In this document: piece by piece, positions 1-64,000 of the stretch
Layout: each line of letters starts with the position of its first letter
Numbering within the stretch: the stretch's first letter is position 1
NCBI GenBank assembly: GCA_013215285.1
Contig: JABSRD010000006.1
Location: forward strand, 1 to 64,000
Direction of reading: 5' to 3'
Source: Candidatus Nitrosopumilus sp.
GTDB taxonomy: Archaea; Thermoproteota; Nitrososphaeria; Nitrososphaerales; Nitrosopumilaceae
Length of the DNA: 64,000 bases
Notes under the pieces: model-generated
What the model saw: the letters and a program-made list of their open reading frames with translations, nothing else
What the model was told of the DNA's origin: nothing
Database searches by the model: none
Position numbers and translations under genes: made by a program

Positions 1-419
1 ATTCTATGAATTAGTCCCGGGAATTGTTCTGGTTCATACATACTTCGAGGTAATGTTCTTGCAGCTTTTTCAAGATGGACCTTTCCTCCAAGATTAATTG
101 ATGCTACCATATTTTGAACTGTAATTATTGCATCTTTTTTTACTTTGACTTTTCCCTTTCTTAGTTTTTGAACAACTGTGTTTACAGCTTTGATTGCCAA
201 TTCTTCCGATTTAGCCCCCGTACATACCATCTTTCCTGTTCTAAAAATCAAACATGCAGTTTTAGGAGTTTTTAATCTAAAAACCAACCCTGGGAATTGT
301 TCAGGATGATATTCTGTATCTGGAAATTTTTCTGTAATTTCAATTAAATCAAGTTTTTGGTCCACTGATGCAGATGCAACTACGTTTACAACGCTAACGA
401 TAGGTTTTGTTTGAGGCAT
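1..419 (-). CDS. tbp: TATA-box binding protein (TBP), C-terminal part outside window
   Basis: Translation of the minus strand from the ATG at 417-419 begins MPQTKPIVSVVNVVASASVD and carries the two halves of a TBP saddle repeat: EYHPEQFPGLVFRL in the first half and, in the second, SMYEPEQFPGLIHR at the window edge. TBP binds the TATA box and recruits TFB and RNA polymerase. The first repeat and part of the second are visible; the last third is cut off by the window start. Identification is from sequence recall of archaeal TBP and is secure. Several paralogues are usual in this group, so which TBP this is cannot be told. Confidence 0.93.
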   Translation of the reverse strand, partial: MPQTKPIVSVVNVVASASVDQKLDLIEITEKFPDTEYHPEQFPGLVFRLKTPKTACLIFRTGKMVCTGAKSEELAIKAVNTVVQKLRKGKVKVKKDAIITVQNMVASINLGGKVHLEKAARTLPRSMYEPEQFPGLIHR

Positions 420-484
420 AACGAGCGAGTTAAATGACCACTTTATATATGCTAGTCATATTTTTTCATAAAATTTGAGTTATT

Positions 485-939
485 CTAATGATGTCCAATC
501 CATTGGTATCTGTATTCTTCATTAATTATATCTGAGATTATTTCTTTGTTTTTGATTTTTATTTTAGGGAAATTTATCTCAAAAAAACCTAGTTGACCTT
601 TGTATGGAATTGGAACTCTTAGCGCTTTTGCATTTTTTAACAAAAATCCAAAAGTTTTACCTTGAAAGTTTTTTGATGAAAAATGTAATTTTTGATCTAT
701 CTTAATTTCTTTTATAGAATTATATTTTTTTACTTCATAAATTTCTGCTTTTCCAATAATTGCACCTGTAACTAATTTTCTCTTTATTTTTAATCTCTTA
801 TAATCATCTGTTCTAATTTTGATTGGGGCATGAACCAAAAACTCACCACGAAAATTTGTATTCCAATTTCTTAACTCAATTTTTTTTTACCTAAAATTAT
901 TAAATCAGCAAATGGTTGAAAAATGGATAGACATTTCAA
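485..939 (-). pseudogene. ASCH/PUA-like domain protein, frameshifted in a nine-A tract
   Basis: The continuous frame 485-838 encodes RGEFLVHAPIKI and, near the end, FGFLLKNAKALRVPIPYKGQ, typical of ASCH domains, which have a PUA-like RNA-binding fold. The family's N-terminus (QPFADLII-GKK-IELRNW) is split. A TTG start at 937-939 opens a frame reading MKCLSIFQPFADLIILGKK, and the second frame resumes with IELRNWNTNFRGEF. The two meet in a run of nine A on the minus strand (880-888); seven or ten A would restore one frame. The start lies four bases after the stop of the PLP enzyme gene, so the two probably share a transcript. It may be a true pseudogene, a slippage-controlled gene or a homopolymer error. 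Confidence 0.7.
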
Positions 940-943
940 AACA

Positions 944-2485
944 TCATTCAGTAGCTGCTTTTATAAATTCCCCTGGGTTTTTACCAACCCCTTCAGGCAA
1001 ATTTGTTATTCCACCATTCAAGCTTTCAGTTACTATGCCTTTGCTTGCAAGAACTTGAGCAGTCATTAATGATGTATTTCCGGCCATACAAATTAGTAAT
1101 GATTTACCTTTAGAGCCATCTAGTTCTTTACTAAGCTCTTCTGGAATTTGCTGTGTTGATAATAATTGATTGATAGTGCTTGCTTTGGTGATTGTAATTT
1201 TCTCTTTATCCACTCCTAAAGATTTGGCAATCATTTCAATTCCTGCTTCTTTTGGCGTATATTGAGGGTGGACCCAAATTATTTTATCATAATCTTGAAC
1301 ACTAGATACTGCCTCATCCAAAGAAACCTGAATACGTTGATTCTTTGACATTGCCTCTAGATTTTTCCTATATTTTTCTATACCGTCAGCAACTATAACT
1401 ATGAATTTTCCTTTATCGCCATCACTTACCATTTCTAATACTTTGTACAATGCAAGTGCTGTACTTTCACCAATATTGTGACCCTTATCTACAAAGAATT
1501 TGAACAAATGTTTTGCTTGTTCAAAATCAACCTCATGTTGAGCGGCATATGCATCTGGATTATACAACTTTAATCCATCTGCTTTAGCTTTTGTCCTGAT
1601 TCCTGCAACGTCTTGACCTGCAGGTGGAAATACTACATGTATTGACTTTTTGCCATATTTTTCATCCATGTATTTACTTAATCCGCCAGATGTACCACCA
1701 GTTCCAAAAGAACACAATATTCTATAGTCTTCTAATGAATCTTCATTTTCATGTAATTGCTGATCAATTTCTACAGCTGTAATTGTTCTATGAGCATCAA
1801 TGTTTAATTCATTATCGTATTGTTCTGGACAAAAACATCCATAAATTTTTGAAAGTAGTTTTGCTAAATTAATTATATCTTCTGCAGCTAGTAACTCTTC
1901 GATTTCAGAAATTGTATTATCATAAATTGTAGGATCAAAACCTAATTCTGTTAGTTGAGAACGAATGTTACCTGCAGTTGCTTTTGTCTTTAATGCATCA
2001 GCATCACTGTCTTTCATTCCCGGAGCAGGACAAATATCCATATCTAAATCAATTATTCGAATATTTTCATTCCTTAATTCTTTAAAGACCCCTTCTTGCA
2101 ATTTTCTTGAAACAAGCGAAATTACAGTTAATCCAAGTTTTGACATTTGTCCAAGTGCAATTCCAAAATTCCCTGATGTTGCTTCAATTATTGTTTGATC
2201 ACTTTTCAGTTTTCCTGTTTTAATTGCATCATGTATAATGTGAATGGCAGGTCTGATTTTGATTGAACCTGATACTAATTCTCCATCAAATTTTCCATAA
2301 ACTTTCAAATCTAAATCTGAAATATCCAATTTGTAAATATTTTTTGCACATTCTTTAAAATCATTAGTAAGATCAATTAGCGGTGTTGCGTTAACCACTT
2401 TACCTTCTTCTAAATGTGGAATTTTACTCCAAATCTCTTGTTCAAATTTTTCAAGTAAAGGTTTATCAAAACTATTTTCTGACAT
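944..2485 (-). CDS. PLP-dependent cysteine synthase-like enzyme fused to a rhodanese domain
   Basis: 513 residues. The N-terminal about 370 residues are a fold-type II PLP enzyme of the cysteine synthase/cystathionine beta-synthase group: SGSIKIRPA holds the PLP-binding lysine, EATSGNFGIALG is the substrate loop, and GTGGTSGGL is the phosphate-binding loop. An insertion rich in acidic residues (about 150-230) is unusual. The last about 130 residues look like a rhodanese domain (KIIWVHPQYTPKEAG; CMAGNTSLMTAQVLASKG), with a cysteine in the expected active-site position. The fusion suggests linked cysteine synthesis or desulfuration and sulfur transfer. Exact substrate is not deducible. It is followed closely by the ASCH gene. 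Confidence 0.82.
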   Translation of the reverse strand: MSENSFDKPLLEKFEQEIWSKIPHLEEGKVVNATPLIDLTNDFKECAKNIYKLDISDLDLKVYGKFDGELVSGSIKIRPAIHIIHDAIKTGKLKSDQTIIEATSGNFGIALGQMSKLGLTVISLVSRKLQEGVFKELRNENIRIIDLDMDICPAPGMKDSDADALKTKATAGNIRSQLTELGFDPTIYDNTISEIEELLAAEDIINLAKLLSKIYGCFCPEQYDNELNIDAHRTITAVEIDQQLHENEDSLEDYRILCSFGTGGTSGGLSKYMDEKYGKKSIHVVFPPAGQDVAGIRTKAKADGLKLYNPDAYAAQHEVDFEQAKHLFKFFVDKGHNIGESTALALYKVLEMVSDGDKGKFIVIVADGIEKYRKNLEAMSKNQRIQVSLDEAVSSVQDYDKIIWVHPQYTPKEAGIEMIAKSLGVDKEKITITKASTINQLLSTQQIPEELSKELDGSKGKSLLICMAGNTSLMTAQVLASKGIVTESLNGGITNLPEGVGKNPGEFIKAATE

Positions 2486-2568
2486 ATTTTTTCTTCAGGT
2501 ATAGTCAATTTTTTGCTCATATAAAATATCTGATATATTCTAAGAATTATTTTCTTGATTTTTAATGT

Positions 2569-4131
2569 TCATACATCCAAAATTCTGATTACTTTACTTG
2601 GAATATCCCTTAGTTTGCTTACAGCCATTGTTTTTTCATATCCTAAATGTTTAAGATTATTTGCAATAGTGGTTGCTCTTACTGTATTTGGACCCAGACC
2701 CAAAGCCACCATATTGATGCCTAGGCCTTTGAGTGATTTTGTCATTTTTCTTACAGCATCAGGATCTGATGGCTCACCATCTGTTAATGTCAAAAAAATA
2801 TCTGGTCTTTTTGATTGTAATACTGGAAACATTTTATCATATACCTCTGCCAACGGAGTTGATCCATTAGCAACAATTTGTGCTAATCGTTTTGCAGTAA
2901 TATTATTCCATTTGACATTTTCTGGTTTTACAGACCAGCAAACTACTGATCTGTTTTGAGTACTAAATGCATATACTGCAAATTTCACTTTAAGATAAGC
3001 TAAAACTTCACAAAGTGCAAGAGTTGCTTTTTTGTATTCTTTAGAATCTGATGCAATACTTGATGAATGATCTAATAATATCACAATTTTAGTTTTGATT
3101 GATTTTTTTACATCCATAAAAAATGGTTCATTACCATCGATGTAATTTTCCTCATCAAATTCATCTCCTGATTTAAGATGTTGTTCTTTCCATCCTGATT
3201 TCCACTCTTTAAATTTCATCTTTAATCCGTTGATTAAACGCATATCATAGATTACTGTTTCATCAACATTTTTTGTAGATGGGATTTGAATTCCTATGGA
3301 TTCTGGTGTTAATCCTTTATTTTCAGTTTTTTTATTTTCATCTAGTAATACTTTGTATTCATCATAGATGTTGTCTCCTTCTAGCACAGCTTTAGAATCA
3401 ACTGAACCAAAATCACCTTCTTTGTTTTTAGAAATTATTTTTAGAATTTTTAATAGTTCTTCTTCCGTTAATGCCATTCCAGCTTTCATGAAAGGTAATG
3501 AAATTGGTATTGTGAGAAGAGAATCTATTTCTAAAATTTTAATTATTTCACTCACTTTTTTTTCAAGCCATTCAGTATCATGATTTTCAGTAATTGCTTT
3601 GTTAACAATTTTTTTTGCAAATATTACTGCTTTCTTTATTTTTTCAAAATAACTGGCTTGAATTTCTCCTTTAATTGCTCCAAACATGAAATATTGATAA
3701 AATGCCTCTACGATTCTTGCCTTTCCATAAACTGTATGAAGTTGAGGTCTTGCAACTAACATGTATGTATAATTAAAAATAATTTCATCATCCATTCCTT
3801 TCCAAATTTCCCTTCCTAGTTGTTCAATTCGCTGTGTTTCCATTGTGTTGAGTATGAACCCAAATGCATGATCATCACTAAGAATTTTTTTACAATATTT
3901 TATTCGCATTGCTTCATACCACAATGATGTTCTAAATTGTCGATATTTTTGAAAATCATTTCCAATTCTTTTTTCTAATGGAGTTATGATCACTTTATTT
4001 TCTTTTAATCTTGTTTTGGTTTCTGATTTATCTGAAATTTCAATAATTACATTTTCTTTTTCAGACCACCTTCTTACAAGAAATGTAGAAATTTCTACTA
4101 TTGATTCATTTTGAAGTTGAATTATTTGCAT
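2569..4131 (-). CDS. von Willebrand factor A (CoxE-like) domain protein
   Basis: 520 residues. The C-terminal third is a vWA domain with a complete MIDAS metal site: LLDHSSS near residue 350 (DxSxS) and LTDGEPSD later. The N-terminal region is helical and unassigned. Its ATG directly follows the stop of the MoxR-type ATPase gene, with no spacer. MoxR ATPase plus vWA protein is a well-known pair that remodels or inserts cofactors into metalloenzymes or chelatases. The client here is unknown. Confidence 0.8.
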   Translation of the reverse strand: MQIIQLQNESIVEISTFLVRRWSEKENVIIEISDKSETKTRLKENKVIITPLEKRIGNDFQKYRQFRTSLWYEAMRIKYCKKILSDDHAFGFILNTMETQRIEQLGREIWKGMDDEIIFNYTYMLVARPQLHTVYGKARIVEAFYQYFMFGAIKGEIQASYFEKIKKAVIFAKKIVNKAITENHDTEWLEKKVSEIIKILEIDSLLTIPISLPFMKAGMALTEEELLKILKIISKNKEGDFGSVDSKAVLEGDNIYDEYKVLLDENKKTENKGLTPESIGIQIPSTKNVDETVIYDMRLINGLKMKFKEWKSGWKEQHLKSGDEFDEENYIDGNEPFFMDVKKSIKTKIVILLDHSSSIASDSKEYKKATLALCEVLAYLKVKFAVYAFSTQNRSVVCWSVKPENVKWNNITAKRLAQIVANGSTPLAEVYDKMFPVLQSKRPDIFLTLTDGEPSDPDAVRKMTKSLKGLGINMVALGLGPNTVRATTIANNLKHLGYEKTMAVSKLRDIPSKVIRILDV

Positions 4132-4926
4132 TTAATTACCAAACATCGAAGTAATGATGTCATTTACTTTTTGATATTCTATATTTCCCCATTGTGTATA
4201 GACATTTCCAAAAATAAATTTTGCTGCTTCTTTTGAAGTTACTCCTTTATCCAACAATTTTCCAAATGCAATAGTTTCTCTTAAGCTGGGTGAATAAAAT
4301 AACTCTTCAACAGCAGCAGCTTGTCTTAAAATATTTGCTAGTTTGATTGCTTGAATAATTTCTGATTCATGTTCGCCTGAAACATATGTTTTTACAATTT
4401 TTAGTTCTATATCTTCTGGTGGATATTCTAATCTAATTCGTACTGGGAATCTACTTAGTATCTGTGGTGGAAGCTCTTTTGTTCCACTATGTGTTAATGG
4501 ATTTATTGTTGCAATAACAAACCAATCTTCTTTTGCTTTAACTACTTCTCCTGTTGATTCCTTTAACACAATTTGTCGTCTGTCATCTAATGCTTCATCA
4601 AGTCTAAGTAAAACATCTGCTTCAGCTGAATTAATCTCATCTAGATATAGCATATCTCCTGCTCTCATTGATTTTGTTATGATTCCTTCATCAAAACTGA
4701 CAGTTCCATCTGTTAGGGTTTTTGTACCAATTAGATGACTCTCTCTAGTTCTTAGGCTGAAATTAATTGATTTTAAATTAACATTCTTATTTTTTGCAAA
4801 ATCTCTTACTAAAGATGTCTTTCCAATTCCTTTTGGTCCTATAATGAGCACAAAAAGACCTGCTTCATACGCCTTTTCCAGAATTTGATTTGAATTATTC
4901 CAATCTAGATATTGTATTTCTTCCAA
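4132..4926 (-). CDS. MoxR-family AAA+ ATPase
   Basis: 264 residues. Walker A GPKGIGKTS at about 30-38, Walker B MLYLDEIN at about 93-100, sensor region FVIATINPLTHSG, and an arginine-finger-like SRFPVRI segment. These identify a MoxR/CbbQ-type chaperone ATPase. It lies immediately upstream of the vWA gene in the same transcript, the standard arrangement for these partner proteins. Role inferred as a chaperone for an unidentified complex. Confidence 0.85.
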   Translation of the reverse strand: MEEIQYLDWNNSNQILEKAYEAGLFVLIIGPKGIGKTSLVRDFAKNKNVNLKSINFSLRTRESHLIGTKTLTDGTVSFDEGIITKSMRAGDMLYLDEINSAEADVLLRLDEALDDRRQIVLKESTGEVVKAKEDWFVIATINPLTHSGTKELPPQILSRFPVRIRLEYPPEDIELKIVKTYVSGEHESEIIQAIKLANILRQAAAVEELFYSPSLRETIAFGKLLDKGVTSKEAAKFIFGNVYTQWGNIEYQKVNDIITSMFGN

Positions 4927-4966
4927 AGTATATTTTCATTAATTTAAACAATATTTAATATTAGAT

Positions 4967-6424
4967 CTAATTTCCAAATGCTTGTACTTTTGTAATTGCT
5001 TCACCAAATCTCTGATGTAATGTTTTATTCCATTGTTCAAAACCTGATGGATCTTTTGGATAATTGTAGTAATGTTCAACTAACCATTGGTTTTGCTCTG
5101 ATGTATATTTTAGAGCCTTTGCAACTGTCTGATTCATTGCACCTCTGATTATCATACCAATCTTTCCTAATCCCGAAAAGTCAGGATGTTCTCCTTTACT
5201 AATTGATTCAACATCAAGATTTCCCAAAAAGTGTTTCATTCCATAACTAATTTGTTCATTAGTCATTTGTTGTACTAATCCTCTAAAAAGTTCAAGACCT
5301 GCAGTTTTGTATCCATATTCTTTGATAAAGTCAAGATTGTATTGCCATAGACTTGTTTCTGAAACATCATTTCCTTCTATTGCTTTAACTACATTATTTC
5401 CAATAATCGTTCCTGCAATTAACGCTGGTCCTATTCCACCTGCATCAATTGCTTTTGGCATCCATGCCGAATCTCCAACTAACATGTATCCTCCAGATAC
5501 CATACAATCATTTTGTCTTCTAACTGAAACTTGGAAAACTCCTGAATTATTGTTTATATCTTCTGGGTCTTCTGATAGTCTTGGATTTTTGATTGTTTTG
5601 TTTCTTTCAAGATATTCTTTCATTAATGATGCTACATTGTCTTTCTTCCCCAATCTTTTGTTTCTTTTATCCAAAAATGATTTTTCAATTCCTAAACCGA
5701 TGTTAACTTTGTTATCTGCTTTTGGAAAAACCCATCCATATCCACCAGGTGCAATATCTTGATCTAAATGAATTATACAATAATCAGTATCAAACTCTGT
5801 AAGATCTTTTTCTCCTTGATCAAAATACATAATGTATCTACCTGTAGATTCCAAATCTTTTCTATCGATTCTTTTTTCTACTTTAGTAGAGTTTTGAAGT
5901 CCATTTCTGAGCGTAGATGTAACTCCAGTTGCATCAACTACAATTTTTGATGTTTTCTTAAATGGCTGTTTTGTTTTGTTGTCAATTCCTTGAACTCCAA
6001 CTACTATCTGACCATCATAAATTAGACCTGTAAGATTAATCTCATATTCAAACTCAATTCCCATTTTTTTACATCTTTCATTTTGAATTTCAGGTAATTT
6101 TTGTCGATTTAACATGTAACCATCACCATCAAAAGGAATTGAAGTTTCTTTATCTGGTGAGAATGCCATTACACCTTTTACATCATGTTCAATTTCTGGT
6201 TTAGTCCATTGAACTTTAATTCGTTCTGACATGAAATCTACTGCCTCTTTGGAACATGCATCTCCACATACCCAACCTGCCAATGATTTTCTTCCTGGGA
6301 GTAATTCTGAATTTCTATCAACAACCAAAATCTTTAGGTTTTGATTTGAATAATGAGAAATAGATTGTGCTGTAACTGTACCTGCTAGACCTCCACCTGC
6401 AATTATAACATCATAATCTGCCAC
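4967..6424 (-). CDS. Geranylgeranyl reductase family flavoprotein
   Basis: 485 residues. N-terminal dinucleotide-binding loop VIIAGGGLAGTV, the GYGWVFPKADNKVNIGLGI block typical of geranylgeranyl reductases, and the C-terminal FAD-contacting segment VGDSAWMPKAIDAGGIGPAL. Members saturate the isoprenoid chains of archaeal membrane lipids using reduced FAD. The length is somewhat above the usual 400-450. It starts at ATG 6422-6424 and is separated from neighbours by short AT-rich gaps, so it probably has its own promoter. Confidence 0.85.
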   Translation of the reverse strand: MADYDVIIAGGGLAGTVTAQSISHYSNQNLKILVVDRNSELLPGRKSLAGWVCGDACSKEAVDFMSERIKVQWTKPEIEHDVKGVMAFSPDKETSIPFDGDGYMLNRQKLPEIQNERCKKMGIEFEYEINLTGLIYDGQIVVGVQGIDNKTKQPFKKTSKIVVDATGVTSTLRNGLQNSTKVEKRIDRKDLESTGRYIMYFDQGEKDLTEFDTDYCIIHLDQDIAPGGYGWVFPKADNKVNIGLGIEKSFLDKRNKRLGKKDNVASLMKEYLERNKTIKNPRLSEDPEDINNNSGVFQVSVRRQNDCMVSGGYMLVGDSAWMPKAIDAGGIGPALIAGTIIGNNVVKAIEGNDVSETSLWQYNLDFIKEYGYKTAGLELFRGLVQQMTNEQISYGMKHFLGNLDVESISKGEHPDFSGLGKIGMIIRGAMNQTVAKALKYTSEQNQWLVEHYYNYPKDPSGFEQWNKTLHQRFGEAITKVQAFGN

Positions 6425-6511
6425 GATAATGAGAATTCTGTATCCGTATTTAAAATAATACTTGATACCATGTATGGATTCTATTCAAAATTATTGATCG
6501 ATTTAAAAATA

Positions 6512-6579
6512 GGGTCGGTTCGTCGCGGCGTCTTCAAGGCTTTCGCTCAGACTGGAGCGGCTGCTATTTCCTCATTCCC
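6512..6579 (-). ncRNA. Candidate box C/D-like guide RNA
   Basis: A 68-base GC-rich island in an AT-rich gap. Read on the minus strand it opens with GGG, then ATGAGGA (close to box C), and has CTGA (box D-like) about 20 bases on, TTGAAGA (C-prime-like), and finally CCGA next to CCC that can pair with the opening GGG. The length fits an archaeal C/D sRNA. The box matches are imperfect and no target was assigned. A structured RNA of another kind is possible. Confidence 0.4.
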
Positions 6580-6608
6580 AAATTGCATTCTTCTAATTCT
6601 TATTTAAT

Positions 6609-7034
6609 CTAGTTGACAATTTGAAAAATTTCTGTAAATGATTTGATAGTATCTTTTTTGTTATATATTGGAGTGTGAATTTTTATTTTTATTGTATCTT
6701 TTTCACTAATTATGATATTTCCTTTGATTAGTTCTTGTTTATCTAATCTCATATGGAATTTAGAATCTGTTGTTCTTTCTTCAATCTCTGCAATTAATTT
6801 ATTGATTTGTTCAGATGATAATAACTCAAGAAGTTTTTTCATGAAATTTTGAGCCTGTTTTTTTATGATTTTTGCATTTAACATAATTATTGGATTTTCA
6901 AAATGTCCTAAAATTTCCTCAATTGTAAAATCATCTTCTTTCAGATTCAGCAATTCAAAAGATTGGAATATTTTTGAAATATCTTCCGTTGCATGAACAA
7001 TCACACCAATCGTAACTTCTATCTTGTCAATCAT
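6609..7034 (-). CDS. RNA-binding protein of the archaeal COG1325/exosome-linked family
   Basis: 141 residues with the pattern NPIIMLNAKIIKKQAQNFMK seen in the small archaeal RNA-binding family PF01877, described as exosome-associated. The N-terminal half is a compact alpha/beta unit (IEVTIGVIVHATED). It lies just after the eS1 ribosomal protein gene and probably shares its transcript, as expected for an RNA-metabolism protein. Assignment by pattern memory only. Confidence 0.65.
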   Translation of the reverse strand: MIDKIEVTIGVIVHATEDISKIFQSFELLNLKEDDFTIEEILGHFENPIIMLNAKIIKKQAQNFMKKLLELLSSEQINKLIAEIEERTTDSKFHMRLDKQELIKGNIIISEKDTIKIKIHTPIYNKKDTIKSFTEIFQIVN

Positions 7035-7060
7035 AATTGTAAAAGAATTACTTTAGATGT

Positions 7061-7672
7061 TTATGCTTCAAGTAATATTGTTTCTTCATTTGCAGTTCTG
7101 ATAAGTTTTACTTTCTCAAGACCAACATGTCTTACTCTGATAACCTTTTTGAATGCTGCCATTATGTCAGAATTAATTTTACTATAACATGTAGCTTGAA
7201 CAAATTGATCAATTGTCATATTTGGAATTGTTTTGTTAAGAACATCTTGTGCAAGTAATCTGAGTGCATGCTGTCTAGATGTGTTTAATTGTCTATGGGT
7301 TAGAGCAATCATTTTAATTCTAAAGATGTACCCATCTTTTGTTTTGACATCAATGCTGAAGCTGATTTTTGATGAACCTCGTCTAACTAAACTACGCAAA
7401 AATTCTTTTGAATATTCATATCGCTTGAAAATTGTTGTTGCTTTATCCCCATCTACTTTATCAATTTGGAAATAGATTTTGTATTGATGTTGTGAAGGAT
7501 CTCCTTTTAGAATGTCATAAAGTGTAACTTCTAAAACTCTACCTTTTGCATTTTCATCATCTGTAATTGGAACATATGCAAGTGGGACATTGTTAAATGA
7601 ATCTGGTGCATGAACTGTAACCCAACGTTTTTCTCGCCACTTGTCTTTTATTCGACCTTTTCTACGTGCCAA
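7061..7672 (-). CDS. rps3ae: 30S ribosomal protein eS1 (S3Ae)
   Basis: 203 residues starting MARRKGRIKDKWREKRWVTV, with the conserved RKTVSL-like region here as RRGSSKISFSIDVKTKDGY and LTHRQLNTSRQHALR. Length and sequence match archaeal eS1, a component of the small-subunit platform near the mRNA exit. It sits between serS and the COG1325 RNA-binding gene. Confidence 0.92.
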   Translation of the reverse strand: MARRKGRIKDKWREKRWVTVHAPDSFNNVPLAYVPITDDENAKGRVLEVTLYDILKGDPSQHQYKIYFQIDKVDGDKATTIFKRYEYSKEFLRSLVRRGSSKISFSIDVKTKDGYIFRIKMIALTHRQLNTSRQHALRLLAQDVLNKTIPNMTIDQFVQATCYSKINSDIMAAFKKVIRVRHVGLEKVKLIRTANEETILLEA

Positions 7673-7712
7673 TTCTTATCGACCTTTAAATCCAAAATAT
7701 AAGGGTATGTTA

Positions 7713-8978
7713 CTAGATCTCTTTCTGATTTCCCATGTAACTCTGTAAAACCTGTGGAATTCTAATGTGTCCATCTTTTGTTTGAAAATTCTCCATTATG
7801 GAGACTAAAATTCTAGTTGTGGCAACAAGAGTACTATTTAGAGTGTGAACATATTGTGTATCCTCATTTGTTTTATCTCTAAATCTGATCTTCAACCTTC
7901 TTGCTTGATAATCTAAACAATTTGAACATGAAACAATTTCTCTATATGCATTTTGTCCTGCCATCCATGCTTCAATATCGTATGTTTTTGCTGAAATTTT
8001 CCCCATATCTCCAGTTGATAGTAACATTACTCTGTGTGGAATTTCTAATTTTTGATAAAATTCTTCAACAACTGTTAACATCTTTTCATGCTCTTTCCAT
8101 GAATCCTCTGGTCTTGAAAATACAAACTGTTCAATTTTATCAAACTGATGTACTCTAAAAATTCCTTTTTGATCTCGTCCATGTGCACCTGCCTCCTTTC
8201 TAAAACAAGGACTAATTCCAGCATATTTTATGGGTAGATCTTTCCCTTCCATGATCTCTTTTGAGTGCATTGCTGCCATGGCATGTTCTGATGTTCCAAT
8301 CATGTAGAGATCTTCATCTTCAATCTTGTAGATTACTTCTTCAAAATCATCTGCAATTACTGCACCCTCCATTGATTCGCGATTAATCATGTATGGTGGT
8401 TGAATGAGTGAATATTCTTTTTTTGCAAGAAAATCCAATGCATAATGAATTAGTGATTGATTTAATCTTACTAGATCGTTTTTTAGATAATAAAATCTGG
8501 ATCCCGCAACCTTGGCAGCTCTTTCTAAGTCGACTAAGTCTAACTTTTCTGAAATATCTATGTGATCATTTATTTTAAAATCAAATTTTGGAATTTCACC
8601 CCATTTCCTTATTACTTTATTCGCACTTTCATCTATTCCAATTGGAACTGAGTCATGAATAAGATTTGGAATTGTTAGCGCCAATCTTGAATATTTATTT
8701 TCAATACTTTCTTGTTCTGATTCAATTTTTGTAAGTTCAACTGATAGATTTTTCATCTCTGTTAAAATTGATGTTGCATCTTCTCCTGCTTTCTTTTTTC
8801 TAGAAATCTCTAAGGCCACTTGATTTTTCTTTTTTCGTAATTCATCAGTTTTGATAATAAATTCACGTCTTTTTTGATCAAATTCTATTAATGCGTCTAA
8901 ATCAAAATCTACATTTCTTGCTTTGAGCATATCTCTGATTACCTGAGATTTTTCTTTGATTAATTTAGGATCTAACAT
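7713..8978 (-). CDS. serS: Seryl-tRNA synthetase
   Basis: 421 residues, normal length. The N-terminal about 110 residues form the long coiled-coil arm that clasps the tRNA-Ser variable arm (RRREF..KTDELRKKKNQVALE). Class II motifs follow: motif 2 as FRKEAGAHGRDQKGIFRVHQ and motif 3 near LNSTLVATTRILVSIME, plus the TSEHAM serine-binding segment. The start overlaps the stop of pcc1 by one base. Confidence 0.95.
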   Translation of the reverse strand: MLDPKLIKEKSQVIRDMLKARNVDFDLDALIEFDQKRREFIIKTDELRKKKNQVALEISRKKKAGEDATSILTEMKNLSVELTKIESEQESIENKYSRLALTIPNLIHDSVPIGIDESANKVIRKWGEIPKFDFKINDHIDISEKLDLVDLERAAKVAGSRFYYLKNDLVRLNQSLIHYALDFLAKKEYSLIQPPYMINRESMEGAVIADDFEEVIYKIEDEDLYMIGTSEHAMAAMHSKEIMEGKDLPIKYAGISPCFRKEAGAHGRDQKGIFRVHQFDKIEQFVFSRPEDSWKEHEKMLTVVEEFYQKLEIPHRVMLLSTGDMGKISAKTYDIEAWMAGQNAYREIVSCSNCLDYQARRLKIRFRDKTNEDTQYVHTLNSTLVATTRILVSIMENFQTKDGHIRIPQVLQSYMGNQKEI

Positions 8979-9220
8979 TATTCAATCACCTTTAATGCTA
9001 CTTGGATATGTTCCATGACTTCATCAATGGTTCCAATCAACTGTTTCATATTCTTTTTACTTTCAAAATTAAAAACTAGTTTGTTATCAACATTTTCAAC
9101 ATAAAGGCTCAATCCTTCTGGAAAATTTACATTATCTGGTTCTAGTGCTTTTCTGACAGTATCTGCCTTTTCTTTTGTTATGTTATTGAGAACTACTTGT
9201 ACTTGACACGTTAACGACAT
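8978..9220 (-). CDS. pcc1: KEOPS subunit Pcc1-like protein
   Basis: 80 residues with the small alpha/beta pattern of Pcc1 (KADTVRKALEPDN near residue 20 and LVFNFESKKNMKQLIGTIDE). Pcc1 dimerises the KEOPS complex that makes the t6A base of tRNAs. Its start overlaps the end of the DHH gene by 38 bases and its end touches serS, so the genes uS15, DHH, pcc1 and serS form one transcript. Confidence 0.72.
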   Translation of the reverse strand: MSLTCQVQVVLNNITKEKADTVRKALEPDNVNFPEGLSLYVENVDNKLVFNFESKKNMKQLIGTIDEVMEHIQVALKVIE

Positions 9221-10604
9221 TTATCTCTAAATAATTGAGAAATTCATCTAATTTGTCTTTAGTTATTTTTGCCCCAGCTGCTGCATTATGACCTCCACCA
9301 ACACCATCAAATTTCTTTGCTCCTGTTCTCATTAATTCACTAAGATTGATCTCTGATTTACAACCAAAGGATTTTCTTGATGAAAACTTTATTGTGTTTT
9401 CTTCACCTTTGGTTCTCAATATTATGATTTTTCCTGCATTTTTTGGTGATCCTGCAATTAATGATGAAATTGTTCCAGTCATTGTTTCTGGTACTACATC
9501 TTCCCCGTTCACCATTACACAAGTTTCACTTTCTGAAATTCGCCATCTCTCATTTGATAAAACTTTCATGTATTCTCTAATCATCTTTCTATAATCTGTT
9601 AGAATAGATTCTCCTTCTCTTAGGATCTTATTTCTATCCCCCATACATATTGCCATTCCTACACCTGAACGACTAATTCGTCCACATGAATTTAACATGG
9701 TTGAGAATTCTCTACCATCCCTCAAGAAACTTCTCTTGTCTTCTCTTGAAAATGTGTATGTATATCCGATTAATTCTGACATTATTTCAGTAGCATTTTT
9801 TCCAGAAGTAAATTTGGTGATTGATTCAATTACTAATCTCTTTTCTTCTTCATTTAGTTCTGCTGGAACTCTCCATCTACCTTCATCTTTTAACTTAATT
9901 CCTGATGAATTCAGAAGGGAAAGACATGCATCCCTGTTCCATGTTAAACCCTCGATAAATGGTTGTGATGTAAATGCTAAGGCATCTGGAAGGGGTCTAG
10001 TTTCTCGTCCAACTAATAGTAAATCTAAATCAATATCTACCAAACCTTGTTCTTTGGCAATATTTGCAATCTCAAAATTTTTACCTGTAAATGATTTTCT
10101 TTCCCCTTGATCTTGTCTATCTCCTAATGCTGAAACAACTGCAATGGCTGATAAATCTGAATTTCTTTCATCGAGTGCTATTGATGCTAGATATGCCATT
10201 CCACCTGCGCATATGTCTACACCACCATCAATTCCATATTTCCAAGAATTGATGACATTTTGATTATCTAATTCTTCATCAGGAAGTTGGTGATGGTCTA
10301 AAACCATCCAGTTATCCCCTAATGTTTCATCTAGAACGTTTGCAAAGCCACTTCCTAGATCTGTTACTAGGTGAAAATCTCTAGAATCTGTTTTGAAAGA
10401 TTTTACTATATTTTTACTAAATTCTTTTGATGTTCTAACAGTACATTTAGCACCTGCTCTAATCAGAGCTTTAGTAATAATACTTCCAGATGTAAGTCCA
10501 TCACAATCAATGTGAGTTGTTACAAAAATTGATTTTTTAGATTTTATACAATCTGATATTTTATCTTTGAAAAACGAAAGAGACTCATCAAGTGATTTTG
10601 TCAT
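9183..10604 (-). CDS. DHH-family phosphoesterase, archaeal RecJ-like
   Basis: 473 residues. Motifs of the DHH superfamily are present: THIDCDGLTSG (motif I), LVTDLGSG, VLDHHQLPD (the DHH motif), and a C-terminal DHHA1 domain ending GGGHNAAAGA. Archaeal members act as RecJ/GAN-like exonucleases in replication and repair or as nanoRNases. Co-transcription with uS15 is common in archaea. Start at ATG 10602-10604 overlaps the uS15 stop. Confidence 0.85.
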   Translation of the reverse strand: MTKSLDESLSFFKDKISDCIKSKKSIFVTTHIDCDGLTSGSIITKALIRAGAKCTVRTSKEFSKNIVKSFKTDSRDFHLVTDLGSGFANVLDETLGDNWMVLDHHQLPDEELDNQNVINSWKYGIDGGVDICAGGMAYLASIALDERNSDLSAIAVVSALGDRQDQGERKSFTGKNFEIANIAKEQGLVDIDLDLLLVGRETRPLPDALAFTSQPFIEGLTWNRDACLSLLNSSGIKLKDEGRWRVPAELNEEEKRLVIESITKFTSGKNATEIMSELIGYTYTFSREDKRSFLRDGREFSTMLNSCGRISRSGVGMAICMGDRNKILREGESILTDYRKMIREYMKVLSNERWRISESETCVMVNGEDVVPETMTGTISSLIAGSPKNAGKIIILRTKGEENTIKFSSRKSFGCKSEINLSELMRTGAKKFDGVGGGHNAAAGAKITKDKLDEFLNYLEINVVNVSSTSSSQ

Positions 10605-11053
10605 TACTCTAATTGAGCAACTACGGATTTATATTTCCAAGTTTTAGGAATTCTTTCAATTCTTTTGTAATAGACTGATAGTCTGTGAACTTTGGCTTCA
10701 ATTAATTCCAAAGATCTTACATTTCTTCTATCTCCTTTGTTTGCTTTGAGGTGTTTTTGAAGACCTACTGCCTTTTTGACAATATTTTCAAGATCTTCTG
10801 GCATCTCTGTTTTCAAATCATTATCTTCTAGAATTTCACCAATACCTTTTTTTGTAATTGCTTTTATTAATGGAATTGCATGTTGATCTCTTAATTTGAT
10901 TCCAATTTGACTAGGAGTCATTCCATCTTTAGAGTATTTTACTATCAACTCTTCAATCTCTTTAGGACTTAATGTAACCCAAGATGGTGCACGTATTACA
11001 GCTGGTCTAATTGAATGTGATTTCCCATGTCTGTGTGTATGCATTCGTCCCAT
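10604..11053 (-). CDS. rps15: 30S ribosomal protein uS15
   Basis: 149 residues, beginning MGRMHTHRHGKSHSIRP, with the archaeal N-terminal extension and the conserved C-terminal helices (RRNVRSLELIEAKVHRLSVY). It binds the central domain of 16S rRNA. First gene of the uS15-DHH-pcc1-serS transcript. Confidence 0.94.
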   Translation of the reverse strand: MGRMHTHRHGKSHSIRPAVIRAPSWVTLSPKEIEELIVKYSKDGMTPSQIGIKLRDQHAIPLIKAITKKGIGEILEDNDLKTEMPEDLENIVKKAVGLQKHLKANKGDRRNVRSLELIEAKVHRLSVYYKRIERIPKTWKYKSVVAQLE

Positions 11054-11176
11054 GATTTGGCTGATTTAGGAACCGAATTAAACGTTACTTTACTGATCTC
11101 GTACATTATATCGAAATTTGGGGTTCAGAATAAAAGTTAAATAAGTCTCTGGCTTCAAAACGGACAGGTAAACGGT

Positions 11177-11512
11177 ATGAATAACAAACTAATCTTAACA
11201 GCATCTTTGATTGCTGTAATATTCACTATGGGTTACTATGCAGAAAGTGCAGTTGCATTTGCACAATACATGGGTAACGTTGGTAGTGAAGGTCAAACTG
11301 GTACTTACACACTAGAAGAAGCACTAGAACTTCAAAGAAGAAGAATAGAATCTGTTGCAGACAACCCAGTAGCTGGTTCAGGAACTCCAATTCTTAGTGC
11401 AGATAGTGTAGTTGGAGCAGCAATTATTTCAGCTGCAGTCTTTGGTGGTATTTCAGGACTCCTATTCTATAAAGGAACAAAAGGTAAGTACGCAGCAATG
11501 GGCAGAGGATAA
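11177..11512 (+). CDS. Small membrane protein resembling an extra archaeal Amo subunit (AmoY/AmoZ type)
   Basis: 111 residues: an N-terminal signal/anchor helix (LILTASLIAVIFTMGYYAES, about 4-23), a short exposed segment with a charged helix (LEEALELQRRRIESVADN), and a second membrane helix (VVGAAIISAAVFGGISGLLF, about 76-95). Recently two small membrane proteins, AmoY and AmoZ, were shown to belong to archaeal ammonia monooxygenase and are encoded side by side away from amoABC. Size, topology and the neighbouring small protein at 13890 fit, but I cannot align them here. Which of the two this would be is unknown. A transposon now separates the two genes. Confidence 0.5.
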   Translation: MNNKLILTASLIAVIFTMGYYAESAVAFAQYMGNVGSEGQTGTYTLEEALELQRRRIESVADNPVAGSGTPILSADSVVGAAIISAAVFGGISGLLFYKGTKGKYAAMGRG

Positions 11513-11586
11513 CAAAACCTCATATTTTTCTTATTTTATTAGTGCTCTTTAGTGGATACTGATCTCGTACTTTTCTGAAAATAAAA

Positions 11587-11643
11587 GGTTCTGTGAAGTT
11601 ATCGAGGGATAACATGAAATACGGATCTTCTTCAAATTGAATT
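11587..11643 (+). repeat. Left terminal inverted repeat of transposon copy 1
   Basis: 57 bp, identical to the reverse complement of 13789-13845. Begins GGTTCTGTGAAGTTATCGAG. The transposase gene stop lies inside it. Confidence 0.95.
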
Positions 11644-12765
11644 TTCCCTGTAAAGACTAGCGTTTTGAATTATTGTTTTCCACTTGTTCTTACCATCAAC
11701 CTGTATTTTTGCCATCTCAGCTGGTGTCTTACCATTAATTCCACCGTGCTTCTTTGAGAAATTATAAAATGTTTGGAATCCCTCAAAGAGAGGACTGTCC
11801 ATCTTTTTTATTCCCCTGTATGAGACTTCCCTGTCTCTTATGGTTCCGTTTAGTCTCTCCATTCGATTGTTGTTCTTGTCGCCTTTCATGTGGATGTGTC
11901 TAATGTGTTCAGTATCTTTCCAAAGAAAGTTCTTTGCCTTGTAATTTTCTTTCCATGCCTTATGAAAGTTTGCAGCTCCATCAGAAATTAATGTAGTTGG
12001 TATTTTGTCTGCAATCATCATGGCTTCTCTAAACATGGGTGTAACGTCTTCTGTGCCTTTTGTGTTTGCCACATATTGAGTAATCATGAATCTGGTTTCA
12101 TGGTCAAGCATTGAATATTGTAGTTTTTGAACACCACTAATTTTCATAAATATCTCATCAGTTCGCCATGTTTCTGATACTCTAGGTACAATCCCCTTGA
12201 GATAATTATGTGTCATTTTAGAGTATTTTTTAACCCAGTCGTAAACTGCCCTGTATGATACATCTATTTCCTCTTGCTCAAAACAGTCTGCAATGTCTCT
12301 TACTGACATTCCCGAATAATACATTTGTAAGGCTCTAGTGATTAGGACTGGATTATATCTCATCTTTTCAAATCCAAAGTTTGATGAGAATTTCTTTTTA
12401 CAGTCCAAACATTCAAAGATTCTAACTTTACCGTTCTTGTTTTTTCTAAATCCATCTTTTCTCAATCTACCTGAATCACAATACTTGCATAGTTTAAGTT
12501 GAGAACGTTCCATAATTCTAAATGTGTTATTACGATAACATTTGTTTTTCTTGATAATTTCTAAAACTATCTTGATGTGTTTACAGTCTGCCTTTCTACA
12601 GTTATGATCTTTGCATTGGCATTTTAGACCATTACCTGTCTTTGAGACAATGTAATGATTATTTAGGTTTGTCTGTGATCTGACGGAAAAACTGTTTTGG
12701 TCAATTTGGGAGCAATGGCCTTTAGTTTCCATCATGAGTTTTGCTTTTCGTTTTCTTTGATTCAT
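11632..12765 (-). CDS. SWIM zinc-finger DDE transposase (copy 1, intact)
   Basis: 377 residues from the ATG at 12763-12765 (the longer frame to 12804 has no counterpart in other copies). Order: SWIM finger (CQCKDHNCRKADCKH, about 60-75), zinc ribbon CKYCDSG...CLDCKKKF, a helical part with QMYYSGMSVRDIAD (HTH-like), then a DDE nuclease domain with TWRTDEIFMK (first D), LISDGAANFHK (second D) and NRMERLNGTIRDRE (E). The core resembles IS6/IS240-type transposases, but the N-terminal SWIM finger and the long inverted repeats are not typical of IS6. It shares the layout of the transposases at 19837, 48069, 51850 and 63784. Confidence 0.88.
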   Translation of the reverse strand: MNQRKRKAKLMMETKGHCSQIDQNSFSVRSQTNLNNHYIVSKTGNGLKCQCKDHNCRKADCKHIKIVLEIIKKNKCYRNNTFRIMERSQLKLCKYCDSGRLRKDGFRKNKNGKVRIFECLDCKKKFSSNFGFEKMRYNPVLITRALQMYYSGMSVRDIADCFEQEEIDVSYRAVYDWVKKYSKMTHNYLKGIVPRVSETWRTDEIFMKISGVQKLQYSMLDHETRFMITQYVANTKGTEDVTPMFREAMMIADKIPTTLISDGAANFHKAWKENYKAKNFLWKDTEHIRHIHMKGDKNNNRMERLNGTIRDREVSYRGIKKMDSPLFEGFQTFYNFSKKHGGINGKTPAEMAKIQVDGKNKWKTIIQNASLYRENSI

Positions 12766-12849
12766 ACCAATATTATAATGGCAATATATTATAATGTTTA
12801 CCATTGATTTAATGGCAACAATTTTATTTATCTGATTTTGAATATTTGT

Positions 12850-13053
12850 ATGGGTTCACAAATAATACGACAAAGAAAAAACAAGGAGTATCTTTACTAT
12901 GCTTATTATGACAATAGAGTACGTAAGGAGATGTATTGTGGTTTAATATCTGATCCTAAATCAAAAAGAAAAGCTATTGAATTTGAAATTGAAGAATTAG
13001 AAAAATTACAAAACAATATTGCATGTAGATTAAAAATATTAAAGAAAAAATAA
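12850..13053 (+). CDS. Small charged protein divergent from transposase, transposon cargo
   Basis: 67 residues from ATG 12850 (an upstream in-frame ATG at 12838 is possible). Begins MGSQIIRQRKNKEYLYYAYY, then VRKEMYCGLI and a lysine/glutamate-rich helix. The N-terminal part looks like the short beta-strand units that precede phage integrases or bind DNA. It occupies the position, divergent from the transposase, that DNA-binding or zinc proteins occupy in the other copies. A regulatory role is inferred only. Confidence 0.6.
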   Translation: MGSQIIRQRKNKEYLYYAYYDNRVRKEMYCGLISDPKSKRKAIEFEIEELEKLQNNIACRLKILKKK

Positions 13054-13091
13054 ATTAAAAGTTTGATGGATCTAACTAAAGAAAACCCTAA

Positions 13092-13349
13092 TCATATAGA
13101 ATCGTAAAGCATGACAGTTAATTGTCCAGTAGAAATGTAAAACTGTAAACATTTTCTTGAACTTCTAAAATCAATCATATATTGAATAAAGTTAGGATGT
13201 AAATTTTGTTGATTCCAATCAGTACATAATATTTCTAATCCGTTGTGTAAAGATAACATTTTTTCAACAATTGAATCAACTATGCTTTGTTCACTGGAAT
13301 CTAACGATTCTAAATTATTAAAATAAGTATGTGCAGGAACTAGAATCAT
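13092..13349 (-). CDS. Small protein, toxin-like partner of an overlapping two-gene pair
   Basis: 85 residues, mixed alpha/beta, ending FYISTGQLTVMLYDSI. No family recognised. Its ATG overlaps the stop of the 42-residue gene upstream (ATGA), the layout of toxin-antitoxin pairs, with the antitoxin candidate first. It lies inside transposon copy 1 as cargo. Function not established. Confidence 0.55.
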   Translation of the reverse strand: MILVPAHTYFNNLESLDSSEQSIVDSIVEKMLSLHNGLEILCTDWNQQNLHPNFIQYMIDFRSSRKCLQFYISTGQLTVMLYDSI

Positions 13350-13474
13350 TTTTCTTTTCGTCTTTTTTGATATTCCTGAAATGAATTATATATGCAAGAA
13401 TCTATTTCTTTACTTTTGATTTTTTCTAATACCTCTTCACGAGACAATTTACTTAAATCAATTTCATCTGTCAT
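13346..13474 (-). CDS. Very small protein, antitoxin-like partner
   Basis: 42 residues from the ATG at 13472-13474: begins MTDEIDLSKLSREEVLEKIK and ends EYQKRRKEK. Acidic start, basic end, mostly helical, as in small antitoxins. Overlaps the 85-residue gene by four bases. Assigned as an antitoxin from size and layout alone. Confidence 0.5.
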   Translation of the reverse strand: MTDEIDLSKLSREEVLEKIKSKEIDSCIYNSFQEYQKRRKEK

Positions 13475-13788
13475 GTTACACTATAACAAAATAGTACATT
13501 TAAAGTATTTGAACGTTGATCCAATTAAAATGTGTAATATATTATGTAGATACACTCCACTACATAATGAATTTTTCTGTTTATACATTACACATTTGTT
13601 TCAATCCTTGTTATGGTGGATTCATTAACTTTGTATTTTAAATGGGGCCAAGTTTTTACTTGGGATATTCCATTTTCGGAATTTGTAAAAAACAAAATTA
13701 ATGCTTCAATGGGGCATCACATCAACGGAGTGCATCTTGTAGTGTATCATGTAATATCGTATAAAAATTAAACAATAAATTCATGCCT

Positions 13789-13845
13789 AATTCAATTTGA
13801 AGAAGATCCGTATTTCATGTTATCCCTCGATAACTTCACAGAACC
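13789..13845 (-). repeat. Right terminal inverted repeat of transposon copy 1
   Basis: 57 bp, reverse complement of 11587-11643 with no mismatch, so the copy is probably recent. Confidence 0.95.
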
Positions 13846-13889
13846 CAATAAAAGAAATGTATATATCGCACAAATTGAGATAAATTAGC

Positions 13890-14159
13890 ATGATTCCTAT
13901 CGTAGGTACATTTCTAAGCATCCTGTCTTCAATTACAGGACAATTAGGACCAAACTATGATCCATTATTCTATGATGTAATGATTTACATCTTCGGAACC
14001 ATCTTGTTCACAATATTCTTGCTGGCTATGATCTCATACCACTTACGTGTACATGGATGGGCTTACAAAGACAACCGTGAGAGATGGGTTGATGAATTAG
14101 ACAGACACTTTGAAAGAGAAGGTATCGGTCTTATTCCAGACAACGGTAAATATTGGTAA
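13890..14159 (+). CDS. Small membrane protein resembling an extra archaeal Amo subunit (AmoY/AmoZ type)
   Basis: 89 residues. One clear membrane helix (VMIYIFGTILFTIFLLAMIS, about 29-48), possibly preceded by a weaker one, then a conserved-looking soluble tail with LRVHGWAYKDNRERWVDELD and GLIPDNGKYW. With the gene at 11177 it would form a pair like amoY/amoZ, now split by transposon copy 1. A TATA-like ATGTATATAT lies about 30 bases upstream, just outside the transposon. Identification is by topology and context, not alignment. Confidence 0.5.
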   Translation: MIPIVGTFLSILSSITGQLGPNYDPLFYDVMIYIFGTILFTIFLLAMISYHLRVHGWAYKDNRERWVDELDRHFEREGIGLIPDNGKYW

Positions 14160-14279
14160 AATTACCACCTTTCATCTTTTCATTATTTTTAATATCTCAC
14201 AGTGAAAACTATAGCATTTTTTTTAAGATTACAATAATTACAAAGTCTACAATACTACTTTTCTAGTTATAATGAGATA

Positions 14280-14804
14280 CTATTTTTCTAGTTCTGGAAG
14301 GAAGTCTTTGTCTTTGGATGTATCATAATCTTTTGAAGTGAATACTGCTTTGTAGTGGTATTTGTCCTGTATTGGAGTTTTTAGACCTTGCTCTGATAAT
14401 CTATCATTTACATAAATTTCCGTTTTTGACTCTTCCACATCTCTAATTTTAAACTTGGAGATGTATAGGAAGTGTCCTATTTCGAAATTGGGGTCTTCTG
14501 TCCATTCAGCATATACTGTATCATCGTTAGATAGTGTGTAAATAGCTCTTTGACAATCTTCTGTGATTCCAATATTTGGCTGAACTTCGGCTTTTTGACC
14601 ATCCATGATCATTTCAAATGTAAATGATACTTTCCAATTTGTATCAATGTCGTCAATACAAGCATTATGTGGTTGTTCTCCTATCATGGGGTTTACTATC
14701 AAACTAGTAAGTAATACTGCGATACCACCTATGATGGCACTTAACACAAGAAATTTTATTGTCTTATTTCTCTTGTACGGATCTCCCATTCCAGGATATT
14801 TCAT
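14280..14804 (-). CDS. Membrane-anchored protein of unknown function
   Basis: 174 residues: short cytoplasmic basic start, one membrane helix (FLVLSAIIGGIAVLLTSLIV, about 18-37), then an extracytoplasmic domain with two cysteines (HNACIDDID and ITEDCQRA) that could form a disulfide. Rich in acidic residues. No family recognised. It may be a typical archaeal anchored surface or assembly protein; nothing ties it to the Amo-like gene next door except proximity. Confidence 0.7.
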   Translation of the reverse strand: MKYPGMGDPYKRNKTIKFLVLSAIIGGIAVLLTSLIVNPMIGEQPHNACIDDIDTNWKVSFTFEMIMDGQKAEVQPNIGITEDCQRAIYTLSNDDTVYAEWTEDPNFEIGHFLYISKFKIRDVEESKTEIYVNDRLSEQGLKTPIQDKYHYKAVFTSKDYDTSKDKDFLPELEK

Positions 14805-15230
14805 TGTGATGACTTTGATCAGATTCCTTAAAGTCCTTTCTCTTATTCATACATAATTTCGATTGTATCGTATTAATCCTGATGATCTGCAAGAAAGTAG
14901 GTTATTTCATCTGAATCAATTTCTAATCATTCTGATTCTCTCTTGTAAGGAAGATAATCTTCCATAAACAAACCTCATTCTCCTGATACTCTCACAACAA
15001 TTTTTTCACTTTTTGGTTTTATCTAAAAAGGTAATTTCAGAACTTTTCCTTTTCTTTGATTTTGAATGTTCACTTTCAACTCATCTTAAAACTAATCATT
15101 TAGACAAATTCTGATGATCATTTAGGAACAGATTGTGTCGCTATGATGTGATTAGTGAGATTGTATATGGAATTGTTAATTTCAAAATACGGTAGAAAGA
15201 CGAGTTTATTGTGATTCCATAAAATTAAAA
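14805..15230. other. Gap without a supported gene
   Basis: About 430 AT-rich bases. No frame with coding character. A weak box C/D-like pattern near 14875-14942 was seen but not accepted. The right end runs into IS debris. Confidence 0.6.
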
Positions 15231-15279
15231 TCAAATGGAATGAAATATTAGATTTTGTTTATAATTGCGCAACTCATCT
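15231..15279. repeat. 49-bp repeat, also at 59306-59354
   Basis: Begins TCAAATGGAATGA and ends GCAACTCATCT; matches 59306-59354 with six mismatches in the same orientation. Here it adjoins the broken IS66-like gene, so it may be an IS66-type end or a small non-autonomous element. Confidence 0.65.
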
Positions 15280-15980
15280 TGTGATAAAACATGAATTGTC
15301 ATTTGTGCCAACCCATGCCCAACCAGTATCCCCATGTATCGAATAACTTGTCTCATCAAAATGTAAAGATTCAGATGTACAAATATCATTTTTAATTTTA
15401 TTTACTAGTGGCTCTAGCGAATCAGATGTATTGCACAGAGAATTATTAATTGTACCAGCAGATAGTGTTATAGAGTAAAATGATGTAATTAATTTTGCAA
15501 TGTTTCTTAGCGTGATTCTTGTAGCCCATAAAGATAGAATAATTCCTGCAAGGTTAAATCCCAAATCTCCTTTCTTTGGAATGGCATCTTGTGCAGTTGT
15601 TATTTCTCCACAGTTCTTGCACAAATAAGATGGAATAACATGTTTGGTTACTGTAACTAGTTGCAGTTTTGGAATCTCTGCAATGATTCTGGTAGCTTGA
15701 GTGGTTTGGACTATGGCATCACTGCCACAGCTTGAGCATTTTTCTGATTTATGATGATGGTTTTTGTTGGTTTGAAATTATGAGTTGTACCTTTGTGATC
15801 TGGCTTTTGTCCGGGTTTGGAATGATTCTCTGATTTTCTTTCTCTTTTTTGCTTTCTCCAATGGAATGAGTCAGATGATGGTGGGGAGTGTGGGTTGTCA
15901 TAGTATTGTATCTTTGATTCTAGTTCTCTGATTTTTTCTAGTAGAGAATCACAGTTTTTGCAAGATTTAGAATCATCCAT
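15274..15980 (-). pseudogene. IS66-type transposase remnant (TnpC-like)
   Basis: First part (15711-15980, 89 residues): coiled start, NPHSPPSSDSFHWRKQKR and KPGQKPDHKGTT, hallmarks of IS66 TnpC. A frameshift follows, then a zinc-finger/core segment (15274-15624) with LCKNCGEI, LRNIAKLI and HFDETSY, the first catalytic Asp region. The gene then stops, so the rest of the catalytic core is missing. It is inactive. Confidence 0.8.
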
Positions 15981-16059
15981 GATAATTTAGGAAACAACAC
16001 TCTGATCTAAATTATTCGGTTTGATGATATGGATTTTAGGCACGACCTAAACACATACC

Positions 16060-17328
16060 CTAAGATAGTCCAACCATCTTTAGAATTCCTTCATACAGTT
16101 TTTCATCAACTGCATCCACATGACCGTTCTCACTTTTTAAAACAGTTGCATTATGATTGTGTAAAAATTCCAGCTCCATTCCACTTAACCTTCCCACCTG
16201 TTCATCTGCTTGACCATAAATGTATACCACATTTGAGAGGTTTATGCCTGCCAGCAGTTCTGCATACCTTTTGTATCCTAGTCCTGCAGCAAGTTTTGGC
16301 ATGTTCTTATCTACAATTGGATTATCTGAACCCATCCCTGCTTCTTCATCTTGCGCAGTTTTTGGAGTTGTTCCATTTTCAAATATCATCTTATTGCCAT
16401 TACTGAATGCTTCCCAAAATTCATCTTGTATGTTGAGCCTTCCAACAGCTATCAGATACCCATCTGCAACATTGCCATGCGTTGCAATCAAATCCTGAAC
16501 TACAAATGCCCCAAAGGATGTACCAAGGACATATACTTTTTTCTCATCATTCTTGAAATATTTTACCACCTCATACAGCATTTGTGTTGTTTCTTTATCA
16601 TATTGTTTTGCTTTCTCAAATGAAATAACTTCTTTATCAAAGAGTTCTGGGTGTAATGTCTGTATTTGATGCATGTTTACAAACAATGCATTTTGTAATT
16701 TAGCATTCATATCAGGATCATACATGTAAGAGAGGCCCTGATGGTCAAATTTTGTTTCTGGTCCTCCCTGATTATCAATAATTATAATATTACTTTGGAG
16801 ATTTCCATGTGCAAATGTGTACTCGTCTATGTCTTTTGGAAATATATCATTTCCAACATCAACTATGTTTTTAGATGTTTTTTTAGAAATCTTTTTGATA
16901 TTTGTTGTTATTTCAAAATTTTCAAGGGAACCTGAAAACCATATGTATTTTTGTACTTTGTTATCAGTGTCTATTTTTACAACAAATTCATCTCCCACAT
17001 GTACAGCAGCGGTATTGTGTACACTAGTAACTTTAGCATCTAAACAAATGTTATAGTTTGACTCACATTCAGGCAAATGTGTAATAGTAGATTGAAATTT
17101 TGTTCGCTGTGAATTCCAGACATCGATGATAGTCATTTGCCCATTATTGATTTGAGTCCATATTGGACCTCCGTTGAAATCATCTCCAATGACTTTACCC
17201 TTTGCAAAATATTTTAGTGTGTCATCGGACTGGGCAAACGTAAAATCTATAACCGAGGATCCAAAAACTATCGTAGATATTACAAAACATGGTGCGATAA
17301 TCTTAGTCATATGTACAGTCTTTGACAA
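16060..17328 (-). CDS. Secreted alpha/beta-hydrolase-like protein
   Basis: 422 residues with a signal peptide ending near FTFAQSDD (about 30-35). An N-terminal beta domain of about 130 residues precedes an alpha/beta-hydrolase unit: nucleophile elbow GTSFGAF (GxSxG), acid candidate in IYGQADEQVG, and catalytic His in ENGHVDAV, in the right order. Substrate unknown. Exported, so probably acts on peptides or esters outside the cell. The next gene encodes a ClpP-fold membrane protease-like protein. Confidence 0.75.
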   Translation of the reverse strand: MSKTVHMTKIIAPCFVISTIVFGSSVIDFTFAQSDDTLKYFAKGKVIGDDFNGGPIWTQINNGQMTIIDVWNSQRTKFQSTITHLPECESNYNICLDAKVTSVHNTAAVHVGDEFVVKIDTDNKVQKYIWFSGSLENFEITTNIKKISKKTSKNIVDVGNDIFPKDIDEYTFAHGNLQSNIIIIDNQGGPETKFDHQGLSYMYDPDMNAKLQNALFVNMHQIQTLHPELFDKEVISFEKAKQYDKETTQMLYEVVKYFKNDEKKVYVLGTSFGAFVVQDLIATHGNVADGYLIAVGRLNIQDEFWEAFSNGNKMIFENGTTPKTAQDEEAGMGSDNPIVDKNMPKLAAGLGYKRYAELLAGINLSNVVYIYGQADEQVGRLSGMELEFLHNHNATVLKSENGHVDAVDEKLYEGILKMVGLS

Positions 17329-17480
17329 TACATTGTATGGTAAGTAATGTTTGATTTTTATATGTTATGAAATTCAGGTAAAAGATAGTCTTTAAGATCC
17401 ATGACTAATAAAACAAGACACATTTTACAATCCTCAAAGTCAATAACAAACATCACATAATTTTTTTGTCATTTAAAAAA

Positions 17481-18101
17481 TTATTTTTCCAGTATTGGTT
17501 CAGTTAACAATCCAAACTGCAAAATTTCATCATTTGTCATATAGTAAACGTCATCTGCAGAAGCAGCATATATCGTATACCAATAAAATTCATCATCACC
17601 TAACATGTCTTGTATGTATTTTCTATTCATCTCATGGGATTTATCATCACGTGGTATATCCTTTGCCTGGTTTATTCCATCTGACCAAGAATGAACTCCA
17701 ATCATTGCACCATTATCCATGGTGCGACTGTTACCTGCCAAAAAGAAATCCACTCCACCTGATGCAATATGGCTATCAGATAAAAGATGGGTGTTTAACC
17801 CATGCTCTCTTACCCAGGATGCCATTGGAAAGTTTGCCTCATCATCTATAGAACCAGGAACATCCAGCATTACTATTACCTGAATCTGATGGTTGCTTGT
17901 TATGATAGTTTTTAGCTGATTTGATGTTTGGGTGTTTATCTCCCCATTCATATACAGAATGTTTTCCTGGACGGTAAACTCTGTAACCTCAAAGAGGTTA
18001 AAAACAGATGCCTCAATTATAGGATACAAAAGTGATACTAGTATGACAGATACGACAATAATAGACAAAATGATCAAATATTTTTGTAATCGTGATTTCA
18101 T
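17481..18101 (-). CDS. Membrane-anchored ClpP/crotonase-fold serine protease-like protein
   Basis: 206 residues: a membrane helix at about 8-28, then a ClpP-fold domain with LDVPGSIDDEANFP, the ASGGVDFFLAG block (candidate nucleophile Ser) and GVHSW (candidate His). This resembles periplasmic Clp-like proteases of the SppA/ClpP clan. It could process secreted proteins. Same strand as, and downstream-facing away from, the hydrolase gene, with a 150-base gap. Confidence 0.72.
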   Translation of the reverse strand: MKSRLQKYLIILSIIVVSVILVSLLYPIIEASVFNLFEVTEFTVQENILYMNGEINTQTSNQLKTIITSNHQIQVIVMLDVPGSIDDEANFPMASWVREHGLNTHLLSDSHIASGGVDFFLAGNSRTMDNGAMIGVHSWSDGINQAKDIPRDDKSHEMNRKYIQDMLGDDEFYWYTIYAASADDVYYMTNDEILQFGLLTEPILEK

Positions 18102-18174
18102 GATAAAGTAGATATTTTGGAGTGGACCCTTGTTTTTAGTACCACTTTTTGCATGATTTTACATACAGTTGGTT

Positions 18175-18420
18175 TCATTTATGTTTCATCTCCCATTGTA
18201 TCAAAAATTCATTTGGCGTGATGTATCCCAATAATGAATGAATTCTAAAGGAATTGTAATCCTCAAATGCCTTTGCAATTATTACTTGTACCAATTGATA
18301 GTTTGCAAATTTATGTGGCCAGACGTATTCCTTCTTTAACGTTTTATGAAATGATTCAACATGTCCATTTTGTTGTGGCGTATGATGCCAGATGAATTCT
18401 TGTCTTGCATCAAGTAGCAT
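18175..18420 (-). pseudogene. Fragment of an rve-type (IS3/IS481-like) transposase
   Basis: 81 residues of integrase-core C-terminus: WHHTPQQNGHVESFHKTLKK holds the catalytic Glu context, followed by NSFRIHSLLGYITPNEF. The N-terminal two thirds are absent; the frame is cut five bases from the left end of transposon copy 2, and no continuation was found on its far side. Confidence 0.8.
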
Positions 18421-18425
18421 AATTG

Positions 18426-18484
18426 GGTACTGTCAAGTTAACGAGGCTTTGCTTTGAATAATAATGCTGTAAAGTGTCGAGACC
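18426..18484 (+). repeat. Left terminal inverted repeat of transposon copy 2
   Basis: Shares GGTACTGTCAAGT, ACGAGGCTTTG and GTAAAGT-TCGAGACC with the reverse complement of 21209-21267; the middle differs. Confidence 0.85.
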
Positions 18485-18494
18485 TGATAAATTA

Positions 18495-18965
18495 TTAGGG
18501 GTTTTTCTTGACTTTAATTACTGGTGTTGTATTGACCATATAGAGAGGTTCTCCATCAGCAGTAAAAAATTTGGTTTTACTAACTTGAGCAACTACAGCT
18601 TTTACACTCAAAGTCATACCATTACTGAGAGAATAAACGCTGAAATCCTCTCGTAATGTTTCTGGTTCCATATCTTCATCATCAATGTTAGATTGTATTT
18701 CTGATGCAGTGAAAGGTCGATACATTTCAGGATGACGATCTTCTTTTGCCACATAACATATTGAAGTATTGTTTGAATTAACCGTAAATCCTTGTGGTGA
18801 ACGAGGATCAGCTACAAGATGATTTATGTTAATTAGTACTTTGAGGACGGTTCTATCCTTTAGTTTATAGAAACTTGGTTTTATTTCCCCTTTAGGTTCA
18901 ACTGTAACATATCCCATTTCTTTGATATTGTTGATAATTTCTTCCAGTGGTATTACTCCAGTCAT
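18495..18965 (-). CDS. Unknown protein, cargo gene 4 of transposon copy 2
   Basis: 156 residues, no membrane segment, no family recognised. Begins MTGVIPLEEIINNIKEMGYV, then a beta-rich middle (VLKVLININHLVADPRSPQG) and an acidic stretch. Last gene of a four-gene operon; its start overlaps the stop of the gene before it. No function proposed. Confidence 0.65.
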   Translation of the reverse strand: MTGVIPLEEIINNIKEMGYVTVEPKGEIKPSFYKLKDRTVLKVLININHLVADPRSPQGFTVNSNNTSICYVAKEDRHPEMYRPFTASEIQSNIDDEDMEPETLREDFSVYSLSNGMTLSVKAVVAQVSKTKFFTADGEPLYMVNTTPVIKVKKNP

Positions 18966-19171
18966 TACTCATTACCACTTCCAATCTCATGTTCACTTAT
19001 ACTTGACTCACCATTATCTTTTCCATGTACTCTTATTATCAAATTAGATTTGAGTTTTCGTTCTTCTTTTATAACTGCGTGGTCACATGGTTTTAAAATT
19101 AATGGTGCGGATGATTCTTTTTTGTAACTACCTTGGATAGATCCGAACATTCCTTTTATTTCTGTACTCAT
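18965..19171 (-). CDS. Unknown small protein, cargo gene 3 of transposon copy 2
   Basis: 68 residues, hydrophilic, with LKPCDHAVIKEERKLKSNLI and a Ser/Glu-rich tail. No family recognised. Overlaps both neighbours by one to four bases, showing tight translational coupling. Confidence 0.6.
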   Translation of the reverse strand: MSTEIKGMFGSIQGSYKKESSAPLILKPCDHAVIKEERKLKSNLIIRVHGKDNGESSISEHEIGSGNE

Positions 19172-19521
19172 GCTTCATCAGGATAAAATCTTAAAATTTC
19201 AACTTCTTTGTCAGTTTTACGTATGCCGTATTGTTTATCATTCCATTCTATTTCATATATTTTGTCTAGTTCCATAACTGTACTGTTATATCTGATTTCT
19301 TCATTATCACCGTCTGTTATTACATAAACTGGTTCAGGTAAGGACAAAGTACCTATTGGATGATTTTCTTCCAACATTACTTGAAATATTTTTGTTAATT
19401 CCAAAAGATATTCAGAATCATCGTCAGAACCATAGAAAGAATAGACAGATTGTTGTGTATTATTTTGTAATGGATAGTATTCTTGTATTTCCCAAGTGGG
19501 TTTCATCGATTGTGTCATCAT
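19168..19521 (-). CDS. Unknown protein, cargo gene 2 of transposon copy 2
   Basis: 117 residues, acidic, soluble, beta-rich (VYVITDGDNEEIRYNSTVME). No family recognised. Start taken at 19521; a second Met at residue 2 and one at residue 6 are alternatives. Six bases separate it from the AbrB-like gene. Confidence 0.62.
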   Translation of the reverse strand: MMTQSMKPTWEIQEYYPLQNNTQQSVYSFYGSDDDSEYLLELTKIFQVMLEENHPIGTLSLPEPVYVITDGDNEEIRYNSTVMELDKIYEIEWNDKQYGIRKTDKEVEILRFYPDEA

Positions 19522-19527
19522 GGGGTA

Positions 19528-19746
19528 TCACTCATTATTTGAAACTTTTCCTTTATAGGCATTATTATGAATTGTTGTAATCCCTGATTTTATACGTATG
19601 GTATTCCCATGTATCTCAAAGGTTATCGAATCAGGATCTCCCAATATATCAATAACCGGTTTAGGAATGGAACTTTGATACCCTCTACTTTCATTATAAT
19701 TCACACTAACTGTAAATTCTTTGGCATCTTTTTTCCATTTAGGCAA
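19528..19746 (-). CDS. AbrB/SpoVT-like DNA-binding protein, cargo gene 1 of transposon copy 2
   Basis: 72 residues with the swapped-hairpin pattern: SRGYQSSIPKPVIDILG then SITFEIHGNTIRIK. Such proteins are transcription regulators or antitoxins. It is the first gene of the cargo operon, divergent from the transposase, and the gap between them holds three copies of a TCTACGTAGA palindrome, a plausible operator for this dimer. It would control both the cargo and the transposase. Confidence 0.7.
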   Translation of the reverse strand: MPKWKKDAKEFTVSVNYNESRGYQSSIPKPVIDILGDPDSITFEIHGNTIRIKSGITTIHNNAYKGKVSNNE

Positions 19747-19780
19747 TATAATAAATTTTTAATCTGTGTATAAAAATCTT

Positions 19781-19837
19781 ATCTACGTAGTTAAGTAAAA
19801 TTAATATATCTACGTAGATATGGTATATACGTAGATA
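19781..19837. promoter_or_regulatory. Three operator-like palindromes between AbrB-like gene and transposase
   Basis: ATCTACGTAG at 19781-19790, the perfect palindrome ATCTACGTAGAT at 19808-19819, and TATACGTAGATA at about 19826-19837, ending at the transposase ATG. Spacing of roughly two to three helical turns suggests cooperative binding. Confidence 0.65.
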
Positions 19838-20952
19838 TGAATCTAAGAGAACAAAGAGCACAGAAAATTACAGATGATCAGATTAAAAAAATTGATAATT
19901 ATTCCTACAAGGTAAAATCACAAAGCTCAAAGAAATGGTATAATATCATATCTATCGAAACAGGATTCATTTGTGATTGTCCAGATTACAAATTCAGAAA
20001 AAATGGTTACTGTAAACATACCATATCAGTTGAAATTCAAAAAGGAATAAGAAAACAGATAGAACAGGTACAGCAAAAACAAGTAACAATCAATCCAGTA
20101 AAGATCGACGGTTGTAAGTTCTGTGAATCTGATAATATTATCAAGAAAGGATTACGCAATAACAAAAACTATTCTATTCAGACATTCCAATGTAAAGACT
20201 GTAAGAAGAAATTCTCAATTAACATTGGATTTGAGAAGATGAGAGCCACACCCCAAGCCATTACAGCTTCAATGAATCTCTACTTTAACGGAGAATCATT
20301 AAGACACGTTGCAGATTCTATGAAACTATTTGGAGTTAAAGTAACACACCAGACCATCCACAACTGGATTAAGAAATACATTGGACTCATGGATAACTAT
20401 CTAGAATCTATCACCCCACAAGTTTCTGATAAATGGTATTGTGATGAAATTTATCTAAAAATCAAAGGCGACAGAAAGTATCTCTATGCTATGCTTGATT
20501 CAGAAACTAGAATATGGATAGCCTCACAGGTTGCAGATACCAAATACACAGAAGATGTGAGACCGTTATTCAAAAAGAGTCAAGAAGTGGCAGGAAAAAA
20601 ACCTAAAGTGTTACTTTCTGACGGAGCTAGAAATTTCATGCAAGCTCATAAAAAAGAATGGTACACAAGATACAAAGAAGAACAGACAAAACACATTAGA
20701 CACATTCACTTCAAGAATGACCGAAACACAAACAAGATGGAACGTCTGAATGGGGAAATTCGAGACCGTGAGAAAGTTATGCGTTCTCTCAAAACTGACG
20801 ATTCACCAATTATCAAAGGTATGCAGATTTATCATAATTACATTAGATCACACATGGGAATTAATGGTGATACTCCAAGTGAAAGAGCTGGAATCAAGGT
20901 TGAGGGTTTGAATAAATGGATCACTATCATTCAAAACGCCTGTAAGAATTAA
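19837..20952 (+). CDS. SWIM zinc-finger DDE transposase (copy 2, intact)
   Basis: 371 residues. SWIM finger CDCPDYKFRKNGYCKH at about 48-63, zinc ribbon CKFCESD...CKDCKKKF, HTH-like NLYFNGESLRHVAD, then DDE residues in WYCDEIYLKIKG, LLSDGARNFMQ and NKMERLNGEIRDRE. Same family as the gene at 11632. Begins at the ATG just after the third palindrome. All catalytic positions are present, so it may be active. Confidence 0.88.
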   Translation: MNLREQRAQKITDDQIKKIDNYSYKVKSQSSKKWYNIISIETGFICDCPDYKFRKNGYCKHTISVEIQKGIRKQIEQVQQKQVTINPVKIDGCKFCESDNIIKKGLRNNKNYSIQTFQCKDCKKKFSINIGFEKMRATPQAITASMNLYFNGESLRHVADSMKLFGVKVTHQTIHNWIKKYIGLMDNYLESITPQVSDKWYCDEIYLKIKGDRKYLYAMLDSETRIWIASQVADTKYTEDVRPLFKKSQEVAGKKPKVLLSDGARNFMQAHKKEWYTRYKEEQTKHIRHIHFKNDRNTNKMERLNGEIRDREKVMRSLKTDDSPIIKGMQIYHNYIRSHMGINGDTPSERAGIKVEGLNKWITIIQNACKN

Positions 20953-21008
20953 TTTTAAATGTGAGTAAATAATGCCAATATTACACATGAATAGGAATTA
21001 CCATATTA

Positions 21009-21209
21009 TTGATTGTAGGAATAGCAATAATTTCAATGGGTGGTGTAGCATATGGAATGTCTCATATTGATTATTCTGATCTAGACTGGCAATGTAAAAA
21101 AACAATAGGTATGTGGGAATTAGCCAAAGCAGATTACCCTAATTTTGTAGATGATACAAAATGGTTAACTGATAAAAAATGTGGTTTTGATGTATCTAAT
21201 TTAAAATAG
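21009..21209 (+). CDS. Small membrane or secreted protein downstream of transposase copy 2
   Basis: 66 residues from a TTG start. N-terminal hydrophobic helix (VGIAIISMGGVAYGMS) and two cysteines (DWQCKKTIG, DKKCGFD). Its stop touches the right inverted repeat. No family recognised; start uncertain because no ATG is in frame. Confidence 0.5.
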   Translation: MIVGIAIISMGGVAYGMSHIDYSDLDWQCKKTIGMWELAKADYPNFVDDTKWLTDKKCGFDVSNLK

Positions 21210-21267
21210 GTCTCGATACTTTACACTAGAAAACTATGAATCAAAGCCTCGTACACTTGACAGTACC
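21209..21267 (-). repeat. Right terminal inverted repeat of transposon copy 2
   Basis: Imperfect partner of 18426-18484. Its reverse complement also resembles the end at 59183 (shared TTCTAGTGTAAAGT). Confidence 0.85.
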
Positions 21268-21319
21268 AAAATTTTGGGAGTTTAAATACCTTGTACAATT
21301 TTTTCTTTTAAATAAGATA

Positions 21320-21378
21320 TTTCACCGACAAACAACACCTCAGAAATCATCTATTTTCACCTAAGACACCACAGAATC
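21320..21378 (-). repeat. Solo transposon end similar to copy 3
   Basis: TTTCACCGACAAACAACA... to ...ACCTAAGACACCACAGAATC matches the right inverted repeat of copy 3 (49672-49730) except for a differing centre. No partner end was found nearby, so it is the scar of a lost element. Confidence 0.75.
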
Positions 21379-21463
21379 TTTTAATGATATATATTATGAT
21401 GGGGAAAATTATAATAATTATGTTGTTTGAGAATAATTCAGATATGTGTGATGATAAAATAAA

Positions 21464-23083
21464 TTGTTAAAAAAGAAAATTGTTACTAATTGTTGTAGTA
21501 TACTGTTACTCTTTGCGGTATTTTTTGTTGCGTATGGTGGTTTAAATCATGTTTATGCTACTAGTCCTATAATAACCGATTCTATTATTGGTGATTCACA
21601 AGTTATGCTGACTTGGTCTGCTCCAACTGATGTAACGGGAATCATTAATCATGTCATAGAAGTTGACTCTGGTAGTGGATTTGTAACATATAGCCATGTC
21701 TCAAACACTGCCACCTCTGCAGTTATATCTAATCTTGAGAACGGCCAATCTTACTCATTTAGAGTCTCTGCAGTGACTACAACTGGAACCGGAATTACAT
21801 CACCTGAGGTATCTGTAACTCCTATAGGCAAGCCTGCAAATGTTGATTTACCAACATTTGACTCCTCAAAGATTGACTTGGGTACAGGAATCTTTGATAT
21901 CACATTTTCAAAAATCATCCAAAACACAAATTCAGGAGACGTTGATCTAACCAAGCTGTTCATATCAAACACAAACCAAACAAACCAAATCCCACTATCT
22001 GGAAATGGCCAAATAGCTACACTATCTAATATTGGTACTAACAGCGTCACACTCTCATTTACCATAACTGAATCTCAAAGACAGCAGATAATCGCCTTTG
22101 GTTCATCAGCAGTACTACAACTAGATATTGTATCTAATGCAGTAAAGGATACAAGTAACAATCCTATTGTAGCAACAAGTGATAATATAATATCAAGAAT
22201 TGTATATGAAATAGAACCAATAATATTTTCTGCCGGCGGCTCATCAAGTGAATCAACACCACCTTCTCTTACCACATCCTTTGATGAAGGTACAGAAACA
22301 CTATCAATTAATGGCATTGGAATAGCACCTGAACAATTCAAGACATCTTATACAATGGATTCCCCAATAACTGTAACTGCAGGAAACAGCATACCATTTT
22401 CAGTGAAACTATATGATAATATATCATGGAGTTATATATCACACATGGAATTATGTCTCAACATGCAGACATCAAATAATCGTATATGTGATTCAGACAC
22501 CAAAATCATCTGGGATAAGAACAACAATGATAATAACACACTTGAAATAATTGATCCAAACGGACTAATTGACACTGCAACTCTAAACATCAGGGAGATT
22601 GATTCACATGTCGCATCCTTTGACTATTCTGTAACGTTTGCAGGTGCCATGGATACCTCTGATATTCAGATATACACTTGGGATAACAGGAGAAATGCAC
22701 TTTCCTTCACTGTGGAGAATGCACTTGAAATAGTACTTCGTTCTTCAACTTCTAGTTCTTCAACTTCTAGTTCTTCAACTTCTAGTTCTTCAACTTCTAG
22801 TTCTTCAACTTCTAGTTCTTCAACTTCTAGTTCTTCAACTTCTAGTTCTTCAAATATTCTCTCAAAGAGCACAGCAGAGATAATATTAATGTGGGCTGGA
22901 TTCTCTGCAGAACATGCAACAAATTCTGAATTGCTGCAATCACTTGGAATAAAGACAACTTCAGATTATGTGAATCTTCCACAATGGACCAAGACATATC
23001 TTGGAGAATGGGTTGCCAAAAACAAGATTACATCAGAACAACTAAAGATATCGCTTTCATATCTTATGGATATTGAAAAATGA
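21464..23083 (+). CDS. Secreted protein with fibronectin III domain and serine/threonine repeat
   Basis: 539 residues from a TTG start. Signal peptide (about 1-31, ending YGGLNHVYAT), one FN3 domain (about 33-115: VMLTWSAP... YSFRVSAVTTTG), a beta-rich middle, a linker of seven identical SSTSS units, and a C-terminal about 65-residue segment with LPQWTKTYLGEWVAKNKITS, which resembles the W-rich C-terminal motif of many nitrososphaerotal secreted proteins. Likely a cell-surface or exported binding protein. It stands between transposon scars and the provirus, so it could also be acquired. Confidence 0.75.
   Translation: MLKKKIVTNCCSILLLFAVFFVAYGGLNHVYATSPIITDSIIGDSQVMLTWSAPTDVTGIINHVIEVDSGSGFVTYSHVSNTATSAVISNLENGQSYSFRVSAVTTTGTGITSPEVSVTPIGKPANVDLPTFDSSKIDLGTGIFDITFSKIIQNTNSGDVDLTKLFISNTNQTNQIPLSGNGQIATLSNIGTNSVTLSFTITESQRQQIIAFGSSAVLQLDIVSNAVKDTSNNPIVATSDNIISRIVYEIEPIIFSAGGSSSESTPPSLTTSFDEGTETLSINGIGIAPEQFKTSYTMDSPITVTAGNSIPFSVKLYDNISWSYISHMELCLNMQTSNNRICDSDTKIIWDKNNNDNNTLEIIDPNGLIDTATLNIREIDSHVASFDYSVTFAGAMDTSDIQIYTWDNRRNALSFTVENALEIVLRSSTSSSSTSSSSTSSSSTSSSSTSSSSTSSSSTSSSSNILSKSTAEIILMWAGFSAEHATNSELLQSLGIKTTSDYVNLPQWTKTYLGEWVAKNKITSEQLKISLSYLMDIEK
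22742..22846 (+). repeat. Seven perfect tandem copies of a 15-bp unit
   Basis: TCTTCAACTTCTAGT repeated seven times without a mismatch, encoding SSTSS units. Identical codons in every copy point to recent expansion by slippage or recombination. Confidence 0.97.
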
Positions 23084-23305
23084 CATGATGGTAAATGCTG
23101 TAAAGAACGGATGTGATATTATGGGCGCGTGTGGGGCGACATCATAATGATATCTGTTTACAAGTCTGATGTGTGTATTATTGCAGTATTGATGGCAGTA
23201 TTGTGTCTGGGTATTTTTGAGGCTGCTCCCCTTGAGGTCCAACCATTTGGATAATCTCACTCCACACATCCTCCACTCTTTTGTACAGAATATTGGTGAT
23301 TTCAT

Positions 23306-24052
23306 CTACCAAGAGTCGCCATTCTTTCCATCTGAAACTTTGGGCGGTCTGTCTCCAACCAGTGTTTCTTTTCCATTTATTCCAACACGCAAGCCCAAAT
23401 CCTTCCAAATTCCATCAATTTTTTGCCACAGATGATTTGAAGTTGTTTGCACAAAATCATCAAAATCTCGTCCAAGTGAATCTAATGGATCTTCTGTTCC
23501 GTGATGGTGTATTGTATCGACATCACCATGATAGATTCGATTCTTATCTATGCGATTGACATAGTAAGTGTCACCAGAGTCATTTGTGAATCCAACAAAA
23601 AAGTTTGAAACATCAAGGGATGGATCACCTGTTATCTTTGTCCTACTACTTGTGATGACATTTTTACCTCAAGATACTTCATACGTCTGTCCCACAGGCT
23701 GGATGATCTCAAAAAGTAATTCTTTGAGATGTTCTGAATCTACATTATCATCAAATTCTATTACAATATTATCTCCCAATGTCATGACATGACTTTTGAA
23801 TGCCTGATCAATTGTTACAACACCTGAAACTGTTCCATAATCTTTTATCTTTCCAGAGTCATCAGAACCAGCTTGTCCGCCTCCATTGTTATTTGTAGTA
23901 CCCCCACCATTCCCAAAAGATGAAAATCTACCACGATTATTATTGAGTGTTCTTAATGGTTTGATGTTTGTCTGTCTTTTTAGCAGCTCGATTTCTTTTT
24001 TTAATTTCTTGTTGCGATTCCGTTCATTGTCAATGTGGAATGGAACTGACAT
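23306..24052 (-). pseudogene. Provirus tail-fibre-like gene with an in-frame TGA
   Basis: One frame of 249 codons from ATG 24052, with a single in-frame TGA at 23669-23671. First part (127 residues): coiled basic start, a Gly/Asn-rich linker (GGGTTNNNGGGQAG) and a soluble segment. After the TGA the frame continues with VITSSRTKITGDPSLDVSNF and VGFTNDSGDTYYVNRIDKNR to a TAG at 23306. A Gly-rich linker and last position in the tail module suit a fibre or receptor-binding protein. The stop may be a loss-of-function mutation or read through. A promoter motif lies 24 bases before the start. Confidence 0.6.
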
Positions 24053-24075
24053 GATTGTAAAATCAAGTCAAAATC

Positions 24076-24091
24076 TTAAAGGAAGTATTTT
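24076..24091 (-). promoter_or_regulatory. Provirus promoter motif, before tail-fibre-like gene
   Basis: Minus strand AAAATACTTCCTTTAA, ending 24 bases before the ATG at 24052. Same motif as at 24320, 27459, 29356, 30176 and 33316. Confidence 0.7.
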
Positions 24092-24136
24092 AATTATTAA
24101 GAAATTGGTATATTCATGTTCGATGATAAAAGTTAG

Positions 24137-24289
24137 TCAAACTTTTACTTTCGAATTAGTACAATTTAGTATATCATATGCATTTTTTGACAATTCACCT
24201 ATTATTGAAAATAACTCTTCATCAGTTTCCCATAAGGGAATTTTGATTTTTCTTTTTGGTAAGATAATTGTCTTGTAACTAGTATGCAA
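24137..24289 (-). CDS. Small provirus protein of unknown function
   Basis: 50 residues from a TTG start at 24287-24289: HTSYKTIILPKRKIKIPLWE then an acidic helix. Supported by its promoter motif 30 bases upstream and by an open frame with viral-like codon use. No family recognised. Confidence 0.45.
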   Translation of the reverse strand: MHTSYKTIILPKRKIKIPLWETDEELFSIIGELSKNAYDILNCTNSKVKV

Positions 24290-24319
24290 TTGATTTCAAA
24301 TTGTATTAAACTCAAAATC

Positions 24320-24335
24320 TTAAAGGAAGTATTTT
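24320..24335 (-). promoter_or_regulatory. Provirus promoter motif, before small gene 24137
   Basis: Minus strand AAAATACTTCCTTTAA, identical to the copy at 24076, as is the flanking GATTTTGA. It begins at the restored stop codon of the large gene on its right. Confidence 0.7.
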
Positions 24336-26337
24336 CAATCCATCCAAAGATTATCATCAAAATCAAGGGCATTTTCAAATGTAGATGCCATGACAAGAGT
24401 AAAGATCATTCCGATGATTGCAGGAATCGTGACTGCTATCCACGTATTCTTGATTGATCCTCAGCTCCCAATCCACTATACCCTATTTCTCCTGCAGAAT
24501 CTACAGAATAATTGTGAGTATCAAGAAATGGCTCTGAGAATATTTTTCCAACAGGATATGATGGGGAAATGTATTTTCTCGGTGTTGGATGATAATGTGT
24601 AAACCAATATCCCCTGGAATGTCTTGATGTTCCATCTCCCCAATCAAAATAAAACTCTACAGCTGCATTACTAATTCCATGAATGTCAGTTGTTAGTCTC
24701 ATTGATTTTACAGGATGTACTGGAAGAGTCTGCCATCCAGTTGCATAATCATAAAATAATTTCCAGCTTCCGTCAGGGAACACACCATCATATTTGTAAA
24801 AGTTTAATGTTGAATGATCAAAGATTACATCGTCTTGTTGCGGTTCCCTTGAGAATTTCCATGTATTTTCTGATTTATCGTACTCTGCCACTCTTTGTAA
24901 ATTGGATGCAAACGGTTCTATTGTGATTGGATTGTTTTTGTTTTGTCCTGGAATGAATCGTTGTCCGTCATAGACATCATCATTAATTGGAATTCCAGAA
25001 TCATTAACTGCAATTCTAATAATATCTTTAATTGAAATGTAATCATAGTGATCCAAATCCCCATAATCTGTATTCATTCTTACAAAGTTTGGATCAACAA
25101 ATGCTCCAATGTAACCTGATTGACATGATACAGAATCATTTAGTTCAGTTGGATTTGTACAGATACCATCCCCCAAATAACCAGAAAGATTTGCTTTCCA
25201 GATTTCCAAATTGTTAGTTAGTAGTGAATATCGATTTGATTTATGAAAATCCTCATCCCACCAATCATTACTATCTGGCGATATTCCAACAGGTAAAGCA
25301 TGTGTGTTATTATTTTGTTTTGATTTGTAGTATCGTACTGTCTTGAGGATACGGTCAGTACATTTGATTTGATCGTCTTTTTGATATGTTGTGGAATAAT
25401 CGTACTCGTCTCTTAGTTTGGCATGCTCCCAATCTGAAAAAAATCGTGTTCTGGCCATAGGTATTGATGCAGACTGTGAATCGCACTCAAGAATTACTCT
25501 ATCAAAATATTTTGTATTGTCTATTATCTCAGTTGAATCCTCTTCTGGGTTCTCAGGAGATATTGGATCAATAGTAATTCCTGAATCATCTGCACCAAAC
25601 TCTTTTGCTATAACTTTGATCCATAACCTGTATGCACCTGAGAACTCATTATTTGGATACTCATAGTCTAGGAAAAATTCCTTATTTGTTCCCTTTTGTG
25701 CTTGGGATAGTGATAATTTCTGTATTACATCATCAAAGACATCATAGTAATTTTTTATTCCACCAGGAATCCAGTGTTGTTTCAGTGTTGCAGTGTCATC
25801 TAAGAGAACCGTACTGTCTAAAGACGTTACAACTTTACCTTTAGTAATAATTCCAAATCCGTATAATTTTTCTTGGTATTGGTGTTTTGTTGCAACTTTG
25901 TTATAGTCTATCATGTATTGTGTCATGGCATACGCTGGAGTTTTGAATCGTAATGGATGCGATACTGGAGTTTCTGAAACTCTTACCTCTACTGCCTCAC
26001 CTGTTACTTGTAGTAATTGACCATATGTATCATCATGTATTGCTACAGTATTTTTTATTCTGCATCTAAAAAATTTTCCTTTGTTTATTCCCTGTTGATT
26101 GTAACATTCTATTAGATAGTTCTTTTTTGATTCTTCTTCGGTTAGAATTGGTGCTGTTTTTAGAAATGTATCTTGTTGATCAAGACGGAGTTTTAGAATT
26201 ATTTCATTTGGATCATCGTTGTTAAATTCAGAAGATACAATCAGTTCTTTTGATTCTACATCAAATGAGTAATCATCATTAATGGAATCATCACCGCCAG
26301 GTCTTTTTACAATAGTACAATGCCTGCTAGTCTGCAA
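24335..26337 (-). pseudogene. Large provirus structural protein with a late frameshift
   Basis: The main frame (24436-26337) encodes 633 residues, beta-rich, with DPFAS-like and WKFSREPQQDDVIFDHS segments and no recognised family; position suggests a baseplate, tail or adhesion protein. The main frame ends in SRIRG, but a second frame overlapping it by about 40 bases continues as WIAVTIPAIIGMIFTLVMAS and stops at 24335-24337, right before the next promoter motif. The original protein therefore probably ended in a membrane helix. A one-base change near 24450 would join the two. Confidence 0.6.
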
Positions 26338-26860
26338 TCTTTAGCACTCCGTTAAATCTCAAGGTACATCTAAAATCCCATACAGTACTCTTTCTTGCAA
26401 TTCTACCTGTCTCAGTCTCTATAATGCAATATCCTTGTGTGGTGGTGCAGTCTTTGTTTACTGATTTTGGTGCTTTCTCTATGTATAATCCAATTACGCC
26501 TTCTGGATAATCTGCTGAGAACTGTGATGTTTGCTCTGCCAAATCATCTAAAATATCTGCATGTGTTTTGTCATTGAATATTCCAAAGATATCTACGTCA
26601 TGGCCATCCATTCCATGTTGTTTGGAATGCTGTGATAGCTGGCCTAGCTGATTAATGTGAGATGTGGTTCTAATTTTGTTTGTGTGTTTTTTCTGGAATC
26701 CTTCAAACTTTCCAATTTCAGTTCTAAATCGAATCTTGTTGGAATCAGGAATGTATGATGACTCTAATTCATCAATAAGATTTGGATAAAGACTAGGATT
26801 CCTCGGTGTTGATGGTATTCTTTTGTATAGGTATCCTGTAACTGTCAAGGTTATCTCCAA
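26327..26860 (-). CDS. Provirus tail-region protein, unknown
   Basis: 177 residues, overlapping both neighbours by about 10 bases. Soluble, with TSHINQLGQLSQHSKQHGMD and a C-terminal beta segment (WDFRCTLRFNGVLKIAD). No family recognised. Overlaps place it in the tail operon. Confidence 0.65.
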   Translation of the reverse strand: MEITLTVTGYLYKRIPSTPRNPSLYPNLIDELESSYIPDSNKIRFRTEIGKFEGFQKKHTNKIRTTSHINQLGQLSQHSKQHGMDGHDVDIFGIFNDKTHADILDDLAEQTSQFSADYPEGVIGLYIEKAPKSVNKDCTTTQGYCIIETETGRIARKSTVWDFRCTLRFNGVLKIAD

Positions 26861-27435
26861 GGATCAATGAGGACGTCCCTCAAGTGACCATCTGATTTTC
26901 TCTCAGTGTTGGATATTCCAGGAGCTCCCTGATATACAGTAGAACCATGTCCTGATGAAAAGTAAACCTCACCACGATTCCTTGCAATTCTTGATTTGAT
27001 TGATGGGAGATACTCTAATACTGCAACTTTGACTAGTTTTCTTAAATCCCATCTGCCACCAAGACCAAACTCTTTTTGTAATCTCTCAATGATTAGATTA
27101 ACTACCTCTAAAATTATTGCAGCATGTATAATTTTTCCAAGAATTTTATTTTTTCTTGCACTAAATGGGTTTAGTATTCCGTTTTTTACCTCATCTAGTA
27201 TTTTGTCCTGCTCTTTTAGTTTTTTATCGATTTTGGCTTGATTCTTTTTAATTTGTTTTTGATTTTTTGTAAAATCCTTGTACTGTTGATCACTTTGTTT
27301 TGATTTTCCTTTGGTTCCCTGTAGTTGACGTGTTGTGTTGTCTCTGTCATGGATTAATTTTTTAGATTCTTTTAGTGTCTCTTTTAGTTTCTCAAATAAT
27401 ACGCCGATGTTTATTGTCTTTTTTTCCTCTACCAC
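26851..27435 (-). CDS. Provirus coiled-coil protein, possible small tape-measure-like protein
   Basis: 194 residues: a highly charged coiled coil (about 10-90, KESKKLIHDRDNTTRQ... KEQDKILDEVKN), then a hydrophobic helix (GKIIHAAIILEVVNLIIERL) and a basic tail. The coiled coil plus hydrophobic helix resembles tape-measure proteins but it is much shorter. Preceded by the viral promoter motif at 23 bases. Confidence 0.6.
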   Translation of the reverse strand: MVEEKKTINIGVLFEKLKETLKESKKLIHDRDNTTRQLQGTKGKSKQSDQQYKDFTKNQKQIKKNQAKIDKKLKEQDKILDEVKNGILNPFSARKNKILGKIIHAAIILEVVNLIIERLQKEFGLGGRWDLRKLVKVAVLEYLPSIKSRIARNRGEVYFSSGHGSTVYQGAPGISNTERKSDGHLRDVLIDPWR

Positions 27436-27458
27436 ATGTAGAATTTAGGAAAATGTGA

Positions 27459-27472
27459 TTAAGGAAGTATTT
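27459..27472 (-). promoter_or_regulatory. Provirus promoter motif, before coiled-coil gene
   Basis: Minus strand AAATACTTCCTTAA, one A shorter than the consensus, 23 bases before the ATG at 27435. Confidence 0.68.
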
Positions 27473-27506
27473 CTAAAGATAAATATTAATTAAAAATAGT
27501 TGAATA

Positions 27507-28277
27507 ATGCGTTATACAGGATTAAGACCTCCCCATATAGAAATTGGATTTTTATTAGGTTTTGCTATTTTTGGTAGTTTACCAAAAGATAATGGTTTAA
27601 GAAAAGTAATTGAATATTATTTTAAGCAAGCAATTAACGGAGAATCCATAGAAATAATCATAGCGTCATTGATAATGGATTTAGAATTAATTAAAGAAAA
27701 ATGTGAAAAAGATTTTAAAAAATTTAAGGAAAAATTACTACATTGTGATGAAGGTAATTTTTATGGAATTCGCTGTGAAATTGCAGTTAATTCATTACTA
27801 TTAAGAAGAGGAATTTCTTTTATTCAAAGAGAAAGTCCAGATTTTCAATGCATTAATGATGAGAATATCCATATTGAATGTACAAGTTCTCATTTGATAG
27901 ATGGATCTGAAAACAGTGAGAAGGTCTTTAGGAAAATAAAAAAAAGTGTACGTGATAAAAATGGAAAAATATATGCTTCTTTGAAGATAATTTTATTTAT
28001 AGACTTGACAAACTTGAATTATTCAAATAATAATCATCTCTTTTCAGATCCACAGTTTGATACAGAAATATCAAAAATTTTATCTCGTACTAAATATGGG
28101 GCATTACTTTTTAATATTAATTCTTTATTTAACGATGGAAATGATATTGTACAGCGTAGTAATTGTCATGTGTCTCCTGCTAAACATATTGATGATAATT
28201 TCACAAACATATTAAAATTATTATGTAAAGAAACTATCTTTGATACACATAAGGGAATTTCTAGTAAATTTCCATAA
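27507..28277 (+). CDS. PD-(D/E)xK nuclease-like protein on the opposite strand in the provirus
   Basis: 256 residues. The middle carries GIRCEIAVNSLLLRRGISF, then ESPDFQCINDENIHIECTS, fitting a PD-(D/E)xK core: helix Glu, PD, and an E-x-C/T variant in place of ExK. The missing Lys means activity is uncertain. It is the only plus-strand gene in the tail operon and is more AT-rich than its neighbours, as expected of a passenger gene with its own promoter. A role in defence against other viruses or in superinfection exclusion is a guess. Confidence 0.55.
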   Translation: MRYTGLRPPHIEIGFLLGFAIFGSLPKDNGLRKVIEYYFKQAINGESIEIIIASLIMDLELIKEKCEKDFKKFKEKLLHCDEGNFYGIRCEIAVNSLLLRRGISFIQRESPDFQCINDENIHIECTSSHLIDGSENSEKVFRKIKKSVRDKNGKIYASLKIILFIDLTNLNYSNNNHLFSDPQFDTEISKILSRTKYGALLFNINSLFNDGNDIVQRSNCHVSPAKHIDDNFTNILKLLCKETIFDTHKGISSKFP

Positions 28278-28297
28278 TGGCTGATTAATTTAAAAAT

Positions 28298-28816
28298 TCA
28301 AAACAATTGTTGAATCCATTCCTGCTCTTTTACATAATATTTCTGAGTTACAACATCTGATTTTTCCTGTATCGTATCTACAATGATATGAGTTCCTTTT
28401 TGTCCTAGATGAATTATTTTCTTGGCAAAAATTCTTTTCCCATTTAATATGAATGACAAATGAGGATTTGGCCTGTCTGGAGTCGGTTCTTTAGGTACGA
28501 TAGGATAGTTTCTCTTGGTTCAGTACTCTCGCCCATCAGCTACTGGATATCCTGATTCTTCTGTATAATCAGATACGATGTATATTTCAGCCTCATTATC
28601 CCCATTAATTGTGATTTCTTTGAGATATGTGCTGTGAATGATTTTATTAGAATATCCAGCTGATCTCATTTTCTCTGCCATAACATCAATCATCTCAACA
28701 TTAACTATTGTAGATAGTGCAGATATGGCAAAATCTTTTTTTAATAATTCTACATTGTTAATTGAGAATTCTATCTCCTCAACATCAGAGATTGAATCAA
28801 CCTCTTTTGTTATCAT
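28298..28816 (-). pseudogene. Provirus tail protein with an in-frame TGA
   Basis: A frame of 173 codons starting at ATG 28816 and interrupted once by TGA at 28520-28522. First part (98 residues): VDSISDVEEIEFSINNVELL and a beta segment. After the stop it continues as RNYPIVPKEPTPDRPNPHLS and ends EQEWIQQLF. Alternatively the first part is the whole gene and the second a remnant without a start. The ATG overlaps the tail-tube-like gene. Confidence 0.55.
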
Positions 28817-29328
28817 GATTCTTTTGTAAAGTCAATGTATTTTTTTATCAGTCCACCAAGTACTAGTTTACGTGGTGCAGCACCGTCTTCTCTTTTTGTC
28901 TGACACTTTGTTAAAGTACCAATAAAATTTAGTGTATGTTTCTTTGAATTGTTTTCCTTGTTGTCTGTAATTGTTTCTCTAAATGTTATTTGTGGAAATC
29001 TTTTGTGTCCTAATTCATACATCCAGTATGATACTGTTTGTTTGTCAGTTATTGTCAGGGTGACAGTATCAAGGTCTTTTTTAGATATTACATCTGATGT
29101 TAATGGCATTTCAATATCCCATGTTCCAATTTCACCGTTAGGTATTGGGTCTGATCCTTGATCATCATCATAAATTAATTCATAGTCAGGCTCTATGTTG
29201 ACATCAACGTCTACTGCTTTTTTTAATCGATAAGTGTTGGAATCAGTTACCGTTTCAATGTAACCATTCTTTGAATAAAGAATCTCTTCTCCTAGATTTT
29301 TACCATCATTGATTATTTTTTCAGCCAT
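28813..29328 (-). CDS. Provirus tail-tube-like protein
   Basis: 171 residues, beta-rich: YIETVTDSNTYRLKKAVDVD, GEIGTWDIEMPLTSDVISKK and LTITDKQTVSYWMYELGHKR. Size, all-beta character and position after the connector genes suit a tail tube protein. No sequence match recalled. A promoter motif is 28 bases upstream. Confidence 0.55.
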   Translation of the reverse strand: MAEKIINDGKNLGEEILYSKNGYIETVTDSNTYRLKKAVDVDVNIEPDYELIYDDDQGSDPIPNGEIGTWDIEMPLTSDVISKKDLDTVTLTITDKQTVSYWMYELGHKRFPQITFRETITDNKENNSKKHTLNFIGTLTKCQTKREDGAAPRKLVLGGLIKKYIDFTKES

Positions 29329-29355
29329 GTTGTTATATCATATCTCCACATCACC

Positions 29356-29370
29356 AAAAGGAATTATTTT
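29356..29370 (-). promoter_or_regulatory. Provirus promoter motif, before tail-tube-like gene
   Basis: Minus strand AAAATAATTCCTTTT, 28 bases before the ATG at 29328. Variant with ATT for CTT, as at 30176. Confidence 0.62.
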
Positions 29371-30152
29371 AGAATCTCAATCTCCATAGTAGATAGCATC
29401 TGTCCGTTTAGTTCTGTTGCAGGAGAAATTCTTTTGAGAAAAATATTTTTAGTTTTTGATATTCCATCTTCCATTAAGGATACTGTAATTGGTTTTGCAG
29501 ATTCATGAATTGTTTCTAGAGTTTGTACAAGTGCTGCATTTGCCTGATATTTGATGTAACGTTTCTTTGATAACATGACAGGTCCCACATCCCTTTTACC
29601 ATCATCATCTGGAATATCCTCAGTATTCCATATGTCATCTCCAGTTATACCTAAAATTGGGATTTCTATTCCATTGATGGTTATCTGGTTTGTTACGCCT
29701 ATCTGAATCTGCAAGGAAATCAGCGATCCAGTAATTTCTTGGCCTTGCTTTGATGTTAGGCGTGATGTTCTCTCAATGTTGAGCCTGACTGATAATGGAT
29801 CATCATTACTCTCAGGATGTTTTAGTGTACGATTGTTGTATAATGCGGATTTAATTCCCTCAGTAATTGGTAATTGCATCTTTTGTGCTGTTTCAACATT
29901 CTTTCCAAAACTAATCACTCCAATCTTTAAATGAATAATCTGTTGTGGTTCTACACCCTCAGATCTTCCTATCTTGTTTTCTGTACTTTGATAATCTCTA
30001 GCTAGTTTAACAAAAGAATATGGTGGAGGATCATCATAAATCTCATAGTCTGGTTCTGCGTATTTGACATTACGTAATCCTAAAGAGTCATCAGAGTTTT
30101 TCTTTTGTATAATAGATATGATTCTCTCAATTACTTTGTTAACGTCAGTCAC
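29364..30152 (-). CDS. Provirus protein, possible tail terminator/connector
   Basis: 262 residues. N-terminal helix (VNKVIERIISIIQKKN), then an alpha/beta domain with IIHLKIGVISFGKNVETAQK and LNIERTSRLTSKQGQEITGS. The layout resembles small head-tail completion or tail-terminator proteins, but it is longer. Viral promoter motif 23 bases upstream. Intact frame. Confidence 0.55.
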   Translation of the reverse strand: MTDVNKVIERIISIIQKKNSDDSLGLRNVKYAEPDYEIYDDPPPYSFVKLARDYQSTENKIGRSEGVEPQQIIHLKIGVISFGKNVETAQKMQLPITEGIKSALYNNRTLKHPESNDDPLSVRLNIERTSRLTSKQGQEITGSLISLQIQIGVTNQITINGIEIPILGITGDDIWNTEDIPDDDGKRDVGPVMLSKKRYIKYQANAALVQTLETIHESAKPITVSLMEDGISKTKNIFLKRISPATELNGQMLSTMEIEILK

Positions 30153-30175
30153 GAATAATTTTTGTATTTATTTCG

Positions 30176-30191
30176 CTAAAGGAATTATTTT
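30176..30191 (-). promoter_or_regulatory. Provirus promoter motif, before gene 29364
   Basis: Minus strand AAAATAATTCCTTTAG, 23 bases before the ATG at 30152. Confidence 0.66.
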
Positions 30192-30219
30192 GTAATCATA
30201 TGTATTATTTTAAATTAAA

Positions 30220-30339
30220 TTAATTTTTTAAAGTGGATTTCTTCAAAATATCTTCGGGAAACCCAGCCGTTTCAAGCATCTCCCTTACAAACAGTCTTTT
30301 TTCTTCTATTATTTTTGGTTGTTTTAGGTAGATATTCAT
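30220..30339 (-). CDS. Small provirus protein
   Basis: 39 residues from ATG 30339: MNIYLKQPKIIEEKRLFVRE and PEDILKKS. Helical, no family recognised. Same strand and spacing as the structural genes. Confidence 0.45.
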   Translation of the reverse strand: MNIYLKQPKIIEEKRLFVREMLETAGFPEDILKKSTLKN

Positions 30340-30424
30340 CATAATGATATCATTATTTGTTAGTAATAAGAAATATTGCTAATTTGGAATGTCAAAATAG
30401 TCAATTAGTTTTTTGATAAATCAT

Positions 30425-30853
30425 CTAGTAATCATCAAAGCCCAAACCTTGGGACAGTAATCTAGAATTATCAGTATCTGCATATTCATCTGATGATGCA
30501 ACATGTCTTTGTGATGAAGAGTTTGATTGTTTCATAAGGGCGGACATTATAGCTTCTTTGGAATCCTTGTAGTCAGATTGTGCTTGCTTTGCTAATTCTA
30601 TTGCACCAATCTTTCTTTTGTATACTGCAGTAGCATACTGTTTTGCAGCATCAGCTAGAATGTTCTTTAGGATATCTTCTGAAAAAATATCTTGTTGTGA
30701 TCCCCATTGTGATACATGACCTAATATTTTATAAATTCCTGTCTGCATCTTTTCTTTTAATTCTGAATCTTCTGAATTATCATTAGTCTTGAATCCCAAA
30801 TCATATTTGAGATGTGGAAGTTCTTCTTTGATTAATTCTGATACGTCACTCAT
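30425..30853 (-). CDS. Provirus head-tail connector-like protein
   Basis: 142 residues from the ATG at 30853 (two earlier Met codons at 30862 and 30859 are possible). Helical: VSELIKEELPHLKYDLGF, DILKNILADAAKQYATAVYK and AIELAKQAQSDYKDSK. Position between capsid and tail genes and the helical make-up suit a connector/adaptor. Its start overlaps the end of the 45-residue gene. Confidence 0.55.
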   Translation of the reverse strand: MSDVSELIKEELPHLKYDLGFKTNDNSEDSELKEKMQTGIYKILGHVSQWGSQQDIFSEDILKNILADAAKQYATAVYKRKIGAIELAKQAQSDYKDSKEAIMSALMKQSNSSSQRHVASSDEYADTDNSRLLSQGLGFDDY

Positions 30854-30983
30854 CGTCATCATCTTCTCCTCTCAAAAATAATTCAATAGATGGAATACCA
30901 TTCTTGTTTAGTGTTGACTGTTTGATTAATTGAAATTTATTAATTGGAGGATTCTTTGCAGGAGTTCTATTATTTTTAATCAT
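30846..30983 (-). CDS. Small provirus protein before the connector-like gene
   Basis: 45 residues from ATG 30983: MIKNNRTPAKNPPINKFQLI, then GIPSIELFLRGED and an acidic end. Its stop overlaps the connector-like gene's start, so the two are coupled. No family recognised. Confidence 0.5.
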   Translation of the reverse strand: MIKNNRTPAKNPPINKFQLIKQSTLNKNGIPSIELFLRGEDDDDE

Positions 30984-30987
30984 GATG

Positions 30988-32304
30988 TTAAGTGAAAAAA
31001 TAAAAATAAAGTAAAAGAGGATTAATCCTCTGGGACTTAGGTTTTGCTAGTGCTTGGGCCATCGCAAGACTAGTAATTTCCTTACCTTTCTTGGATGCTG
31101 CAACTCCGCCAAGTTCGATTTTGATTCCAAATCGTTTTGGTTTTACCAATCTTGGCTCTACAAAGTCATGTGGATATGCAACATTTGAGAAGATATCTGC
31201 CTCTCGTTCCTCCTCTAATACCATTGGGCCTTCTGCTACAATTGCTGCCTGTTGGTCTACGCCATACACATAGCCTCTAGGACATAGTGGAGATACAACT
31301 TGTAGTTGGTTTGGAAGTTGTGGTAGAGTGAACATTCCATATCCCATGTATGCTGCCTGTGGATTGTGTCCCTTTAGGAAATAGTTACTCAATAGAGTTG
31401 TAAAGTCTACTGAATTCCATAACATGCCAGTAATGTCAGCTGATTTGTTGACATTAAATTCTGCAATGATTTCAGCAATATCTTCTAGTGGATTGAACTT
31501 TGCTCTTGGTGCTCCATCGTTTGTTCCAGATGCTTTTGGGTCATTGATGGTTAGATCTGCAACTGTCTCAGTTTTTGAGAGAGTCCATAAAGCCATTGCA
31601 TCCCTTGCCCTATCTTTTGCAATTTGTGCATTTCTGTAATCAATTCCTTTGAGGTCTGCATCTGATCTTCTTTGGGATTCTCCAGTCCAGAGAAGTTTTG
31701 CAGTATTTCTCTTTAGATGGAATGTTTCTTCTTGGAATTCAGTTTCATCATGAGATGTCTTGGAACCAGGATTCTTTTGTAGTTCCATTCCCAAAGAACC
31801 TTGTATTGATTGTCTGCCATCAAGTTTCTCCATTGGGACTGGTGAGAATAATCCCTTTATGATAAAGTGGATTGATGGTGGTGCACCAATTATCTTTGGA
31901 AGTCGTGGAATAGTTCTGATGTGAGCTACTCTGTCATCATCAACTGCAGCTGATAACTGCTGTGATGCTTGCAACATCTGCATGTATTTGGCAGGGTTGC
32001 TCATTACACCTGCAGCCATTTGTCGTAAAATTTGTTTTGATTTTTTAGCTGCAATTAGTTGGTCTACTGTTGCCTCTACTTGTGGTTCAAGGTGTATTTT
32101 GTAGGCCATGTAATCTACTGATGCTTTCAAAAAATCATCAGGTGTTTTGATGTTTGATGTTGACATCATTGATTTGTCACTGGCTACAAGTGTTGCCAGT
32201 TTATCCTCATAGAAAGACTCTGCATAACGAAAGTCTTCACTAGATAGATCTCCCGAATACAGACCGCCATCTACTGGGGAAAAAGTAGTGAATTGTTTTG
32301 TCAT
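30988..32304 (-). CDS. Provirus major capsid protein candidate
   Basis: 438 residues. The N-terminal helical arm (about 1-140), then a beta-rich region with HDETEFQEETFHLKRNTAKL and RDAMALWTLSKTETVADLTI, and the late WNSVDFTTLLSNYFLKG, together suggest an HK97-type capsid protein. It follows the protease/scaffold and small capsid genes, as in head operons. The last residues (NPLLLYFYFFT) look abnormal: a neighbouring frame ends PED with TAA at 31022-31024, so a one-base change near the end may have altered the tail. Confidence 0.65.
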   Translation of the reverse strand: MTKQFTTFSPVDGGLYSGDLSSEDFRYAESFYEDKLATLVASDKSMMSTSNIKTPDDFLKASVDYMAYKIHLEPQVEATVDQLIAAKKSKQILRQMAAGVMSNPAKYMQMLQASQQLSAAVDDDRVAHIRTIPRLPKIIGAPPSIHFIIKGLFSPVPMEKLDGRQSIQGSLGMELQKNPGSKTSHDETEFQEETFHLKRNTAKLLWTGESQRRSDADLKGIDYRNAQIAKDRARDAMALWTLSKTETVADLTINDPKASGTNDGAPRAKFNPLEDIAEIIAEFNVNKSADITGMLWNSVDFTTLLSNYFLKGHNPQAAYMGYGMFTLPQLPNQLQVVSPLCPRGYVYGVDQQAAIVAEGPMVLEEEREADIFSNVAYPHDFVEPRLVKPKRFGIKIELGGVAASKKGKEITSLAMAQALAKPKSQRINPLLLYFYFFT

Positions 32305-32750
32305 TGTAATATGAACACTCCCTCATCATTGTCTACTGTGATGTTTGCTTTCTCATCTTCTGTGACACGGTATTTTTCAACATATGTTAGACATGCCTTG
32401 CCAGCTGCTAGTTCTGCTGCAGTTAATGACACTGCCTTTTGTGTGGCAGTACCCTTTACACCACATCTTATTCCAGGGAATAATCCTGCTGGACATGGAA
32501 CCACAATTAGAGAGCCAGGCAATATTACATCACATGGGACTTTTTCTGCATTTGCAAGAATTGTCTCTCTTGCCTGAACAAATCCTTCTGTAATCATCAC
32601 TTCTGCTGTTGCATTGGAATATTGCTCCAATCCATTTGGAGTGATTTTACAGATTCTGCCTCTGTTAATTTCAGTGTTAATTTTGACTAATGGAGATGCA
32701 GGACGGTATAGATTGGTGTCAACTATTGCACCAGGGCCAGTGTATGTCAT
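32301..32750 (-). CDS. Provirus small capsid or decoration-like protein
   Basis: 149 residues, beta-rich, with INRGRICKITPNGLEQYSNA, CDVILPGSLIVVPCPAGLFP and a C-terminal EDEKANITVDNDEGVFI. Such proteins between protease/scaffold and major capsid usually decorate the capsid. Overlaps both neighbours by four bases (ATGA). No family match recalled. Confidence 0.6.
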   Translation of the reverse strand: MTYTGPGAIVDTNLYRPASPLVKINTEINRGRICKITPNGLEQYSNATAEVMITEGFVQARETILANAEKVPCDVILPGSLIVVPCPAGLFPGIRCGVKGTATQKAVSLTAAELAAGKACLTYVEKYRVTEDEKANITVDNDEGVFILQ

Positions 32751-33903
32751 TGAGACATTACCCCCAGTTCTTTGAGTTTGTCTGAACCGTCTGTTTGCTC
32801 TACACTTGCAGATATTTGCTCCATGATGTCAGAATCAATAACATCAACTATGTTTGGGAATTTACTTGATGCTGATTACTGTGTTGGAAATTTGGCTACA
32901 GATGAATTTACAATCTTTGCAAATTCGTTAATCTGGCTAATCGTTGAGCCTTGCAAGAACTTGCGATGCTCTTCAATTATTTTTTCATCTACACCCTGGA
33001 CTTTGGAGGCTTGTAGAATAGTGTTAATTTTTTCTAGTTTTACTTCTTGAACAACTGCTGCAGATTCTTGTTTTTCTTTTTTCTTTTCTTCAGTTTCTTC
33101 GTTTGCTGTCTCTTGTTTTTTGTTTTCTTTGTTTTTGTTGTCATCATCGTTGTTATTTTCATTTGCAGATTCTTGTTTTTCTTTTTTATTTCATCAATTT
33201 CTGCTTTGAGTTCATCGACAATCTTTTTGTTTTTGTCATTTTCGTCATTAGCTGCTTTGAGTTGCTTTTCTAAATCAGTATTATCCATTTGATTGATAAC
33301 ATCAGTTTCAGAGTTAAAGGAAGTATTTTGTAGTGGTGAGTCTTTGAGACTGGCAATTAGCGGATCAAGCTTTTCTTTTGCTTCAGCAATTGTACATCTG
33401 CTACAAGTCCCCACAACTCTAGCTTGTTCCCCATATGCCGGTTCATCAACAAATGCATAATGGATTGGAATGTAATCATCAGCTATTCTTATTGGCCCTA
33501 TTTCCTTTCCCTTAGTTCGCATTATTGAGGGGGATACAAATTTTACAACTTCATCTAGGATATTCTGGTATAGTTTTTCATCATATACTATAGACATTTC
33601 CCAAAAGTTACCACTTTGTTCATCATAACCTATATCGATAATCTTGGTCTTGATGTATGGTTTCTGTTTTTCTTTGGCTTCTGTCTCTGTTTTTGATTCT
33701 GGTGGATGGTCACGTTTTCCATTCTCATTAAAAAATTCCAGTCCTGGAGCTCCCAGCCACCTCTCCAGATTCTTCATGTGAGATTTATTATTTGCAAGCC
33801 AGAGGTTCTTGTTTAGTTCGTCATTGATTAGGAAAGTCTTGACAAAGTTTCCTTTCTTTCCCTTGTACTAACTGATTGGTTCAATTTTAGCTGATAACTG
33901 CAA
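32747..33903 (-). pseudogene. Provirus capsid protease/scaffold gene with several in-frame lesions
   Basis: Reconstructed from TTG 33903 (25 bases after a promoter-like motif). N-terminal protease domain with FVKTFLINDELNKN, WLGAPGLEFFNENGKRDHPP and YIPIHYAFVDEPAYG, resembling XkdF-type phage prohead proteases. The C-terminal half is a charged coiled coil, as in scaffolds. Lesions: TAG at 33868-33870; a shift into the -1 frame near 33200 after the heptamer AAAAAAG; TAA at 32876-32878. After the shift the protein reads KQESANENNNDDDNKN, later IINEE-like EEHRKFLQGSTISQINEF, and finally SDKLKELGVMSQ, whose TGA overlaps the next ATG. Without the shift it ends in a basic tail (33040). Confidence 0.62.
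33316..33331 (-). promoter_or_regulatory. Provirus promoter motif inside the protease gene
   Basis: Minus strand AAAATACTTCCTTTAA, exact consensus, 28 bases before an in-frame ATG (33286-33288, protein MDNTDLEKQLKAAND). It could drive a separate scaffold protein from the 3-prime half of the gene. Confidence 0.6.
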
Positions 33904-33927
33904 TGAGTAATGGAGTTATGAAAAGTC

Positions 33928-33943
33928 TAATGAGAAGTATTTT
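33928..33943 (-). promoter_or_regulatory. Weaker provirus promoter motif, before protease gene
   Basis: Minus strand AAAATACTTCTCATTA, 25 bases before the TTG at 33903. Only the first ten bases fit the consensus. Confidence 0.45.
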
Positions 33944-34070
33944 GATTTAATATTGTATTTGTAATGATTTCTCTTACAGTGATTCTATCTTGCTGTGAAC
34001 AAGGATTTATGAAATATTTTGATTTCCACATGTCATTACTCAATGATTGATTCTGTATCACTAATCTTCC

Positions 34071-35484
34071 TTATCTTCTTGGAGTCTTTTTTTCCATGTT
34101 TTTTAGCTTCTCCATATCTACCATAGATACAAAGTTCTTTCTTCCCAGTATCTCACCTGCAGCTTCAAGTGTTAATGGATAGATATTATTGAGTCTCTCC
34201 AATAACTGAATCTTTACTTCCTCTGATGTTAAATCTAAATCATCAAACTCACATTCCACTATCCATTTCTCTAAAATCTCAGGTGAATTACGGTATTTTT
34301 CCTTAAAGGAACGCATGTAGTGTTGTTTGGATATTACACCACCAAACCATGATCTATACTCAGGGATTGTAGTTTCATTAAATGACTGTAGTAAACCCAA
34401 TTAGAGTTGCATAGTTTGATGATTTTTCAGAAAAAAACAAAGGCTCTGGAATCCCTGCTATCTGTAGCATATCTCTGACTGAATCTCTTTTCATTTCTAT
34501 AATGTCTGAGGAATCTGACTTGTTTGGGATGGTGTGTATTTTGACATCTTTGTCTGGATCATTTTCTTCTGTAACTATACTATCACCCTTTGCAATCTTT
34601 TTCATAATGTTTGCAGCATCTTTTTTTCCATCTCTTTTTGCAATAGCTGCCCAGTAGTTGTCCTGCCATCTCTTTTTTGCTATCAATCTGAAATCAGTTC
34701 CAACTATTCTGCGATAAGTTCTAGCTGGATCAATCATTCTGTGTATTAGTGCCATGCCATGATATAGTGAATTATGTTTTGGATTCACTGCGTTGTACTC
34801 TGCATAAATCAAATCTTTAGCTTCGTATGGCTCATCATGTATTGGTGTCAGTATTGCACGGAGTCTTTGCTTTTCATCCAGTATGTTGAATGTCATGTCT
34901 TTAGGATGAAATGGAATTAGAAAATATCCTTCATCATCTACGATTCTAATTAGTGCACCCTTTCCAAAAGTTAGGGCCATCTTGCAGAGTCCTTGTAGTT
35001 TTTGTTTTAGAGTATGTTCATGGCCAATAGAGTCATCATCAGAGTTTCCAACAGAGTTGTCTATGTCAATTAGCGGGTCCAATAATCCCTCATTAGCTTT
35101 AATTTGTTCAAGCTGTGCTTTTTCATCTCCCCATTTTTTTGGATTTCTTAACTTTAGAATTGGCTTGATTCCCCTTCCATAAATTAGCCAGGAGATAAAA
35201 TCAACAATGGTTCCAGCTGGAGAATTCAGGTATAGTTCTTCTAGTACGTATAGATCCATTGCCTGTGTAGTGTTCTTCCATTGCACCCAATAGTTTGGGA
35301 ATTTGTCGTTCTTTTCAGCAGCTGCAGATAGTATTGATGATTTTGATGGTTTGAGTGTAGAGTATTTTACCTTGGAAAATTCAAACTGTGGAGTGTAATC
35401 ATCTAGTTTCTCTTTGACTAGTTCTGTAAATGCCGGTTCATAGATAGTTCTTGTTTTCTTGAATTTCTTGGGATTTGAATAATT
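34071..35484 (-). pseudogene. Provirus portal protein remnant
   Basis: Two overlapping frames. The first (34378-35484) reads from TRTIYEPAFTELVKEKLDDY through DLYVLEELYLNSPAGTIVDF, GLCKMALTFGKGALIRIVDD and DPARTYRRIVGTDFRLIAKK to FFSEKSSNYATL. The second (34071-34400) continues LLQSFNETTIPEYRSW and ends near MEKKTPRR. Portal-like: helical, with the FGKGAL and P..Y-R-I segments of archaeal virus portals. A one-base change near 34400 splits it, and no start codon precedes the left-over N-terminus. The terminase genes expected upstream are missing. Confidence 0.6.
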
Positions 35485-35499
35485 TTAAAAATACTTTTA

Positions 35500-35844
35500 C
35501 TATTTTTCAAATACAGTAAAGCTATGCTCTGCATAAACAATATCCTCAATCTTAGTCCAATTCATTATCAGTGATTTTTTGACCATATCTGTATCTCCTT
35601 CAAAATAAATTTGTGTTGTAAGTTTTTTATTATCAGGAGCTGAGACTTTTAGATGAATGTGATATGGTCTCATGTAGCCATCTTCAGAATATTTATCCGG
35701 TATTACAATGTCTATCGTATATTTACCATTATAATCTGCAATTATTTTACCTCTTAATGTATAATCATCCCCTGTAAACATTATTGGAAAGATTATTTCT
35801 CCAAACTTTGTTTCCCAATTATCCAATCTAGGTTCAAAACACAA
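35500..35844 (-). pseudogene. C-terminal piece of an intradiol dioxygenase-like protein
   Basis: 114 residues with GYMRPYHIHLKVSAP and LTTQIYFEGDTDM, the iron-site segment of protocatechuate/catechol dioxygenases (Arg/Tyr with HIH). The N-terminal half of the fold is missing; the frame is cut close to the IS remnant starting at 35882. Only the tail of a chromosomal gene survives. Confidence 0.7.
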
Positions 35845-35881
35845 CCAAAAATATTTGGATCATTGATTCTGTAAACCGTTT

Positions 35882-36720
35882 GTGTCTCAGAAAAAATATG
35901 ATAACAGACGATACATCTCTCGTGGCAAGTTCTATGTTCTGCATTTGGATTCAGAGATAATGTTAGACGTGGTCGATAAACTAAATGAGAATAAAGTTGG
36001 AGCGCCATTTGTCTATTCGGATGCTTGCTTTATGATAATGGCATTGTTTCGCAATACTGTTGGTACTGCATACAGACAGCTGCAGGGAATCATTGAGGAT
36101 ACTCTTGGAGAAGAAAATACTCCTAACTTTTCTGCAATTTGGAAGAGAATCAACAAGATAAACTTGGAAGATGATAACGGTAAGAGCTGGTTTTCAGATG
36201 GCAAAACTAAAACAGAGATTGTGTTTTTGTCAGGTGACTCTACAGGTCTCAAACCAACAAGCAGGGGGTTGACTGAATGGGATAAAAGTGGAACATAAAG
36301 CGTGGATTCATAAAGTTGCACATTATGGTTGATTCCAAAACAAAAAAGATTTACGCCGTATTAATAACTAATGAGAAATCAGGTGATGCACCAGAGTTTA
36401 AGAAACTGTTATCTGAAGTACTAGATAACATTGAAAACTCTCCAAATGTCAAAAAATCTGAAGAGCTGAAAGTTGGTGCTGATGGTGCAATGATTCTAAT
36501 GACAATTTTGTAGAATGTGAAAAACAAAAGGTCATGCCAATAGTTTCTGTAAAAAAAATTTCTCACCAAATACCAAGGGTAATGCTACAAGAAAGAAGCA
36601 GGGTGATTTGTTTTGAGAAGAGGCATGTAAAGTGGAATTGAGAAACAAAGTTTTTCTCCAGACAAAAAGATTCTAAACACCGTAAATAGCGAACGTGTTA
36701 CTTTTGTATTAAAATCTTGA
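35882..36720 (+). pseudogene. IS5/IS4-type transposase remnant
   Basis: Frames 35882-36298 and 36316-36513 are consecutive pieces of one DDE transposase: SDACFMIMALFRNTVGTAYR, then FLSGDSTGLKPTSRGL (first D), FIKLHIMVDSKTKKIYAVLI, and VGADGA (second D). At least two frameshifts separate them, and coding traces with RKKQGDLF and EACKVELRNK run to about 36700. Inactive. Confidence 0.78.
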
Positions 36721-36833
36721 ATTATTTTTCCAAAATTGGAATTTTTTTAATTTCTGATTCTAGATGATAAAACTTGGTTTATTGTTTTACGGAAACCGTA
36801 AAGAAGAATCTAATAAATGAAAAGTGGGTTTGT

Positions 36834-37403
36834 TTAGATAACTTGCCAAGGTCGTGTTGCAAACACAATGACATATCCGACACCAATTATGATTGATTGA
36901 TATGCGATGTTAGTATATGGAATTGGTTTGATAATTGGGTCTCCTTCAACGACAACTGTTTGACCTGGACCAAGTCCTGGACCAACTTTTGCTACATTGA
37001 GTTGAGTGTGTACGTGGTATACACCTGCTTCAAGTGCTTTTGCAGATAATGAATAATCAATGACGGCATTACCTGGAATGTCAAAGACGTTTCCTGGTGG
37101 GTCTCTTGCCAACATTTCCCATCTGTTACCTGCGTTAGTTGACTCCGAGAAAATGGATATCCATCCTCTAAGATCTCTTTCTACAAGACTGACTAAAGTT
37201 CCTTGAAGAGTCAAGGTTTCGCCAGTTTGTAGGGATTGTCTGTTAAAGGTTTCATCTTCTATTCTGATGAAACGACTTTGGAGTTGTGCTTGGACACCGT
37301 GTGCATCTGCAGTTGGAACAATTGTCTCAACCCAGTTGAAACCTAATGTTCCTAGTGCTAATACAACAGCTAGTCCGAATACGAAAATCTTTTTTTCGAC
37401 CAT
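36834..37403 (-). CDS. amoB: Ammonia monooxygenase subunit B
   Basis: 189 residues from ATG 37403 (three codons inside the longest frame). N-terminal membrane anchor (KKIFVFGLAVVLALGTLGFN), then one cupredoxin-like domain with ADAHGVQAQLQSRFIRIEDE after the signal, LQGTLVSLVERDLRGWISIF and GVYHVHTQLN, and a C-terminal helix SIIIGVGYVIVFATRPW. The conserved His after the signal and the HVH are metal-ligand candidates. Archaeal AmoB is shorter than bacterial AmoB, as here. It is transcribed away from amoC. Confidence 0.95.
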   Translation of the reverse strand: MVEKKIFVFGLAVVLALGTLGFNWVETIVPTADAHGVQAQLQSRFIRIEDETFNRQSLQTGETLTLQGTLVSLVERDLRGWISIFSESTNAGNRWEMLARDPPGNVFDIPGNAVIDYSLSAKALEAGVYHVHTQLNVAKVGPGLGPGQTVVVEGDPIIKPIPYTNIAYQSIIIGVGYVIVFATRPWQVI

Positions 37404-37660
37404 ACTTATCACTAATATTCAGAAAGATAATACACGTCGTTATATGTTTTACCTTCACAGTTAGGATCGATTAGGCTGGTTCATTGTTAATCATCAATGT
37501 TAAGCAACGAAAACAACAAAAAAATGTTAAAATTATTTCATATATAACTATTTAATGATAATTATTTTCAAGATTTTTTTAAGATATATGGGAAAATTTG
37601 ATAAAAATTTACTATTTTTCAAACTCTTACTTTATATCCCGAATATGCGTGTATGTATTT

Positions 37661-38224
37661 ATGGCACAGATGCCCGCATTAATCCCAAAAGAAGTTGAGA
37701 TCCAGAGACTAAAGAAAGTCTGGCTCATCGTTATTGCTATGGGTTCAGTTGCAGCATCAGTCGAAGTAGATAACTTCGTCGATGGTTCTCTACACCAGAC
37801 TTCTATCAGAGACAGTGCATTTACACCAGCACACTGGTGGCTATATTCCCACTTCATCACATTACCAATTGGATGGGGAATGGCAGCAGTATATGATAGA
37901 AAAATCCCAGTACTCAGAGGTCCAAATAATTCAATGAACACCGGTTTGAAGATGACCATTCTTGGTTACCTTGCAACTATGTTTACAATTGGAATCAATG
38001 AGATGTGGCACTTCTGGTTTGTAGAAGAAATTTTTGCAGTACCAAATCACTGGATGTTTAACATGGGTGTTGTAGTAGCATTCATGGGCGCATTAGCATA
38101 TGTAGTTAGAATTTATGCTAGACTAGTAGAACTAGGCGCAGAAACTCCTGGTGAGAATCCGTACATAGCTGAAATGTACAAGATGGCTTTAGAAGGCAAA
38201 TTGTACAGTAGATCAATCCCATAG
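37661..38224 (+). CDS. amoC: Ammonia monooxygenase subunit C
   Basis: 187 residues from ATG 37661 (MAQMPALIPKEVEIQRLKKV); a longer frame from 37598 is less likely. Several membrane helices (VWLIVIAMGSVAASVEVDN, MTILGYLATMFTIGINEMWH, MGVVVAFMGALAYVV). The Asp in EVDNFVDGS and the His residues in AHWWLYSHF and EMWHFWF fit the metal site of PmoC/AmoC. First gene of the amoC-amoX-amoA direction, divergent from amoB. Confidence 0.95.
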   Translation: MAQMPALIPKEVEIQRLKKVWLIVIAMGSVAASVEVDNFVDGSLHQTSIRDSAFTPAHWWLYSHFITLPIGWGMAAVYDRKIPVLRGPNNSMNTGLKMTILGYLATMFTIGINEMWHFWFVEEIFAVPNHWMFNMGVVVAFMGALAYVVRIYARLVELGAETPGENPYIAEMYKMALEGKLYSRSIP

Positions 38225-38344
38225 ACAAAATGTGCAAACGCACAATTTTTTCTCTTTTATTATTTTAAAAAAAACGATGCAGATCGTACAAGTCCCATCA
38301 TTTTAAGAAAGATTTAAAAGGATTCTGAATGAGAGAATTTCATA

Positions 38345-38707
38345 ATGACTCTTCCAAAAGGATTCGGATCTGGCGGTGCTGATGGTTCATCTAGCGCTGA
38401 TATAGAACGAATGATTGGACGACGCGTTGAAAACATGACTGGTATGATTACAGCATCATTCTGGGCAGCAATAATAGCTACTGCAATTGGAACATGGGCA
38501 GGATATACCTATTATCCATGGGCATATCCCACATCAAGTGGTCATTTTGCATTCATCGTACTTGCAATCATTGAATCAATAGGTTATCTCTTCTGTGTTA
38601 AAGTCATGGAGGAAGGTTCCAACAAAAATAGTAATGGTATAATTGGCGCCAGTGTAGGCGGTGCAGCAGTATTTGTACTCTTCGTATCAGCATTTGTTGG
38701 TTGGTAA
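38345..38707 (+). CDS. amoX: AmoX, archaea-specific ammonia monooxygenase subunit
   Basis: 120 residues between amoC and amoA on the same strand, as in other ammonia-oxidising archaea. Three hydrophobic helices (ASFWAAIIATAIGTWAGY, FAFIVLAIIESIGYLFCV, GASVGGAAVFVLFVSAF). Known as the small extra subunit of archaeal Amo. Confidence 0.92.
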   Translation: MTLPKGFGSGGADGSSSADIERMIGRRVENMTGMITASFWAAIIATAIGTWAGYTYYPWAYPTSSGHFAFIVLAIIESIGYLFCVKVMEEGSNKNSNGIIGASVGGAAVFVLFVSAFVGW

Positions 38708-38828
38708 CCAGAAGGAAATTCCTTCAGATACCACTCTTTTTCATTTTAATTTAAAGTTAGAAATGCTGATTTTTATATCGATTTTTTGATTTAATTTAAA
38801 TTCAGACAACGATCTTCATAGCACTCTA

Positions 38829-38840
38829 TAATTTTATATA
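38829..38840 (+). promoter_or_regulatory. TATA-like element before amoA
   Basis: TAATTTTATATA, ending 22 bases before the amoA ATG, which implies a nearly leaderless amoA transcript. Confidence 0.5.
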
Positions 38841-38862
38841 CTGACTCTTTATTCTACTGAAT

Positions 38863-39513
38863 ATGGTCTGGTTAAGACGATGTACACACTACTTATTCAT
38901 AGTAGTAGTTGCAGTTAACTCTACACTGTTAACAATTAATGCAGGAGACTATATCTTCTACACTGACTGGGCTTGGACTTCGTTTACGGTATTTTCAATA
39001 TCACAAACGTTGATGCTTATTGTAGGTGCAACATATTACCTTACATTTACTGGCGTTCCAGGCACGGCGACATATTATGGCCTTATTATGACAGTATACA
39101 CATGGATAGCAAAGGGTGCATGGTTTTCACTCGGATATCCATATGACTTCATTGTAACTCCAGTTTGGCTACCATCAGCAATGCTGTTGGACTTAGTTTA
39201 TTGGGCGACAAAGAAGAACAAACATTCGTTGATACTGTTTGGAGGCGTACTAGTAGGAATGTCATTACCATTATTTAATATGGTAAACCTGATAACAGTA
39301 GCAGACCCGCTTGAAACGGCATTCAAGTATCCAAGACCAACATTGCCACCATACATGACACCGATAGAACCGCAGGTAGGTAAGTTCTATAACAGCCCAG
39401 TTGCGCTCGGTGCAGGTGCAAGTGCAGTGTTAGGATGTACAATGGCAGCATTAGGTTGCAAGCTAAACACTTGGACATACAGATGGATGGCCGCTTGGTC
39501 AAAGTGGGACTAA
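38863..39513 (+). CDS. amoA: Ammonia monooxygenase subunit A
   Basis: 216 residues, the exact length of archaeal AmoA. Opens MVWLRRCTHYLFIVVVAVNS and includes NAGDYIFYTDWAWTSFTVFS, TGVPGTATYYGLIMTVYTW and a C-terminus TWTYRWMAAWSKWD, the marker sequence used to survey archaeal ammonia oxidisers. Membrane subunit of the complex that oxidises ammonia to hydroxylamine. Last gene of the cluster, with its own TATA-like element. Confidence 0.98.
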   Translation: MVWLRRCTHYLFIVVVAVNSTLLTINAGDYIFYTDWAWTSFTVFSISQTLMLIVGATYYLTFTGVPGTATYYGLIMTVYTWIAKGAWFSLGYPYDFIVTPVWLPSAMLLDLVYWATKKNKHSLILFGGVLVGMSLPLFNMVNLITVADPLETAFKYPRPTLPPYMTPIEPQVGKFYNSPVALGAGASAVLGCTMAALGCKLNTWTYRWMAAWSKWD

Positions 39514-39652
39514 AAACACAACCCTTTTCATTTTATTAGTTAACGTTTAGAGTATTCTCTACATTTTTCTTCAAATTTGATTAAAAAATATTGCACAGGT
39601 TGTGATCTTTTGTTGCCTATTTTGACAATATGTAATCTTGTGATAATGATAT

Positions 39653-40513
39653 GTGACGCAGCAATACAGTCAGATTCTTGTTACTCCAAAACCATTTGTA
39701 AAATGGGCTGGTGGAAAACGTCAGTTAATTCCAATTCTAAATGAAAATTTACCTAAAACTTTTGGTACATATTTTGAGCCATTTTTGGGGGGTGGTGCAT
39801 TACTTTTTCATATGTTAAATGAACGTAATAGACAAAAATGTAATATTTCTGATCTTAATTCTGATCTTGTTTTGTCTTATACTACAATTAGAGATAGAGT
39901 AAATGATCTAATATCATCTTTAAAAAATCATGAAAAAAATTATCAAAAAGATTCAAAGTTTTACTATTACTCTATTAGAGATAGTAATCCTAGAAGCCAA
40001 ATTGAAAAAACATCTAGATTACTCTTTTTGAATAGAACTTGCTTTAATGGATTATATCGTGTTAATAGCAAAGGGAAATTTAACGTACCTCTTGGAAAGT
40101 ACACAAATCCAAATATTGTAAATGAGGATAATCTACATTCTGTAAGTAATATTTTGCAATCAAGTAAGGTCTCAATCCAATGTCGTGATTTTGAAGCAGT
40201 TCTAAGAGATGCTAAAAAAGGAGATCTTGTTTACTTTGATCCTCCCTATCAACCAGTTAGTGATACTGCTAATTTCACTAGTTATACAAACAAGAATTTC
40301 ACATATGATGATTTGAGCAGATTAGCAAATCTTTGTATGAAATTAAATGAAAAAGGTTGTAATGTTCTTTTATCAAATTCTAATTCTAAAGAAGTTGCAG
40401 ATATGTTCTCAAAGAAACCTTGGAAAATAAGCAAGATTCATGCTAATCGTTCAATTAACTCCAACTCTAAAAAGAGAACCGGACACTTTGAATTATTGAT
40501 TAAAAATTATTAG
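39653..40513 (+). CDS. Dam-like DNA adenine methyltransferase
   Basis: 286 residues from a GTG start. N-terminal FVKWAGGKRQLIP and EPFLGGGALLF (AdoMet site, FxGGG), LFLNRTCFNGLYRVN in the middle, and the catalytic DPPY in VYFDPPYQP near residue 200. This order is the alpha-class Dam/DpnM group, many of which methylate GATC. No restriction enzyme gene is adjacent, so it is probably an orphan methylase. It lies right after amoA and before a run of tRNAs. Confidence 0.88.
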   Translation: MTQQYSQILVTPKPFVKWAGGKRQLIPILNENLPKTFGTYFEPFLGGGALLFHMLNERNRQKCNISDLNSDLVLSYTTIRDRVNDLISSLKNHEKNYQKDSKFYYYSIRDSNPRSQIEKTSRLLFLNRTCFNGLYRVNSKGKFNVPLGKYTNPNIVNEDNLHSVSNILQSSKVSIQCRDFEAVLRDAKKGDLVYFDPPYQPVSDTANFTSYTNKNFTYDDLSRLANLCMKLNEKGCNVLLSNSNSKEVADMFSKKPWKISKIHANRSINSNSKKRTGHFELLIKNY

Positions 40514-40514
40514 A

Positions 40515-40588
40515 AGCTTCGAACGGGATCTGAACCCGTGACCTTTACATTACCAATGTAACGCTCTACCAGACTGAGCTACCGAAGC
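40515..40588 (-). tRNA. tRNA-Thr (GGT anticodon)
   Basis: Cloverleaf on the minus strand: acceptor GCTTCGG pairs with TCGAAGC, D arm GCTCAGTCTGGTAGAGC, anticodon arm TTACA-TTGGTAA-TGTAA with GGT, T arm ending GGGTTCAGATCCC. No intron. Discriminator T, as usual for archaeal tRNA-Thr. Confidence 0.93.
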
Positions 40589-40679
40589 ACAAATTTACCC
40601 TGTAGAAAATCCTTATAATTCTTCATCCTGAGTGGAATTCCTCTAAACTGTTAAATTTCGCACAGATTTTTACCCTTTT

Positions 40680-40801
40680 GGAGGAGTAATCAAGCCTGGC
40701 CAAAGTAAGCACATTGTGCTTTTGGACATGCAGGACTTAAGATCAAATAATGGGTGATCCTGTCTTTCAGGAGTTCGCGGGTTCAAATCCCGCCTCCTCC
40801 A
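40680..40801 (+). tRNA. tRNA-Leu (TAA anticodon) with two introns
   Basis: Acceptor GGAGGAG pairs with CTCCTCC, T arm GCGGG-TTCAAAT-CCCGC, D-loop AGCCTGGCC, anticodon arm CAGGA-CTTAAGA and TCCTG with TAA, and a long variable arm, all typical of tRNA-Leu. Two insertions break it: about 19 bases in the D loop (near 40704-40722), folding as AAGCAC-ATT-GTGCTT, and about 15 bases after the anticodon (near 40743-40757). Removing both leaves an 88-base tRNA. Multiple introns at odd positions are known in this phylum. Confidence 0.88.
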
Positions 40802-40806
40802 TTATT

Positions 40807-41193
40807 CTATTTTGGATGTTTAATTCCTCTGGCATTTAGGACTTCATACACATCTGGTATTGAAAACACAAAACCAACATGTACACAATCTTTCTCATCA
40901 CATAACTGACAAAACAATTCTCCTTTTTGAACTGCAACTTCTGCAATTCTATTTTTAATATTATCTTTTAGTATAACACGATCATCATCAACCGAAATTT
41001 TTTCAATTTTTGGAGCATATCTTGCAAATGTCGTATCCTTTTGCATCATCTCCTCTAACATGTAAGTTACATAACCTGAAAAACTGTTAACCCCTTTCAT
41101 TACAAGGTCGTCTTTACTTTTTTGATAAACTTCATGGAAATTATCATAAACAGTTTCTGAAACAGTGATTGATTTGAATCCGGCTTTTGGCAA
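40807..41193 (-). CDS. Small DNA-binding-like protein with cysteine cluster
   Basis: 128 residues. N-terminal part resembles a ribbon-helix-helix unit (FKSITVSETVYDNFHEVYQK, then SFSGYVTYMLEEMMQ). The C-terminal part has CQLCDEKDCVH, a possible metal site. The family looks conserved in ammonia-oxidising archaea from memory, but no name is known. Likely a regulator. It lies head-to-head with the B12-domain regulator, about 120 bases apart. Confidence 0.6.
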   Translation of the reverse strand: MPKAGFKSITVSETVYDNFHEVYQKSKDDLVMKGVNSFSGYVTYMLEEMMQKDTTFARYAPKIEKISVDDDRVILKDNIKNRIAEVAVQKGELFCQLCDEKDCVHVGFVFSIPDVYEVLNARGIKHPK

Positions 41194-41310
41194 TTTACTT
41201 TTCCTTACCGTACAATAAGGTACCCAAGTATATAATGTTTTATTTTAAAAAGTAGAATGCAAATGTAAATGGAAATTAGTCTTTATACCATACCTTAATC
41301 CAAGAGCACT

Positions 41311-42204
41311 ATGGGTCGAGGGTATTCAACTGAAGAAATTAGACAAAAACTAATTCCAATTTTGAAAGATTCTGAAACTGGAATGTCTGGAGTTGAGATA
41401 TCTGAAAAAATTAATGTTAATCGAATTACCATGGCAAAATATTTGAAAGTTTTTGCAGCTGAAGGTTTACTTCGTCAAAAAAATATTGGAAATATCATCT
41501 TGTGGTTTTTGGAATCAGGACAAGAGTCTTTTAACTTCCCTGATGATTATTTCAAAATAGCACCTAGATATCTTGATTATTTAGTTAAAGGTACTGAAGA
41601 TCAGGTTTTCTCTCTAATTCGTAACTGTCTATATTCTGGAGCTACTGTAAATCGTTTGATATTTGAAGGAATTTTACCTGTCATTGATTCCATACAGAAT
41701 TTGTATGATGATGGGAAGATTGGTACTTCTGAACTGAACCTTCTAAGAACCACAATATCCAAATCCTTCCAAATCTTTAATCAACTTCAGGTAGTTTCTG
41801 ATTCAAAAAAGAATGTGGTTGTAATTGCAGCTGATTCACAAAGTCTCTTGTTTTCTGAAGCTGCATCAGCTGTTTATCATTCTGATAGTTGGAGAGTTTA
41901 TCATTTAGGTGATATGTCTACTGCAATCAATGTCTTGTTTGATCTTGATTTTCAAAAACTTGTTGGGAAAATTTGGAAACAAAAACCTGGAATTTTGTTA
42001 ATAGTTGTATTTTCACAAACTGCTGAAGGGTTGAATTTTTTTGCAGATTCAATAAATCCTATCAAAGAAAAATCTGGAAAACGTATGAAATTAGCACTTT
42101 GTGGAAAAATATCCAAAAACCTCAAAATTGATTCAGATGTATTATCTGAAAAGATTGATGATATTTTACAGTGGTCTCAAACCGTATCTCAAAGTTTTAA
42201 ATGA
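41311..42204 (+). CDS. Winged-helix regulator with a cobalamin-domain-like C-terminus lacking the ligand His
   Basis: 297 residues. Winged-helix domain at 5-70 (GMSGVEISEKINVNRITMAK), then a helical bundle (about 85-165) and a Rossmann domain beginning VVVIAADSQSLLFSEAASAV. The order HTH, helical bundle, Rossmann matches B12-sensing regulators of the CarH/MtaC-related type. The position of the cobalamin-binding DxHxxG loop reads DSQSLLF, so cobalt ligation by His is absent. It may sense another ligand or partner. Confidence 0.6.
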   Translation: MGRGYSTEEIRQKLIPILKDSETGMSGVEISEKINVNRITMAKYLKVFAAEGLLRQKNIGNIILWFLESGQESFNFPDDYFKIAPRYLDYLVKGTEDQVFSLIRNCLYSGATVNRLIFEGILPVIDSIQNLYDDGKIGTSELNLLRTTISKSFQIFNQLQVVSDSKKNVVVIAADSQSLLFSEAASAVYHSDSWRVYHLGDMSTAINVLFDLDFQKLVGKIWKQKPGILLIVVFSQTAEGLNFFADSINPIKEKSGKRMKLALCGKISKNLKIDSDVLSEKIDDILQWSQTVSQSFK

Positions 42205-42211
42205 TAAAAAA

Positions 42212-42286
42212 TGGGCCCGATGTGATTCGAACACATGACCTTTCGATTATCAGTCGAACGCTCCAGCCAAGCTGAGCTACGAGCCC
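42212..42286 (-). tRNA. tRNA-Ile (GAT anticodon)
   Basis: Minus-strand cloverleaf: acceptor GGGCTCG with CGGGCCC, D arm GCTCAGCTTGGCTGGAGC, anticodon loop CTGATAA (GAT), T arm GTG-TTCGAAT-CAC within TGTGTTCGAATCACA. No intron. A tyrosine recombinase gene starts 88 bases from its 5-prime end, so the region may be an attachment site. Confidence 0.93.
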
Positions 42287-42374
42287 ACGAACAACACTCT
42301 AGGCTGGAGTCATTTAAGTTTAATTATTTACCGATTTTGGGAACTATTTTATTATATGCTATTATATTCAAAAC

Positions 42375-43559
42375 ATGGTGGATAGTAAAAAATGGCTTCT
42401 TTATGCTATAGATCAGAGTAAGAAGTCCACTGAATATAGGAATTTCTATATGCCTATGAAAAATAAATCGGGAACCGTCAAAACCTATGCTTACTCATTA
42501 AGTAGATTCATGGACTTTTTGGTAAGTGAGAAAAAACTACAAAACACAGAATCATTCAAAAAACTAATCTCATACAAACCAAAAATCATGGTAGAATTAA
42601 TCAAAAATTGGATATTCATATTATCTGAAGGTGATGATGATAGGTCCAAGATAACAAGTAGTGCCATCAAAACAATGCTTTTTGGAGTTATTGCATTTTT
42701 TGAAACAAATGAGTTTGAATGGAATCCAAAAAGAGTATTGAACTCAATACCTAGAGAGGATAGAATACTTGGAGGTAAGATACCAGCTACCAATAATGAT
42801 GTAGTAAATATGTTAAATTCCACAAATCTTATTTTAGAAAAATCACTAATTCATTTTATATCATCTACAGGAATAAGACCTGGTGCAGTGAGTGATCCAG
42901 TATTAAGAATGAAACATTTAGACAAGATGAAAAATGGTTCTTACTCTATTACAGTTTACGATGAGTCAAAAGAGGGATATTGGGCTTTTCTTACTCCAGA
43001 AGCTGCAAACACACTTGATAGATATTTTGAACAAAGAACACAAAAGGGTGAAAAATTAGATGATGAATCCCCAATATTTAGAAATAAAATCACAAATGAA
43101 ATAATACCATTATCATCATCAGCTGCAAGAAAAATCTGTTACAAACTTATTGATAAAGGAGGGATTAAGAGAATAAAATATGGTAACCGATATGATAAAG
43201 CAGTTGTTACAATGTTTCGTAAAAGGTTCAATACAATTCTAAAATTAAATAATGATGTAAACTCTAACATTGCAGAAAAACTAATGGCACATAAACGAGG
43301 ATTAGATGGTGTATATCTTCAACCAACAAAAGAAGAATGTTTTAGGGAATTTATAAAAGCCATTCCACAATTAACAGTTGATCCAACAGAACGACAAAAA
43401 ATAGAAATTGAAAATAAACAAAAAAAGATAGATGAGTTAGAAGAAAAGACTGCGACAATAGATGATCAGGAAAAAATGATTAGACAGTTACAAGAAGAAC
43501 AGAAACGTCAAGCTAAACTATTACGACTTATAGAAAAGTATCCAAAGATTATAAAGTGA
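42375..43559 (+). CDS. Tyrosine recombinase (integrase)
   Basis: 394 residues. N-terminal SAM-like domain (TVKTYAYSLSRFMDFLVSEK), then the catalytic domain: first Arg in SSTGIRPGAVSD (about 172), a Lys-bearing beta hairpin, MFRKRFNT (second Arg region), His in LMAHKRG, and nucleophile Tyr in LDGVYLQP. The last 60 residues form a charged coiled coil (KQKKIDELEEKTATIDDQEK). It belongs to the integrases of thaumarchaeal integrated elements and probably inserted the region 42375-46692 next to tRNA-Ile. Confidence 0.88.
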   Translation: MVDSKKWLLYAIDQSKKSTEYRNFYMPMKNKSGTVKTYAYSLSRFMDFLVSEKKLQNTESFKKLISYKPKIMVELIKNWIFILSEGDDDRSKITSSAIKTMLFGVIAFFETNEFEWNPKRVLNSIPREDRILGGKIPATNNDVVNMLNSTNLILEKSLIHFISSTGIRPGAVSDPVLRMKHLDKMKNGSYSITVYDESKEGYWAFLTPEAANTLDRYFEQRTQKGEKLDDESPIFRNKITNEIIPLSSSAARKICYKLIDKGGIKRIKYGNRYDKAVVTMFRKRFNTILKLNNDVNSNIAEKLMAHKRGLDGVYLQPTKEECFREFIKAIPQLTVDPTERQKIEIENKQKKIDELEEKTATIDDQEKMIRQLQEEQKRQAKLLRLIEKYPKIIK

Positions 43560-43624
43560 ATGTTTTTTTATTTTACATGTTTACTAATCAATTTACTACC
43601 TGGTGATAAGTTGTTTATGAGTTA

Positions 43625-43915
43625 TTAGATAAGATTTTTTGATTTCAACCACATTTCTTCAAGATTTTTGATACGTACGTCTTGTTCATCTACTAATGCA
43701 GTTTTAATTTTAAGTTCTGCTATTTCTTTTTTTAACAAATCAATTTCTTGTTCTTTTTGTGAATCTAGTATATAATTTCTAAGAACATGTTCTGAGAGTT
43801 GTGATGCACTGCTAAATCCTAAACCATTTGTATTTTTTGACTCTAAAAATTCTTCTATTAAATCTATTACTACTTGTCTTAATCGTATGCTTCCCCACGT
43901 TGATGCTTTTTTCAT
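43625..43915 (-). CDS. Ribbon-helix-helix-type regulator with coiled-coil tail
   Basis: 96 residues: STWGSIRLRQVVIDLIEEFL at the start, ASQLSEHVLRNYI, then a coiled coil (EIDLLKKEIAELKIK). The start is clearly paralogous to the divergent gene at 44052 (TWGAIRIRTALKNKIE...ASQFTDLALREKL). Likely an autoregulatory DNA-binding protein of the integrated element. Confidence 0.65.
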   Translation of the reverse strand: MKKASTWGSIRLRQVVIDLIEEFLESKNTNGLGFSSASQLSEHVLRNYILDSQKEQEIDLLKKEIAELKIKTALVDEQDVRIKNLEEMWLKSKNLI

Positions 43916-43972
43916 ATTAATTCATTAATTATTTTTTATTAAACTACCCACTCTGTTTATCTTAATACTTGT

Positions 43973-44051
43973 GTTACATTATCGTTACTAACCTATTCAT
44001 GTCACGGTATAGTAACAATATTTATATAAAATTACGTGACGATATAGTTAC
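43973..44051. promoter_or_regulatory. Three operator-like 16-mers between paired regulators
   Basis: GTCACGGTATAGTAAC (44001-44016), GTGACGATATAGTTAC (44036-44051) and, inverted, GTTACATTATCGTTAC (43973-43988). They lie between divergent RHH-type paralogues; the last ends one base inside the gene start region of the right one. Confidence 0.65.
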
Positions 44052-44228
44052 ATGGTAAAAGATTCTAAGACATGGGGAGCAATAAGAATTAGAACAGCTC
44101 TAAAAAATAAAATTGAATCAATTATCAAAACCGATAAAAATCAATATTTAGGAATTACAAATGCATCTCAATTTACAGATTTAGCATTACGTGAAAAACT
44201 TAATCAACTGGAGAAGAAATCTAAATGA
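44052..44228 (+). CDS. Small ribbon-helix-helix-type regulator
   Basis: 58 residues from ATG 44052, paralogous to the 43625 gene but without the coiled-coil tail. Its stop overlaps the ATG of the next gene (ATGA). Probably a regulator or plasmid copy-control protein. Confidence 0.62.
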   Translation: MVKDSKTWGAIRIRTALKNKIESIIKTDKNQYLGITNASQFTDLALREKLNQLEKKSK

Positions 44229-44359
44229 CCTACTACTGCCCACATACTCCAACTGTAAAACTAACTGATAAAAGCAATTCAAAATACATTTTCAATGTTT
44301 GTGATACCTGTAAAACTGATCCTGATTTTTCAAAGGGATTTAGTGAGGAGCAAATCTAA
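44225..44359 (+). CDS. Small zinc-ribbon-like protein
   Basis: 44 residues: MTYYCPHTPTVKLT, then FNVCDTCKTDPDFSKGF. Cys/His pattern CPH...CDTC suggests a zinc knuckle. Translationally coupled to the RHH gene. Function unknown. Confidence 0.5.
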   Translation: MTYYCPHTPTVKLTDKSNSKYIFNVCDTCKTDPDFSKGFSEEQI

Positions 44360-44403
44360 TGAACCACTTTACACAATTTCAAATTAATTCAATTAAAAGG
44401 GTA

Positions 44404-44421
44404 GTGGGAATTTCTTCCCAC
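44404..44421. other. Short perfect hairpin before the zinc-finger operon
   Basis: GTGGGAA-TTTC-TTCCCAC, followed 30 bases on by AAGGAG, a good ribosome-binding site for the TTG start at 44467. No T-run follows, so it is more likely regulatory than a terminator. Confidence 0.5.
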
Positions 44422-44466
44422 ACATCACAAACTTCCAAACCATCAAGAAAGGAGATTTAAGATAAT

Positions 44467-44751
44467 TTGTCTAATCTAGTATATCCTAATAAACAGTTAG
44501 GAGATAAACAAAAATCAAAACGGTTACATGTTAGGTATAATGATATAAAACTAAAAATTAATACACGCTGTGAAAAATGCGTTTTTCAAACTAATAAGCC
44601 AACTAAGAATTTTGAAAACCTAAGATCACTCTATCAGCATTTACTATATCATCACTCTGGAGCAGACAAAACAGAATATCCAGGTAGGGATGAATGTATA
44701 GAACGATTGCAGGTATTATCGGACTTGATTAATTTAGGAGTTTTGAGATGA
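44467..44751 (+). CDS. C2H2-type zinc-finger protein of the integrated element
   Basis: 94 residues from TTG 44467, with AAGGAG about 12 bases upstream. CEKCVFQ ... LRSLYQHLLYHHSGADK gives C-x2-C and H-x4-H spacing of a zinc finger. First of four overlapping genes ending in the primase-helicase, so probably a replication or regulation factor. Confidence 0.6.
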   Translation: MSNLVYPNKQLGDKQKSKRLHVRYNDIKLKINTRCEKCVFQTNKPTKNFENLRSLYQHLLYHHSGADKTEYPGRDECIERLQVLSDLINLGVLR

Positions 44752-44933
44752 AATTATTTGTTATCCAAACCGTATGTCTTAGATGTGGATTCATAAACCA
44801 AATTACACTTGGATTAATAAATTCAAATGATAATGCAGTTTACAAATGTAATAACTGTAATTTCATAGTTTTAACATCATGGATGGAAGAACAAGAAAAT
44901 TGTAATCAAATACAAAAGGATGTTGTTCATTGA
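44748..44933 (+). CDS. Zinc-ribbon protein of the integrated element
   Basis: 61 residues with CLRCGFINQ and CNNCNFIVL, a two-CxxC zinc ribbon. Overlaps both neighbours by four bases. Function unknown. Confidence 0.6.
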   Translation: MKLFVIQTVCLRCGFINQITLGLINSNDNAVYKCNNCNFIVLTSWMEEQENCNQIQKDVVH

Positions 44934-45358
44934 ATGATTTTGATGGGGGATATACTAGTTCATCTTTAGAAAATATTGATGAATCATTAGAATTTATTTC
45001 AAATGAACAGAGAATAATTTATAGAAATACGTCGACTCCTTATACCCCGACTTGTATTAAAATAATGGATTTTTTCATAGATAACGTAACACTTTATTTT
45101 ACGCCAATGACTGCATACAAATCTTTAGATGTTGATGTGACACCTGACACAGTAAAATCTTGTATGAATCTTTTGCTAAAGAACTCTTATCTAACAAAAG
45201 AGGGGGGTAAAAGAACCAACTATTACTCAATAACAAAAGAGAATATGGAATTTTGGGTAACTGACTTTAGAAAATATGTATTAGAGTTAGAGAAATTAAA
45301 ACAACCATTCGAACCGAAACACGACTTACAGATTGATAATGTTGAGGATGATGAATAA
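44930..45358 (+). CDS. Winged-helix protein of the integrated element
   Basis: 142 residues, TTG start overlapping the previous stop. TPMTAYKSLDVDVTPDTVKS and LLKNSYLTKEGGKRTNYYSI form a winged helix with a wing. May act in replication initiation or regulation; its stop overlaps the primase-helicase ATG by one base. Confidence 0.6.
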   Translation: MNDFDGGYTSSSLENIDESLEFISNEQRIIYRNTSTPYTPTCIKIMDFFIDNVTLYFTPMTAYKSLDVDVTPDTVKSCMNLLLKNSYLTKEGGKRTNYYSITKENMEFWVTDFRKYVLELEKLKQPFEPKHDLQIDNVEDDE

Positions 45359-46710
45359 TGTATATTGATGAAAAAGAAAAAAGGATATTCAGAGTTGAAA
45401 AATGCAATATTGTTGAAATGACAAAAGATAAAGTCGCTATAATTCCAAAAGGAGATAAAATTTTAAAAGAATTACAAAGTCAAGAAGAATTTGAAAAATT
45501 ATTACATGTTAAAAATTGGGCAGTTACACAAACAAATGAATCAAGTATATTATTCTTTGACAGTGACCCGAAAAACCCTAAAGATTTTAATGAAATTCTG
45601 AAACCATTATTCAATCGTAGGAGAGACAAATACATAGAACACTCTCTACAAGTAAACTCTCAACATGGATTCATCGAGGTTACAGATGTAACGCATGAAA
45701 AATGTGTAATATTTGCTAAGATGTTTCATAGTAAATCTGGGATTGAAATCTATGCTGAATCTCATTGGATGATTTTTGGTGGTACATATTATAATAATAA
45801 AAATATTGATGATCCTAAAAGAGAAACTACCTGGTACAAAAAAGATGATTTACATAATGAACCAATCATTAATGTCACAAAAAATGATTTATATATTATT
45901 TTTAGTAAAATTTCAAAACCATTATTAAATGATGAATTAATTCAGGCGGGAAGTGGTGAAAGACATATCGCATTGATTTCTTTGGGATTCAAAGAAGCTA
46001 AAACATTAATTAGAAAAAACGAACCACTCAACTTTAATTCACTCTATTTAAAATTAATAAATACCGAAATTATCGACCGAATGAGTGACTATGAAAAAGG
46101 TAATAATAATTATCAAGAATTACAAAATATTATAGAGTTTGTAATTAATCATGTTGAATCAGATATATCATTTGGTCAAGATTACATACAAAGTAAAAAT
46201 GAAAACAGATTTGCACATATTTTGGAAAATTCAGTTAATGATCAATTCAATGCTTGGTATTGGGATTCTAACAAATGGAGTGAAAATACAGCACATTATA
46301 TTTTAGAAAAATTACTCCCTTTGAAAAGTGAGGAATTTAAACCAAATTCTGGTATGGCATTAAAAATATCAAATAATATCTCAGCTAGTGATTTAACATT
46401 AAAAGTGGATATGGAATCACATGAATACGTTAAAGAAATGATGGAAATAATGACAAATACTTATGGACAGTACTATAATTTTAAATCAGGTGGGATCAAA
46501 AATGTGGATCCAAGTATTATGTTTTACAAAAATTCACAGTTAAAAATTAAATTTGATTCTGAAATAGACAAACCTGTTAAATTTTTAGAGTTTGTAAAAG
46601 AGAGATTTCAAGATGGTGACAGAGAGATATTATTAGATCATTTGGCGGGTTCATTACTTCATACAACTGTGTTGGGTTCCAAACCAAAAATAGGTTCTGT
46701 GGTGTCTTAG
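45358..46710 (+). pseudogene. Primase-helicase (D5-like) truncated by transposon copy 3
   Basis: 450 residues, of which the last few are read from the transposon's inverted repeat. The C-terminal visible part (FLEFVKERFQDGDREILLDH, LAGSLLHTTVLGSKPKIG) resembles the stretch that precedes the Walker A motif in D5/SF3 replicative helicases of plasmids and viruses. The helicase core itself is missing and was not found beyond the right end of the transposon. The element therefore cannot replicate on its own. Confidence 0.6.
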
Positions 46711-46751
46711 GTGAAAATAGTTGATATTAACACTGTTGTTTGTCGGTGAAA
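46693..46751 (+). repeat. Left terminal inverted repeat of transposon copy 3
   Basis: 59 bp, no mismatch with the reverse complement of 49672-49730. Confidence 0.95.
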
Positions 46752-47111
46752 TTAGAACATCTTGTGCTTTTTGGCTAGTTTAACCAATTTCTTAAAATCA
46801 TTTGGAGAAACAAATGTTGCAAACTGACCAAATACCCATTTACCCCTCATTCTTGGTTTTTCTCCTATGATGTAATAACGTAAACGCAGATCTATGCTGT
46901 TGTCTTTGTCCAGTTCAATCTGTTCTAATATTATTACTATGTCGTTTCTTTCTTTTGGTGTAATCCATACTAAATTTAGAATTGGACATTTTTGACGTTT
47001 TGAATCAGTATAGAATCCATTAATTGTCAACTGTGGTTGGTTTGGAATACATAATGTTCTTTCTTCTTTGGATAAACTGTAAACGTTTTCGAAATATCCT
47101 GACTTTGACAT
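46752..47111 (-). CDS. Unknown protein, cargo of transposon copy 3
   Basis: 119 residues, mixed alpha/beta, basic C-terminus (FKKLVKLAKKHKMF). Its stop lies exactly at the inner edge of the inverted repeat. Seven bases separate it from the winged-helix gene, so they are one operon. No family recognised. Confidence 0.62.
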   Translation of the reverse strand: MSKSGYFENVYSLSKEERTLCIPNQPQLTINGFYTDSKRQKCPILNLVWITPKERNDIVIILEQIELDKDNSIDLRLRYYIIGEKPRMRGKWVFGQFATFVSPNDFKKLVKLAKKHKMF

Positions 47112-47117
47112 TTTAGA

Positions 47118-47849
47118 TTATTCTTCTTGTGGGTTTTCTGTTATTGGTGTAAGTTTTTCTTCTTCAATAAGTTCTTCATATTTGTAATTCTTTAGTTTAA
47201 TGTCCATGTAACTTTTGAGAATTTCCCATTCTTCAGATAAGTTACCTTTTGGTAAAGTTACTTCATACTTGTCAAAAAATATTGTTTCCACGTCAGTTCT
47301 TGGCTCCTGTTTTCTTTGAGGACTACCTTGTGATAAGTGTTGATCTTTAGTACTGTTATCAATATTTAATTCACTTTCAATTAAATCCTCAGAAATTAAT
47401 TCTATATCCTCTAAATACCATTTTAGTATCTTGGCTTGTTCTTTCTTAGCAGTGTTAGGATCAACTTTTGTAATATCTACAAGTACCGACCAAAAATTAC
47501 CTTCTCTTGGAATTTTACCTACTTTCTCCTTAATCGCTTTCCACAATTCAACATTCAAAATAGCTTTGGTTTTTGCAATTTCTTTTATTTTATCAGTTCT
47601 TGGTTGCAATAATGATTCACCAAGTTCTGAGACTTGATAGCTTCCTTTACCTTCCAGCAAACCATAAGAAAGAAGTGTTTTTAATTTTCGATAAAAATAT
47701 GATTCAGTACCATATTTGAATCCTAAATGTATTGCCAGATCTTTGGATAATACCTTGTTTCGTTGTTTTACACTGTAAATCTCATCTAATACCGTTATGG
47801 CATTTGGCATCAAACGGATTTCGGGAATCTCATAATCTCCAAGTTTCAT
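47118..47849 (-). CDS. Winged-helix protein, cargo of transposon copy 3
   Basis: 243 residues. N-terminal winged helix (SKDLAIHLGFKYGTESYFYR, then LLSYGLLEGKGSYQVSELGE), a helical middle and an acidic tail. It stands divergent from the transposase, in the regulator position of this transposon family. The gap between contains partial inverted repeats around ATCTTATACTAG and TAGTATGTAAG. Confidence 0.6.
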   Translation of the reverse strand: MKLGDYEIPEIRLMPNAITVLDEIYSVKQRNKVLSKDLAIHLGFKYGTESYFYRKLKTLLSYGLLEGKGSYQVSELGESLLQPRTDKIKEIAKTKAILNVELWKAIKEKVGKIPREGNFWSVLVDITKVDPNTAKKEQAKILKWYLEDIELISEDLIESELNIDNSTKDQHLSQGSPQRKQEPRTDVETIFFDKYEVTLPKGNLSEEWEILKSYMDIKLKNYKYEELIEEEKLTPITENPQEE

Positions 47850-47972
47850 GTATAATTAGTATAAACCCATGTTTATAAATCTTATACTAGAATTATTATA
47901 ACTATTCCCACATTCTTAACAATCTTTATTAGTATGTAAGTTATAAGATATAGGTAATATGAATAAGAAATC

Positions 47973-48040
47973 CTTCTCGGCATGGTGCTTGGGCAGCCTC
48001 GTAAACTGTACCCCAACAGAGTTCGAATCTCTGCGAGAAG
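47973..48040 (+). other. tRNA-like structure inside transposon copy 3
   Basis: CTTCTCG at 47973 pairs perfectly with CGAGAAG at 48034 (7-bp acceptor-like stem). Before it, CAGAG-TTCGAAT-CTCTG is a perfect T arm. The middle folds as a minimal GCA-TGG-TGC hairpin and a longer TTGGG-CAG...CTG-TA-CCCCAA arm, not a normal D or anticodon arm. 68 bases in all. It lies 29 bases before the transposase ATG. Confidence 0.6.
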
Positions 48041-48068
48041 ACTACAAACCTTACTACAGGAGTGTAAC

Positions 48069-49208
48069 ATGAATAACGCAGATCTTCCTAAAAAACTTTC
48101 AGAACGTGAACAAAAAGGTCGTAAAATAGCCTTGAAATCTGATTTGATACGATTATCAGATTATCACTATTATGTCCATTCTCAAACTACAAACAGAGAT
48201 TATGATGTTATCAAGACGAACGGTAAATGGTCTTGTAACTGTGCTGACCACAAATTTAGACACGTATGCTGTAAACACATACACAGCGTAGAATATTCAA
48301 TCCAACTTAGAGAAGAAGTAAGAGAGCAAAAGAAGGTCGTATTATCACCTATTACGGTATCTGATTGTAGATTTTGCCATTCTCAGAACATCAAAAAACA
48401 CGCTATCAGACATAACAAGATAGGAGATATTCAGAGATTCGTATGTAGTGACTGTCATAAGACATTTTCAATAAATTTAGGATTTGAGAAAATGAAGTCA
48501 AGCCCTGAAACTATCACTAACGCATTACAACTCTATTTTTCTGGTGAATCGCTAAGAAGCATACAAAAGTTCTTGAAACTGCAAGGTGTCAAGGTTGACC
48601 ACACTACAATCTACAAGTGGATTACAAAGTACACAAAACTAATGAAAACCCATCTTGACAAGATAACTCCACAAGTAGGTGACGCATGGCGAGCTGATGA
48701 AGTTTACACAAAGATTCGAGGGGAAATGAAGTATGTGTTTTCACTTATGGATTCTGAAACTAGGTTTTGGATTGCACAAGAAGTTTTAGACAGAAAAGAA
48801 GGAGCTGATGCTTCTAGTTTGTTTAGACTTGGTAAAGAAGTAACACAAACTAAACCTAAAGTAATCATTACTGATGGTTTAGGTAGTTACTCAGAAGCTT
48901 ATCGTAAAGAGTTTTGGACTGTAGAAAGAGAACATAGAACTCTGCATATTCGTAACGTGCACCTTCAAGGTGACATGAATAACAACCAAATGGAGAGACT
49001 AAACGGTGAGTTTAGAGATAGAGAGAAAATAGTCAGAGGAATTAAGAAAAAAGATTCTGTAATGTTTGATGGATACCAACTGTACCACAATTACATTAGA
49101 GAACACATGGCACTAAACGGAAAAACACCATCTGACAAAGCTGGAATAATTATCGAAGGAAACAACAAATGGTTAACAATAATTCAAAATGCTAAGCTGA
49201 ATGAGTAA
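48069..49208 (+). CDS. SWIM zinc-finger DDE transposase (copy 3, intact)
   Basis: 379 residues from ATG 48069, chosen because the sister proteins begin at the matching position; a frame to 47982 runs through the tRNA-like structure. SWIM finger CNCADHKFRHVCCKH, zinc ribbon CRFCHSQ...CSDCHKTF, HTH-like QLYFSGESLRSIQK, and DDE residues in AWRADEVYTKIRG, IITDGLGSYSE and NQMERLNGEFRDRE. All catalytic positions present. Confidence 0.88.
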   Translation: MNNADLPKKLSEREQKGRKIALKSDLIRLSDYHYYVHSQTTNRDYDVIKTNGKWSCNCADHKFRHVCCKHIHSVEYSIQLREEVREQKKVVLSPITVSDCRFCHSQNIKKHAIRHNKIGDIQRFVCSDCHKTFSINLGFEKMKSSPETITNALQLYFSGESLRSIQKFLKLQGVKVDHTTIYKWITKYTKLMKTHLDKITPQVGDAWRADEVYTKIRGEMKYVFSLMDSETRFWIAQEVLDRKEGADASSLFRLGKEVTQTKPKVIITDGLGSYSEAYRKEFWTVEREHRTLHIRNVHLQGDMNNNQMERLNGEFRDREKIVRGIKKKDSVMFDGYQLYHNYIREHMALNGKTPSDKAGIIIEGNNKWLTIIQNAKLNE

Positions 49209-49410
49209 CTTTTTTTGCTAGACAATTAGGGCACAATATAACACCTTCATTATTTGTAAGTATGTGCATTGTTTCACCATATTCTTTATTCTCTTTTCTA
49301 ATTGTTTGCCATTCATTCTCAAAAAATGCAATACAGCATGGAGCAATATTTTCCTTTACACCTCTCCAAAAATATTTTCCTGCCTTATTCATCAAGGATT
49401 CTAAATCCAT
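49192..49410 (-). CDS. Small cysteine-rich protein, cargo of transposon copy 3
   Basis: 72 residues: helix, APCCIAFFENEWQ, and ILCPNCLAKKVTHSA, so a possible zinc site. Its end overlaps the transposase end by 17 bases, tail to tail. Function unknown. Confidence 0.55.
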   Translation of the reverse strand: MDLESLMNKAGKYFWRGVKENIAPCCIAFFENEWQTIRKENKEYGETMHILTNNEGVILCPNCLAKKVTHSA

Positions 49411-49512
49411 AAGCGATCAAAAAACCCTCGGTAATTGGATCGGTTGACTAAAAGATAAGATTGAGTTAACAATACCACTGATCCTTTAAATGAATAAATC
49501 ACAACCCTGATC

Positions 49513-49650
49513 ATGGGAAAATTTGATTATGCAAAATGCCCTAACTGTGGCAAAGTTGCACATAATAGACAAGAAGTAGATGAACGATTTGGAATTAGAA
49601 ATAATGACGGTAATCTAATGGTTCAATCTTGGTGTAGAAAATGCCGATAG
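49513..49650 (+). CDS. Very small zinc-ribbon protein, cargo of transposon copy 3
   Basis: 45 residues from ATG 49513: KCPNCGKVAHN and SWCRKCR give two CxxC pairs. Lies between the transposase and the right inverted repeat. Function unknown. Confidence 0.5.
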   Translation: MGKFDYAKCPNCGKVAHNRQEVDERFGIRNNDGNLMVQSWCRKCR

Positions 49651-49671
49651 TTTAGGTATTTTTTACCTTTT

Positions 49672-49730
49672 TTTCACCGACAAACAACAGTGTTAATATC
49701 AACTATTTTCACCTAAGACACCACAGAACC
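49672..49730 (-). repeat. Right terminal inverted repeat of transposon copy 3
   Basis: 59 bp; a related solo end is at 21320-21378. Confidence 0.95.
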
Positions 49731-49757
49731 CTCGTTGGACGTGGTGTATTCTAACCA

Positions 49758-50081
49758 TCAGTTAATCCCCATTTTTCTAATGATTAACTCTACCAGGCAG
49801 TCACCATAGATATCTGTGTGTTTGTCGTCTGCTATGAGTGGGTTATCATGTGTGTAAAAATTGACATCATAGGTATCTCTAACTTGGTTCAAAGTAACTA
49901 AGATACTTTTGAATTTGCTTGGGTTCTTTGGAAGTTTTAGATATAGTGCTGTCTCTGAGAATATTGATGGTTTGATTCCTGAATATGCAAAGAATGGAAA
50001 ACCATTTACTTTGGATGCTGAGAGTTGTTTAAAAATTTCTTTTGCTACCAAGTTTGTTTGTGTTTGAGTTGTTTGATTCAT
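49758..50081 (-). CDS. Unknown small protein
   Basis: 107 residues from the ATG at 50079-50081 (a longer frame to 50132 is possible). MNQTTQTQTNLVAKEIFKQL, then a beta-rich domain ending CLVELIIRKMGIN. No family recognised. It lies just outside transposon copy 3 and may belong to the integrated element cut by it. Confidence 0.5.
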   Translation of the reverse strand: MNQTTQTQTNLVAKEIFKQLSASKVNGFPFFAYSGIKPSIFSETALYLKLPKNPSKFKSILVTLNQVRDTYDVNFYTHDNPLIADDKHTDIYGDCLVELIIRKMGIN

Positions 50082-50165
50082 ACCACTATATACTTCTAAA
50101 GCATATATATACTTTACGGGTATATGGTACAATAAGTATATATTCTAATATGGTATATGATAAAC

Positions 50166-50309
50166 ATGAGTGAAAAAGTAGATGGAGATTATTATCGTCA
50201 TGAATGTAATCGCTGTGATTATATTTGGTATTCAACAAAATCTGATCCTAAAACTTGTGCATCAAAGAAATGTAAATCTCCATACTGGAATAAGAAACGA
50301 GTACGGTAA
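50166..50309 (+). CDS. Small zinc-ribbon protein
   Basis: 47 residues from ATG 50166: RHECNRCDYIWYS and TCASKKCKSPYWNKKRVR. The CKSPYWN ending is shared with the protein at 51582, a small zinc-ribbon family that seems frequent in mobile regions here. Confidence 0.55.
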   Translation: MSEKVDGDYYRHECNRCDYIWYSTKSDPKTCASKKCKSPYWNKKRVR

Positions 50310-50387
50310 AAGACATCCTCAGACCCTATAGGGGGGCCTTTGAGTTTTGTGCTATTTTTTCTGTACTGGCGGACTTTATTCGTAAAG

Positions 50388-50410
50388 GTAAGTGTCATTT
50401 AGACACTTAC
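50388..50410. terminator. Perfect 9-bp hairpin, possible terminator
   Basis: GTAAGTGTC-ATTTA-GACACTTAC, followed by TTTTTT about 14 bases on. Located downstream of the zinc-ribbon gene at 50166. Confidence 0.45.
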
Positions 50411-50446
50411 TGGAAATATCGGGGTTTTTTGTCCAAAATATGATCA

Positions 50447-50466
50447 AGTTACACTTTAGTGTAACT
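50447..50466. other. Perfect 8-bp hairpin near transposon end
   Basis: AGTTACAC-TTTA-GTGTAACT, 33 bases left of the transposon end at 50500. Role unknown; may be a second terminator or part of an older end. Confidence 0.4.
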
Positions 50467-50526
50467 AGTTCAATCATCCTTTTTTCTGTATTCCTATAAG
50501 GTTCTGTGTAATCTTCGGGAGCTGAG

Positions 50527-51280
50527 TTAAACTGAATTTTCCTTGTAAAGACTAGCGTTTTGGATTATAGTTTTCCATTTATTCTTACCGTCAATTTCAA
50601 TCATTGATGCTTCTGCTGGTGTTCTACCATTCAAGGCTTGATGTTTTTTTGTGAAATTGTAATAAACACGTAAACCGTCAATGACTGGCGTATCAATTCT
50701 TTTGAGACCTCTAAAGACTTTCTCACGGTCTCGAATTGTGCCATTAATTCTCTCCATTTTGTTGTTATTTTTATCACCTTTAAGATGAATATGTCTGACA
50801 TGGTTTGTCTTTTTTCCAAATACTTTCTTGGATGATTTCATGTATGCTTGTAATCCATCAGTAATGAAATTTCTTGGATTCTTACCTGCTTGTAATTTAG
50901 TCATAGATAGTAAATTATCCGTATTGTGATGAAACTTGTTGTCTGCCATATCACTAGCCAACCAATATCTAGTATCATCATCCATTGAAGCAAATGGATA
51001 ACACTGTTCACCATTTACTTTAATCCATACCTCATCTGCTCTAAACCAATCCCCTACTCTTGGAACTATACCGTTAAGATAGATTGATGTCATTTTAGAG
51101 TATGCAGATACCCAGTTGTAGACAGTTTTGAATGAGACATCAATTCCTAACATCTCATAATGGTCTGCTATTTTTCTAACTGACATTCCCGAATAATACA
51201 TTTGTAATGCTCCAGTTATGGTATTTTCATTTGATTGTTTTTTCTCAAATCCAAAGTTTGCAGTAAAAATTTTTTCTAAT
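50527..51280 (-). pseudogene. SWIM-family transposase lacking its N-terminus (copy 4)
   Basis: DDE domain complete: QMYYSGMSVRKIADHYE, WFRADEVWIKVNG, FITDGLQAYMK and NKMERINGTIRDRE. Upstream it reads NFGFEKKQ and then unrelated sequence, so the SWIM finger and zinc ribbon are gone. It could at best act as a catalytic fragment. C-terminus lies 27 bases from the left end at 50500, as in copy 1. Confidence 0.82.
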
Positions 51281-51369
51281 CCTACAAAAGAAGAAATAAA
51301 ATGTCTTACTGATTCACTTAGTAAGATAGATGGATTTCATTTTGAAGTTAAAACTAATATTTCTGTAAA

Positions 51370-51585
51370 CTAATTTAATTCGTTAAAACTCCTACTCACA
51401 ACAAATCGTGGGCTAGGTTTACACCAATATCTTATATTTCCAATTTGGCAATCATCACACTCATAACGTATTTCTATACATGTTTCATCACTTTTTTGTA
51501 TTGAAAATATTGTGTGTATGTCATCTGGTGGACGTGCTATAATCTTATGGCCACATTGTTGACAATCAAATTCTTTTTCCATCAT
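51370..51585 (-). CDS. Small zinc-ribbon protein
   Basis: 71 residues from the ATG at 51585, which overlaps the stop of the gene before it. DCQQCGHKII and YECDDCQIGN form two CxxC pairs. Cargo of the composite element; function unknown. Confidence 0.55.
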   Translation of the reverse strand: MMEKEFDCQQCGHKIIARPPDDIHTIFSIQKSDETCIEIRYECDDCQIGNIRYWCKPSPRFVVSRSFNELN

Positions 51586-51761
51586 CTGTCCCTTTTTTTG
51601 TTTTTCCAACTAAATGATTTTTTCTTGCCTTGTCGTGGGACATTCCAATAAGGGGATTTACATTTAGGGCAAATTGTAGGCAATACATCTATTTTACTAC
51701 GTGGAACCCATTTATGTTCACATCTTTCACACGCATATCCGTCAAGCTTTATGATTGCCAT
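51582..51761 (-). CDS. Small zinc-ribbon protein divergent from transposase copy 5
   Basis: 59 residues from ATG 51761: MAIIKLDGYACERCEHKWVP, then ICPKCKSPYWNVPR and a basic tail. It holds the divergent regulator position seen in the other copies, with a 12-bp inverted repeat between it and the transposase. It resembles a small zinc protein family common in these archaea. Confidence 0.62.
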   Translation of the reverse strand: MAIIKLDGYACERCEHKWVPRSKIDVLPTICPKCKSPYWNVPRQGKKKSFSWKNKKRDR

Positions 51762-51796
51762 GTATTGTATACAAACTACCGTTAAATAAAGGTTAT

Positions 51797-51845
51797 ACCT
51801 ACTAAGTAAATATTATATAGACCCGTTACATTATACTTAGTAGGT
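51797..51845. promoter_or_regulatory. Operator-like inverted repeat before transposase copy 5
   Basis: ACCTACTAAGTA (51797-51808) and its perfect reverse complement TACTTAGTAGGT (51834-51845), 25 bases apart, the second ending five bases before the transposase ATG. Confidence 0.62.
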
Positions 51846-51849
51846 AAAT

Positions 51850-52287
51850 ATGACAAAAAAAGAAAGAGGTAAGGAAATTGCAGAAAAGAATAATCAGATT
51901 AAGCGAATAGATGAAACACACTATACAGTAAATTCTCAGTCAAGAAAAAAACAACATGAAGTTATTAGTACAGAATTTGGTTGGATTTGTAGTTGTGAAG
52001 ACCACATAATTAGAAAAGTGCAATGTAAACACAATCACGCAGTAGAAATTTCATTATCTATAAGAAAAGAAGTAAAAACTAACGTCATATTAGAACCGAT
52101 ACAATCTAACCATTGTATTTATTGTGATTCAGAGAACTTTATCAAGTGGAATGTAAGACACAACAAAAATCAAGACATACAAGTTTACAAATGCAAGGAC
52201 TGTTTAAAATATTTCTCAATTAATTTGGGATTTGAAAAAATGATTGAATTAATTGACAAAAAAAATATGGGTATTATGTTGATGTAA
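51850..52287 (+). pseudogene. N-terminal half of a SWIM-family transposase (copy 5)
   Basis: Intact start, SWIM finger CSCEDHIIRKVQCKH and zinc ribbon CIYCDSE...CKDCLKYF, up to INLGFEKM. It then switches to foreign sequence (52240 on). The C-terminal part survives at 52920-53237, so foreign DNA has replaced the middle of the gene. Confidence 0.82.
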
Positions 52288-52400
52288 ATGGTAGAAAAGT
52301 CAAAATTATTGTGGTTGAACGATTAGGTAGAAAATATCTTAAAACTGAGGCTGATGGATACGATCCAAACAATCTTCTAGCATTGGGTGATTGTCCATGA
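52257..52400 (+). pseudogene. DUF3892-like fragment inserted in transposase copy 5
   Basis: Frame reads YGYYVDVNGRKVKIIVVERL, GRKYLKTEADGYDPNNLLAL and ends GDCP, the pattern of the small DUF3892 family (K-Y-L-x-T-x-x-D-G...N-N-L-L-x-L-P-x-C). No start codon, so the N-terminus was lost. Its stop overlaps the next start (ATGA). Confidence 0.6.
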
Positions 52401-52789
52401 ATGATAGACTTTGTGAAAGATTGAAAATAGTTTTGGACAGGATCCTTGATGGGTATGATCATTTAAAGGAATTTGAATCAAAAGGAACCACAAAAGAGGA
52501 TTTGAGGCAAGAATTAATCAATATTAGAGATACATGTGAAGAGATTCCTGCATTATTTGGTGAATCTGCAAAAGAATTGGGTCTCGATATTGAAAAATTA
52601 ACTCCTTTGGCAAATCTTTTAAAAGTAAATTTTGATTCTGCCATTAAAGTACAACTAATGATTATAACAGATCCGAATACTCCTAACAACGAGGCTTGGA
52701 TAAAAATGCAATCAAACATGGCAATTACTATGATGAATATGAATGGTCAAATTGATCAGATTCGTATGCTTAGAAAAATAATAAAATAG
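52397..52789 (+). CDS. Unknown helical protein inserted in transposase copy 5
   Basis: 130 residues from ATG 52397, coupled to the DUF3892-like fragment. All-helical: RLCERLKIVLDRILDGYDHL, LFGESAKELGLDIEKL and MAITMMNMNGQIDQIRMLRK. No family recognised. With the DUF3892-like piece it forms a transferred two-gene segment. Confidence 0.55.
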   Translation: MNDRLCERLKIVLDRILDGYDHLKEFESKGTTKEDLRQELINIRDTCEEIPALFGESAKELGLDIEKLTPLANLLKVNFDSAIKVQLMIITDPNTPNNEAWIKMQSNMAITMMNMNGQIDQIRMLRKIIK

Positions 52790-52919
52790 TATTAGAACCC
52801 TCAAAAATTCTCAGCGTCTGAAAAGCAACACGGAGAAAACTACCGATGACGAAACAGAGCCGCAAAAAGACATTGTTATTAGTTATGCCTAAAAATTCTT
52901 TTTTTATATCAACAATTTT

Positions 52920-53237
52920 GAGCTGGAAAAAGAGTTTGCACCAAAGAACGACCTACAAAAACCAAGCAAACACATCAAGGACATTCACTTTAAGAATGAA
53001 TTTTCAAATAATAATATCCAAGAACGTCTTAATGGGGAGTTTAGAGATAGAGAGAAAGTGTTCAGAGGATTAAAGAAAGTAGATAGTCCTGCAATTACAG
53101 GAATACAACTATACCATAATTACATAAGACCACACATGAGTTTAGATGGTGATATACCAGCTAGTCGAGCTGGAATTGAGATTAAAGGGGATAACAAATG
53201 GCTTACAATAATTCAAAATGCAAGTAAGAAAAACTAA
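52920..53237 (+). pseudogene. C-terminal part of SWIM-family transposase (copy 5)
   Basis: KHIKDIHFKNEFSNNNIQER, LNGEFRDREKVFRGLKK and NKWLTIIQNASKKN, matching the end of the intact transposases. The usual MERLNG reads QERLNG. The first catalytic Asp residues are missing. Confidence 0.8.
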
Positions 53238-53563
53238 CCTTGATTTCTAAATTTTTCGTTTATTTCTTCAGGAGATAATATTACACCAAACAATTTTTCA
53301 TATCTTTCTAATTCTTGTTGAAATAATATAGACCATGCTTTAAGATTTATTGGAGACAAGTTTAATGTACATTCAATTTCTCTATTGATTATAGCTTTGG
53401 ACATTTTGAATTGATCACCTTGTAACGCTTTTTGAAGATCAGGTGAATCATGTAAAATTATTAATTTCATTCCATCATAACTGAGATTTGAAACTTGTCC
53501 TGTAACATTAATTTCCTTGAAAGTTGAACTTTGACTTGTTTGAACATCTGGTGTTTCAGACAT
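53234..53563 (-). CDS. Unknown protein near right end of copy 5
   Basis: 109 residues: a small beta domain (FKEINVTGQVSNLSYDGMKL) then helices (KAWSILFQQELERYEKLFGV). No family recognised. Tail-to-tail with the transposase end, overlapping by four bases; lies inside the right end at 53669. Confidence 0.55.
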   Translation of the reverse strand: MSETPDVQTSQSSTFKEINVTGQVSNLSYDGMKLIILHDSPDLQKALQGDQFKMSKAIINREIECTLNLSPINLKAWSILFQQELERYEKLFGVILSPEEINEKFRNQG

Positions 53564-53609
53564 ACTGTTAATTCAAAAAAACTGTATATAACTTTTTGAA
53601 GTCAGGTAG

Positions 53610-53669
53610 CTCAAATCACCACCCGACACTTAACAGATAAAAGATCCACCCGTTAACTTAACAGAACCA
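53610..53669 (-). repeat. Right end of copy 5, related to copy 2 ends
   Basis: Read inward from 53669: GGTTCTGTTAAGTTAACGGG, later TTAAGTGTCGGG. Compare copy 2's GGTACTGTCAAGTTAACGAG and GTAAAGTGTCGAG. Confidence 0.65.
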
Positions 53670-53713
53670 AAGAAACAGAAACTATAAGATCAAGCCCAAC
53701 ACAAGATAACCAA

Positions 53714-53959
53714 ATGTCACAACAAATGGAAGTACCTCAAACTTTATCATTAGGTAGATTAACAGTTCCCAACATGGGAACGATAGATATCAATGATAGA
53801 AATACTTTGACTATTGCAAGAGCATATCTTGAAGTTCTTGAAAACAAACTAAAAGAAAATAATTCAGAAATTCAAGAAATAAAAATAGAAGACAATATAG
53901 AAGAAGAACATCAAATTATTGTTGATGATGTAGAAGAACCAGAAATTATAGAAGAATAA
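53714..53959 (+). CDS. Small acidic protein
   Basis: 81 residues: LSLGRLTVPNMGTIDINDRN, a helix (TIARAYLEVLENKLKEN), then a very acidic tail. It precedes the nuclease-like gene by 11 bases. Could be an inhibitor or partner of that protein; this is inference from pairing. Confidence 0.5.
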   Translation: MSQQMEVPQTLSLGRLTVPNMGTIDINDRNTLTIARAYLEVLENKLKENNSEIQEIKIEDNIEEEHQIIVDDVEEPEIIEE

Positions 53960-53970
53960 TCTAAAACAAT

Positions 53971-54462
53971 ATGTCAAAGAATAATTTTGTAGGTGCAACA
54001 GGAGCTTATTTTGTAGCTGGTGAACTATCGAAACTAGGATATATTGCATTACTCACAAATAGAAATACTGCTGGAATTGATATTATTGTTTCAAATCCTA
54101 AAACATACAAATCAACAAACATTCAGGTCAAGACTACTGAGAAAAATCCCTATTGGTTATTGAGTAAAAAAGATGAGGAAATACATGAAGATAATTTATT
54201 TTATGTTTTTGTAAAACTAGGTAGAGAGTTAGAATATCATAACATTCCAAATGCATCTGACATTAAGATTCATCACATAGATTGTACGGCATATACAGGT
54301 AGAGATCCTTTAGCCAAAAATTCAGATTGGCATACTGCATCAAACCTTCAAACTGCTACAAGTACAGCTCAGAGACTAGCTAGAGAACATTCCATGAAAT
54401 ATCGTGATTGTGAATGGTGCAAACCTTCATCACCCGAACTTAACACCCATCCGCCTAATTGA
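53971..54462 (+). CDS. PD-(D/E)xK nuclease-like protein
   Basis: 163 residues. GATGAYFVAGELSKLGYIAL (Glu in GEL), then NTAGIDIIVSNPKTYKSTNI and QVKTTEKNPYWLL give E...D...QVK, the core of restriction-type nucleases. The C-terminal YVFVKLGRELEYHNIPNASD fits the same group of small PDDEXK proteins. The neighbouring acidic protein and flanking transposon ends suggest a mobile defence or toxin pair. Confidence 0.68.
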   Translation: MSKNNFVGATGAYFVAGELSKLGYIALLTNRNTAGIDIIVSNPKTYKSTNIQVKTTEKNPYWLLSKKDEEIHEDNLFYVFVKLGRELEYHNIPNASDIKIHHIDCTAYTGRDPLAKNSDWHTASNLQTATSTAQRLAREHSMKYRDCEWCKPSSPELNTHPPN

Positions 54463-54543
54463 ACAATCAGTTGAAAATAGTGAAACTCTACAAAATGACA
54501 CGAAGATTGAACAGTGTAAAAAAATTGACTAATGTCCACATAC

Positions 54544-54555
54544 CTTGACAGAACC
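54544..54555 (-). repeat. Short transposon-end remnant
   Basis: CTTGACAGAACC, the reverse complement of GGTTCTGTCAAG, the terminal motif of this transposon family. No matching left end found, so the segment 53670-54555 may be a cargo remnant. Confidence 0.5.
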
Positions 54556-54621
54556 AACTTTTACAGAATGATTTTCCAAAAAGGAAGAATCTCTGGTAAT
54601 GCTTAAATCAAATAATTCAGT

Positions 54622-55677
54622 TTGATACTTGTGAATAACCTTAACTCTGTTCTGGTATTGTCTCTTTTTACAGTATTAGTGATGGGAGTAATGTTACCAT
54701 CATATGCTGATTATTTATCACCAAAAAAGCAGCTAGAATCAGGTATATTACCTGAGGATGTAATTTGTCGAGAAAGTCGTGTACTTGTAATTAGAGATAA
54801 TAATAATCCTGCTTGTGTACATGAATCCACTGCAAATAAGATGAACTGGAATATCATTGCAACTGAATTTGTACAAAAAGAGATTGTTTCAAACAATGCA
54901 GTTCAAATTGATGATAAAGTAGAAAACATGAAAGATACAAATGGTTTGATAGAACAACATGAATCCATAACAGATAACAAGACAAACAATAATGATGAAC
55001 AAGAACAAGAATTCATAGTATTAGATCTTGGCTCTGATGTAGAGTATGTAGATGATGGCAGAGAAATACATGTTGCATCACAAAGAAGACCGGCTCCTAT
55101 GAATATCTATGAAGATATTGTTGATTCTCAGGAAGACAATAACATAAATAGTAAAGGCTTGTACAGAGTGCCAGCAGGTTTTGCACATGAAAAATATTCT
55201 GTTAATGAAGGTATTGGATTTTATCCACAAGACTGGATGCCAACATATGTTCCAGACGGTTACAAATTGTTATACATTACTAACAATCATTATGTAGATG
55301 GTAGCGGTAAAGTCAGCTTAAACATTCACTTTGTGCCAAACACATTCCGGTTAACAAATCAAACAACAGATTATGATATTCAAAAATCCCATGGATTTAC
55401 AGTTTATGTTATAAAAAAGACTACTCCGCTTGATGAAATTGAAGATCAAATTGAAAGTTACAAAGAATTGAGTGAAGGAAGTTTTGAATATGTTGGAAGA
55501 TTCTTGGATGTGCAAAGAGATGGTAAGATTGTATGGGCATCAGAGACACAAGATCGTTTGAATCCTTATCAGGCCGGTTATTCTTTTCATCCTGATGAAT
55601 ACACATCTGTTGCTGTAATATCTAACTACCTTACTTTAGAAGAGATACAACCAATCTTTAACAATGTCATGAATTGA
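54622..55677 (+). CDS. Secreted protein of ammonia-oxidising archaea, unknown function
   Basis: 351 residues from TTG 54622 (GTG 54631 is an alternative). Signal peptide ending near MLPSYADYLS. Then SGILPEDVICRESRVLVIRD and NPACVHESTANKM, a cysteine motif I recall from many nitrososphaerotal secreted proteins. An acidic linker and a C-terminal domain (GIGFYPQDWMPTYVPDGYKL) follow. Its stop overlaps the start of the next large gene (TTGA), so the two are co-translated. Confidence 0.65.
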   Translation: MILVNNLNSVLVLSLFTVLVMGVMLPSYADYLSPKKQLESGILPEDVICRESRVLVIRDNNNPACVHESTANKMNWNIIATEFVQKEIVSNNAVQIDDKVENMKDTNGLIEQHESITDNKTNNNDEQEQEFIVLDLGSDVEYVDDGREIHVASQRRPAPMNIYEDIVDSQEDNNINSKGLYRVPAGFAHEKYSVNEGIGFYPQDWMPTYVPDGYKLLYITNNHYVDGSGKVSLNIHFVPNTFRLTNQTTDYDIQKSHGFTVYVIKKTTPLDEIEDQIESYKELSEGSFEYVGRFLDVQRDGKIVWASETQDRLNPYQAGYSFHPDEYTSVAVISNYLTLEEIQPIFNNVMN

Positions 55678-58600
55678 AATATGTTTTAATTATTTTTGTA
55701 CTTGTTGCAATTGGTGTTTTTAGTTATACTCAGGATGCATACGCACAACTTGCATGTAATGATCCTCACTGTTATGCATTAGAACGACATAGACAGAACT
55801 TTGTTGATGGACTAGAATATGATTTGGCGGCACCTGATTTATGGATTGATAGAAATACATGTACGGATATTGCAGTATCTACTGGTTGGTTAATTTCAGC
55901 TAGCAATTCAGAATGGGCAGAGGCAGGAGTGACAAAAGGATATCTACAAAATCTTGATGGAACAACTACATGCATTACACAACTTAGTACGTACTATGCA
56001 TATAATACTCTAATCGATGATCGTGGTCAATATCGTTATACAGAAATCATAGTCCCAAACGGAAGAGTAGATCCAGGAGACAACATCGATGTTAAAATTC
56101 AAAAAAATGACCAGAACCAAATTTTAGCTTATATAAACACGCCAGACAAACCAGACGAATTTGCATCTGCCAGAATAACACTTCAATCTGACAACAACTA
56201 TTACGCGGACTTTGGAATAGAGGGAACAGTATCTGGCCCAGACGAATACTCTTCAATCCCGATGAGCAAGTATACCAATACCAAAATTCTACGTAATAAT
56301 TCTTGGAGTAACTTACCTAGTACTGCCACCATATCAATTCCGATCACAGGCGAAGGGTATCTTGCCAAGAAATGTCCAAGCAATTCGTTTGTGGCAGGAA
56401 CTGTGACAGAACTTGACTGCAACAATGTGGCTGTAAGAAACCAAATCCCAAGTGTCTCCACCCAGATAATCAACCTGAACACAAATTCACCTTACACAAT
56501 TAGTCTGGATGGTACAGATACAGACAAGGATTATCTTACATACAATCTTGTGGAACTGCCAACCAAGGGAACCCTAAACTACAACAATAAGGGGCAAAAG
56601 ATCCCAAACACTGACGGGTACTCCTCCCAACTAATTTACACTCCAGCAAGTTCCACTCCAGAGTCTGACACAATCCGATACTCTGTAACTGATGGAAGAG
56701 ATGCACATACAAGAGAAGGCCTCATATCAATTGTCGGCCCTGCTCCTGCACCTACAATCCCTGATGCAGTAGATGATTTTGCATATTCACTTTCTGGTAT
56801 GACACTGCACTTTACGTGGAGCCATCCTGATAATGGCGGTTCTGCCATAACGTTTTACAGAGTGGAACGATCATCAGACACTGCAATATGGAATCTGCAC
56901 AACACATACAGCGAGACTGCAACAAGCTTTGACTACACAAGACACCAAGGATATGATCAATACTTTAGGATATTTACAAACAACGCACACGGTGCCTCTG
57001 CCGTATCAAACATACTGCATGTACACATTGCAGATACTACTCCGCCAACAATTACAATACAGAGTCCAACCAGCGGTACCACTGTTGTGACCTCTGATGT
57101 CAAGACAAGTGGATACATCTACGAATCGCAAAGCTCTGGCATCAAAAACATCAAGATAAAAGTTGACGGTGCAGACAGCAGCGATCCCATACTAACTAGT
57201 GTTTTATCACAAGACACCAACATAAAATTTGAATCAATACTGACAGGTATGTCCAACGGCGCACGTACAATTACAGTCTATGCAGATAATGGTGACTCGT
57301 ACACTGCAAGCAACAGCGTCACCATTACAATTGCAGTACCTACATCAAAGACACTTGATTCCTTTTCAGATGACTTTGAATCAACAATGTCAAAGTGGAC
57401 TGTGACAACTGAGGATGACGAGTACTGGAGCATAAGAAACTCTCCAATAGTGCAGGTGCCTGGATCATCATCTGCAAACAAGGTGGCAGGTACTGAGGAC
57501 TGTGATAACATATGCACCATGAGCATGATTGACAATGTTGATCTCTCCAAGATGATATCACCCAAACTTAGTTTTTATCGGTTTGTGGCAACAGGAGCTG
57601 ATGTCTCTGCAAAAGAGGGGATCTTAGCGTACGTATCTGAGAATGATGGTAGCACATGGTCTGTTCTTGAGAGGTTTACTGCCGATGAGTCAGACGATGA
57701 CGGAGCATGGCACAAGGAGGAATATGATCTGAGCAGTTATAGTACCAGTACAAAATTCAAGCTAAAGTTTGAGGCAATCTCCAGTAGTAACAGCGAGGAT
57801 ACCGAACTTGATGATATTATCATTTATGACGCAAGTGCAGACACCACACCGCCAACAATCACTGTACCTGCAAACATTGCAAAAGAAGCAACAGGAACGC
57901 TTACAAAACTCACCATACAAAACGCTACTGCAACTGATGCCTCTACACCAATCATTATTAATCACAATGGTACCATTCCAATGAATAATGGATTTCCACT
58001 TGGAGTTACAATAATCAACTGGACTGCAACAGATTCATCGGGAAATACTGCAACAGATTATCAGACCATTACCCTGCAGGATACAACTCCTCCCGTATTA
58101 ACATTAAACGGTGAATCATTAATTACCATTCCATACAACTCTGAATACATTGATGCAAGAGCAACTGCAACAGATTTGGTGGATGGCAACCTTACTGAAT
58201 CCATTGTTATTACAACCCAAGTAGATACAAAAATTCCCAATACATACACAATAACGTATGACGTAGTAGATAGTTATGGAAATCAGGCAATTTCTATATC
58301 TAGAATAGTTACAGTATCATCTATTCCAATTGATGATATTAATGATGCAAGAGTTGATTATTCTGCAAGTACACTAACAGTTACTGAAGGTGAATCATTA
58401 ATCATAAAGTTACAGTATGATGCACCGCTACAAAATAACAAATGGCAGTGCTTTGAGGTATTGGATGAGAACGGTATCAACGGGCGAAACAACGGTGATA
58501 TTAAATTCTGGAATGACAAAACACTGTTCTCATATGATGGGGAACAGTGGGGTGGTGATAGATACATCGACAATGTATTTTATGGAAAATGCAAGTATTT

Positions 58601-59159
58601 GACAGGTGATCAATTATGGATAAAGATTCCAACCATTCTAGACTATGACAGTACAGAGGGAAATGAGAAATATTACATCCATCTGACAAAGTCCAACACA
58701 AACCCTCAGTTTGAATTACCCATTGAGCTTATCATACTAGAGTCAGGACGCTCAAACCCTGTTGCAACAGTTGATACTGATTCTAGTACACTAACAGTTA
58801 CTGAAGGAGAACCATTTATTGTAAAGTTCCAGTATGATTACACTTTGCCTAAAACCGCATGGGCAAGCTTTGATGTTATTGATTCAGATGGCAATAAAAT
58901 AAGAAGCAATACTGATATCAAACTGTGGAATGATAAAAGTCTCTTCTCATATGATGGAGTACAGTGGGGAGGAACAAGATATCATGACAAGGTGTTTTAT
59001 GGTTCGTACAAATATCTCAAAGGTGATTCTATATGGGTAAAAATTCCAACCTTTACTGATGATGCAATAGATGGTGATAAAACCTACAGACTGCAAGTTA
59101 CAGTTAGGGATGGTGATGTGATCTTCCCTGAAGTTGACCTTACAATACGGGACAAATAA
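55674..59159 (+). CDS. Large secreted multidomain surface protein
   Basis: 1161 residues from a TTG overlapping the previous stop. Signal peptide (about 1-25, ending DAYAQ). About 25-260: beta domain with PHCYALERHRQNFVDGLEYD. Then a cadherin-like unit (DGTDTDKDYLTYNLVELPTK), an FN3 unit (about 365-455), an Ig-like unit, a MAM-like lectin/jelly-roll unit (about 560-720, SFSDDFESTMSKWTVTTEDD), a HYR unit (PPTITVPANIAKEATG), an Ig-like unit, and two C-terminal repeats of about 115 residues, each opening STLTVTEGE and holding W-NDK-LFSYDG-QWGG. Built for adhesion or binding outside the cell. Confidence 0.78.
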   Translation: MKYVLIIFVLVAIGVFSYTQDAYAQLACNDPHCYALERHRQNFVDGLEYDLAAPDLWIDRNTCTDIAVSTGWLISASNSEWAEAGVTKGYLQNLDGTTTCITQLSTYYAYNTLIDDRGQYRYTEIIVPNGRVDPGDNIDVKIQKNDQNQILAYINTPDKPDEFASARITLQSDNNYYADFGIEGTVSGPDEYSSIPMSKYTNTKILRNNSWSNLPSTATISIPITGEGYLAKKCPSNSFVAGTVTELDCNNVAVRNQIPSVSTQIINLNTNSPYTISLDGTDTDKDYLTYNLVELPTKGTLNYNNKGQKIPNTDGYSSQLIYTPASSTPESDTIRYSVTDGRDAHTREGLISIVGPAPAPTIPDAVDDFAYSLSGMTLHFTWSHPDNGGSAITFYRVERSSDTAIWNLHNTYSETATSFDYTRHQGYDQYFRIFTNNAHGASAVSNILHVHIADTTPPTITIQSPTSGTTVVTSDVKTSGYIYESQSSGIKNIKIKVDGADSSDPILTSVLSQDTNIKFESILTGMSNGARTITVYADNGDSYTASNSVTITIAVPTSKTLDSFSDDFESTMSKWTVTTEDDEYWSIRNSPIVQVPGSSSANKVAGTEDCDNICTMSMIDNVDLSKMISPKLSFYRFVATGADVSAKEGILAYVSENDGSTWSVLERFTADESDDDGAWHKEEYDLSSYSTSTKFKLKFEAISSSNSEDTELDDIIIYDASADTTPPTITVPANIAKEATGTLTKLTIQNATATDASTPIIINHNGTIPMNNGFPLGVTIINWTATDSSGNTATDYQTITLQDTTPPVLTLNGESLITIPYNSEYIDARATATDLVDGNLTESIVITTQVDTKIPNTYTITYDVVDSYGNQAISISRIVTVSSIPIDDINDARVDYSASTLTVTEGESLIIKLQYDAPLQNNKWQCFEVLDENGINGRNNGDIKFWNDKTLFSYDGEQWGGDRYIDNVFYGKCKYLTGDQLWIKIPTILDYDSTEGNEKYYIHLTKSNTNPQFELPIELIILESGRSNPVATVDTDSSTLTVTEGEPFIVKFQYDYTLPKTAWASFDVIDSDGNKIRSNTDIKLWNDKSLFSYDGVQWGGTRYHDKVFYGSYKYLKGDSIWVKIPTFTDDAIDGDKTYRLQVTVRDGDVIFPEVDLTIRDK

Positions 59160-59182
59160 TTAGACATCACACATTTGTTTTA

Positions 59183-59233
59183 GGTTCTGTCAAGTTACAG
59201 TGACCTAATTTCTAGTGTAAAGTTTGGTGATCT
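59183..59233 (+). repeat. Left terminal inverted repeat of transposon copy 6
   Basis: Begins GGTTCTGTCAAGTTACAG and contains TTTCTAGTGTAAAGT, both as in copy 2. Partner not visible. Confidence 0.68.
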
Positions 59234-59305
59234 AAAATGACTAATTTATCAATTAACCCATAATTAGAATTTGTTGTAATTCCATGATTCATAAAGCATT
59301 TGAAA

Positions 59306-59354
59306 TCAAATGGAATGAGAGGTTGGATTTTGTTTGTAATTACGCAACTCATCT
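59306..59354. repeat. 49-bp repeat, also at 15231-15279
   Basis: Six mismatches to the copy beside the IS66 remnant. Here no IS66 gene is next to it. Confidence 0.65.
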
Positions 59355-59559
59355 ATTGTATATGCTTGATAATTTTTTGTGCTAATCCTTTAAAATCTTC
59401 ATCACATTTTGCTACACTATCATTTTGAACTCCAACAATTTCACTACCACTTAATTCAAAAATCGGTTTTTTTACTTCTTGAGCTTTTGGTGCTAAACTA
59501 TGATAACTCTTAAAATCACCCAATTTATGAGAGCCATTATTCAATAAAACAAAATACAC
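59353..59559 (-). CDS. Small unknown protein in transposon copy 6
   Basis: 68 residues from a GTG start: YFVLLNNGSHKLGDFKSYHS, then EVKKPIFELSGSEIVGVQND. No family recognised. It could be a fragment, as a 49-bp repeat abuts its end. Confidence 0.4.
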   Translation of the reverse strand: MYFVLLNNGSHKLGDFKSYHSLAPKAQEVKKPIFELSGSEIVGVQNDSVAKCDEDFKGLAQKIIKHIQ

Positions 59560-59632
59560 TGTTAAATCTCAGGAGCTTTTCAATAGACCGTTAAATTAGA
59601 GACTTTTTGTGTTGAGTAGGTGCTTGAAGTAA

Positions 59633-61810
59633 TCAATCAAAACTCAAGGATTTCCAGTCAGAGAAATCTTTCTCATCATATTCATATTCCTCATTATCAT
59701 TGTACAACCATTCGCCTTTTTGAAATACTGTAATTCCGCCAAAAACTTTCTTGGATTTATTATCTCTAAGATACTTTGATAATGCTTCTGCCTTTGGTTT
59801 GGCAATTTTAGCTGTAAATCCAGCTTTTGTATCATACAGTCCTATTCTTCCATCTTTCATGAAAACAACAAAATCAACGTAGAACGCATGAGGTTCACCA
59901 TTATCAGGATCAACATATTTTATGGCAAAGTATTTCTTGTCATTTACCTCATTTTTGAACCACCATTTTACCTCATTTTCTTCTTCAAGGAAATCCATAA
60001 ACCTGATTTCATTTTCCACATCTGTTTTGATATATGATGGTAACATTATGCATTTTTTGTAATTTTTTTCCTTGTAGATTTTTGTGTATTCTGTACCTTC
60101 TGGTATGTTCCATTTTGGAATATTTTCAATCTCACGTTCAATCTTGTCTACAATATCTCGTGTAAACTGGTCTTTTGCCACATTGATTGTCTTGATAAAA
60201 CAATCCCTATTTTTTGGAGAAAGTGTTATGGTTTCCATATCCATCAGATCAGTGATTTTTGTATTATCTTTAAAAAATTGATGGATGCAACGTTTGATAA
60301 CTGCATGAGAATGCTCTTTTGCAAACGGTTCTGTCATATCTCTTGCAAACACATCAAATCTATTTTGCAAGTCCATAGGACTTAATTTTATAGATAATAA
60401 GCCACCTTGAAGATTTTGTTCCTTATCTAGTTGTATGATTTCTGCATCTGTTATTATTTTATTTTTAAGTTTGGTAACATCTAATGATATTTTATCTATA
60501 ACGTGTTGTTTATTAGCAACTGTGGAAAATATTTTACGAAATTCTGCATTAAGACGTGTTTTTTCATGCTGTCGTTTTATGTATATGGATTTCAAGTCAA
60601 CTGGATCATTAAGATCATTCCTTCTTATTGATTCATAGATTGTAAGGTAGTCTTTTGTTACATCTTCCGCAATTTGTACTTCTTTGATATTTGTATAGAC
60701 ATAGGCACGATTTAGTTCATCATTGTCATAATGTTTTATTTCAGGCATTCTAATTATTCTTCCAATAGTTTGTATTGAAAATTCAAACTTTTTCCATTCC
60801 CTGAATAACACCAAAATTGATGAACGTGGACAATCCCAACCAACCGTTATTGCTTGTTTAAAGATTAACACTTCTACTTCATTAGTATTCTTTTCAATAT
60901 TTTCAAGATTTATTTTATTGTCTTTATCTGAAAGATAAATTGCAAGCTTTCCATTTTCTGTGTTTATACTGAATTTTGAATCCAATAACCTGATTATCTG
61001 GTCTTTTCTGTCTAACATTCCTCTGCGTGCATCTGGTAGTTGGATTAGAACGAGTGGGTTCACATCTGAGTTTTCATTTTCATAATTATTTTTTAGTTGT
61101 TGTCTTTTTTCAAGTGCAGTCTTTATGATTAACACGTCTGTTGTACTGTTTATAATATTACTTAATTTATGATTTAATCTGATGGATTTTTTCACCATTT
61201 CTTCCTCTTTGACTTCTTGAAGATCAACACTTTGTACATAATCAGTATTGGAGATTTTTGGTGTCGCTGAAACCTCGATTGTTACTTTGGGATTTATTTT
61301 TTGGATTATCTCTTTTGATTTTTCAGAGCTTGCTGTGTGATGACTCTCATCAATGATTAGTATGATCTCTCTACCTTCATCTTTTGTATTTTCAATAACT
61401 TTTGATAGATTAAACTCATTTTCATTCTCTCGTATGTAGATATTTTTTTCCTGATTTATGCTCTGCCAGTTAAAAAATAATATTTCCTTATCATGTATTT
61501 GTTTATCCTGTAAATCCTCAAAAGATGAACAACCCACAGTTTGTAGATCTTCATAATATTTTTCTAATTTTTCTTTACTTTGATCATTTAGTTTATGAAC
61601 AGTAATCCAAATAAATGCAATCTCTTTACCATCAGGTCTATTATCTACAAGTCTTTTGATTAGTTCTGCCATCATTATGGTCTTACCTGAACCAGTTGGA
61701 GACTTGAAAACACAGATTTTATTTGATTCTAAATTGAAAAATTCATCTACTTTTTGTTTTAACTCACTTACGTGCTTTTCTTGATAGTTTCTTAGTTTGA
61801 ACATACGCAA
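59633..61810 (-). CDS. res: Type III restriction enzyme, Res subunit
   Basis: 725 residues. Superfamily 2 helicase: Walker A FKSPTGSGKTIMMAELI at about 37-53, Walker B IDESHHTAS, motif III VSATPK, motif VI QTIGRIIRMPE. The C-terminal nuclease domain has HAFYVDFVVFMKDGRIGLYD followed by TKAG, the PD...D-x-K type core. It cleaves DNA with the Mod subunit at unmethylated sites after ATP-driven movement. Its start overlaps the mod end by 47 bases. Confidence 0.87.
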   Translation of the reverse strand: MRMFKLRNYQEKHVSELKQKVDEFFNLESNKICVFKSPTGSGKTIMMAELIKRLVDNRPDGKEIAFIWITVHKLNDQSKEKLEKYYEDLQTVGCSSFEDLQDKQIHDKEILFFNWQSINQEKNIYIRENENEFNLSKVIENTKDEGREIILIIDESHHTASSEKSKEIIQKINPKVTIEVSATPKISNTDYVQSVDLQEVKEEEMVKKSIRLNHKLSNIINSTTDVLIIKTALEKRQQLKNNYENENSDVNPLVLIQLPDARRGMLDRKDQIIRLLDSKFSINTENGKLAIYLSDKDNKINLENIEKNTNEVEVLIFKQAITVGWDCPRSSILVLFREWKKFEFSIQTIGRIIRMPEIKHYDNDELNRAYVYTNIKEVQIAEDVTKDYLTIYESIRRNDLNDPVDLKSIYIKRQHEKTRLNAEFRKIFSTVANKQHVIDKISLDVTKLKNKIITDAEIIQLDKEQNLQGGLLSIKLSPMDLQNRFDVFARDMTEPFAKEHSHAVIKRCIHQFFKDNTKITDLMDMETITLSPKNRDCFIKTINVAKDQFTRDIVDKIEREIENIPKWNIPEGTEYTKIYKEKNYKKCIMLPSYIKTDVENEIRFMDFLEEENEVKWWFKNEVNDKKYFAIKYVDPDNGEPHAFYVDFVVFMKDGRIGLYDTKAGFTAKIAKPKAEALSKYLRDNKSKKVFGGITVFQKGEWLYNDNEEYEYDEKDFSDWKSLSFD

Positions 61811-63515
61811 ATATCCTCTTGTATACGTTTAGTATGGCAGAAGGTATTGGTTTTAAAGTTACCAGTTGATCGACCTCTATAAATTCCTCATCATCTATTT
61901 CATCAGTCAATGAAAATACGTATGTATTGATTTTTTTGTTTAGTTTTAGAATTTCTTTTTTAAATGGTTCTATCCCATCATAATAATAGATGATTCCAAG
62001 ATAATAATCACTATGATTTTTGAAGATCTTGAATTGATTACCTTCTTTAACCAGTTCAAAACAATCTTCTTTTAAACATAACATTTCAGTTGATTGTTCT
62101 ACCATTGTTTTTTTGTTCTGATCGGTTGGTTCAAAATTTATAAAATACGTTTTAAAATATTTAAGATTTCCACCTAGACCCTCAATCTTTTTACCTTTGG
62201 CATTTTTATAACCTTTAATTACTTTTTTTAGTCGTGGATAACATACATCTGTACAAATGTTGTTTTCATTATTTGTACAAAGTATGAATCTTCTAGTTCC
62301 TCCATCTTCTTTGTTTAATTCTAAAACAGCATGACCTGTAGTACCTGAGCCTGCAAAAAAATCCAATACTGTTGAATTATTTTTTGATATGAGTTTTAAA
62401 ATATCATATGTAGTCCATAATGATTTTGGGTATGGAAATGTATCTTTTTTTCTTAGAATATTTCGCAACAACATAATTCCATGACTTGAAGCATCATAAC
62501 GAGGATCATACCATACAGACCTAGGTTTCTTACTGGTTATGTTGAGTAGTCTACGTTTTTTAAAAATTTTATATTCATTTTTGATATGTCGTACTATCAA
62601 TTCAGTATCTTTCTTTTTCAAAAATGTGTCTTTTCCCCACTTCCAAACTTTTTCATCACCTGAATTATTTATCGGAAGTAATTTGACAGAACCTTTAGTT
62701 TGTATCGCATCAAGTTTGTTGGTTTTAGGATTATAATAGATCGGATAAAACATTTTTGGTCTTGTATGACGATCAGAGTTATTTCCACCTCGCATATATG
62801 TCACAAGTAAGTAATTTGAAATTTCATCTTTCATATTATATGTATTAATTTCTTTATTTGTAAGATCAAAATAACCAACGTCAGAATTATTTGGGTTTAT
62901 TGAATAGATCAACATATACTCATGCATTGTAGCAAAATGTGTATCGTCGTTTCTTCCTCTTGGATTGTGGACAACGGTAATTGTACTTAAACGGTTTTTC
63001 TCATCAAATATTTCATCCATTAATAATCTTAGTGTGTGTACTTCGTAATCATCAATAGAAACAATAATTTTACCTGATTTTGTAAGAAGTGTTTTTGCTA
63101 ACTTCAATCTCTTATTCATGAATGAAAGCCATTTACTATGACGAAAACCATCATCTTTATCAACAAAATTATTGTTGTATTTCCATGTCTTATTTCCTGT
63201 ATTATAGGGCGGATCAATGTAAATTACATCAATTTTATTTTTATGTGTATAACTCAAAACTGAAAGAGTATGATAATTATCGCCTTCAATTAAAATATTA
63301 TTTGGTTTTGATATATCCTCAATTCCATTTTTTGTAACATCTTTTAGAACAGGCAGTTTTTCCTGTATTTCTTCTTCAAAAACCTCTTTGGTTCTTTCCT
63401 CATCCCAGATTATACCGTATTTTTTTCTTTTTTCTAATTTTTTGATCTCTTTAATTAATTCAGTTTGTGACCAACTGGAATAATCAATTTTTTTTGGTTT
63501 ACCATTAACTACCAT
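61764..63515 (-). CDS. mod: Type III DNA adenine methyltransferase, Mod subunit
   Basis: 583 residues. DPPYNTGNKTW (motif IV) at about 113 precedes DFFAGSGTTGHAVLEL (motif I) at about 390, the beta-class order of type III Mod proteins. The segment between is the target-recognition domain (about 190-350), which sets the recognised sequence and cannot be predicted here. Gives both methylation and site recognition to the R-M complex. Six bases from the RHH-type gene upstream. Confidence 0.88.
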   Translation of the reverse strand: MVVNGKPKKIDYSSWSQTELIKEIKKLEKRKKYGIIWDEERTKEVFEEEIQEKLPVLKDVTKNGIEDISKPNNILIEGDNYHTLSVLSYTHKNKIDVIYIDPPYNTGNKTWKYNNNFVDKDDGFRHSKWLSFMNKRLKLAKTLLTKSGKIIVSIDDYEVHTLRLLMDEIFDEKNRLSTITVVHNPRGRNDDTHFATMHEYMLIYSINPNNSDVGYFDLTNKEINTYNMKDEISNYLLVTYMRGGNNSDRHTRPKMFYPIYYNPKTNKLDAIQTKGSVKLLPINNSGDEKVWKWGKDTFLKKKDTELIVRHIKNEYKIFKKRRLLNITSKKPRSVWYDPRYDASSHGIMLLRNILRKKDTFPYPKSLWTTYDILKLISKNNSTVLDFFAGSGTTGHAVLELNKEDGGTRRFILCTNNENNICTDVCYPRLKKVIKGYKNAKGKKIEGLGGNLKYFKTYFINFEPTDQNKKTMVEQSTEMLCLKEDCFELVKEGNQFKIFKNHSDYYLGIIYYYDGIEPFKKEILKLNKKINTYVFSLTDEIDDEEFIEVDQLVTLKPIPSAILNVYKRIFAYVQTKKLSRKARK

Positions 63516-63521
63516 GAATAA

Positions 63522-63695
63522 TCACTTTGATTTTTTATACTCCTTTTTGATTGGATTATTTTTCATGTAATCGTGCATGGCAAATTCTAATTCAGTATTG
63601 GCATTTCTGGTATTGCCATGCTTTTTTAATGCATATCCCTGAAAATCTTCCCAAATATTTTCATCCAAAGTCAGACTAGTTTTTTTCCGTGTCAT
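63522..63695 (-). CDS. Ribbon-helix-helix-type small regulator
   Basis: 57 residues from ATG 63695: MTRKKTSLTLDENIWEDFQG, AMHDYMKNNPIKKEYKK. The start (K-T-S-L-T-L-D-E-N-I-W) is a typical RHH strand-helix. First gene of the R-M operon and divergent from the transposase, so it may control both. Confidence 0.68.
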   Translation of the reverse strand: MTRKKTSLTLDENIWEDFQGYALKKHGNTRNANTELEFAMHDYMKNNPIKKEYKKSK

Positions 63696-63699
63696 TGTT

Positions 63700-63783
63700 C
63701 ATATATAAGGGTACCTGTATATAAAGATACCTATATGGTTATGAATAGATAATCTTTTATAGATATACAGTTATCTATACAAT
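63700..63783. promoter_or_regulatory. Operator-like repeats between R-M operon and transposase
   Basis: GGGTACC near 63709 and GATACCTATAT near 63727, then the inverted pair ATAGATAA (63745-63752) and TTATCTAT (63771-63778) just before the transposase. Confidence 0.5.
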
Positions 63784-64000
63784 ATAAATAGAAAACAGAA
63801 AGCAACCCAAATCTTCTCAAAGACAAATTCGATTAGAAAAATTACAAACAATCACTATGTTGTTGAATCTCAAAATTCAAACCAAAAATATAATGTACAA
63901 AAATTAAAGGATACTAATGTATGGACTTGTGAATGTGGAGATTTTCATTACAGATTAAGAACCCAAGACAACAAACACTGTAAACACATTCTAAGCTGTA
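63784..64000 (+). CDS. SWIM-family transposase (copy 6), N-terminal part only
   Basis: Frame reads NRKQKATQIFSKTNSIRKIT, HYVVESQNSNQKYNVQ, and SWIM finger CECGDFHYRL...CKH at the edge. It aligns to the starts of the intact copies (MNQRKRKAK), but the codon in the start position is ATA, not ATG, and no in-frame ATG follows within the window. Either a rare start or a lost start. Continues beyond the window. Confidence 0.75.
   Translation, partial: MNRKQKATQIFSKTNSIRKITNNHYVVESQNSNQKYNVQKLKDTNVWTCECGDFHYRLRTQDNKHCKHILSC

What the first reader, a model, noticed from the sequence alone, without database searches (positions are those of the whole stretch)
59183..64000. Type III restriction-modification system carried as transposon cargo
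Seen: left transposon end, then res and mod (overlapping), an RHH-type gene, operator-like repeats and a divergent SWIM-family transposase start, the same order as in copies 2 and 3. Inference: the whole R-M system can move with this transposase, a direct vehicle for defence-gene transfer. The regulator may delay Res until Mod has protected the new host.
Basis: partly seen in the sequence, partly recalled or inferred. Interest (0 to 1): 0.8.

Follow-up and report, generated by a model that had tools for sequence, protein, structure and literature searches.

The report
Archaeal transposon carrying restriction-modification genes
In an ammonia-oxidising archaeon, a DNA-cutting defence system sits inside a small transposon, and nearly every other transposon of the same lineage carries a different, unrelated defence system in the same slot, so this looks like a family of vehicles for immunity genes.

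Summary
The core claim holds, but the end was misassigned. Mod and res (overlapping by 47 bp) lie in a transposon that runs off the window. On the continuing contig (C22) are the transposase (IS6-like DDE with SWIM and zinc-ribbon motifs) and the right end. The element's own ends are 74-bp inverted repeats (98.6%) at 59,557-59,629 and C22:65,353-65,426 (5.87 kb). The GGTTCTGTCAAG end at 59,183 belongs to another element type that brackets it. Both lie in a 23.3-kb island beside a tRNA-Ile gene; four relatives checked base by base have the empty site.

The larger finding: the transposase falls in one clade (support 100/100) in the order. Seven members have both ends (74-103-bp repeats); four of these have 8-bp target duplications. 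Of nine members with readable cargo, seven carry R-M genes of unrelated kinds (Type III; HaeIII-type; D12+HNH; four MTase+S), one a ShosTA-like pair and one unknown genes. Two transposase remnants also adjoin R-M genes. Related transposons outside the clade: 2 of 30.

This copy has no target duplication and ATA where its nearest relative has an ATG start, so it may now be immobile. Timed regulation by the RHH-like protein is not supported.

The parts
59557..59629 (+). left terminal inverted repeat of the R-M transposon (TA)CACTGTTAAATCTCAGG...; partner at C22:65,353-65,426, beyond the window
   Evidence: 98.6% identical 74-bp inverted repeat; same tip and iteron layout as close relatives
59633..61810 (-). 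res, Type III restriction subunit, 725 aa; Walker A TGSGKT, DESHH, C-terminal VDF...YDTK
   Evidence: Pfam ResIII 2.4e-26; PADLOC REase_III 1.2e-18; motif positions
61764..63515 (-). mod, Type III adenine methyltransferase, 583 aa; DPPY at residue 101, FAGSG at residue 387
   Evidence: PADLOC MTase_III 3.5e-81; PDB Mbo45V 8e-60, EcoP15I 7e-26
63522..63695 (-). 57-aa ORF, RHH-like by inspection, upstream of mod
   Evidence: ORF; no library match, so identity is a guess
63702..63733 (.). imperfect tandem 16-bp repeat in the divergent intergenic region, possible operator
   Evidence: 81% repeat; weak
63784..64000 (+). start of the IS6-like SWIM/zinc-ribbon DDE transposase; continues to C22:65,118. 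Codon 63,784-63,786 is ATA where the C19 copy has ATG
59179..59234 (+). left end of the outer, GGTTCTG-type element that brackets the R-M transposon; partner C22:65,561-65,616. Not part of the R-M transposon
   Evidence: 56-bp, 91% inverted repeat; GGTTCTG ends with 8-bp duplications in other clades
59353..59559 (-). ORF fragment of the outer element, whose reading runs into the insertion point at 59,557
   Evidence: ORF coordinates against the inner repeat start
42314..42325 (.). left copy of TTAAGTTTAATT that flanks the 23.3-kb island; right copy at C22:65,650-65,661
   Evidence: empty-site comparison with G159, G115, G129, G095
42211..42287 (-). tRNA-Ile (gat) beside the island's left junction
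42375..43559 (+). tyrosine-recombinase-like protein (TGIRPG, LMAHKRG...Y by eye), first gene of the island
   Evidence: sequence inspection only; no Pfam, PHROGs or PDB support

Best explanation
A 5.87-kb unit transposon carries a Type III R-M operon as cargo. Its layout is: left TIR, res and mod and a small regulator-like gene transcribed leftward, the divergent IS6-like transposase, a short ORF, right TIR. It belongs to a transposase clade of ammonia-oxidising archaea (Nitrososphaerales) whose cargo slot holds R-M or other defence genes in nearly every readable copy, with the cargo replaced far faster than the transposase diverges. Most likely mechanism: the transposase binds the tip and two iterons in each long TIR and inserts the whole unit with an 8-bp target duplication, so the transposon supplies mobility and the R-M genes supply protection and perhaps post-segregational stabilisation. 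Shown: structure, target duplications in four relatives, clade, cargo diversity, and the empty site for the enclosing island. Inferred: DNA binding by the iterons, transposition, R-M activity, benefit. This particular copy sits inside an older element in a 23.3-kb island and may no longer move by itself.
For: Inner 74-bp TIRs resemble those of relatives. 8-bp duplications TTTGATAG (C19), CAAAATAC (G179), ACAAAATG (G188a) and ATACTGGC (G356). Transposase: DDE_Tnp_IS240 8.7e-14, IS6 model 1.5e-30, with invariant D/D/E and Cys/His residues. Cargo of relatives: HaeIII REase 1.3e-86 + D12 MTase (C19); double D12 + HNH (G121); N6-MTase + S (G012, G188a, G188b, G203); ShosA 5e-52 + PsyrT/ShosT (G356). 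Clade support 100/100; 7/9 against 2/30, Fisher p=8e-5, not corrected for relatedness. Cargo turnover: transposases 92% identical (G188a, G203) carry MTases only 25% identical; transposases 78-83% identical carry Type III, HaeIII-type or D12+HNH systems. The Type III operon also lies beside an N-terminal fragment of this transposase in another species (G121:C60).
Against: No target duplication at this copy; start codon ATA. No transposition or restriction data. Both ends are missing for G121:C83 and the right end for G203 is cut by the contig. One clade member (G179) carries genes of unknown function. In G203 the R-M genes run in the same direction as the transposase. The Res is short (725 aa) and has no sequence match among solved structures.
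Confidence: 0.83

Rival explanations
1. One reading: the unit is bounded by the GGTTCTGTCAAG repeats (59,179-C22:65,616), and that pair is what moves the R-M genes.
For: A real 56-bp, 91% inverted-repeat pair encloses everything.
Against: GGTTCTG ends go with other transposase clades; the R-M transposase's relatives all use (T/G/C)ACACTG ends. The inner pair is longer and more alike, and the outer element's ORF is cut at the inner boundary. No target duplication at the outer pair.
Confidence: 0.07
2. Bystander: R-M genes and IS elements gather in the same hypervariable islands, so their proximity needs no transposon carriage.
For: The window copy does lie in a 23.3-kb island full of IS remnants. 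R-M genes are common in thaumarchaeal integrated elements (PMC6563490).
Against: The R-M genes lie between matched TIRs, in four relatives with 8-bp duplications outside the TIRs (three carry known defence genes); the association is with one transposase clade.
Confidence: 0.06
3. This copy is a fixed former transposon, kept because losing the R-M operon kills the cell (addiction), with no present mobility.
For: ATA at the start position, no target duplication, nested in another element. The G121:C83 copy also has a stop two codons after ATG.
Against: The transposase frame is otherwise intact and the TIRs are 98.6% identical, which suggests that it was active not long ago.
Confidence: 0.4

Closest known systems
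IS6 family insertion sequences (IS26, IS240; review PMC7986276)
   Same: DDE domain (IS240/IS6 models), 8-bp target duplications, CACTGTT in the tip as in IS26 (the latter from memory)
   Different: IS6 elements are about 0.8 kb with 15-20-bp ends and GG tips, and the review names one member with a passenger gene; these are 4.3-7.7 kb with 74-103-bp iteron-bearing ends, a SWIM motif, a C-terminal extension and multi-gene cargo. IS6 model score is below the curated cut-off (106 of 125).
Tn7-like transposons with defence cargo (PMC8649781)
   Same: Unit transposon whose commonest defence cargo is R-M; several binding sites per end
   Different: Unrelated single transposase; no TnsABCDE. That study found no Tn7-like transposase in archaea.
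IS-linked movement of PaeR7I R-M (PMC3031569)
   Same: R-M genes moved by a transposase
   Different: There an E. coli IS acted on a plasmid-borne R-M system; here the R-M genes are internal cargo between the transposon's own ends.
Thaumarchaeal integrated elements and IS (PMC6563490)
   Same: Same hosts; R-M genes in integrated elements; IS6 listed
   Different: That survey describes IS-like transposons as 1-2 genes and reports passenger-carrying composite transposons as not detected in archaea.
Type III R-M systems (EcoP15I, Mbo45V)
   Same: mod-res operon, DPPY and FxGxG motifs, variable target-recognition region
   Different: Shorter Res; transposon-borne

Membership tests
Type III restriction-modification | Adjacent mod and res; Mod is a DPPY-type N6 methyltransferase related to known Type III Mod | tested here: met
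Type III restriction-modification | Res with SF2 helicase and C-terminal PD-(D/E)XK nuclease | tested here: inconclusive
   Helicase clear; nuclease motif by eye only; no PDB sequence match
Type III restriction-modification | Methylation and ATP-dependent cleavage at paired sites | not testable with these tools
   needs biochemistry or long-read methylation data
IS6 family | DDE domain of IS240/IS6 type | tested here: met
   Pfam 52.3 bits, cut-off 27
IS6 family | NCBIfam IS6 equivalog cut-off | tested here: not met
   106.4 bits, cut-off 125; hence IS6-like, not filed as IS6
IS6 family | 8-bp target duplication | tested here: met
   Four relatives; absent at the window copy
IS6 family | Short 15-20-bp ends with GG tips, about 800 bp, no passenger genes as a rule | tested here: not met
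   74-103-bp ends, 4.3-7.7 kb, cargo
IS6-type compound transposon (two flanking IS copies) | Two full IS copies around the cargo | tested here: not met
   One transposase gene between simple TIRs
Tn7-like transposon | TnsB/TnsC-type transposition genes | tested here: not met
   None among ORFs of the element
Integrative element at a tRNA gene (enclosing island) | Direct-repeat junctions and empty site in relatives | tested here: met
   12-bp TTAAGTTTAATT; empty in G159, G115, G129, G095
Integrative element at a tRNA gene (enclosing island) | Integrase gene | tested here: inconclusive
   Motifs by eye only; HMM searches empty

The most novel reading that the evidence does not exclude
A transposon lineage specialised as an immunity-gene carrier: one SWIM/zinc-ribbon IS6-like transposase with iteron ends and a cargo slot in which R-M systems of all kinds, and other defence genes, are exchanged, while sister lineages carry mostly other small genes. 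Unidentified cargo in such elements (for example the HTH + 444-aa pair in G179 and the HTH + 415-aa pair in G356) would then be candidates for undescribed archaeal defence systems.
Probability: 0.6. Interest if true: 0.72.

Novelty: new variant of a known kind. Interest (0 to 1): 0.62.

Why it matters
R-M systems are known to spread horizontally, but in archaea the vehicle is rarely identified; a 2019 survey of thaumarchaeal mobile DNA reported passenger-carrying composite transposons as not detected in archaea (PMC6563490). Here the vehicle has defined ends, target duplications and a transposase marker. That makes the spread of defence genes among abundant ammonia oxidisers traceable, and gives a simple search rule (this transposase clade plus its TIR) for finding new archaeal defence genes by guilt by cargo.

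Tried and rejected
(2) Outer GGTTCTG repeat as the element end: rejected after comparison with relatives. (3) Target duplication for the window copy: none, allowing shifts of up to 4 bp. (4) Empty site for the inner transposon alone, or for the C19 copy: not found; C19's left flank is shared by relatives but its right flank is not. (5) Transposase in phages or IMG/VR: no match; plasmids only distant IS6-like matches under 30% identity among the rows listed. (6) genome-contig scan: close clade only in seven records, one of them an irrelevant distant bacterial match. (7) RHH gene as a conserved regulator: rejected. (8) Literature for SWIM-domain transposases or for such transposons in Thaumarchaeota: nothing in the held library; subscription journals are not covered. 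(9) Integrase identity by HMM or PDB: no support. (10) Solved-structure relatives of the transposase: none by sequence.

Full report
What is there. In the window, res (59,633-61,810) and mod (61,764-63,515) overlap by 47 bp on the minus strand, followed by a 57-aa ORF and a divergent transposase start. HMMs identify Res (ResIII 2.4e-26) and Mod (Type III MTase 3.5e-81), and Mod aligns with solved Type III Mod proteins. The window is part of a 209-kb contig (C22) of a 1.66-Mb genome; named close relatives of the transposase are Nitrosopumilus and other Thaumarchaeota MAGs. Reading on, the transposase frame runs to C22:65,118, then a 72-aa ORF, then the right end.

Which end is the end. Two nested inverted-repeat pairs enclose the genes. 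The inner one (59,557-59,629 / C22:65,353-65,426; 74 bp, 98.6%) starts CACTGTTAAATCTCAGG. Close relatives of this transposase (51-83% identical) have ends that start (T/G/C)ACACTGTT... or (T/C)ACACTGG..., the same kind as the inner pair. GGTTCTG ends occur with other transposase clades, for instance copy 2 in the window with its 8-bp duplication. An ORF fragment of the outer element is cut at the inner boundary. So the R-M transposon is the inner unit, 5,870 bp, and it lies inside an older element. The ends carry a tip and one or two further TGTT-type iterons, most often at positions 35/56 or 44/65.

Target duplications and the island. C19 (TTTGATAG), G179 (CAAAATAC), G188a (ACAAAATG) and G356 (ATACTGGC) have 8-bp duplications next to their TIRs; the window copy, G012 and G188b do not. 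At a larger scale, relatives G159, G115, G129 and G095 lack everything between window 42,326 and C22:65,649: the sequence passes straight from the tRNA-Ile side through TTAAGTTTAATT to the redoxin gene, and that 12-mer is present at both junctions in our genome. Hence the R-M transposon sits in a 23.3-kb island. Its first gene looks like a tyrosine recombinase by motif, without HMM support.

The transposase. It has an IS240/IS6-type DDE domain, an N-terminal CxC...CxH (SWIM) motif, a CxxC...CxxC zinc ribbon, and invariant D207, D273 and E308 in the alignment. It misses the NCBIfam IS6 cut-off, so I call it IS6-like. In the window copy the codon where C19 has ATG is ATA, and no other usual start precedes the core; the G121:C83 copy has a stop two codons after ATG. 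Both may be inactive.

Cargo of relatives. Of 250 family genomes 76 have some transposase relative, but only a small clade is close. In the same slot as res-mod the clade carries: C19, D12 MTase + HaeIII-family REase; G121:C83, double D12 MTase + HNH protein; G012, G188a, G188b and G203, N6-MTase + specificity subunit; G356 (another family of the order), a ShosTA-like pair; G179, HTH + two unknown proteins. N-terminal transposase remnants lie next to a Type III operon in G121:C60 (Res 79% and Mod 54% identical to ours, the Mod difference being concentrated in its middle, as expected of the target-recognition region) and next to an MTase + MvaI/BcnI REase in G173. Second defence-like genes lie downstream of the transposase in G121:C83 (PDC-S18) and G188b (CAP12-type TIR).

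Control. I delimited 24 elements of other clades by their TIRs and scanned 88 cargo ORFs; two carry R-M genes, and six further elements from other families of the order were added to the tree. The clade is supported 100/100. R-M cargo: 7 of 9 inside, 2 of 30 outside (p=8e-5 without correction for relatedness; the cargo of the six added elements was not scanned as fully). The label needs 4 changes on the tree against 8.3 for shuffled labels, 0 of 500 shuffles as low. The R-M kinds are unrelated, so this is not one inherited system: transposases 92% identical (G188a, G203) carry MTases 25% identical. Conversely the D12+HNH system of G121:C83 (85% and 68% identical) recurs in an element with a distant transposase (L096), so cargo also crosses between transposon lineages.

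How it most likely works. The unit moves by its transposase acting at the long TIRs; R-M genes protect the host and may make loss of the element costly. This is inference. The regulator hypothesis is not supported: the gene between R-M and transposase is RHH-like here, a zinc ribbon in G121:C60 and G188b, AbrB-like in G121:C83, HTH in G179 and G356.

Known or new. R-M as transposon cargo is known in bacteria (Tn7-like, PMC8649781; IS-linked movement, PMC3031569). IS6 members with passenger genes were limited to one example in the 2021 review (PMC7986276), and the 2019 thaumarchaeal survey reported passenger-carrying composite transposons as not detected in archaea (PMC6563490). I therefore file this as a new variant of a known kind.

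Limits. Many genomes are MAGs; G121:C83 and G203 lack one or both ends; the clade sample is small; no function was tested.

Noticed in passing
window 42,314 - C22:65,661 (L003:8650-8661): 23.3-kb island beside tRNA-Ile, flanked by TTAAGTTTAATT, absent in relatives; holds at least three IS6-like elements or remnants and a large Ig-domain surface protein (55,674-59,159).
   Followed up: partly
L127:2055-9184 (G356): Element of the same clade with 8-bp duplication carrying a ShosA/ShosT-like pair plus an HTH + 415-aa pair of unknown function.
   Followed up: partly
L045:8832-14709 (G179): Clade member whose cargo (166-aa HTH, 444 aa, 274 aa, 179 aa) matches no Pfam, PADLOC or PHROGs family beyond the HTH; candidate unknown defence system.
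   Followed up: partly
L045:6475-8823 (G179): Unit with 155-bp 99% inverted repeats and the same CAKAATAC-type 8-bp duplication (CAAAATAC) but no transposase, holding an aldo/keto-reductase-like and an epimerase-like gene; looks like a non-autonomous element with metabolic cargo.
   Followed up: no
L047:8322-8879 (G188b): A TATA-binding-protein paralogue (Pfam TBP 2.2e-31) inside an R-M-carrying element; a similar TBP gene lies near the G203 R-M genes (L048:4419-4958).
   Followed up: no
L078:10974-11786; L095:6295-7269: Proteasome-subunit-like proteins as cargo of IS6-like transposons outside the clade (three of 88 cargo ORFs match Pfam Proteasome).
   Followed up: no
L096:7641-10680 and L041:5896-8923: The same D12+HNH R-M system (85%/68% identical) is carried by two distantly related transposases, so cargo crosses between transposon lineages.
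   Followed up: partly
window 11,587-13,845: Copy 2 has 57-bp perfect ends and the 8-bp duplication AATAAAAG; relatives G115, G137 and G175 lack it at this point (empty site).
   Followed up: partly
L047:670-14714 (G188): Two R-M transposons of this clade lie head to tail, nearly abutting, in one contig.
   Followed up: no
C22:65,148-65,366 (L003:8148-8366) and window 53,971-54,462: The 72-aa ORF after the transposase is 53% identical to the C-terminal part of a 163-aa protein elsewhere in the island.
   Followed up: no
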